A stretch of 33,700 nt of DNA from Leuconostoc inhae KCTC 3774. GTDB lineage: Bacteria > Bacillota > Bacilli > Lactobacillales > Lactobacillaceae. The position numbers were made by a program, and so were the translations under genes. The notes under the pieces are model-generated. The model ran no database searches and was not told the DNA's origin. It saw only the letters and a list, made by a program, of their open reading frames with translations. The DNA lies in contig AEMJ01000835.1 in assembly GCA_000166735.2 (NCBI GenBank), forward strand, positions 1 through 33,700, given 5' to 3'. This document shows positions 1 through 33,700 of this stretch, one piece after another. Numbering within the stretch: position 1 is the first letter of the stretch; each line of letters begins with the position of its first letter.

Positions 1-19
1 TATTATCCATCGCGGTTTC

Positions 20-56
20 GTTATATTAATAAGTTAAGTAATCTTATCAATATAAC
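20..56. repeat. AT-rich inverted repeat downstream of cysE
   Basis: Two 14-base arms (20-33 and 43-56) around a 9-base loop pair with one mismatch, which becomes a G-U pair on the minus-strand RNA. The stem is AT-rich and has no clear T-tract, so it is a weak terminator candidate for the cys operon, or a stem belonging to a gene left of the window. The rest of 1-142 holds nothing I can name. Confidence 0.35.
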
Positions 57-142
57 TATCATACTGGGGCAATATTAAATACAAGTTAAATAAAAATATA
101 TCATGCAAACACATGAGGCCAAATTGTTTTAAACTAATATCA

Positions 143-661
143 TTATATACTTGCTTTCAGTTTAAAATTTACAATTCGCGCGGGATTCCCCACAACTGTC
201 GCATGGTCAGGCACATCATTTAAGACTACTGCATTGGCACCAACTTTACTATAGCTTGCAATCGTTATTGGACCCAATATTTGTGCATGTGCCCCGATAA
301 AACTGTGATGTTCAATATGTGGGTGTCGCCGGCCATTAGTGATGTTGCGTGCGCCAACAGTCACACCATGTAAAATGGTCACGTCATCTTCAATAATCGC
401 GGTTTCGCCAATAACAACACCAATACCATGATCAATGAAAACACGTTGCCCAATTTGTGCACCAGGGGCAATTACCACACCAGTTCGTTTAGCTGCAAAA
501 CGCGCTATGATAGCGCCTAATAAATAGTGCTTGTGCACATGAAGCCAATGTGACAAGCGATGGTACCCTAATGCATGCAATCCAGGATAAGTTAAAATGA
601 CCATCATTAAACTATGAGCAGCCGGATCTTGTTTAAGAATAGCCTTAGCAGTTGCAAACAT
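143..661 (-). CDS. cysE: Serine O-acetyltransferase
   Basis: Transfers an acetyl group from acetyl-CoA to L-serine, giving O-acetylserine for cysteine synthesis in the cytoplasm. The 172-residue protein is the short form of the family. It carries the left-handed beta-helix hexapeptide repeats with the family signatures FIDHGIGVVIGETA and ILHGVTVG at about residues 75-105, then GRRHP and a C-terminal GNPARIV. It is the last gene of a minus-strand operon, 12 bases after ctl, and supplies the substrate of the cysteine synthase encoded two genes upstream. Combined cysK-ctl-cysE clusters are known in lactobacilli. Expression should follow the attenuator at 2780-2954. Confidence 0.93.
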   Translation of the reverse strand: MFATAKAILKQDPAAHSLMMVILTYPGLHALGYHRLSHWLHVHKHYLLGAIIARFAAKRTGVVIAPGAQIGQRVFIDHGIGVVIGETAIIEDDVTILHGVTVGARNITNGRRHPHIEHHSFIGAHAQILGPITIASYSKVGANAVVLNDVPDHATVVGNPARIVNFKLKASI

Positions 662-673
662 ATATCCGCCAAT

Positions 674-1816
674 TTAACCTTTTAACTGATCAAAACTTTG
701 TTCAAGATCAGCAATCAAATCATTAATGTCTTCGACACCGACTGACAAGCGAATCAATTCATCTTGAATGCCGTTAGCCAAACGAATATTCCTTGGAATT
801 GCACCGTGTGTCATTTTTGCTGGTACTTCGATCAAACTTTCAAGTGCACCTAAACTCTCTGCTAACGTGATAATTTCTAGATTTTCAACAAACACCTCAG
901 GATTTAAACCAGCCTGTAACTCAAACGAAATCATCGCACCGAAACCATTCATTTGCTTTTTAGCCAATGCGTAATCAGAATTATTAGGATCACCTGGAAA
1001 ATAAACACGAGCCACTTGCGGATGCGCATCAAGATATTCAAAAATAGTTTGTGCATTACTCTGATGTCGTTGCATACGTAGTGCTAATGTCTTGATACCT
1101 CGTTGTAATAACCAACTCTCTTGTGGTGCTAAAATGGCTCCAATAGCATTTTGTAAATAGCCTATTTTTTCGCCCAATGCTACGGCCTTAGTAATCACTA
1201 ATCCTGCAATCAGATCACTATGTCCACCCAAATATTTTGAAGCACTGTGCACCACAATATCAGCACCCAAAACGATTGGCTTTTGAATGTATGGTGAGGC
1301 AAAAGTGTTGTCAACAATGCTTAATAATTGATGTTTTTGGGCAATATTAGAAATTGCTTGTACATCAGTAATGCGTAATAGCGGATTTGTTGGTGTTTCA
1401 AAATAAATTGCTTTGGTATTATTTTGAATGGCATTTTCTACAGCGTTCAAATCGCGTGTATCAATGATTGTAAATGTTAATCCTTGTCGCTTAAGTACAC
1501 TATCAATCAACCGAAATGTACCACCATATACGTCGTTACCGACAATAATATGATCACCTGAGGAAAACAGAGTAAAAATTGTGCTTATCGCTGCTGACCC
1601 AGATGCAAAAGCAAAGCCGGCCACACCACTTTCAAGATCAGCAATTAATTTCTCTACTGCCTCTCGTGTGGGATTTCCCGAACGTGAATACTCATATTTT
1701 GATTCACCAATTTTATTTTGTTTAAACGTAGATGCCATGTGAATCGGCACGGATACGTCACCAGTTGTTTGATCAAAGCTAATCCCGCCATGGATCAATT
1801 GTGTATTAAATTTCAT
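674..1816 (-). CDS. ctl: Cystathionine gamma-synthase/lyase family PLP enzyme
   Basis: A Cys/Met-metabolism PLP enzyme of fold type I. The PLP lysine is K194 in SASKYLGGHSD, and other conserved blocks are YEYSRSGNPTR, YFETPTNP and VDNTFASP. I chose the ATG at 1816 (380 residues) because GAGGGAGA lies just upstream; an ATG at 1849 would add 11 residues inside the cysK 3' end. The family includes cystathionine gamma-lyase, beta-lyase and gamma-synthase, and sequence alone does not settle which. Placement between cysteine synthase and serine acetyltransferase favours transsulfuration or C-S lyase work around cysteine. Its Shine-Dalgarno overlaps the cysK stop, so the two are probably translationally coupled. 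Confidence 0.88.
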   Translation of the reverse strand: MKFNTQLIHGGISFDQTTGDVSVPIHMASTFKQNKIGESKYEYSRSGNPTREAVEKLIADLESGVAGFAFASGSAAISTIFTLFSSGDHIIVGNDVYGGTFRLIDSVLKRQGLTFTIIDTRDLNAVENAIQNNTKAIYFETPTNPLLRITDVQAISNIAQKHQLLSIVDNTFASPYIQKPIVLGADIVVHSASKYLGGHSDLIAGLVITKAVALGEKIGYLQNAIGAILAPQESWLLQRGIKTLALRMQRHQSNAQTIFEYLDAHPQVARVYFPGDPNNSDYALAKKQMNGFGAMISFELQAGLNPEVFVENLEIITLAESLGALESLIEVPAKMTHGAIPRNIRLANGIQDELIRLSVGVEDINDLIADLEQSFDQLKG

Positions 1817-1826
1817 TTTATCTCCC

Positions 1827-2741
1827 TCATTTTTCATAAATTTTATCACTCATATAGCGTTCACTACTATCTGAAAAAATAGTAACAATCGTACTCTGAG
1901 CTGGTAATGTTTCAGCCAATTTCAAGCTAGCAGCTAAAGCAGCCCCACTTGAACTACCAATAAATAATCCCAAATGTGCCGCGACATCACGGACTTGTTG
2001 GAAAGCATCTGCATCACTAACTGTTAGTGTCTGATCAATACGGACATTTTTGAAAAATGGCGGAATGAATTCAACACCAATACCTTCTGTGCGATGTGCA
2101 TGGGCAGGGCCACCGTTTAAAATCGATCCTTCTGGTTCAACAACAACATTTTGTATGGTGCTATCATATTCATTGAGGTATTGCGCAACACCGGAAAAGG
2201 CGCCACCACTGCCAGCACCGGCAACAAATGCTGTAATCTTTTCACCATTTAAATCGACAATTAATTCTGGTGCTAATGTTTGATAATATGTTTTTGGGTT
2301 AGCCGGATTGGCAAATTGCATTGGTATATAACTATTATCAATATCTGTGGCTAAGGTTTTGGCCTTTTCAATTGCACCTTTAATACCTGCACTCGAAGGT
2401 GTATTCACAATTTCAGCTCCCAATGCCTGCATCAACTGTTGCTTTTCGTAGCTAAATTTTTCAGGGACGACCAAAATTGTACGCAAATGATGTTGTTGTG
2501 CAGCCAAAGCCAAACCAATTCCTGTATTCCCCGCTGTTGGTTCAATAATCACAGTATCTTGGTTAATGACTTGACGTGCAATGCCATCGCTAATCAAAAA
2601 TTGACCTAAACGATCCTTGATACTGCCACCTGGATTAAACATCTCTAACTTTGCGAAAATGCGGCTATGATTTGGAATATCGAGTTGTAAATCAATTAAT
2701 GGCGTTTGACCAATTAATTCGGATATATTCTTAATTAACAT
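1827..2741 (-). CDS. cysK: Cysteine synthase / cystathionine beta-synthase family
   Basis: A 304-residue fold-type II PLP enzyme that condenses O-acetylserine with sulfide to make cysteine; some relatives use homocysteine to make cystathionine. Visible motifs are [10 protein letters not shown] with PLP lysine K42, [12 protein letters not shown] for substrate carboxylate binding, and the phosphate-binding glycine loop [10 protein letters not shown]. It is the first structural gene after the leader peptide and terminator, with AAAAGGAAAA as ribosome site. Products of this and the next two genes form one pathway from serine through O-acetylserine to cysteine and beyond. OASS-type and CBS-like members are hard to separate by eye, so the symbol is a best fit. 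Confidence 0.88.
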
Positions 2742-2779
2742 ACTATTTTCCTTTTATCTTTCTGAAAAATGTAGACAAA

Positions 2780-2813
2780 AAGGCGTGAAAATTCGACTGA
2801 ATTTCCACGCCTT
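2780..2813 (-). terminator. Intrinsic terminator/attenuator before cysK
   Basis: On the minus strand a 15-base arm (2799-2813) and its partner (2780-2794) form a near-perfect stem with one G-U pair and a 4-base loop, followed by a T-tract (TTTTTGTCTAC). It sits 38 bases upstream of the cysK start, inside the transcript leader, so it must be read through for expression. I find no T-box AGGGTGGNACCGCG motif before it. A 6-bp hairpin (CTATCA/TGATAG, 2814-2836) abuts it and competes with another short stem (TGGAC/GTCCA, 2821-2847), candidates for the antiterminating switch. Confidence 0.85.
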
Positions 2814-2879
2814 CTATCATTGGACTACCTTGATAGCAATTTGTCCATTTTGGTCATAACTCACCCAAAAAGTTCATGC

Positions 2880-2954
2880 TTAACAAGCAGTACAACATCG
2901 AAAACGTGTTGTACTGCAGCAATTAAGATGAAATGTCGTATATTTGGGTGCCAT
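2880..2954 (-). CDS. Cysteine-rich leader peptide of the cys operon
   Basis: A 24-codon reading frame with a strong ribosome site (AGGAG, 6 bases before ATG), lying between the operon promoter and its terminator. Six-residue onset MAPKYT is followed by a stretch containing NCCSTTRFRCCTAC, so five of its last thirteen codons are cysteine. The cysteine codons lie in both arms of an 11-bp perfect hairpin (2887-2897 and 2907-2917). This is the classic design of an amino-acid attenuator: ribosomes stall on Cys codons when Cys-tRNA is short, changing leader folding. The reading frame and structures are seen directly; the regulatory role is inferred. Cysteine-rich leader peptides are known in mycobacteria; I do not recall one for this group. 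Confidence 0.72.
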   Translation of the reverse strand: MAPKYTTFHLNCCSTTRFRCCTAC

Positions 2955-2982
2955 AACAAACTCCTGCTGATTAATTAGCTTT

Positions 2983-3011
2983 AATATACGTTATATTTTT
3001 CAACATGTCAA
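2983..3011 (-). promoter_or_regulatory. Sigma-70 promoter of the cys operon
   Basis: On the minus strand, -35 TTGACA (3006-3011) and -10 TATATT (2983-2988) are separated by exactly 17 bases. Transcription would start near 2976, about 22 bases before the leader peptide ATG. Confidence 0.8.
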
Positions 3012-3091
3012 CTATAAACAATTTATACGACATTGTGATTACTTCATAACTTAGCAAATAGTATTAATTTATTATAAAAATAAAAATTTGT

Positions 3092-3120
3092 TTGACAATT
3101 CACATACAAACGTTTAAACT
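3092..3120 (+). promoter_or_regulatory. Promoter of the YagU-family gene
   Basis: TTGACA at 3092-3097 and TAAACT at 3115-3120 with a 17-base spacer, about 58 bases upstream of the start codon. Confidence 0.65.
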
Positions 3121-3178
3121 TACTATTTGTAATAAAAAACATATTACGTATTATTGTTTAGTTTGAAAGGGAGAGATT

Positions 3179-3718
3179 ATGTTTACATTACAAAAACCAC
3201 AAGCTGGTTTGAAAGAAATTATTGTCAAGAGTATTTGGTTTGGCTTCATAGCTGGTATGATTTCAGGTATGGTTAAGATTGGTTGGGAGGCACTGTTACC
3301 TCCTCGTACCATTGCTCGTAATATGACTAATCCACCACAACATATGGCAGAACAGCTTGGCTTTTCAGATAAGCTTGTGCATTCGTTTGTATACTATTCA
3401 CAGGATCAAAAAGTATTCTGGTTTACATTGATTCTTCATTTTTCATTTGCCATTGCATTCTCAATATTATATGTATTTATTTCACAATATTGGTCAAAAA
3501 TTAGTTTGTGGCAAGGTGCTGCTTATGGTATTGTCCTTTGGATTGTTTGGCATGTTATCTTGATGCCCGCGTTTGGTACAGTGCCTGCACCTTGGAATCA
3601 ACCTTTTTCAGAACATTTCTCAGAATTCTTTGGACATATTGTATGGGCTTGGGCAATTGCTGCTACTGTCTATTATTTGATTGCTAAAGATAAAAATGGT
3701 CATTTAACAAATGTATAG
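3179..3718 (+). CDS. YagU family (DUF1440) membrane protein
   Basis: A 179-residue integral membrane protein resembling the YagU/DUF1440 family, whose biochemical role is not established; E. coli YagU has been linked to acid resistance. Four hydrophobic segments are visible, near residues 17-38, 82-104, 113-135 and 148-167, together with the family-like stretch SGMVKIGWEALLPPR. The start follows GAAAGGGAGAG. The gene has its own promoter and its own terminator, so it is probably monocistronic and unrelated to the divergent cys operon. Family assignment is by sequence look; function remains unknown. Confidence 0.75.
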   Translation: MFTLQKPQAGLKEIIVKSIWFGFIAGMISGMVKIGWEALLPPRTIARNMTNPPQHMAEQLGFSDKLVHSFVYYSQDQKVFWFTLILHFSFAIAFSILYVFISQYWSKISLWQGAAYGIVLWIVWHVILMPAFGTVPAPWNQPFSEHFSEFFGHIVWAWAIAATVYYLIAKDKNGHLTNV

Positions 3719-3755
3719 TACAAAAAAGAATCCTTTGCAGGGATTTTTTTTGTAC
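3718..3755 (+). terminator. Terminator after the YagU-family gene
   Basis: A near-perfect inverted repeat running from GTACAAAAAAGAATCC to GGATTTTTTTTGTAC around a short loop. The T-rich right arm serves as terminator on the plus strand, and the A-rich left arm allows termination from the minus side too. Confidence 0.8.
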
Positions 3756-4067
3756 GATAAAATTGCTATTAATTCACTATTATTCCTCATCATAAAAAAT
3801 AGCCTACTCTGTATCAATGGCTACCGGAATAATCCTGCAACACACTGTTTTAAGTGTTATCAAATATTGTACACGCTCTCGGCCGCACACAACATTTTCT
3901 AATACTATTAAGAGTAAACTATTTTGGATTGAGCAAAACTTAATTCACTCGCCAGTGAAGATGGCTTAAACAAGCTTAAATATTTTTAGCGTTTCGCCTA
4001 ATCTACACCTATATTGTATCCTATTTCTTTTATCATTGCAAACGCTTACATCACCAAGCGATATCAC
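3756..4067. other. Intergenic region between convergent genes
   Basis: About 310 bases without a credible gene. It contains a 5-bp hairpin (CGCTT/AAGCG, 4043-4060) that could be a weak terminator for the bgl operon, and a 13-of-14 match to the CcpA cre consensus overlapping it at 4037-4050 (TGCAAACGCTTACA). A 63-codon open frame starting at 3711 overlaps the terminator, has no ribosome site, and looks spurious. Confidence 0.5.
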
Positions 4068-7401
<3,334 letters not shown>

Positions 7402-7423
7402 CTTATCTCCTTCTCTGAATAAG

Positions 7424-7483
7424 AAAACCCAAGTTCATGATAGCAGACGCTAAAAAGCGCTTGTTATCATAAACTTGGGTTTT
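7424..7483 (-). terminator. Terminator before bglP, controlled by RAT2
   Basis: A long hairpin whose outer arms AAAACCCAAGTT and AACTTGGGTTTT enclose imperfect inner pairing (ATGATAGCAGACGC against GCGCTTGTTATCAT). The 5' arm overlaps the 3' end of the antiterminator element at 7478-7506, so the two folds exclude each other, as in LicT/BglG-controlled operons. Confidence 0.85.
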
Positions 7484-7506
7484 GCCTAATTAAATAGTTA
7501 CAATCC
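7478..7506 (-). promoter_or_regulatory. RAT element 2 (LicT-binding RNA antiterminator)
   Basis: On the minus strand GGATTGTAACTA..TAGGCAAAACC matches the ribonucleic antiterminator consensus recognised by BglG/LicT/SacY proteins. It begins two bases after the licT stop codon and overlaps the 5' arm of the following terminator. Phospho-dependent LicT binding would block termination and allow bglP-bgl transcription. Confidence 0.85.
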
Positions 7507-7508
7507 CG

Positions 7509-8364
7509 TCAACTTTGTTGACTCATTTCATTTATAATTCTTTGAATATGAATAGTGACATAAACTTGTTCGTTCAAAGAAATATTTTTATTTAGCGTAC
7601 TTTTGACAAACTGGGTTATTTTTTGCGTACAATTAAATGCTTGCGGATATTTTTTAAACACATGTGCATATAAGACATCATCCGTCTCTTCTGACATGTT
7701 CACTTTTTTACTACCCGTAATACGCTCAACAAAGAATCGTAAATGTACAAGAAATCGCTGATAACTCATTGAATTTTCATCAAGGTGCGTTTGCAACTGA
7801 TACTGTACAATCGTGATAATGTCACTTAGCAATTTTGTCATTTGCGCACCTTTATCTGTATGATACTGCGAAGATGTACGATTTTCGACAAATTTTAGTG
7901 CAATAAATCCCGCTTCATCATCTGCTAATTGTACACCAAACAATTTATCAATCATCTGCAGTGCCTCTTGACCAACTGCATATTCTGTTGGATAAAAATG
8001 CTGAATTTCCCATAATAGTTCATTACGGATAACGATTTTATCCCTGGTTCTCTGAACAGCAAAATGAATATGATCCGTAATGGCAATTAATAAGTAAGCA
8101 TTAAATTTTGTATTCAGTTTTTTTCAGCCACTTTTATAATTTGAGATGCAATTTCAAAATATTTCGGCGAAATATCGTTAATCAATTCATCGAATAAAGT
8201 TAACCAACGATCCTCTGTCGGCGTATACATTTTGTCAACCGCTGATTCATCTATAACCTGCCCAACTTTTTTCTGAAAACCTATCCCTTTGCCAATTAAA
8301 ACAACTTCATGACCGTTATTGTCTGCCAGCAGAACGTTATTATTAAATGTTTTTTTACATGCAT
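7509..8364 (-). CDS. licT: BglG/LicT family antiterminator (two frameshifts as read)
   Basis: RNA-binding antiterminator of about 285 residues once two single-base gaps are restored. The N-terminal co-antiterminator domain shows TFNNNVLLAD and GKGIGFQKKVGQ; PRD1 and PRD2 follow, with the HIHFAVQR and FVERI histidine regions that PTS proteins phosphorylate. As read the gene is broken near its start (run of seven A at 8350-8356) and between the RNA-binding domain and PRD1 (run of seven A at 8118-8124). One added A at each site gives a continuous, homologous protein, so I take them as homopolymer errors. It is first in the bgl operon and both of its RNA targets lie in the operon. The exact start is uncertain because AGGAGG is only two bases from the ATG. 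Confidence 0.85.
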
Positions 8365-8405
8365 CGCCTCCTGAACCTCCCGATTTTTAGATACCGTTAT
8401 AAAAC

Positions 8406-8467
8406 AAAAACCCGACAAAAATTGTACAAAGCCGCAAAAGCTTGTAACAAATTATTGTCAGGTTTTG
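8406..8467 (-). terminator. Terminator before licT, controlled by RAT1
   Basis: On the minus strand the stem pairs AAACCTGACAA.. with ..TTTTTGTCGGGTTTTTG around a loop near GCTTTTGC, ending in a T-tract. Its 5' arm overlaps the RAT at 8460-8489. Confidence 0.8.
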
Positions 8468-8489
8468 CCCGTTCGCACGGTAACAATCC
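8460..8489 (-). promoter_or_regulatory. RAT element 1 (LicT-binding RNA antiterminator)
   Basis: Minus-strand GGATTGTTACCG..CGGGCAAAACCT is a close match to the B. subtilis LicT-type RAT. It lies immediately downstream of the operon promoter and overlaps the terminator before licT, so LicT should autoregulate its own operon. Confidence 0.88.
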
Positions 8490-8500
8490 TTTATGAGTTT

Positions 8501-8529
8501 AGTATACAACAAAATGTAAGCGGTTTCAA
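8501..8529 (-). promoter_or_regulatory. Promoter of the licT-bglP-bgl operon
   Basis: Minus-strand -35 TTGAAA (8524-8529) and -10 TATACT (8501-8506) with a 17-base spacer, directly upstream of RAT1. Confidence 0.8.
8515..8528. promoter_or_regulatory. CcpA catabolite-responsive element (cre)
   Basis: TGTAAGCGGTTTCA matches the cre consensus TGWAANCGNTNWCA at every position. It covers most of the -35 box and the adjoining part of the spacer of the bgl promoter, so CcpA bound here would block RNA polymerase in the presence of preferred sugars. It also lies upstream of the plus-strand esterase gene. Confidence 0.85.
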
Positions 8530-8619
8530 CTACATCATGATAATTATTAATTTACATTTATATTTATCATCATTTTTTGTATAATGGATTTAACAATATG
8601 CTATTTGGAGGCACTAATC

Positions 8620-9509
8620 ATGTTATTCAAGGATAAGGTAGACACTTTTGTGCCTGCCACAATACCAGCGTTTGCAAATAAACTATTTCTTGATGTTGCC
8701 TACACTTCTCAACCACAATTACGCCTAGATATATACTTACCAGCAGGGAAAGGGCCTTTCCCAATTATTTTAGATATATACGGTGGTGGTTTGTTGCGCG
8801 GTAAAAAATCCTCCTTTAAGTTAAATTCAAGCCTACGCTTTTTAGCAAATGGTTTTGCTGTTATAAGTGTTGACTATTGCCTTAACACACAATTCAAGAG
8901 CCAATTCCCAAATCAAGTCAGTGATATTCGATCAGCTTTAGAGTATTTATCAATAAATTCAGCAAAATACCAGCTCGATATGTCTCATGTCACACTCATC
9001 GGGGAATCCAGTGGCGCGCAATTAGCAGTCTTAGCAGCAGCAACTTTTTCCGCACAATATACATTAGGTAGGCCCTCCAAAGCAACGATCAACCACAAAT
9101 TTCCCAAAGTAAATCGTGTCATCGCTATGTATGGTCCATATCAAGTTGATCAATTCCAGACCCAGTTTGAAGCACTAGGTATCAAACCGCAATTTTCTGA
9201 AACAGGTACCGCACAATCGTTTGAAGGGATTATGTTACATGATCATGCACCAAGATGCGTTCCTAATTTAGTCACACAGTCTAACCCAGCAACTTATTTT
9301 ACAAAAAATATGCCACCATTGATGCTTATTGCCGGAAAAAAGATCCCGTAGTTCCTTATCTTCAAAGTGTACAACTGGCGGCAACTTATCGAACCATTGT
9401 TGGCAATCATATTAAAACACAGTGGTTGCCTTATGGTGTTCATGGACCAAAAGATTATAATAACGATGCGATACACATTCAAAAATTAACATTTATCAAT
9501 CAAAATTAA
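8620..9509 (+). CDS. Alpha/beta hydrolase, esterase/lipase type (frameshift as read)
   Basis: A predicted cytoplasmic carboxylesterase-like hydrolase of about 296 residues. It shows an oxyanion region IYGGGLLRG (a variant of HGGG), the nucleophile elbow GESSGAQ with the catalytic serine, and C-terminal DPVVP and GVHGP carrying the putative acid and base. As read, a run of six A (9336-9341) shifts the frame and stops translation at 9351, removing the Asp and His; one extra A restores the frame to 9509. I chose the ATG at 8620 because GGAGG precedes it. A -10 box TATAAT lies at 8580-8585. The natural substrate is unknown. Confidence 0.8.
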
Positions 9510-9565
9510 AAAATCGTAGGATACCTTGCCCAAAACTTATGAGTCATTGCGTTCTACGATTTTTT
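9508..9565. terminator. Bidirectional terminator between esterase and HAD genes
   Basis: Perfect 12-base arms AAAAAATCGTAG (9508-9519) and CTACGATTTTTT (9554-9565) between convergent genes. The loop is long (34 bases). A/T tracts on both sides allow termination in either direction. Confidence 0.75.
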
Positions 9566-9569
9566 AATT

Positions 9570-10373
9570 TTAGATCATATCTAATATTGTTTTTAAAACA
9601 CCCGCATGATTATTATCAGCACTGACAGGATTAAATGGCCCAGTAATACTAGCATCTGGCATAATAAATGGCTGACCCACAGCCATTAACATTTCTAAAT
9701 CATTTTCACCATCACCAAAAGCCGCAATATTAGCCATGCTAATTCCTAAATTATCAGCTAACATTTTTAATCCAATTGCTTTATTAACACCTGCTGCTAC
9801 AATGTCAATTGCCCCTGTACCAGTTTCTGTAATGTGAACAGAATCACCAAGAGCTTGCCGCGCAACATCATAAAATTGTGTTTCATCAAAATTTTGCCAG
9901 TTCATCGTGACTTTTAAAATTGGCGCTTTAATTTCTGATACATCATCAAATATGATCACTTTTTTAAAATATCGACGGTGTGTTTGTAACGTTATATGAG
10001 CATACTCACTCGGTATATATGCTGTGTCATCTGTTGAATAAACTAATCCACGACTGGGTTTAACAGGAAAATCAATTAATAGTTGTTGTACACGCAGTAA
10101 TATTGGCAAAGCCATTGTGCGTTCATAAATCAATTGCCCATCAGCATTAGTAACCCGTGCGCCATTATTAGTCACATAGGCCATGCCTTCATCTAAAAAA
10201 TCTGCTAACAATACATTAATTCGTTCTTGATGAACACCCGTTGCAATAGCCAACTGGATATTTTTATTTTTAAGTTTATCTAACACAACACGAAATAGCG
10301 CTTTATCAAAGGATTTATCATCTGATAAAAACGTGCCATCTAAGTCCGTTGCAATAAGCTGAATGTTTGCCAT
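9570..10373 (-). CDS. Cof-type HAD-IIB sugar phosphatase
   Basis: A 267-residue haloacid-dehalogenase hydrolase. Motif I is ATDLDGTFL with the nucleophile and acid aspartates, motif II is AIATGV, motif III lysine is in GVNKAIGLK and motif IV is FGDGENDLEML. The size and the large C2-type cap inserted in the middle fit the Cof/YidA subfamily, which dephosphorylates sugar phosphates and related metabolites. The specific substrate is not predictable. It stands alone on the minus strand; a weak GAAGG serves as ribosome site. Confidence 0.88.
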   Translation of the reverse strand: MANIQLIATDLDGTFLSDDKSFDKALFRVVLDKLKNKNIQLAIATGVHQERINVLLADFLDEGMAYVTNNGARVTNADGQLIYERTMALPILLRVQQLLIDFPVKPSRGLVYSTDDTAYIPSEYAHITLQTHRRYFKKVIIFDDVSEIKAPILKVTMNWQNFDETQFYDVARQALGDSVHITETGTGAIDIVAAGVNKAIGLKMLADNLGISMANIAAFGDGENDLEMLMAVGQPFIMPDASITGPFNPVSADNNHAGVLKTILDMI

Positions 10374-10462
10374 TAATTTTTCAGTATGCCTTCATTTATT
10401 TGTTATTCTGAATTAATACAGTAAACTTGAATCTCATTATAGTTTACCATGAGAACTAACAA

Positions 10463-12319
10463 CTATGTTTGTTCTAAAATGCGCTTTGCTATCCAAGCCC
10501 CTTCACGTAGAATAACTGTGTTAACTCCAGGTCTTGGAATAACTGTTCCAAACCACTTCAAACCCTCTAATGGTATGCCGTAGACATATAAATGAGGAAT
10601 AATCACGCCGGATGCGTCAATTACTTCAAAAGTTTTCGGATCGACATTAATTGCCCCTAATTTGTAAGTTGATCCATCATCTCGTGTGCGCAAAGGTTGC
10701 ACAAACATGCCACTATTCTTTAAATTCGTAACGAGTGGGTTTCTAGATATGGCCATATCTGTTGACCCTAACCGCGCTTCAATCAGTGCATTTCCCTGAA
10801 ACCTTTGTCCCCGAATATCATGTGCCTCAAATTTACCGGCTACTGTTGTCACCTTAATATTTGCAGCAGTCACTTCAAAAATACCGGCCTTAATGAGCGC
10901 TTTTAATTGTTCTACTCGTTCTAAAGGCGGCCCAACTGACACAAGTATATCTAACGGCTTAAAACGTGTCATAAATTTTTCATAATCGTCTGCTGAAAAA
11001 TAATTCTGTGCAATCACATCACGTACCAAATCACGAATATCTCGCATAATATCAAATGTACCTGCATATGGTGCGTTCTTGTTACCTAATCTGGCATCCT
11101 TAATGTCTGCTAATAAATAGTCTAAGAACCATGCTGCATAATCCACCTTCTCAGGCAAATCACGCGCCGGATTGCGTATCAATTCAATATCAAATTCTGG
11201 TACATGCGTCAAACCAAATTGTTTCGCTGTCTCGTTTAAATGCTTCCCTGTTAATAAAGCTTTTTTAAAATCTTCAATTTGCTTGTGTGTTAACTGAGTA
11301 TCCTTTGAGTCAAGCCGATTTAGCCAGTATTTATATGTTAATTCTTTGACAATCAAGTTTTCAAAACTGTTATAGGAAATGTGCCCATTCCCTGCATACC
11401 GCAAGGCGTTTAAGGCCGACAATGTGAAGAATACTGGTTGATAAAGTTCACCTGATAGTTTTTCGTTCACGCCTCGCGCATGTAATGGAAAGCCACCACG
11501 TGAACCAGCTATCACATGTGGTTCATGACCTGACGGTTCATAAACTAATTCTCCTGTACCATCTCGCGTGAACTTACCGCCTTTTCCAAGAGATAATGCT
11601 GCAACGTAATCAAAAAAGCTCAATCCCAAACCGCGCATAATTACAGTATCATTTTCATGAAAATCAGACAAATCAGCTTCAGATGGATGAGTAGGTGTAA
11701 CATACTTCAAATGGTGTTGTGCCGCAAATGCTTTAAACGCCGTTTCTTCTTCAGTCAGATGATCATCAGAATGACCAAGCGCCATGACAACATGATCAGC
11801 TAATATTTGAGCTCCATCAGCTAATTCTAATTGAAACATTGTGCCAATTTTAACGACATTAATCACACTTTGCTTAGTGAAATTAAGTGTTTGATTTGGC
11901 CGTACACGACGTGTCAACCACTCAAAAAACCACGCTGCATAAACACCCATCATCCCACGCGATGAAAAATCATCCGGTTTGGTTAATCGTGATGCTTCAA
12001 TTGAATAATGTTCAGTAAACTCGGAATGACTGGCTAAAAACGCTGACGCCTCTTGCTTTAACCATTGGATCATCGTTGGTCCAGGATAAGGTGTGCCACC
12101 ATTTTCAATCGACTCATCATTGAATAATGTAATTTGATCAATGACTGTATTCATTAGAAATTGTTCGTTTTGCGAGATGGCTGGATCCCACACCCGGCCA
12201 CCGATAGCGTATGGATCATAGATTTGAACGTCAATTTGTGTATCGTCGTCCGCTAAATTAATTAGACGTTCAGCAACAGCAAGTCCCCGCGGACCAGCAC
12301 CAATAATTGCAACTTGCAT
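10463..12319 (-). CDS. FAD/NAD(P)-binding protein, PF13454-like
   Basis: A 618-residue flavoprotein with an N-terminal Rossmann motif VAIIGAGPRGLAVAERL (residues 3-19), followed by a second dinucleotide-binding region with VMALGHSDD and VIMRGLGLSFFDYV. Such large FAD-NAD(P)-binding proteins (NAD_binding_9 type) are common in lactic acid bacteria and actinobacteria, some near amino-acid or siderophore hydroxylases, but no reaction can be assigned here. I chose the ATG at 12319 because GGAG lies 9 bases upstream and the Rossmann fold then starts at residue 3; an upstream start would add nine residues. It has its own promoter and sits alone. Confidence 0.8.
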   Translation of the reverse strand: MQVAIIGAGPRGLAVAERLINLADDDTQIDVQIYDPYAIGGRVWDPAISQNEQFLMNTVIDQITLFNDESIENGGTPYPGPTMIQWLKQEASAFLASHSEFTEHYSIEASRLTKPDDFSSRGMMGVYAAWFFEWLTRRVRPNQTLNFTKQSVINVVKIGTMFQLELADGAQILADHVVMALGHSDDHLTEEETAFKAFAAQHHLKYVTPTHPSEADLSDFHENDTVIMRGLGLSFFDYVAALSLGKGGKFTRDGTGELVYEPSGHEPHVIAGSRGGFPLHARGVNEKLSGELYQPVFFTLSALNALRYAGNGHISYNSFENLIVKELTYKYWLNRLDSKDTQLTHKQIEDFKKALLTGKHLNETAKQFGLTHVPEFDIELIRNPARDLPEKVDYAAWFLDYLLADIKDARLGNKNAPYAGTFDIMRDIRDLVRDVIAQNYFSADDYEKFMTRFKPLDILVSVGPPLERVEQLKALIKAGIFEVTAANIKVTTVAGKFEAHDIRGQRFQGNALIEARLGSTDMAISRNPLVTNLKNSGMFVQPLRTRDDGSTYKLGAINVDPKTFEVIDASGVIIPHLYVYGIPLEGLKWFGTVIPRPGVNTVILREGAWIAKRILEQT

Positions 12320-12380
12320 ATATTTTTTCTCCAAAGCGCGCACCAAAAAACGCCTCTATTCTATCTTTAAACTAGTATTC

Positions 12381-12409
12381 ATTATAAGGGTTTTCAACGA
12401 CATTTTCAA
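12381..12409 (-). promoter_or_regulatory. Promoter of the FAD-binding protein gene
   Basis: Minus-strand TTGAAA (12404-12409) and TATAAT (12381-12386) with a 17-base spacer, about 60 bases before the start codon. Confidence 0.7.
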
Positions 12410-12427
12410 AAACTTAATGTATTATAT

Positions 12428-13129
12428 TTAAAACAACTGCCGCATAGATTTTAAATATTTTCTAGCACAAGGTAATAAAACGCCGTTATTTAATTGAACA
12501 GTATTCGTGTGGGCATCAAAAGCTACAACTTTAGATTTATTGACCACATATGCCGCATGAATTTGCATGAAATTTTGATGCAGCTTTGGTAGTGATTTAA
12601 CCGTCGTTCGAACCTGTATATTTTTTTGTTCACAACAAACCGTCAATCGATGACTTTGTGACTGACTAGAGGTCATATAAATAATATCATTTAAATTAAT
12701 ACTTTCAGATTTTTTACCATTTGGTAGTGTTATGAATTCTGATTGCGTCCCACTTTGCTGTCGTATTTGCTGTTCTGCTTCTGTCACAGCAGATAGTAAT
12801 CGCTTAGTGAATAAAGTTTCAGATTGCACTTTATCAATGAAGTCTATCATACTAATATGATATTTAAGCCCCTGCTCGAGCATTTCCGAGTGTGTTGTGA
12901 CAATAATTATCTGCGACATTGTATCAAATTGTCTAATCATTTTTGCCACATTTAGCCCAACATTGTCAACCGTACGAATTTCTAGATCTAACAAAATAAC
13001 TTTAGCTAATTTATCTGCTTTTAATGCCTCTAACAATGAAGTTGGTTGATCAAATACTTGGCAATTTTCGATGATCTGTTGAATGCGTCGTTGTTGTACC
13101 AAGTTATCTTCTAATAAATAGTAATTCAT
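12428..13129 (-). CDS. LytTR-family response regulator
   Basis: A 233-residue regulator of the AgrA/ComE type. The receiver domain (1-120) has LEDN near the N terminus and the phospho-acceptor aspartate in ILLDLEI, and the LytTR DNA-binding domain (about 130-230) has ITLPNGKKSESINLNDIIYM and a C-terminal PCARKYLKSMRQLF. Its ATG overlaps the stop of the cognate kinase by one base (TAATG), so the pair is translationally coupled. LytTR regulators usually bind direct repeats of about 9 bases; I did not find a convincing pair in the window. Confidence 0.88.
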   Translation of the reverse strand: MNYYLLEDNLVQQRRIQQIIENCQVFDQPTSLLEALKADKLAKVILLDLEIRTVDNVGLNVAKMIRQFDTMSQIIIVTTHSEMLEQGLKYHISMIDFIDKVQSETLFTKRLLSAVTEAEQQIRQQSGTQSEFITLPNGKKSESINLNDIIYMTSSQSQSHRLTVCCEQKNIQVRTTVKSLPKLHQNFMQIHAAYVVNKSKVVAFDAHTNTVQLNNGVLLPCARKYLKSMRQLF

Positions 13130-14433
13130 TAGCTCACCGTAAACATCATTTTTTGAATAAAGTGATGCTGTTCAGCAATCGTTGTCAACTCGATATTGTC
13201 ATGTTGATTAATGTACTGCTGAACAAAATATAAGCCAAAACCACTGTGATTTTTTTAGATGAATAACCAAATTGCGCTGTTTTTGTTAGATCTGTACATT
13301 GCGTGCAACTATTGACAATCACTATTTCTTTACAATTCATTAGTAACATCGTTACGGTTTTTTAACTGTTTTTTCTGCTGATTCAATGGCATTATCTAGT
13401 AAAATGCCAATAACACGGTAAAAACTAACATCATTTTCAATTGCTATGACATCAAAAAATTCGTTAATTTCAACGTTAAATGAAACTGATTTCTCAAAAG
13501 CAATTTGATGTTTAACTAAGATAAGACTTTTTAAATTCAGATCTGCTATGTACTTTAAATTTAATATTTTCGGATCGGGCAATGTATCATTACTTTTTTA
13601 ATGACTGAATAATATGTACTTCTGATATCACTCATATTTTCGGACTGAATACCATACTCAAGACTTGCTAATATATTTTTATAATCATGTTTAAAAAATC
13701 GAAATTCCGAATATTTCGTTTCAAGTTGCTGTGTATAATTTTGACTGGCCGCCATTTCGGCATCATGTTGATTAATTTTATCTAATAATAATTCATGTTG
13801 ATTACTAATTACTGGCACAAAAATTATCGCCAATATAATACTTAATAAGAAAAAATCCCACCAAATTGAACCTGTAAATTGTTCTACAGCAAAAAAATAG
13901 GCTAAAAAATCATTCATAATTCTCAAAAATAGACTGCTCATCAAAAGTACTTGTAGTTGGACAACATGTTTTTTTAAGAAATTTTCAGTTAACCATTCAT
14001 ATTTCAATTGCCTAAATACCAACGCAAAAATCACCGCCAGAATATTAGCTAAAAAATCTAAACTAGCTTGAACAAAAACTGGTACACTTACCAAAGATGT
14101 CATCGTCATTTCAAAATTTACAACCCAATAAGCTAACAATGAACTGACAGATGCGTAGAGTAGCAAAATACATTTACTACGAATGATATTTTGTCGCCAA
14201 CCAATGTAAAATAGCAAGATTATGGATACTGTTGAAGCCAAACTGGCACGCAATAAAGGTGATTCAAAACCATTGCCAATCATATTAATCACGTACAACA
14301 TAATACTAGTTATCACGACAGTTCTTTTTGAAAAATGATGATGGCCTAATAAGGTACTGAACCAAATGAGCATCACAATACTTTCAAATATCGGCCACGT
14401 TATAACGTTAAAAATATTTAAAAATCGAAACAC
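13129..14433 (-). CDS. HPK10-type peptide-sensor histidine kinase (three frameshifts as read)
   Basis: A membrane kinase of about 435 residues resembling ComD/AgrC quorum-sensing kinases. Six or seven hydrophobic segments fill residues 1-225, then a coiled region, the phospho-histidine in FFKHDYKNIL, the N box LLDNAIESA and the G box SGFGLYFV. As read the frame breaks three times, at A-runs 13594-13599 (6), 13358-13363 (6) and 13250-13256 (7). One added A at each gives a continuous kinase ending at the regulator's start, so these look like homopolymer errors. The start is GTG preceded by a G-rich ribosome site. The likely ligand is a secreted peptide, but no peptide gene is visible nearby. 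Confidence 0.82.
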
Positions 14434-14460
14434 GATTACCCCCCATTGTTATTTACGAAA

Positions 14461-14500
14461 AAATTCGTTCTAATCCAATCGACTAGGGCGAATTTTTTAG
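14461..14500. repeat. Stem-loop in the kinase upstream region
   Basis: Ten-base arms AAAAAATTCG and CGAATTTTTT enclose an inner stem (CTAATC..GACTAG with one mismatch). It lies between the divergent kinase and gshA genes, upstream of the kinase start. It looks like a terminator in both directions, so it may attenuate kinase transcription or be a regulator binding site. Confidence 0.6.
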
Positions 14501-14665
14501 CGTAACGTTTAACATATTTAATAATACTAAAGTAAAGAAGGCATTAAAGCAACTATTAAACCATATAATTACGTGATTATTTATAAACTTTTATGAAACA
14601 TATTCCACCCATTATATTAAAAAATAAGGTAAACTATAACAAATATAACTCTGTGAGGGAAGTAC

Positions 14666-16115
14666 ATGTCACACCTACAAAAAAAACAGCAACAGAAAAC
14701 TTAAACAATGCGTTATATGCTGGGCGTTTTGGTATTGAAATTGAAGAACACCGTGTTCAGACGAGTAGCAAAACATTATCTCGTCATCCCCATCCCCGCA
14801 CTCTTGGCGATAGGCGTATTCAACCATACTTTCAAACCGATTTTTCTGAAAGTTTAGAAGAAGTTGTCACCGCGCCGAAATCGTCTTCGTCTAAAGCACT
14901 TGCTCACTTACATGAGTTACAGCTCATGCTTAATGAGGAATTAGCTGATGACGAAATAATATGGCCATTATCAATGCCTCCGCATTTAACTACCGACGAT
15001 ATTCATTTTTTAAACACGCATTTTGATCGTCCTTGGTATCAAGAATATCGAGATCAGCTACTAGATCGCTATGGTAGTTTCCAACATATTATGGCCGGGG
15101 TCCATGTTAATTTCTCACCTGCTGATGATGTGATGGCTTGGTATCGTCAACGCAATAATATCACTTCTCACTCATTTGCTAAAAATCAGCTTTTATTCCA
15201 AATAGCACAACAAGTGGTTGGTTATCGCTGGATACTGACTTATTTATTTGGTGCGTCGCCAGTTAGTGAAAACCCTGCCGATAATGTACCAACTAGTCGT
15301 CATGCCCTTCAACCTGTACGTTCTTGGCGCGCAAGTGACTTTGGTTTTGCTAACCGCCCGGAAATAGCAGTTGATTACACTGATTTTCAAACACATGTTC
15401 ATCAAATCCAGCAACATATTGCTAATGGCGATTTTTACGACAAAAGTGAATTTTATGGCGCCGTGCGTTTGAAAGCACCTGGGAATATGAATGATCTTAT
15501 GATCAATGGTGCAGAATATATGGAATTTAGGATGTTTGACATTGACCCCTTCACACAAAATGGTATCTCTCAAAATGCGCTAAGCTTCTTACATCTACTC
15601 ATTATAGATGCCATTATTAATCCAGCAACATGGGGGAAAAGCACACTAGACAACGCACGCACACGTAATCACGTGGTAGCATTACAACATCCAACTGAGC
15701 AACTATCAGACACTGCAATCGCATACGCGAATGATTTATTTTTACGATTAGAGAGAATTGTACAATCTGCACCTATTTCACAAAAAATGAATTCCAATCA
15801 GCGCTCTCCTTTGCACGTTCTGCTGTACGGCAACCAAAACTAACCATTGGTGCACAACTAAGTGAAAGCATTAAAAACGAATCGCTAATGATTTTTGGAT
15901 TACAACAGGGCGCTAAAATTTCAGCACAGCGTCGTCAAAGTACTTGGTCGCAAAATTTACCAGACATCCCAAAACAACTACAACAATCTTATGTTCAAGC
16001 CCACAAACTCGGTTTTCAAACCCTAATGAACCCCACTGAAAATACGCTAAAAATTACATATAATGGGCAAGTCCGAACTTTAACTAGTGATCAAGATTTG
16101 ACCCAATATATTTAA
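14666..16115 (+). CDS. gshA: Glutamate-cysteine ligase (two frameshifts as read)
   Basis: Joins glutamate to cysteine with ATP, the first step of glutathione synthesis. About 483 residues after repair. The N-terminal ALYAGRFGIEIEEHRV and the WPLSMPP motif are characteristic of GshA and of the N half of GshF; no ATP-grasp domain follows, so it would make only gamma-glutamylcysteine. I place the start at 14666 behind GAGGGAAG. As read, eight A at 14679-14686 and six A at 15782-15787 break the frame; one added A at each joins the pieces into one protein reaching the stop at 16115. An ATG at 14593 is in frame with the body only because of the first error. It relates functionally to the cysteine operon at the start of the window. 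Confidence 0.85.
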
Positions 16116-16125
16116 GCACAAAACA

Positions 16126-16152
16126 AAAAACGAGACAATAGGTCTCGTTTTT
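16126..16152 (+). terminator. Terminator after gshA
   Basis: Eleven-base perfect arms AAAAACGAGAC and GTCTCGTTTTT with a 5-base loop, placed between the convergent gshA and CHAP genes. It can work in both directions. Confidence 0.88.
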
Positions 16153-16180
16153 ATATGCACTGTTATGTCGTTCATAAACT

Positions 16181-17004
16181 TTAAACGACTGTTGCTTGAT
16201 TGATATCTAACCAAGTTTCATAGGCACCAATTTTCACTTTCATACCGTTAGATGCCTTGTCAATCGCTAGTACACGATATGTCCCATTTACTTTAAAATA
16301 GTCTCCCACCGATAGTACTTGATTGCCTGCTTTGATGCCATTAGCATTTGTTTCATCCAATGGTACGGCATCAATCAAATTCAACGTGGTCGGTTTACCC
16401 CCTGATAGTTTATCACTCGCAACACTATTTTTAGCTACATTCACAACGTTTACTTGGTAAACCCCAGAAAATCGAACATTACTCCCAATAGCAATCCTTT
16501 TGTTTGGTGATGCTTGCTTTGGTGTGGTATTAGCAGTAGTTGCTTTGGTACCTACATCCTTAAAATGAATAAAGCCGGAAACATCACGCGTATTAACAGT
16601 ACGTCGATAATAATTATGATTATAGTTGTAATTATATTCTTCAATTACGACGTTATCACCTGATACTTCAGCAACCCAAGCCACATGACCTGCACCAAAC
16701 CATGCCACACTTCCGACACTTGGTGTATTATCAACACGGTAACCTCTTGACTTTGCCTGTGAACCCCACTGCCAAGCAGAGCCAAACCCAACTGGTAATT
16801 CAAAATGGTTTTGTGCATGCAACCGCCATGCCACAAAAGAAACACATTCACGATTGTACATTGTCCAATTATCAACCATGGAATCTGGAGCTGATTTTTT
16901 CAAGGTTATCGGATAATCATCTCCTAATACCGCTGCACTAGCGGTATTAACTGTCAATCCGCCAACAATTCCTAATGTTAGTAATCCTGTTACTATTTTT
17001 TCAT
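16181..17004 (-). CDS. Secreted CHAP-domain peptidoglycan hydrolase (frameshift as read)
   Basis: A probable wall-cleaving amidase or endopeptidase of about 274 residues. With one A restored to the run at 16996-17001, the protein starts MKKIVTGLL, giving a typical signal peptide ending near TASA-A. The CHAP domain follows (residues 40-150) with catalytic Cys54 in NRECVSFVAW and His107 in AGHVAWV. The C-terminal 100 residues contain two related beta-rich segments (IGSNVRFSGVYQVNVV and VGDYFKVNGTYRVLAI), likely SH3-like wall-binding modules. As read, the only in-frame start (17032) encodes a non-signal N terminus, supporting the frameshift reading. TAGGA precedes the corrected start. Confidence 0.82.
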
Positions 17005-17158
17005 TTTTCCTACCCTTTTCTTGTGATATCACATCATACGTTAGGGTAATTAAAAAGCTTAAGTGCCTATACTAATGACTAGTGTGATAACAGCAAGTAA
17101 TAGCCACCACCATTGTGATTTATAAAATGGATATCATTAATTCATTTTATAGCATATG

Positions 17159-17195
17159 AAAAAGGCATAATCCTTTGAGAAAGGTTATGCCTTTT
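17159..17195. terminator. Terminator hairpin in the 17.0-17.4 kb intergenic region
   Basis: Arms AAAAAGGCATAA and TTATGCCTTTT with additional inner CC/GG pairing. It lies downstream of the minus-strand quinone-reductase-like gene and upstream of the CHAP gene. The rest of 17005-17398 (about 390 bases) holds no gene I can support; the CHAP promoter should be between 17040 and 17150 but I see no clear pair of boxes. Confidence 0.7.
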
Positions 17196-17398
17196 AACTG
17201 TAAGTACAGAGCACAAAATCAGGGGGAGATTTTGTAACAACTATATTATAAATTAACATTTCGAGTTATTTTATCAGATTTTCTTTTTTAAAAAATATTA
17301 TATGAGAATTCTCTGCTGAATGGCACTTTTTTGGAATTGATTGAACGATACAAAAGGCAAATCTAGATCACACACACTATCACATTGAAGTCTGTTTC

Positions 17399-18346
17399 TC
17401 ACATATCTGGTGAAAATACCAAACGATTCCCACTTTTTTGGTGCCATATACTTTCAACTTGTGATAGTGGAACCACTTGCACATTAAATACAAATGGCCT
17501 GTTCTTTTCTGCTTTTAAAATTTCTTCAAACGACTGAAGAATTGCATGCACACCAACCGACCCTTGTCCGGAACCTATCAATTGTAGCCTAACAGCACGA
17601 AAAGCGGCACCAATAATAGGTGCTGTTTGGCCCGCAGAGCTACCAATTTCAATCCATTTAAGATCTTGTTCATCATGCAAACGATTTGGGATAATTGCTT
17701 GCATCGCATTTGCTGTCACATCACCCCATAAGTAATCTAAAATAATATCAACATCTTTCCCTGCCTGTGCAAGTTCTTTTTGGTATGCCTTAACATCAGC
17801 GCCCAAGACAATTGTTTGCGTTGCACCTAGATGTCGCAATTCAGTTAGTTGCTTTGAATTACGACCAACTGCAATGATACTTGAAGCACCTAAGCGTTTA
17901 GCAATTTGTACTGCCATGGATCCAGCACTACCTGTAGCACCTAATATCAGTACTTTTTGACCTTCTTTAAAATCTGCACGATATTTCAATGCCACCCAAG
18001 ATGATAACGCTGGATTCATCATACCTGCAATTTTTTCATCTTTTAAGTCATTTGGCATAGCTACCCAGTGGCCTTTTTCAACCACTACTTGCTCCGCAAA
18101 ACTCCCATTGCTCACAAAAAATACTTTGTTGCCATTAGGCAATAAACCTACACCATCGACACCTGGTACCATAGGTAATTTGCCTGTTGATGCATAATGT
18201 GAACCATTAGCATCACTTCGTGCACGATTGGACAACGCCGATGCTGTCACATGGATTAATGCCTCATCTACTTTTGGCAGTGGATTAGGATAGTTATTTT
18301 CATATTGTGGTGCTAAACCGAAATCTCTTACAACAGCTGCTTTCAT
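17399..18346 (-). CDS. NADPH:quinone reductase-like MDR oxidoreductase
   Basis: A 315-residue zinc-independent medium-chain dehydrogenase/reductase. The N-terminal GroES-like part includes VPGVDGVGLLPNG, and the Rossmann domain has VLILGATGSAGSMAVQIAKRLGA (glycine motif near residue 135) and IIAVGR. It lacks the cysteine cluster that binds structural zinc in alcohol dehydrogenases. Likely reduces quinones, enones or similar electrophiles with NADPH. It is divergent from a MarR gene with paired operators between them, a usual arrangement for stress-induced detoxification. AAGGAG precedes the ATG. Confidence 0.82.
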   Translation of the reverse strand: MKAAVVRDFGLAPQYENNYPNPLPKVDEALIHVTASALSNRARSDANGSHYASTGKLPMVPGVDGVGLLPNGNKVFFVSNGSFAEQVVVEKGHWVAMPNDLKDEKIAGMMNPALSSWVALKYRADFKEGQKVLILGATGSAGSMAVQIAKRLGASSIIAVGRNSKQLTELRHLGATQTIVLGADVKAYQKELAQAGKDVDIILDYLWGDVTANAMQAIIPNRLHDEQDLKWIEIGSSAGQTAPIIGAAFRAVRLQLIGSGQGSVGVHAILQSFEEILKAEKNRPFVFNVQVVPLSQVESIWHQKSGNRLVFSPDM

Positions 18347-18373
18347 TATATTACTCCTTTAGTTGTTTTTTGT

Positions 18374-18383
18374 TTACTCGTAA
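18374..18383. promoter_or_regulatory. Putative MarR operator 1 (TTAC-TC-GTAA)
   Basis: A perfect 4+2+4 palindrome, identical in its arms to a second copy at 18428-18437. It lies in the 5' untranslated region of the quinone-reductase-like gene, just downstream of the -10 box. Confidence 0.55.
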
Positions 18384-18392
18384 TGTAAAATC

Positions 18393-18421
18393 AGTATAAG
18401 TCCTTAAAGTTAAAAAGTCAA
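18393..18421 (-). promoter_or_regulatory. Promoter of the quinone-reductase-like gene
   Basis: Minus-strand TTGACT (18416-18421) and TATACT (18393-18398) with a 17-base spacer. The promoter sits between the two TTACNNGTAA palindromes. Confidence 0.75.
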
Positions 18422-18427
18422 TATTTA

Positions 18428-18437
18428 TTACAGGTAA
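18428..18437. promoter_or_regulatory. Putative MarR operator 2 (TTAC-AG-GTAA)
   Basis: Second copy of the TTACNNGTAA palindrome, 54 bases from the first. It overlaps the ribosome site AGGTAA of the MarR gene and lies just upstream of the -35 box of the divergent promoter. Confidence 0.55.
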
Positions 18438-18443
18438 TTAAAA

Positions 18444-18928
18444 ATGGAAAAATACAAGCAAATTGAACAACTAAAGCAACAACTTAGAAAAACACGTGAA
18501 AACGGTGATTTCGAACGCGAATGGTTTATTAAACATGCTCCTTCGCAAACAACACGGCAATTTATTCAAAACCAAAAACATGTCACACATTCAGAGCTAC
18601 AAATTTTAAGCGAATTAACATACAATGATACAGCGACACCGTTTAAAAAATTACAAAGTATGTCACCGCTATCGCAAGGTATGCTTTCACGTTATGTTAA
18701 CCGTTTAACGGCACAAACATTGATTGAAAAATACCATCCAATTGATAACAAAAAGAAATTTTCTTGCGTCTCACTAAAATTGGTTATGAACTAGGTATGT
18801 TGCACCTTACATTACATCAAACAATTAGAATACAGGAAGAGCGTATTTTAAGTGACTACAGCGATGACGACGTTACTAATCTCGTACAACTAGCCACTAA
18901 ACTACTTGACGCACGCAAAACACTTTAA
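18444..18928 (+). CDS. MarR-family transcriptional regulator (frameshift as read)
   Basis: A winged-helix repressor of about 161 residues. The DNA-binding region reads VTHSELQILSELTYN then LSQGMLSRYVNRLTAQTLIEKY. As read, translation stops at 18794 because the run of T at 18759-18762 has four bases; a fifth T restores the wing (KKKFFLRLTKIGYELG) and the C-terminal dimerisation helices to 18928. It is divergent from the quinone-reductase-like gene and probably represses it and itself through the two TTACNNGTAA palindromes. The inducer is unknown. Confidence 0.78.
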
Positions 18929-19028
18929 ATCAATCCTAAAACTGAGTCATTTTTGTCCTACTATTAGGCCAAAAATACACAATTACTGGCAAAGTATCCT
19001 GTAATGGCGTTGATAAAAACAGTCAGAA

Positions 19029-19081
19029 AAAACACAATAGTCCTTCAAAGGTTTATTTTCCACCCTTGACTATTGTGTTTT
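19029..19081. terminator. Bidirectional terminator between marR and phosphatase genes
   Basis: Perfect 14-base arms AAAACACAATAGTC (19029-19042) and GACTATTGTGTTTT (19068-19081) around a 25-base loop, between convergent genes. It ends the long minus-strand Ugp-like operon. I see nothing else in 18929-19159. Confidence 0.8.
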
Positions 19082-19159
19082 CTGCTGCCTTAGTTTATCC
19101 ACGCCATAATCATTACATCATACTGCCAAAATATCAAACGTACCGATAATCAGCCGGTG

Positions 19160-19812
19160 TCATACACATTGGTTATACTTTTGTAAGGTCAAATCTAACT
19201 CATCTGTCATTTCAAATAATGATATCGACCCGTTATCAGGATTTTCATGATAACGGTTTTCGGTTCGCGATGCTAGTTTTCGAATCAATGCACCATGTGT
19301 GACAACTAAAATGTTATCCCCATCATTAGAATTATCCCAAATATCTGCTAATCCTTTCCTGACGCGACGCCAAAAAGCAGTTGCATCTTCAGCATCATGT
19401 GTCGGATCAGATTTTTTGACTTGGTTCATCATGTCATCTTCGTTAACGACTAACGCAAGCTCACTATCATTTTCAGCAGATACCGATATACATAACAAAC
19501 CTGCCAATTGATTTAATCTATCCCCTTCGAAAGAACCGAAAAACGCTTCACGAAATTGCGCTGAATAGGTTATGGGCAGCGATTTTTGTTGCTTATTTTC
19601 TAATAAAATCAATCGCGTTGTTGCTTTTGTACGACCTAGGTCGCTCGAATAAACACGATCTAACTGCACATTGTCAGCAATCCACTGGCCAGTATGTGTT
19701 GCTTCTAACTCTCCTTTTTCTGTTAGTAATGAATCTGACCAACCTTGGATCTTGCGACAAGTATTAAAATATGTTTCACCATGTCGAATAAAAAACAAAT
19801 TAATTTTTTCAT
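19160..19812 (-). CDS. Histidine phosphatase family protein (frameshift as read)
   Basis: A phosphoglycerate-mutase-like phosphatase of about 217 residues. The phospho-histidine is in FFIRHGETYFN, followed by LTEKGELEA, VYSSDLGRTKAT and the second histidine in LVVTHGALIRKL. As read, the true start MKKLIC at 19812 is out of frame because the T-run at 19790-19795 has six bases; a seventh joins it to the body. It is the last gene of the Ugp-like operon, 5 bases after the GDPD gene, so it may act on a phosphorylated product of that pathway, although this is inferred from position only. Confidence 0.8.
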
Positions 19813-19817
19813 TATGG

Positions 19818-20534
19818 TTACTCTACACCATCTCTCAACTGCTTAGCCTTCTCAAAATCATCTGTAAATAGACCACCTAGTTGTTGTTTGAATGCCTTAT
19901 TCATATCATTTTCAGAATTAACCGTCCAAATACGTTGCAGAATAGGTGCTTCTGATACAGCCTTACGATCCAAATGTAGGGCTTTTAGATGATTATCCGT
20001 CATAAATTGATGTGGTTTACTAATTTTGTTACTACTCAAAAATGCCAAATTTTGTGTGTGATCTAATTGATATAAGCGTTGTAATGTGAATATATTAAAT
20101 GACGATAACACAACTTGTGGCTTTAAGTCATATTTTTCAAGTAATTTTAATACAATTTTTTCTATACCAGGATATGATAAATAATCTGTTTTCAATTCAA
20201 CATTTAGAAAAATATTGGTATGATTAAATATTTCCAAAACTTCTTCTAGGGTCGGAATTCTCTCATATTGACTGACCGGTTGCTGCTGTCTGTTAATATC
20301 ATTAATGAGATGCACGTTTTTTAAGTCTCTGATATTAAAATTTTTAATGTAACCATTGCTACTAGTCGTGCGATCTAACTTCTCATCATGCATGATAACA
20401 GGTACATTATCTTTAGTTAAATGAACATCGAACTCAACAGCTTCACCATTTTGCGCTAAATACTCAAATCCGGTCTTTGAATTTTCGACGAATTTGACAG
20501 GAATGCCACGGTGGCCAAAAATAGTTGTCGTCAT
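19818..20534 (-). CDS. ugpQ: Glycerophosphodiester phosphodiesterase
   Basis: Hydrolyses glycerophosphodiesters to glycerol-3-phosphate and an alcohol. The 238-residue TIM-barrel shows GHRG near the N terminus, the metal ligands in VEFDVHLTKDNVPVIMHD and the later LNVELKT, all typical of the GDPD family. No signal peptide, so it acts in the cytoplasm like UgpQ. It directly follows the binding-protein gene of an ABC transporter, which supports import of intact glycerophosphodiesters followed by hydrolysis. The gene is intact. Confidence 0.9.
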   Translation of the reverse strand: MTTTIFGHRGIPVKFVENSKTGFEYLAQNGEAVEFDVHLTKDNVPVIMHDEKLDRTTSSNGYIKNFNIRDLKNVHLINDINRQQQPVSQYERIPTLEEVLEIFNHTNIFLNVELKTDYLSYPGIEKIVLKLLEKYDLKPQVVLSSFNIFTLQRLYQLDHTQNLAFLSSNKISKPHQFMTDNHLKALHLDRKAVSEAPILQRIWTVNSENDMNKAFKQQLGGLFTDDFEKAKQLRDGVE

Positions 20535-20540
20535 TTTTTA

Positions 20541-21868
20541 TTATTCCCCGGACTGCTCATTAGCATCTTTAATGTCAGCAGTTGTTTGCTTAACGGCTTT
20601 GCTGAGTTCGGAATCAACATTTTTGCCGTTGATAACATTTTCCATTGCATTTTGCGTGTTTATACGTTCTTTAGGCATTGATGTAATTAATGCACCAGCA
20701 CTAGCAGCATTAATTGTCGTAGCCTTAAGTTGCTCTACTGGCGCTGCAAGAATAGGCGTATTTTTGAAAGCATCTTTCAAAATTTTAGTATCATAAGACT
20801 TATTATTAATAGCAAAGTAACCTGTGTCAATTGACCACTGTGCTTGTTCTTTGGCCGATGTTGCAAATTTTAGAAAGTCAAACGAACCCTTTTGTGCTTT
20901 AGTAGATTTTCCCTTAGAGAGCCAAATACTTGCACCACCAATCACAACACCGTTAGCTTTTACATCTTGGGGACGAGGCAAGTAAGTCACCCCAACATTA
21001 AATTTAGCATCCTTTTTAATGTTACCTAATGAAGCCGATGAATTTATAAACATGTCAATTTGATTAGATGTGAAGGCCGATAATTCTGTGTCTCCCGCAT
21101 TAGCGCCTGTTCCATAATCAACCAATGTCCCTGCGTCAGCATTAGTTTTAAGCCAATTTAAAATGTTCTTACCAGCTTTGTTATCAAAAGTGGCTTTAGT
21201 CGCTGTTTTTTACGACCATTACCATGATTGACCAAAGTCTGATTCTGATTGGCTAGTAATTCTTCAAAGGTCCATCCATAAGGCAAAATAGACAGTTTCG
21301 CACGACCACTTTTTTCCTTTAATTTTTTGGCAGCCGCAGTGACTTGTTCATATGTTGGACTTGTGGGTAAGTCATCAATGCCCGCGTCTTTAAAGGCATC
21401 TTTATTATAATAGAGAACCGGTGCACTAGAGTTAAATGGCATAGAATACAACTTGCCATTAATTGTATAATAATTTAAAATGTTCTTACGTAGATTCTTA
21501 GTATTAAATTTATATTTCTTTATAAGTGTTTGCATCGGTTGAATCATACCCGATGTTGATAATTGTTTTGTCGAAATCTCGTTTGATTGAAATAAATCAG
21601 GTGCTTTACTCGTACCACCTACAGAAAGAAATTTTGGTAGCGCTTCAACATATTGTCCCTGAAACTCAGGTATCACTTTATACTTCGTTTGTGAGGCATT
21701 ATAATCGTTGACAACACGATCAATGGCTTGTGCGTTTTGACCTGTCATAGAATGCCAAAACACAATATTTTGACGTTGATTATCGGCAGCATGCACTTGC
21801 GTTAATGGTAACACTGCACCCAAACCAATTGTTGCAAGTGCAATGTACTTTGTTGTATTTTTAAACAT
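20541..21868 (-). CDS. ugpB: Extracellular solute-binding protein, UgpB-like (frameshift as read)
   Basis: A family 1 solute-binding protein of about 442 residues. FWHSMTGQNAQAIDRVV and IPEFQGQYVEALPKFLS resemble the start of UgpB, the glycerol-3-phosphate binding protein. As read, six A at 21206-21211 break the frame between two halves; one more A joins RKK to TATKATFDN and a single protein results. The start at 21868 (MFKNTTKY) follows GGGAGA. A signal peptide ends near VHA-ADN. There is no lipobox cysteine, which is unusual for a Gram-positive binding protein and leaves its retention unexplained. Ligand prediction rests mainly on the neighbouring GDPD gene. Confidence 0.82.
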
Positions 21869-21902
21869 GTGATATTCTCCCATTTATATAATATGTCATC
21901 AT

Positions 21903-22721
21903 TTATTTAATAACACCGTTTGTTAAGCCTTTTTTAAAGTATTTTTGGCCTAAGAAAATAATTAATAAGGTTGGTATAACTGATACTATCGTAGCAGCCA
22001 TAATTAATCCCCAGTTACTCGCAGTATCTTGTGATCGCAGTTGTCTCAAACCAATTTGTACAGTCCTGACGTTGTTATTAGTTGTTGCAATGAGTGGCCA
22101 TAAATACATATTCCAGTTAGTTAAAAAACTGTATAAAGCAAATGTAATAATGTTTACCTTCGTATAAGGAATGACTACGCGAGTCGCAAATTGCCAGTGA
22201 TTCAACCCTTCAATGTCACTTAAATGTTTAAGTTCAATAGGTACTTGTTCAAAACTTGTTTTCATCATGAAAGTACCAAATGCTGAAGCCAAAAATGGTA
22301 AGCCTATCGAAGCATAGGTATTTAGTAAATTTAAGTCACGCATGGTTGCAAAATTAGGAATGATTTGTGCTTCAAACGGCAGCATCATCGTGCTTAAAAA
22401 TAAAATAAATAACGTCTTCTTAAATCTAAAATTCAAAAATACAAACGCATAAGCAGCCATGATAGATAGTACTATTTGACCAACCATCACCATGCCTGAC
22501 ACAATCAGACTATGCAGCAAAAAGCTAGCCATTGGCGTGTTGGTAAAAACCTTGATATAATTGCTAAATTCTAAGTGTCGTGGTAATAGATTGCCTTGCG
22601 CAATGGATTGGCTAGATGACAAACTCAATGATATACCTAAAAATAAAGGTAATAACAATAGTATTGCGAATAGCAACAATACTATAAAACGGCCATTTTT
22701 TTGAAGACGACTACTTTGCAT
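21903..22721 (-). CDS. ugpE: ABC sugar/glycerol-3-phosphate permease, MalG/UgpE type
   Basis: A 272-residue binding-protein-dependent permease with six membrane spans. The EAA-loop region reads VPIELKHLSDIEGLNHWQFATRVVIPYTK, and LPFEAQIIPNF precedes it, as in MalG-like subunits. It overlaps the end of the other permease gene by 11 bases, so the two are translationally coupled, and forms the channel with it. Confidence 0.87.
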   Translation of the reverse strand: MQSSRLQKNGRFIVLLLFAILLLLPLFLGISLSLSSSQSIAQGNLLPRHLEFSNYIKVFTNTPMASFLLHSLIVSGMVMVGQIVLSIMAAYAFVFLNFRFKKTLFILFLSTMMLPFEAQIIPNFATMRDLNLLNTYASIGLPFLASAFGTFMMKTSFEQVPIELKHLSDIEGLNHWQFATRVVIPYTKVNIITFALYSFLTNWNMYLWPLIATTNNNVRTVQIGLRQLRSQDTASNWGLIMAATIVSVIPTLLIIFLGQKYFKKGLTNGVIK

Positions 22722-23610
22722 TGCGACCTTCTCTCTTGTTTTTCACATAAAATTGAATAATCGTGAACAACATGATAATTAGCGTCAAAATAACTGATTG
22801 CGCACTGGCACGACCAACACTGTGATTAACAAACGCATCTTGATAAATAGCATACACGAGTAGGTTCGTATGATAATCTGGGCCACCTGAAGTCAGTATA
22901 TCAACTTGGCCAAACGTCTGAAAAGCATTAATCAAGGTCACAACAGTGACGAAAAAAATAGTTGACCGCGTAGCAGGCATCGTTATTTTTCGTAATCTCA
23001 ACCACCATGACGCACCATCTAAATCTGCAACTTGGTACAAATCTTGTGGAATTGCTTGAATGGCACCTAAAAGTACTAAAAATGCAAAACCAAGGTTCAT
23101 CCAGACTGTTGTGCCAATAATTGCTACAAGTGACCAAGTCGGATCAGATAACCAATTGATTTGGGGCAAGTGCAGTGTTGTCAGTATCTTACTGAATAAA
23201 CCAATTTGTGGATTAAACATGAACAACCATAAAATGGAAGCCACCGTAACCGATACACCCATTGTTGACGAAAACATTGTTCTAAAAATTGCAATGCCCC
23301 TCATTTTTTGGCTTGCCACAATGGCCATGATATATGAAATAAATAATGTGAGTATCGTAGAAAACAAAACAAAAATCAAAGTAATTGTAAATGATGTACT
23401 AAAACTATCTGATTGTATCAGATTAACAAAATTTTTTAGACCAATAAATTTAATCGGATTTCCTACGAGATTTGTCAATTGTGTGCTTAAATAAAATGTT
23501 TTTATCATTGGATAGAAAATAAAGATACCTAAAATAATAAGCGATGGCAATAGTAACAATAATGCTAATAAGTTTTGATGAGATGTTTGCACCGATCTCG
23601 TTTTTGTCAT
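22711..23610 (-). CDS. ugpA: ABC sugar/glycerol-3-phosphate permease, MalF/UgpA type
   Basis: Inner-membrane channel subunit with six predicted spans. The cytoplasmic EAA loop reads IPQDLYQVADLDGASWWLRLRKITMP, as in MalF/UgpA proteins. I prefer the ATG at 23610 (299 residues); an in-frame TTG at 23619 would add three. It follows the ATPase gene by 14 bases and overlaps the second permease gene. Confidence 0.87.
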   Translation of the reverse strand: MTKTRSVQTSHQNLLALLLLLPSLIILGIFIFYPMIKTFYLSTQLTNLVGNPIKFIGLKNFVNLIQSDSFSTSFTITLIFVLFSTILTLFISYIMAIVASQKMRGIAIFRTMFSSTMGVSVTVASILWLFMFNPQIGLFSKILTTLHLPQINWLSDPTWSLVAIIGTTVWMNLGFAFLVLLGAIQAIPQDLYQVADLDGASWWLRLRKITMPATRSTIFFVTVVTLINAFQTFGQVDILTSGGPDYHTNLLVYAIYQDAFVNHSVGRASAQSVILTLIIMLFTIIQFYVKNKREGRNAK

Positions 23611-23624
23611 TTTTTTCAATCCAA

Positions 23625-24706
23625 TTACCCGCCAACAGCTACTAGCTCAGACTGTCCTACTTTGATTAACTGCCCATCTTGTGTGAATAGTAGTACTTTA
23701 TCCAATAAAATATCAAAATTAATCGTATCACCAATAACCAAATTAATTTGTTCACTCACTTTAACTCTAAAGGCAGTTTCTAGACCAAGGTTAATTTCTA
23801 AGTTTGTTCCGTCTCCTAAAGGTTCAATATGAACGATAGTTCCTGTCATTCCCCCAGACTGTGTCATTACAATATTTTCTGGGCGTACCCCTAGTTTAAA
23901 TGGTCCATTAATATGCTCCCAATTGAACGGTATAGTGACACCATTTTTCATTTTTAATATATCATTTTCAATGTTGACATCAATTAAATTAATTGCTGGT
24001 GAACCAAAGAAATCAGCTACAAACGTATTGGCGGGCACATTGTAAAGTTCAAGTGGTGAGCCTATCTGTTCAATTTTGCCTTTATTAAGTAGCATAACTT
24101 GATCACCCATTGTCATCGCTTCGGTTTGATCGTGTGTCACATAAATCACCGTGATACCAAGTTGTTGTTGTAACAATCGAATTTCTTTACGCATTTCTGC
24201 ACGTAATTTTGCATCTAAATTAGATAATGGTTCATCCATCAGTATAATTTTGGCATCAGATACAAGCGCTCGGGCTAAGGATACCCGCTGTCTTTGACCA
24301 CCGGATAGATTCCCTGGTTTTTTATTCTTGTATGTCTCTAAATGCACTAAGCTCAGCACTTCCTGTAACTTTTTTGTCTCAATGTTTTAGCTGTATGTCG
24401 TGCTGTTAAACCAAACACTATATTTTCAGATACTGTTAGATTAGGCATTAATGCATAATTTTGAAAGACCATCGATAAGTTTCTATCTTTTGGGGGAAGT
24501 CTAGTAACATCCTTCCCATTAATCGTGATTACTCCCTCATCTATCGGAATGAACCCTGCAATTGCATTTAAAATCGTGCTTTTACCGGATCCAGATGCAC
24601 CCACTAATATATAAAATTGCCCATCTGCAATTGTCGTATTAATATCTGTTAGTACCTCTTCTCCATTTTCATACGTCTTTTTCAAATGTTGCAATTCGAT
24701 TGACAT
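23625..24706 (-). CDS. ugpC: ABC transporter ATPase, UgpC/MalK type (frameshift as read)
   Basis: ATPase subunit of about 360 residues that powers the Ugp-like importer. Walker A is GASGSGKST, the signature is LSGGQRQRVSLARAL, Walker B is IILMDEPLSNLD and the switch histidine is in VIYVTHDQTEA. The C-terminal 120 residues form the TOBE/OB regulatory domain (LGVRPENI). As read, six A at 24370-24375 break the frame before the signature; a seventh A gives KTLRQKKLQEVLSLV and one protein. It is the first gene of the operon. Such ATPases can serve several sugar permeases. Confidence 0.85.
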
Positions 24707-24897
24707 ACCCTACTAGCCTCTTTCGTTCCGCATCGATGACACTTTATTTTGTTAACACGTCAACTATACCAAGTGCTTGTAAATGATTAGCATGAAACAT
24801 GTAAACTTTTTTGAAGATTATTTAAATGATCGCAACACAGTTAAAAGTCTTTCAGCAACATGTGGTGTTCGGATGATTTTTGCAATCTACCAAATAT
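24707..24897 (-). other. Upstream region of the Ugp-like operon
   Basis: About 190 bases that should carry the operon promoter. On the minus strand, TTTACA, TTTACA and TTGACG hexamers occur upstream of the ATPase start, but none has a well-spaced -10 box that I would defend. No gene is visible. Confidence 0.3.
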
Positions 24898-24933
24898 AAA
24901 AAGGACCAAAATTTTATAATTTTGATCCTTTTT
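24898..24933 (-). terminator. Terminator after the MFS gene
   Basis: A stem of about 15 base pairs with A-rich left arm (AAAAAGGA..CAAAATT) and T-rich right arm (AATTTTGATCCTTTTT), overlapping the MFS stop codon. It separates the MFS gene from the Ugp-like operon downstream. Confidence 0.85.
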
Positions 24934-26164
24934 ACTTACTTTTTAATAAAACATTTCGATATACTATAATTGAAAGAATAACAATTATTAATCCGTAAAA
25001 TAAAAATACGTAGGGTATTGCAATGCCATTTCTAAATGTCGCTAGTATACTTGTTACCATTATTCCAAGTGGATAACTTGAAGAAGTCATACTGCCTGCA
25101 ATTGTGAATAAGGCGCCCTTTGATTCTTCATCAAATGCTTTTTGATAAAAGGTTGTTTTATATATTAAAGCGGGTGATACAATAAAGCCAATTAGTATTA
25201 ATAGTATACAAATTAGCCATATATTTTTAATTAAACCGATGAATGAGAATAATAATCCGTGAATACCAATAGTGATGACTACACTCTTTATTAACCAATC
25301 CTCTTTTAATTTTATCTTACCGACAAAAAATGATCCAATTATAATACCGATTGAGGTCATGGATTCCAATAGTCCGTATTGTTCTGACCCTGAATTTAAA
25401 ACAGTTTTCACCAGAACAGGTAGAAGAACAGTTAATCCTGCCCATAGTAGCATATTCCAGAAAAAATCCATTGATAAAACGGCGATGAGTTGTTTATTTT
25501 TAAAAATAGTTTTAAATGCTGACTTTGTATTATTTACATAAGAAACATCTTTATTTTTGTCGTAACTAATATGTTTGGGAGTAAATATAATATTAATTCT
25601 AAAAAATATTACTGCAATAAATATATATAAAATAGCCACTAATGCATATACTTTAACGCCATACCCCAATGCTAAGATTAACCCGGATAATAGTGAACCA
25701 AATATATACGTCGTATCAAAGCTCATAATCACTAGTGCATTAGCAATCATTCTTTCACCATTAGATTCAAATATATCTTGAATAACCATAGAGTCTCCAC
25801 CGACCAATAATGGTTTCATTGATCCGCTCAATACAAGCAATAAAATAAACACGGAAATGTCGATACGACTTGCTAGTGGATTGAATATTAAAAATAAGAA
25901 CACAGAAGCATTAACTATGTTAGCAAAAGTCATTAACTTTATCTTATTGAATTTATCAAGTAATCCTCCTAAAAATGGGCCTAAAATAATATTAGGTAGT
26001 TGCAATGCCCCTAATACTATTGCAATAACCACTGGAGAGTTAAATTTATTATAGGCAATCCATATTAACGAAATACTCGATATACTATTTGCTAAATTGG
26101 TTAATATAATTGAAGTAAACAGTTGTCTAAATACTTTGTTTTTTAAAATACGTATATAATTCAT
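24932..26164 (-). CDS. MFS transporter, MefA-like efflux type
   Basis: A 410-residue major facilitator with about 12 membrane spans, no signal peptide, and the loop 2-3 motif GPFLGGLLDKFNKIK characteristic of drug-efflux MFS proteins of the Mef/NreB-like group. Substrate cannot be predicted. It has no clear ribosome site of its own; its ATG overlaps (TAATG) the end of a short frame with a good site at 26249, suggesting coupled translation. It follows the PEBP and oxidoreductase genes in one apparent unit under HxlR control. Confidence 0.78.
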   Translation of the reverse strand: MNYIRILKNKVFRQLFTSIILTNLANSISSISLIWIAYNKFNSPVVIAIVLGALQLPNIILGPFLGGLLDKFNKIKLMTFANIVNASVFLFLIFNPLASRIDISVFILLLVLSGSMKPLLVGGDSMVIQDIFESNGERMIANALVIMSFDTTYIFGSLLSGLILALGYGVKVYALVAILYIFIAVIFFRINIIFTPKHISYDKNKDVSYVNNTKSAFKTIFKNKQLIAVLSMDFFWNMLLWAGLTVLLPVLVKTVLNSGSEQYGLLESMTSIGIIIGSFFVGKIKLKEDWLIKSVVITIGIHGLLFSFIGLIKNIWLICILLILIGFIVSPALIYKTTFYQKAFDEESKGALFTIAGSMTSSSYPLGIMVTSILATFRNGIAIPYVFLFYGLIIVILSIIVYRNVLLKSK

Positions 26165-26249
26165 TAATTTTTTACAAGATTTGTTTTAATATCAAGACTT
26201 CCGATAAAATCATGTTGCGTGAATGAAGTTTCTAATATGTATTGGTCAT
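26164..26249 (-). CDS. Possible small protein coupled to the MFS gene (broken as read)
   Basis: A strong ribosome site (AAAGGGAG) precedes ATGACCAATACATAT at 26249. As read a TAG follows after five codons. One extra base near 26235, the kind of loss seen throughout this window, would give a 28-codon frame containing ETSFTQHDFIG and ending in TAA fused to the MFS ATG (TAATG). I recognise no family. It could instead be a remnant, or simply a leader that loads ribosomes for the MFS gene. Confidence 0.3.
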
Positions 26250-26272
26250 AAGATAACTCCCTTTTTCTTTTT

Positions 26273-26808
26273 CTATAATTGAGCGTAAACAATTTTTGAA
26301 CCCCGTGCCAGTTCATGACCAATCATATTGAAATTCATAAAGGCAGGCGTACTATCAGGAGAAACGTCAAGAACATCAACGTCTAACGCAGTAACCACTA
26401 TGTGATAAGGGTGTGGTTGATCTCCTTTAGCAGGTGCAGCACCTACATATCGATTCATTCTAGCGTCCATTGGCATAGCAACTGCCTTTTCTGGCAAACT
26501 ACCACTGTTAATATCTCCTGCATTTTCAGATAATGTTGTAATATCTGCTGGTATATCTTTAATTGACCAATGCCAAAATCCTGATTCAGTGGGTGCGTCA
26601 GGATCGTACATAGTCACTACAAAGCTTTTTGTACCTGAAGGAACGTCATTCCAACTAACCTCTGGTGAAACATCTTGACCACCCTCGATACCAAACATTC
26701 CAGAATAATTCTTTTTTGGAAAAAGCCATCATTTGTTAAACCACTAACTGAAACCGTTAAATATGGAACTTTAGCTAAATTATTAAATACAATATCTTCA
26801 TTTTTCAT
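26273..26808 (-). CDS. YbhB/YbcL-type PEBP family protein (frameshift as read)
   Basis: A phosphatidylethanolamine-binding-protein homologue of about 178 residues. Conserved blocks are SPEVSWNDVPSGTKSF, MYDPDAPT, the GFWHW motif of the ligand pocket and RYVGAAPAKGDQPHPY. As read, five T (minus strand) at 26720-26724 break the frame near residue 30; a sixth gives DGFFPKKNYSGMFG and a single protein. GAGGAATTT precedes the ATG at 26808. Bacterial members are of unclear function. It lies between an oxidoreductase and an MFS gene, probably in one operon. Confidence 0.8.
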
Positions 26809-26851
26809 AATATTAAATTCCTCTATTTTGTTCAATTAAATGAACATTTTT

Positions 26852-27881
26852 TTATTTTTCCCAACCAGTTAAAACTACTTTACCAATCATTGATCCTGTT
26901 TCAACGTCAGCATGTGCTTTGCGCATATTAGACGCACTAATCATTGAATAGTTGATAGTATTAATTGGTAACAAGGCATTCTCCATATACAATTTAGCAA
27001 GATGATTCAAAATTTGATTTTGTGATGTCATTGTTACTGTCTTAAAATATGATTTACTATACATCCATTCCCAAGCAAATGTTGCCCGCTTTTTCGTTAA
27101 TTTTTGTAAATCAATTAAACGATGATTTTCAGTGGTAGCAACAATTTGACCATCTGGTTTAATTAATTCAGCAATTTCATTCCAATGAGCGTCTAAATTA
27201 TTTAAGTTTAAGATATAGTCCACGTATTTTTTGTTGAGATGTCGAACCTGCGCGACCAAATCTTGATGATGATTAACCACTTGATCAGCACCCATTTTTT
27301 TAGCCCATGATATAGATTTATCACGGGATGCTGTTGCAATGACTGTTAAACCAGCTAATTTTGCTAATTGAATGGCTATGGAACCAACCCCCCCCAGCAC
27401 CATTAATGATTAATACTGTTTTATTCTCGTTTCCAGTCCAATTAATCCCTAGCTTTTCGAATAGCGATTCATAAGCAGTTAACCCCACTAGGGGAATAGC
27501 AGCTGCCTGATCATCAGTTAAATTATTTGGTGATAAACCAACAATTCGTTCGTCTACTAGTTGTAGTTGAGCATTGCTACCTGACCGTGTAAAATCACCA
27601 GCATACCAAACTCTATCTCCTTTGTTAAATAGAGTAACTTCATCACCTATACTAGTGACAATCCCTACAGCGTCCCAACCAATAACTTTCGGCTTATTTA
27701 AGCGGTTTTTACGGCCACTTTTTCTGACAAAAGTATCAACAGGATTAACAGATACGCCGTCTACACGAACCAATAAATCATGGCCATAAGCCTCTGGTAC
27801 ATTGATATTTATATCCTGAAAACTGTCAGGATTGTCGATTGATAAATGCTGATCAAATCCAACTGCTTTAATAGAATTCAT
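26852..27881 (-). CDS. Zinc-type MDR alcohol dehydrogenase/quinone reductase family (frameshift as read)
   Basis: An NAD(P)H-dependent oxidoreductase of about 342 residues. The N half has VIGWDAVGIVTSIGDEV and YAGDFTRSGSNAQLQLVDE, and the Rossmann motif INGAGGVGSIAIQLAKLAG becomes complete only if one base is removed from the run of eight C at 27388-27395. This is the one insertion among the window's frame errors. The family reduces quinones and activated alkenes. The start at 27881 (MNSIKAVGF) follows AAAGGA. It is divergent from an HxlR regulator, a usual pairing for electrophile or oxidant stress genes. Confidence 0.8.
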
Positions 27882-27929
27882 TATTTTTCCTTTCGTCACT
27901 CATGAATTCTATGTTAAACTATAAAAAAA

Positions 27930-28000
27930 TGTTAAGACGTGAATTTAATGGCACTCAGTGAAAAAAAACACCAGGTGACATTAAATTCACCCTCTTAACA
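27930..28000. repeat. Large inverted repeat between oxidoreductase and hxlR
   Basis: Arms TGTTAAGA..TGAATTTAATG (27930-27950) and CATTAAATTCA..TCTTAACA (27979-28000) pair almost throughout, with a perfect 12-bp core (GTGAATTTAATG/CATTAAATTCAC). On the minus strand it is followed by seven T, so it is a strong terminator lying in the leader of the oxidoreductase gene. It may stop read-through from the RiPP island, attenuate the oxidoreductase operon, act as operator, or be a miniature element. Confidence 0.75.
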
Positions 28001-28065
28001 AACATGTCATAAAATGGTAAATTTAATTGTAAGATTAAAATAATTAGTAATACATGGGGAGAGAT

Positions 28066-28404
28066 ATGAAAGAACTATATAATTGTGATGTGGGTTGCCC
28101 GATTCAAAATACATTGCAAGTGATTTCCGGAAAGTGGAAAAGTGTTATTTTATATCATTTATTTGAATTTGATGTGTTAAGATTTTCGGAACTACAAGCA
28201 AAATTACCTTATGTTACTAAGAGAATGTTGGCTCGTCAACTTGCTGAATTAGAAGAAGATAATATTATTAACAAGAAAATATACGCTACAATACCAGTGA
28301 AAACAGAGTATTCAATATCTAAATTCGGTAAAACTCTTCAACCCGTCATAAAATCTATGGAAATTTGGGGCACAGACTATAATGATGTATATACTAGTAA
28401 ATGA
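28066..28404 (+). CDS. HxlR-family transcriptional regulator
   Basis: A 112-residue winged-helix regulator. The family signature CPIQNTLQVISGKWKSVILYHL fills residues 11-32 and the recognition helix is in VTKRMLARQLAELEEDNII. Cysteines at residues 7 and 11 match the position of redox-active cysteines in HypR/YodB-type members, suggesting a response to oxidants, quinones or aldehydes. I chose the ATG at 28066 because GGGGAGAG lies directly upstream; the ATG at 28054 would translate that site. It is divergent from the oxidoreductase-PEBP-MFS unit, its probable target. Confidence 0.87.
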   Translation: MKELYNCDVGCPIQNTLQVISGKWKSVILYHLFEFDVLRFSELQAKLPYVTKRMLARQLAELEEDNIINKKIYATIPVKTEYSISKFGKTLQPVIKSMEIWGTDYNDVYTSK

Positions 28405-28693
28405 GCTTCTGGTACTGCTCTTATACTATGATGACTTATTTATCAAAGCAAATTGAAATGCAACTTAGTGATAACGTTACGAAAGATGATTTACTAATAG
28501 TTGTTAGTAAAATTAAGTTTAATTTTTAAAGTCAACATAATCGCTACTATAAAGAAGGGCGACCCCAAAGAAAAAGGATAGCCATAACACAGCCATTTTC
28601 GAATATTCTCAAACTCACACGGTAAGAGCCACATCAGAAGCTTTCAATATTTCTGCTAGGACTGTTCAATACATTAAAAAATTGTTTGTTTAA
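28402..28693 (+). pseudogene. Remnant of a helix-turn-helix DNA-binding protein
   Basis: One frame beginning with the ATG that overlaps the hxlR stop runs 43 codons (ending TKDDLLIVVSKIKFNF) to a TAA, then continues in the same frame with RYYKEGRP. After a one-base shift in the CCCC at 28563-28566 it reads KKKDSHNTAIFEYSQTHTV and ends in a clear helix-turn-helix (TSEAFNISARTVQYIKKLF). A GRP motif followed by such a helix-turn-helix recalls the C terminus of resolvase/invertase-type or transposase proteins. At least one stop is real as read, so I call it a decayed mobile-element gene. Nothing else is supported in 28694-28830. Confidence 0.4.
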
Positions 28694-28830
28694 TCCAATT
28701 TATGCAACAGAAATTAGTCTATTAACGTTTCATTTACTATCTAAGAGACACACATCATCAATTATCAGATAGATAAAAATACAGATCTATATCTTGATCC
28801 CTTTATATCCAAATTTTTTAATAAAAGTTA

Positions 28831-30225
28831 CTATGAGTTAAAGTAATCTTGTAACGTCAAATAATCCACTACTTTCTTGTTTTCAATAACAACAACATCT
28901 GTTGTCACATTCTCAATAAATCGTTTATCGTGCGATACAATTACCAACGCCGCTTTGCTGTCATTAATATATGTTGTCAAGGCCACTACGCCATCATAGT
29001 CAAGATAGTTGGTTGGTTCATCTAATATTAGCACGTCAAACGCTGAAATTAAGCACAATATTAGTTGTACTTTTAGCAACTGTCCTCCACTTAATTTATT
29101 TGGACTTCGAGTTAACATTTCTCGATTAACTCCCAGAGCCCCAGCAACTTCTAAAATAATTTCCTCGCGAATCCCTGATTTATTCATAAGTTGTGTTATT
29201 AAAGGAATTGACGAACACCAATCTTGATTTATATTTTGATGGAAATAGTTCACGTGTACATTTTTTTCATCTAATTTTTGAAATAATTTATCAAGTAGCG
29301 ATGTTTTTCCTACGCCGTTATCACCAAGCAAAGATAAAACATGTCCAGATTTAATATTGATTTTAAATGGTGAATTTACTAAATAGTTTTCATTAACCTT
29401 GACATTGCTAAACGACAACTGCATCGATATTTTTCCGGAATTTTGATAATAATTTAGTATCTTTAATCCTATTTTGGTAAATGGCTTCGAATCATAATGA
29501 TTATCATTGAGCGCTTGTCTCATATTTTTTGCTGAAGTCGCTAGTCGATTCTGAACTTTGTCATATTTACCAGCCAGACCTTTAGCTTTTTTGTCTGAAT
29601 TTGATATGCCTCTTACTTTTTTGGATCGTTGAGACTTTTCCTGGAGTCGCTGAACTGATTTCCGTTGTTGATTTTTTTGCTTTTTTTGTACTTCATACAT
29701 CTGAAATTCTTTATGTCGTTTCTTTTCGTACTCTAGCTGAAAATCCTCAAATTTTTGCTCATATAGTTCAGCCCGACGGTTTTCAATCAATAAGATGTTA
29801 TCAGTAGTAGAGTCTAGAAAGTCGAAATCATGACTAATCAAGAGTACTATACCAGAAAAATGCCTAATCAATCCAGATAACACCTTAATGCCATTCTTAT
29901 CTAAATTTGAAGTTGGTTCATCTAGCAATAAAATATCAGGATTAGAAAATACAGCATCTTTTAATCGTTGCAGTTGTAACTCACCAGGACTATGGTAATC
30001 TTCCCAATCATTAAATTGCGAAACTATTTTTACTTTGCCCTCTAATGATATCGTTCCTTTTTGGGGTAATAATCTACCACTAATTAAATTTATTAATGTT
30101 GTTTTACCGACTCCATTATCACCAACAATGCCGATATGACCTTCTGAAAGCCTGAAGTTTATATTGTCAAATACAATATTACCTTGATCGAATTGAAATG
30201 AGATATTTTTTACGTCAATCACCAT
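28831..30225 (-). CDS. ABC-F ATPase, antibiotic-resistance (ribosome-protection) type
   Basis: A 464-residue protein with two ABC domains and no membrane segment. Walker A sites are GDNGVGKTTLI and GDNGVGKTSLL, signatures are SPGELQLQRL (variant) and LSGGQLLKVQL, and both Walker B motifs end in DEPTSNLD or DEPTNYLD. A charged, helical interdomain linker (about residues 165-240) matches the part of ABC-F proteins that reaches toward the peptidyl transferase centre. Length and layout fit Msr/Vga/Lsa-like members, which free the ribosome from antibiotics. The start follows GGAGG and overlaps the MFS gene by 11 bases. In this locus a self-immunity role is likely (inference). Confidence 0.87.
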   Translation of the reverse strand: MVIDVKNISFQFDQGNIVFDNINFRLSEGHIGIVGDNGVGKTTLINLISGRLLPQKGTISLEGKVKIVSQFNDWEDYHSPGELQLQRLKDAVFSNPDILLLDEPTSNLDKNGIKVLSGLIRHFSGIVLLISHDFDFLDSTTDNILLIENRRAELYEQKFEDFQLEYEKKRHKEFQMYEVQKKQKNQQRKSVQRLQEKSQRSKKVRGISNSDKKAKGLAGKYDKVQNRLATSAKNMRQALNDNHYDSKPFTKIGLKILNYYQNSGKISMQLSFSNVKVNENYLVNSPFKINIKSGHVLSLLGDNGVGKTSLLDKLFQKLDEKNVHVNYFHQNINQDWCSSIPLITQLMNKSGIREEIILEVAGALGVNREMLTRSPNKLSGGQLLKVQLILCLISAFDVLILDEPTNYLDYDGVVALTTYINDSKAALVIVSHDKRFIENVTTDVVVIENKKVVDYLTLQDYFNS

Positions 30226-31456
30226 GTAAAACCTCCAAGAATCTTTTGTCAGTTAGAGCGTACAACAAACTAACAACCATTAGTCCCGTTAATATAATTA
30301 AACTAATCGATTTGATTGGCACTGTTTTTGAAACAATTGCTGCTAGAGGTGCAGTCACCATCAGTAAGGTAAATATTGTCCCCAGAGTAGTTCCTAGAAT
30401 TTTGTTATCAATTTTTTCTTGTAGTAGTGTGATAAGAATAATGCCAGTGAAACTGTTAAACAAGCTGTACAAAGCCCAAAAACAAATCAATCCAGTAATC
30501 AATATTTTCTCACTATTAATGAATGCATATAACAATGACAATAAAAATAAAGCTCCACTCTGAATCAGTAGTAACAAACGATAGTGACCTTTGTAATTCA
30601 TGACCAAAGTATGCTTACGTTGAATAACAAGTGTGGCTATAACACTAGCAACGGAAATGACAATTTGTTGAAGGGAAAAAGCATACTTGATATTTGGTAT
30701 TTTGTAATTTAAGTATAATGGCTGAATATACCAAAAAGTCCAATACAAAAAATTCATTATCAATGCATATGGAATAACCGTTTGAATTATAGGCTCATGC
30801 AATATATTCCTTAGTCCTTTGAAAGTACTGCTAACTGCTTCGTTAAACTTAAAATTTACATCACTATCATTTATCACATCAGGAATTACATTTTTTGCAG
30901 TTGAAATATTTAAAATTCCAATTGCAGATAAAATTATTAAAAATATAATTAATATAGTTGATGATTTTAAATCTAAATAAGTTATCATAACTGCCAATAA
31001 CGATCCTGACAGAATGCTAGAAATTCCCGAAACAGCAGAAAATCCTGCGTTGTTTTTTACTCTTTCACTTTCATTTTTAGCAAATTTATATGTTGATACC
31101 TCTACTGCTGATGAATAAAAAACTGAAATTAGCGAATTTAAAGTTGAAAAAATGAGTAATAGCAATATTATACCGTTAATACGCGTTTGAAACAGTGAGA
31201 AAAGCAAAATGCCAGTCACACATATACGAATTAAAGATACCCATTTCAAAATTTTAGCTGGGTTCACCATATCAGCAACAGCTCCACCAATAGGTCCACC
31301 ACCTATCTCGATAATTTGCAACATGCCAAGTAAGGCGACCATATCTTGTCGATGCAATTTTACCGCAAAATACCAAATTAAAAATAAATTAAAAGTTTGT
31401 GTAGCGACAGTTACAACACCGTCATTTAAAATTATTTTAATAAAATTTTTATTCAT
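30215..31456 (-). CDS. MFS exporter in the YcaO locus
   Basis: A 413-residue major facilitator with about 12 spans and the loop motif GGGPIGGAVADMVNPAKILK. It resembles Mef-type efflux proteins. Its ATG overlaps the ycaO stop (ATGA), and its end overlaps the ABC-F start, so the three are co-translated. The order MFS then ABC-F is the same as in the macrolide-resistance pair mef-msr. Here it more likely exports the product of the YcaO enzyme, while adding protection. Substrate unproven. Confidence 0.82.
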   Translation of the reverse strand: MNKNFIKIILNDGVVTVATQTFNLFLIWYFAVKLHRQDMVALLGMLQIIEIGGGPIGGAVADMVNPAKILKWVSLIRICVTGILLFSLFQTRINGIILLLLIFSTLNSLISVFYSSAVEVSTYKFAKNESERVKNNAGFSAVSGISSILSGSLLAVMITYLDLKSSTILIIFLIILSAIGILNISTAKNVIPDVINDSDVNFKFNEAVSSTFKGLRNILHEPIIQTVIPYALIMNFLYWTFWYIQPLYLNYKIPNIKYAFSLQQIVISVASVIATLVIQRKHTLVMNYKGHYRLLLLIQSGALFLLSLLYAFINSEKILITGLICFWALYSLFNSFTGIILITLLQEKIDNKILGTTLGTIFTLLMVTAPLAAIVSKTVPIKSISLIILTGLMVVSLLYALTDKRFLEVLHGD

Positions 31457-32483
31457 ATAAAAGGAGTTCCCCTATACTTTTCACGCAACGCAACGTTTTT
31501 GGTTGTACACAACTCTGGAAAGTAAAATGGAACAAATTGATTTGAAATCAGAGGCTGTAACTCAGGAGAGTAAACTCGAGTTGTAAATCCTTTTGGACTG
31601 TTGCCAACTGTGAGATAGTAAAACGTTGGTTGTAAACTGTTACTCTTTATTTCCTCAGAATTAATTCGGACATTCAGCAAACTATTGTCAACTCGGTTCC
31701 AAAAATCTTTACTAAATCCATGAGGTATCATTACTTGCGATAAATTATACCAATTTTCACCGCGAAAAGTGTGAATAGCTTCTAAAAGAGCATGGTTCAT
31801 CGCATTTTTTTCATCAGTATTGGTGCCAAATCCGACAGATAAAAAAGGAAAAGTAGTTGTCTCCAAGACCGCCATAATTGTTGAATATGAAAATTGATTT
31901 GATTCCAGTATTTCAAAAACACGAACTGATTTTATAATTTTTTGTTTTTTAATTTATCAAACACACTAGATTTCACTCGTATTTTTTCAATAATTTTAGA
32001 CCGTCCAAACCACCAAAACATTTTTGTGTGATGTTCAATAATTTCAGATTTACCTTTATTTAAAGCTGTTATTTTATTGATATCATGAGAGTATCCTTCA
32101 GAACTAGACCAATGTAGTTGATTTTTTTCATGCAAATCATAATTTGATTTAAATAATACCAATTCTTTTGGAAACAAAACAACATCCGATGGATCACTAA
32201 CGTTTTTAAGCTCAACATATTGTTTTTCTAAATTATACCAATTTGTATCTCCAATAATTTCTAAATTTCTATAAAAATCTGAATTTGCTTCTCCTCTCAT
32301 TTCTATTGGAACGTAATTGGTCATATCTCTTTCTTCCAATAATTCAGACAAAGCATTCGAGTATGCAATGTTATCTGTTGTATGAGTGGCCGAAGGTCTG
32401 AATGACATATTATTTTTTTCTTTGAATGTTACAAAACCTTCAATTCCGAAATTAGGAACCCTCATTAAATTTATTTCTGACAT
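31453..32483 (-). CDS. Divergent YcaO-domain protein, probable peptide-modifying enzyme (frameshift as read)
   Basis: YcaO enzymes use ATP to activate peptide backbone amides, forming azolines, amidines or thioamides. The joined protein (about 343 residues) shows three helices resembling the YcaO ATP-site helices: ALSELLEER (E47, E50), KSEIIEH (E147, E150) and NAMNHALLEAIHTF (E235), the last preceded by SVGFGTNTDEK. The C terminus is GTPFI and lacks the PxPxP tail of many azoline-forming cyclodehydratases. As read, a stop at 31932 splits it; one extra A in the run at 31938-31943 joins KNKK to IIKSVRVFEILESNQ in the downstream frame. GAGG precedes the ATG. The level of similarity is modest, and a profile search should confirm it. 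Confidence 0.68.
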
Positions 32484-32512
32484 TTAACACCTCATTTTAA
32501 ATTAAAAAATAA

Positions 32513-32540
32513 AAGAGAAGCAACTAGTCCGACTTCTCTT
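32513..32540 (-). terminator. Intrinsic terminator between the 187-residue gene and ycaO
   Basis: On the minus strand, AAGAGAAG..CTTCTCTT forms an 8-bp stem with a 12-base loop, followed by TTTATTTTTT. It lies 30 bases upstream of the ycaO start, and no promoter is evident after it, so it would make ycaO expression depend on read-through, as often seen after RiPP precursor genes. Confidence 0.75.
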
Positions 32541-32556
32541 TGTATAAATATAAGCA

Positions 32557-33120
32557 TTAACTATTAATTAGTTCAACTTCTTTGGTCATTACACTATATT
32601 TTTTAAGGAAAACAAGCTCTTGAGATAATAATCCAACAATGTCTTCTGTCAGTTTTGTGATACTACCATGTCGCAAATATTCATGGACTTGACTTTCCAT
32701 AAGAAGTTTTTCGTACGGCATCACTTCATATGCATTGTATAAATCATAGATTAAATCTGACATTTTTGTATTTGTCAAACTCATTTCCTTGAGAATAAGA
32801 ACCTCATCATTACTCAAATCAACATCAGATTGAACCGCATTCAAATTTTTAAAGAAATCATCTAAATTATTATCTAGTGCCACTGAAGCGTTCCAACTTG
32901 TAAGTAAGTTTTGTTTTACATCTTCATACTTCGCAAATGCGAGAGTATATTGTGTTGTTTTTTCGAATGACATAATTTCTTCAACATGAACATTAGCAAA
33001 ACTAAAATACGCATTAATTTGAAAAACATTTTTAACAATTGATGCATATGCCAAACGCAAATTTTCAATTTCGTTTTCTGCAATATAACACGTTGTCATT
33101 TTACAATTAATCCCACCCAT
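32557..33120 (-). CDS. Unknown 187-residue protein, first gene of the YcaO locus
   Basis: I do not recognise the family. The protein begins MGGINCKMTTCYIAENE and is otherwise predicted largely helical, acidic and soluble, with no signal peptide or membrane span. Its only two cysteines are C6 and C11, and there is a single proline. The start is well supported: GAGGA lies 9 bases upstream, an in-frame stop is just before, and a promoter is 50 bases away. It is followed by a terminator and then the YcaO gene. Possibilities are a RiPP precursor with an N-terminal core and long follower, a partner protein for the YcaO enzyme, or an immunity protein. The first is attractive because Cys and Thr are the usual YcaO substrates, but unproven. 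Confidence 0.7.
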   Translation of the reverse strand: MGGINCKMTTCYIAENEIENLRLAYASIVKNVFQINAYFSFANVHVEEIMSFEKTTQYTLAFAKYEDVKQNLLTSWNASVALDNNLDDFFKNLNAVQSDVDLSNDEVLILKEMSLTNTKMSDLIYDLYNAYEVMPYEKLLMESQVHEYLRHGSITKLTEDIVGLLSQELVFLKKYSVMTKEVELINS

Positions 33121-33170
33121 AATTCTTAATCCTCACAATTATTATTTTTAAATAAACTTTTAGTGAGTTT

Positions 33171-33199
33171 AATATAATCTTATTTTAATAAAAAGTCAA
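33171..33199 (-). promoter_or_regulatory. Promoter of the YcaO locus
   Basis: Minus-strand TTGACT (33194-33199) and TATATT (33171-33176) with a 17-base spacer. Transcription would start about 45 bases before the 187-residue gene, leaving no room for another gene before it. Confidence 0.75.
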
Positions 33200-33298
33200 T
33201 TATTTTTCAACAATTAATGAAAATTTCATCAATATAAATGGTCCTATGATGTAAAAGTAGACAAAAGTTATTCTTTGTTACACTAACAGAAATTCATT

Positions 33299-33553
33299 AT
33301 GGTAAAAAAATACACTCAAGAATTTAAAAATTACATTGTTGAGATGGCCCACTCAGGTAAGTCACTTAAGGACATTCGTACAGAATATGGGGTCTGGACT
33401 GAATCTGTTCGTTCCTGGCTCAAAAAAGCTAACTATTTAGATCAATATACGCCCGAAAACGTCAGATTAAGTGCCTTTGAAAAAGAAAATAAACGTCTGC
33501 GTGAAGAACTACGTATTTTAAAAGTAACAGCAGTCTTGTTGGCAAAAAATTAA
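33299..33553 (+). CDS. IS3-family transposase OrfA
   Basis: An 84-residue DNA-binding protein with a helix-turn-helix (SGKSLKDIRTEYGVWTESVRSW is the core region, residues about 20-41) and a leucine-zipper-like C terminus (LSAFEKENKRLREELRILK). It ends in A AAA AAT TAA (33544-33553), a run suited to -1 slippage into orfB, giving the OrfAB transposase. Confidence 0.88.
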   Translation: MVKKYTQEFKNYIVEMAHSGKSLKDIRTEYGVWTESVRSWLKKANYLDQYTPENVRLSAFEKENKRLREELRILKVTAVLLAKN

Positions 33554-33576
33554 TCGTTTTAGGACGTAAGCCTGTC

Positions 33577-33700
33577 ATGTCCATTATTAAACAAAATTTA
33601 TCTAGGAGAGAAAAAATTGCGACCGTGCTACGCATTTTAAAATTAAATTGCAGTACTTATCACGCTTTAATAGTGAGTGGAAACTTTCAATTTTTGCATT
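33577..33700 (+). CDS. IS3-family transposase OrfB (partial, runs off the window)
   Basis: An ATG at 33577 opens MSIIKQNLSRREKIATVLRI, typical of the N terminus of IS3-family OrfB before the HTH_21 and DDE integrase core. It lies in the -1 frame relative to orfA, and the frame is already open from the slippery run at 33544. Only about 41 codons are in the window. Confidence 0.75.
   Translation, partial: MSIIKQNLSRREKIATVLRILKLNCSTYHALIVSGNFQFLH

Follow-up and report, generated by a model that had tools for sequence, protein, structure and literature searches.

What would be made by a four-gene locus in which a YcaO gene stands together with an MFS exporter, an ABC-F ATPase and an ORF of 187 residues? 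The window analysed here, a 33,700-nucleotide stretch of the Leuconostoc inhae KCTC 3774 assembly, carries such a locus, which an initial annotation made from the sequence alone had put forward as a compact YcaO-MFS-ABC-F locus and a candidate undescribed RiPP system. That proposal stands insofar as the intact YcaO copy matches its profile and the same genes are found together again in a second genus and family, with variants elsewhere, but it missed the precursor role of the 187-residue protein. We consider it fairly probable that the operon makes a small RiPP, with the parts played by precursor, core, YcaO, exporter and ABC-F protein as set out below.

Layout and sequence context

Full-length loci were found in four lineages: Leuconostoc, a L. 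helveticus plasmid, two staphylococcus-like genomes and two genomes of another Lactobacillaceae genus (hereafter the second Lactobacillaceae lineage). In the window, the four genes all lie on the minus strand as annotated (Table 1), and the last three do overlap, YcaO and MFS by 4 bases and MFS and ABC-F by 11 bases according to their coordinates. The promoter annotated 5' of the precursor gene is readable as TTGACT-17-TATATT (TTGACA-17-TATATT at the L. gelidum counterpart, likewise read from sequence); by eye, the site is promoter-like when set against the consensus. The AT-richness ascribed to the locus is borne out by an operon GC of 0.314, a value as low as which occurs in none of 122 segments of 4290 bp within positions 1-28500, and the neighbouring IS3 element by an ORF with matching profiles.

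Table 1. Features of the locus in the window.
Feature	Position	Strand	Basis or detail
ABC-F ATPase, ribosome-protection type, 464 aa	28831..30225	-	profile matches and PDB match
MFS exporter, 413 aa	30215..31456	-	PF07690 and TIGR00900 profile matches
YcaO in this assembly, no recognised partner domain	31453..32483	-	two frames: 31932-32483 and 31453-31875 (open back to ~31953)
Attenuator-like hairpin and T-run between precursor and YcaO	~32503..32540	-	folding of intergenic region
Putative precursor gene, 187-aa ORF	32557..33120	-	MGGINC start; GAGG 14 nt 5' of ATG
Predicted core region, first 11 codons	33088..33120	-	invariant MGGINC, then variable segment; C-terminal boundary not fixed
Promoter-like TTGACT-17-TATATT, 5' of precursor gene	33171..33199	-	read from sequence
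ORF with IS3/HTH_Tnp_1 matches	33299-33553		profile matches

The annotated terminator corresponds to a hairpin followed by a T-run. The intergenic region between precursor and YcaO has a folding energy of -14.7 kcal/mol, which 18 of 200 shuffles also reach, so that it is not strongly better than shuffles; the same test at five other loci gave 15, 3, 0, 0 and 2 of 200. Hairpins occupy the same position in three of the four lineages, with unrelated sequences, and there is no attenuator before YcaO in the second Lactobacillaceae lineage.

A putative N-terminal core on a large follower

The initial annotation listed the 187-residue protein as unknown and reported no obvious short precursor, which is literally true but misleading: the ORF is very probably itself the RiPP precursor, bearing its core at the N-terminus. 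MGGINC forms the start of the ORF directly 5' of YcaO in all eight full-length loci found, each time with a Shine-Dalgarno-like motif 11-14 nt 5' of the ATG, and outside this motif the proteins are only ~24-35% alike across lineages. Among the 119 gapless columns of a six-row alignment, the first six are all invariant, whereas 8 of the remaining 113 are (chance 8.7e-7, assuming independent columns). Across the window and 55 loci together (451 kb, overlaps included), the corresponding DNA pattern matched 23 times, every time at a precursor start, and not once in the loci around other YcaO genes.

The residues that follow are variable. G[H/L/Q]SNNR after GGINC is common to the staphylococcus-like and second Lactobacillaceae loci, and RPK, three residues past GGINC, to L. 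gelidum and L. helveticus. The operons of two Leuconostoc species share 98.7-99.1% identity in YcaO, MFS and ABC-F and 96.0% in the remainder of the precursor; in this one species pair, the stretches directly after GGINC (12 nt versus 21 nt) cannot be aligned. The core switches SNNR, RPK and KMTT would mark where nature varies the product.

The C-terminal follower is predicted to be a helical bundle: a model of the precursor built from two sequences (pLDDT 72.6, pTM 0.71) has strands at residues 4-7 and 10-13 and helices between 15 and 186. Both genomes of the second Lactobacillaceae lineage (G1440, G1474) have the follower split into two ORFs.

The YcaO enzyme

Taken separately, the two YcaO pieces of the window score 19.7 and 13.0 bits against PF02624, both below the cut-off of 25.7 bits, and a search with this profile across the window's own assembly returned nothing at E<=0.001. 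The broken frame most likely reflects a sequencing artefact, because a genome of the same species (G139) aligns to 11,251 bases of the window without any substitution and with 10 length differences, each of 1-2 bases absent from an A/T run of the window, and has an open YcaO frame of 343 aa. The intact orthologue (L029) reaches 36.6 bits, and three other family members 43.2 (P0002), 84.1 (P0004) and 66.6 (L051), all above the cut-off.

The protein also matches SagD (below the curated cut-off) as well as TruD and LynD, the latter two over ~150 residues. E147, E150 and E235 are invariant in six YcaO rows, with E147 and E150 opposite the ELVER stretch of TruD; these three may be glutamates of the YcaO ATP/Mg site. 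A fold model from the single sequence (pLDDT 31.1) was too poor to use. Every full-length locus read has one YcaO only, and the ORF of G1440 ends differently from the PF(I/W) of the others. The operon genes scanned yielded no match to TfuA, nor to an E1-like C protein or leader. The annotated lack of an E1/ThiF-like partner holds, but is not by itself new, since the YcaOs of bottromycin are also described as lacking one (PMC7136475).

Exporter, ABC-F protein and dehydrogenase

The MFS protein of the window scores 44.2 bits against PF07690 (cut-off 33.4), a profile also matched above cut-off in L027 and L051, and matches TIGR00900 at 1.1e-16, below its cut-off. The cluster on the L. helveticus plasmid has two ABC transporter genes instead, and its MFS ORFs lie apart.

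For the ABC-F protein the best profile is NF000355 (3.9e-87, 293 bits versus a cut-off of 380; relatives score 343 and 348 bits), followed by the Vga family at 8.9e-79, also below cut-off. In the PDB it matches 7nhl_0 best (6.4e-52), which is a lincosamide-streptogramin A resistance protein. ABC-F proteins of the ribosome-protection type, by matches below curated cut-offs, occur in three of the four lineages; in the second Lactobacillaceae lineage none adjoins the cluster in G1474, and the contig of G1440 ends there. The protein probably serves self-protection, and if it protects the producer's ribosome, the ribosome is the likely target, a reading drawn from the gene family only. The initial annotation had missed both this pointer to the ribosome and the probable artefact in the YcaO frame.

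That the system has no dehydrogenase, as annotated, holds for the window, where profile scans of the four genes recognised no FMN dehydrogenase of the SagB/McbC kind; the clusters of L. gelidum, L. helveticus and the staphylococcus-like genomes likewise showed none, by annotation or reading. In one related lineage, however, a SagB family dehydrogenase (TIGR03605) follows (9.7e-15 in L051, 1.6e-14 in L050, below cut-off). Because the YcaO matches cyclodehydratases and one lineage carries this SagB-type dehydrogenase, the evidence points to a thiazoline or thiazole at Cys6.

Proposed pathway and alternatives

From the genes we infer the product, its cleavage, its activity and its ribosomal target as follows. 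Translation would start at MGGINC, with Met then removed, leaving a core of GGINC plus ~4-7 variable residues at the N-terminal end, which the long helical follower would present to the enzyme. The YcaO, acting without an E1-like partner, would cyclodehydrate the core using ATP, Cys6 most likely forming a thiazoline with the Asn5 carbonyl, which the dehydrogenase of one lineage probably oxidises to a thiazole. A protease encoded outside the cluster would remove the follower; the MFS protein, or presumably the two ABC transporters in L. helveticus, would export the product while the ABC-F protein shields the producer's ribosome. The attenuator 3' of the precursor gene may yield more precursor than enzyme. 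If this is right, ~4.3 kb would be enough for a YcaO antibiotic system of very small size, comprising the precursor, chemistry in one step, an exporter and protection of the producer's own ribosome.

A protease was not recognised within the cluster, and the 187-residue protein, large as it is, has a predicted helical-bundle fold, as would suit a whole-protein product, modified by YcaO at its N-terminal GGINC and acting inside the cell or at the cell surface without release of a peptide; structural alignments of the model include, beside many de novo bundles, subunits of alpha-pore-forming toxins. We regard this as unlikely. About as unlikely is a signalling peptide, with MFS serving export and ABC-F some other role. 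Like peptide pheromones, the core is short and differs between closely related species; an ORF just 5' of the precursor in G1440 and G1474 matches HTH_3 weakly (18.7 bits in the scan of L051, below cut-off), and an ORF with HTH_3 and weakly TPR-like matches (34.5 bits) lies beside the G229 remnant, HTH-TPR proteins often being peptide sensors in Gram-positive bacteria. By eye and annotation, however, no kinase or regulator was recognised as an immediate neighbour of the L. helveticus or staphylococcus-like operons, and the ribosome-protection-type ABC-F in three lineages also speaks against signalling. The Leuconostoc flanks do contain regulator-like ORFs, but these differ between species.

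The best matches of the ABC-F protein to Vga/Msr type proteins, and the weak match of the staphylococcus-like MFS to Mef macrolide efflux models, would be expected of a drug-resistance operon to which YcaO and the 187-residue ORF are accessory or regulatory. Yet that ORF and YcaO remain linked across families, a dehydrogenase takes the place of ABC-F in one lineage, and L. gelidum KCTC 3527T, which carries the locus, is listed as susceptible to clindamycin (<0.03 ug/mL) and quinupristin-dalfopristin (0.5 ug/mL) in a source that covers these classes and is silent on locus expression (PMC7996808). That susceptibility suggests that ABC-F is not a gene for drug resistance in general. We judge a resistance operon very improbable. 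While the protein shares tandem ABC domains, profile and PDB matches with the ARE ABC-F proteins Vga, VgaL and Msr, it differs from them in scoring below curated cut-offs, in standing within a biosynthetic-type operon, and in this susceptibility of a carrier strain. If the system instead diverged within an azole class already known, linear azol(in)e peptides or bottromycin, and were not a new class, this would account for the SagD-type YcaO, the SagB-type dehydrogenase of one lineage, and the topology, standalone YcaOs and MFS exporter described for bottromycin (PMC7136475, PMC7113386). We find it improbable: no C-terminal core, C protein or leader was seen, methyltransferase, P450, amidohydrolase and second YcaO are absent among the operon genes, and the four YcaOs scanned gave no bottromycin-type NCBIfam match, in a library that may hold no such model.

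We return to the small RiPP, and put at about even the chance that it represents a new class. In such a class, a folded helical follower of 170-240 residues would carry the GGINC core at its N-terminal end, and one YcaO lacking an E1 partner, in some cases joined by a SagB-type dehydrogenase, would produce a thiazoline or thiazole peptide directed against the ribosome, with a dedicated ABC-F as the countermeasure; horizontal transfer would have spread the system among food lactobacilli, leuconostocs and staphylococci. If true, this would add to bottromycin a further RiPP that has an N-terminal core and no leader, from food bacteria that are easy to grow, and would offer a test case for how a YcaO acts close to a free N-terminus when it has no E1-like partner.

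Comparison with known systems

The bottromycin core has Gly after Met and ends in Asp-Cys, comparable to Gly-Gly-Ile-Asn-Cys here. As described, bottromycins (bot/btm/pur) further share the standalone YcaO and the MFS exporter, as well as the N-terminal core, C-terminal follower and translation target predicted here (PMC7136475, PMC7113386, PMC10885120). They differ in having two YcaOs against one here, and in occurring in Streptomyces rather than Lactobacillaceae and a staphylococcus-like family. Here, in turn, the follower has 170-240 residues and is predicted to be helical, ABC-F is present in three lineages, and no methyltransferase, P450, amidohydrolase or aminopeptidase was recognised (family scans of the four operon genes for radical SAM methyltransferases, P450 and amidohydrolase found none; flanking ORFs were read as sequence). 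For bottromycin macrocyclisation a partner protein, BtmI, is reported (PMC5103208).

Streptolysin S is alike in its SagD, to which the YcaO here is related, in the SagB-like dehydrogenase of one lineage and in a terminator 3' of the precursor gene, as described for sagA (PMC4786598), but its core is C-terminal and rich in Cys, Ser and Thr, whereas the predicted core here is N-terminal with one invariant Cys, and no C protein or leader was recognised. The streptamidine-type amidine RiPPs, as far as described (PMC8442711), resemble the present system in standalone YcaO and small product, and their N-terminal amine joins ring formation; they differ in leader-bearing precursors of 31-89 residues and further tailoring enzymes, there being no leader here. 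With its 170-240 residues, the follower would be unusually large.

A recurrent YcaO operon with a broken frame in the window

The four genes that the initial annotation had described in the window (an unknown 187-residue protein, here regarded as the precursor candidate, a YcaO protein, an MFS exporter and an ABC-F ATPase) lie at the positions it claimed, adjoining an IS3-type ORF as it had noted, and the AT-richness that it reported is borne out: operon GC is 0.314, and none of 122 equally long windows taken from positions 1-28500 falls that low. The YcaO gene is split over two frames, and its pieces score 19.7 and 13.0 bits against Pfam YcaO (PF02624), under the 25.7-bit cut-off; when the assembly to which the window belongs was searched with PF02624, nothing matched at E<=0.001. 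Judging from the sequences, the break is most likely a homopolymer artefact of this draft assembly (893 contigs), because the alignment of 11,251 window bases to a second genome of the species (G139) shows no differences other than ten in length, each an A or T run short by one or two bases in the window, and G139 has YcaO in an open frame of 343 aa. Two other genes, one encoding an ABC ATPase and one a PEBP-like protein, are also split in the window, where A/T runs are short of bases, and open in G139; protein annotation of the window's assembly will be unreliable. Unlike these, the split in a zinc alcohol dehydrogenase-like gene is common to both genomes and is therefore no window-only artefact.

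With an intact orthologue the YcaO assignment holds by profile: that of L. gelidum KCTC 3527 (L029) scores 36.6 bits and more distant family members 43-84 bits, all above the cut-off. The sole PDB matches at E<=1 to a four-member YcaO profile were the cyclodehydratases TruD (6.6e-8), MusD (1.9e-7) and LynD (2.4e-6); the nearest NCBIfam model is SagD, with scores far under its cut-off, and Pfam, PDB-profile and NCBIfam scans of these YcaOs found no partner or leader-binding domain. Identity between lineages is 24-33%, and the C-terminus is P-F-I or P-F-W in a six-row alignment; the G1440 ORF, outside that alignment, ends differently. Single-sequence structure prediction yielded no usable model.

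Searches of whole genomes and plasmids recovered eight full-length loci in four lineages, counting the window with its two-frame YcaO: Leuconostoc (window, G139 and L. gelidum, the only carriers in addition to the window being 2 of 18 other genomes of the genus examined); L. helveticus plasmid pFAM8105; G1061 and G1124, which belong to another family of the same class and resemble staphylococci in gene content; and two genomes from a second genus of Lactobacillaceae, presumably Lactobacillus (G1440 and G1474). About 280 bases beside one G1061/G1124-lineage locus match S. aureus plasmids at 91-92%, and hundreds of other records less well. The proposed linkage of the four genes recurs, the order precursor-YcaO-MFS-ABC-F being common to Leuconostoc and G1061/G1124. 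In G1440 and G1474 a SagB-type dehydrogenase stands in the ABC-F position (TIGR03605, 1.6e-14 and 9.7e-15, both under that model's cut-off). The L. helveticus plasmid has two genes for ABC transporters and one for ABC-F ahead of the precursor and YcaO genes.

Three further genomes hold remnants: in G149 the last 118 YcaO residues (70% identity) with MFS and ABC-F broken, in G272 the last 44-71 residues with MFS open, and in G229 the YcaO end with MFS and ABC-F broken. None of the three has an MGGIN start; G429 is a doubtful fourth. Loss of the production end with export/protection genes lingering fits a toxin-immunity set, although three cases are few.

An L. brevis plasmid carries another compact set, in which a YcaO protein of ~580 aa is accompanied by an MFS transporter and a protein of the arginase family, with neither ABC-F nor MGGINC; this set may be another undescribed system.

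Coordinates of features in the window and related loci
Feature	Locus	Coordinates	Strand
LytTR-type regulator and sensor kinase-like ORFs	window	12428-14433	-
ABC ATPase gene, split	window	23625-24706	
PEBP-like gene, split	window	26273-26835	
Alcohol dehydrogenase-like gene, two ORFs	window	26852-27899	-
Alcohol dehydrogenase-like gene, two ORFs	L015 (G139)	14450-15497	
Follower in two ORFs	L050 (G1440)	2199-2890	
Follower in two ORFs	L051 (G1474)	7065-7756	
HTH_3-type regulator-like ORF	L050	1100-2002	
HTH_3-type regulator-like ORF	L051	5967-6809	
HTH_3-type regulator-like ORF	L019 (G229)	9834-10679	
Decayed copy (YcaO end + MFS and/or ABC-F)	L017	9986-12970	
Decayed copy	L018	8198-9624	
Decayed copy	L019	6567-9360	
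Arginase-associated YcaO set	L035 (pBRV479)	5005-9310	

An invariant start of the probable precursor, followed by a variable segment

In 8/8 loci the ORF upstream of YcaO starts with MGGINC, in varying synonymous codons, and a Shine-Dalgarno-like motif lies 11-14 nt 5' of the ATG; since it precedes that ATG, we favour the MGGINC start in G1440/G1474 too, where the frame stays open further upstream. When six distinct precursors are aligned, 119 columns are free of gaps and 14 of these are invariant, including all of the first six (runner-up six-column window: three), for which the hypergeometric chance is 8.7e-7, or 7.4e-6 without Met, assuming independent columns. The residues after GGINC differ: KMTT-C in the window, GGARPKS-C in L. 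gelidum, YQPRPKRP in L. helveticus, GHSNNR in G1061, GLSNNR in G1124 and GQSNNR in G1440 and G1474. The operons of G139 and L. gelidum share 99.1%, 98.7% and 99.0% identity in YcaO, MFS and ABC-F respectively (dN 0.0049, 0.0084 and 0.0027; dS 0.024, 0.029 and 0.038) and 96.0% over the remainder of the precursor (dN 0.038, dS 0.050), but the bases after GGINC (12 versus 21) are unalignable. At the sequence level, and on the basis of this one species pair, the variable segment is a core-peptide pattern.

A model of the window precursor from two sequences (pLDDT 72.6, pTM 0.71) predicts two strands (residues 4-7 and 10-13) followed by helices within residues 15-186, and resembles only generic bundles among solved structures. 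In G1440 and G1474 the follower falls in two ORFs, which may reflect a genuine frameshift or a shorter follower, or the two ORFs may encode separate proteins.

A consensus-like promoter precedes the precursor gene (TTGACT-17-TATATT in the window, TTGACA-17-TATATT in L. gelidum), and a hairpin with a T-run, unrelated in sequence between lineages, separates it from YcaO in three lineages (Leuconostoc, L. helveticus and G1061/G1124); of 200 shuffles, 18 folded as low for the window, 15 for L015, 3 for L016, none for L003 or L027 and 2 for L037 (further loci). G1440 and G1474 have no hairpin in their 2-nt gap. Available excerpts of PMC7113386 and PMC4786598 describe attenuators between precursor and enzyme genes of RiPP clusters. 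The ORF upstream of the precursor in G1440/G1474 matches HTH_3 weakly (18.7 bits versus 23; L051 scanned), and that beside the G229 remnant at 34.5 bits, with a weak TPR; such ORFs are possible peptide-sensing regulators.

Candidate product and relation to known classes

Bottromycins share the topology, according to excerpts of PMC7136475 and PMC10885120, but we rejected that class because the operon has a single YcaO, no recognised tailoring genes and a large, predicted helical follower; likewise, linear azol(in)e peptides were rejected because it lacks leader and C protein. The literature searched (open PMC subset) yielded no description of such a system.

The sequences show directly which genes form the set and to which family the enzyme belongs, that the set recurs, and that an invariant N-terminus is followed by a variable segment. 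For the product we propose that Met would be removed and Cys6 converted to a thiazoline, as the YcaO family and the dehydrogenase of one lineage suggest, a protease from outside the cluster would cut off the follower, and MFS would export a product targeting the ribosome. Formation of an amidine at the N-terminus, of the kind known from bottromycin and streptamidine, is also possible, because a free Gly amine is close by.

The ABC-F protein matches ribosome-protection models NF000355 (3.9e-87) and Vga (8.9e-79), each under its cut-off, and, among solved structures, the lincosamide-streptogramin A resistance protein 7nhl_0 (6.4e-52). The operon carrier L. gelidum KCTC 3527T nevertheless has MICs of <0.03 (clindamycin) and 0.5 ug/mL (quinupristin-dalfopristin) in the excerpt of PMC7996808, against cut-offs of 1 and 4, which argues for a dedicated ABC-F substrate, if the gene is expressed.

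Elsewhere in the window, where GC drops to about 0.29, ORFs resemble by eye an agr-like LytTR-type response regulator and sensor kinase.
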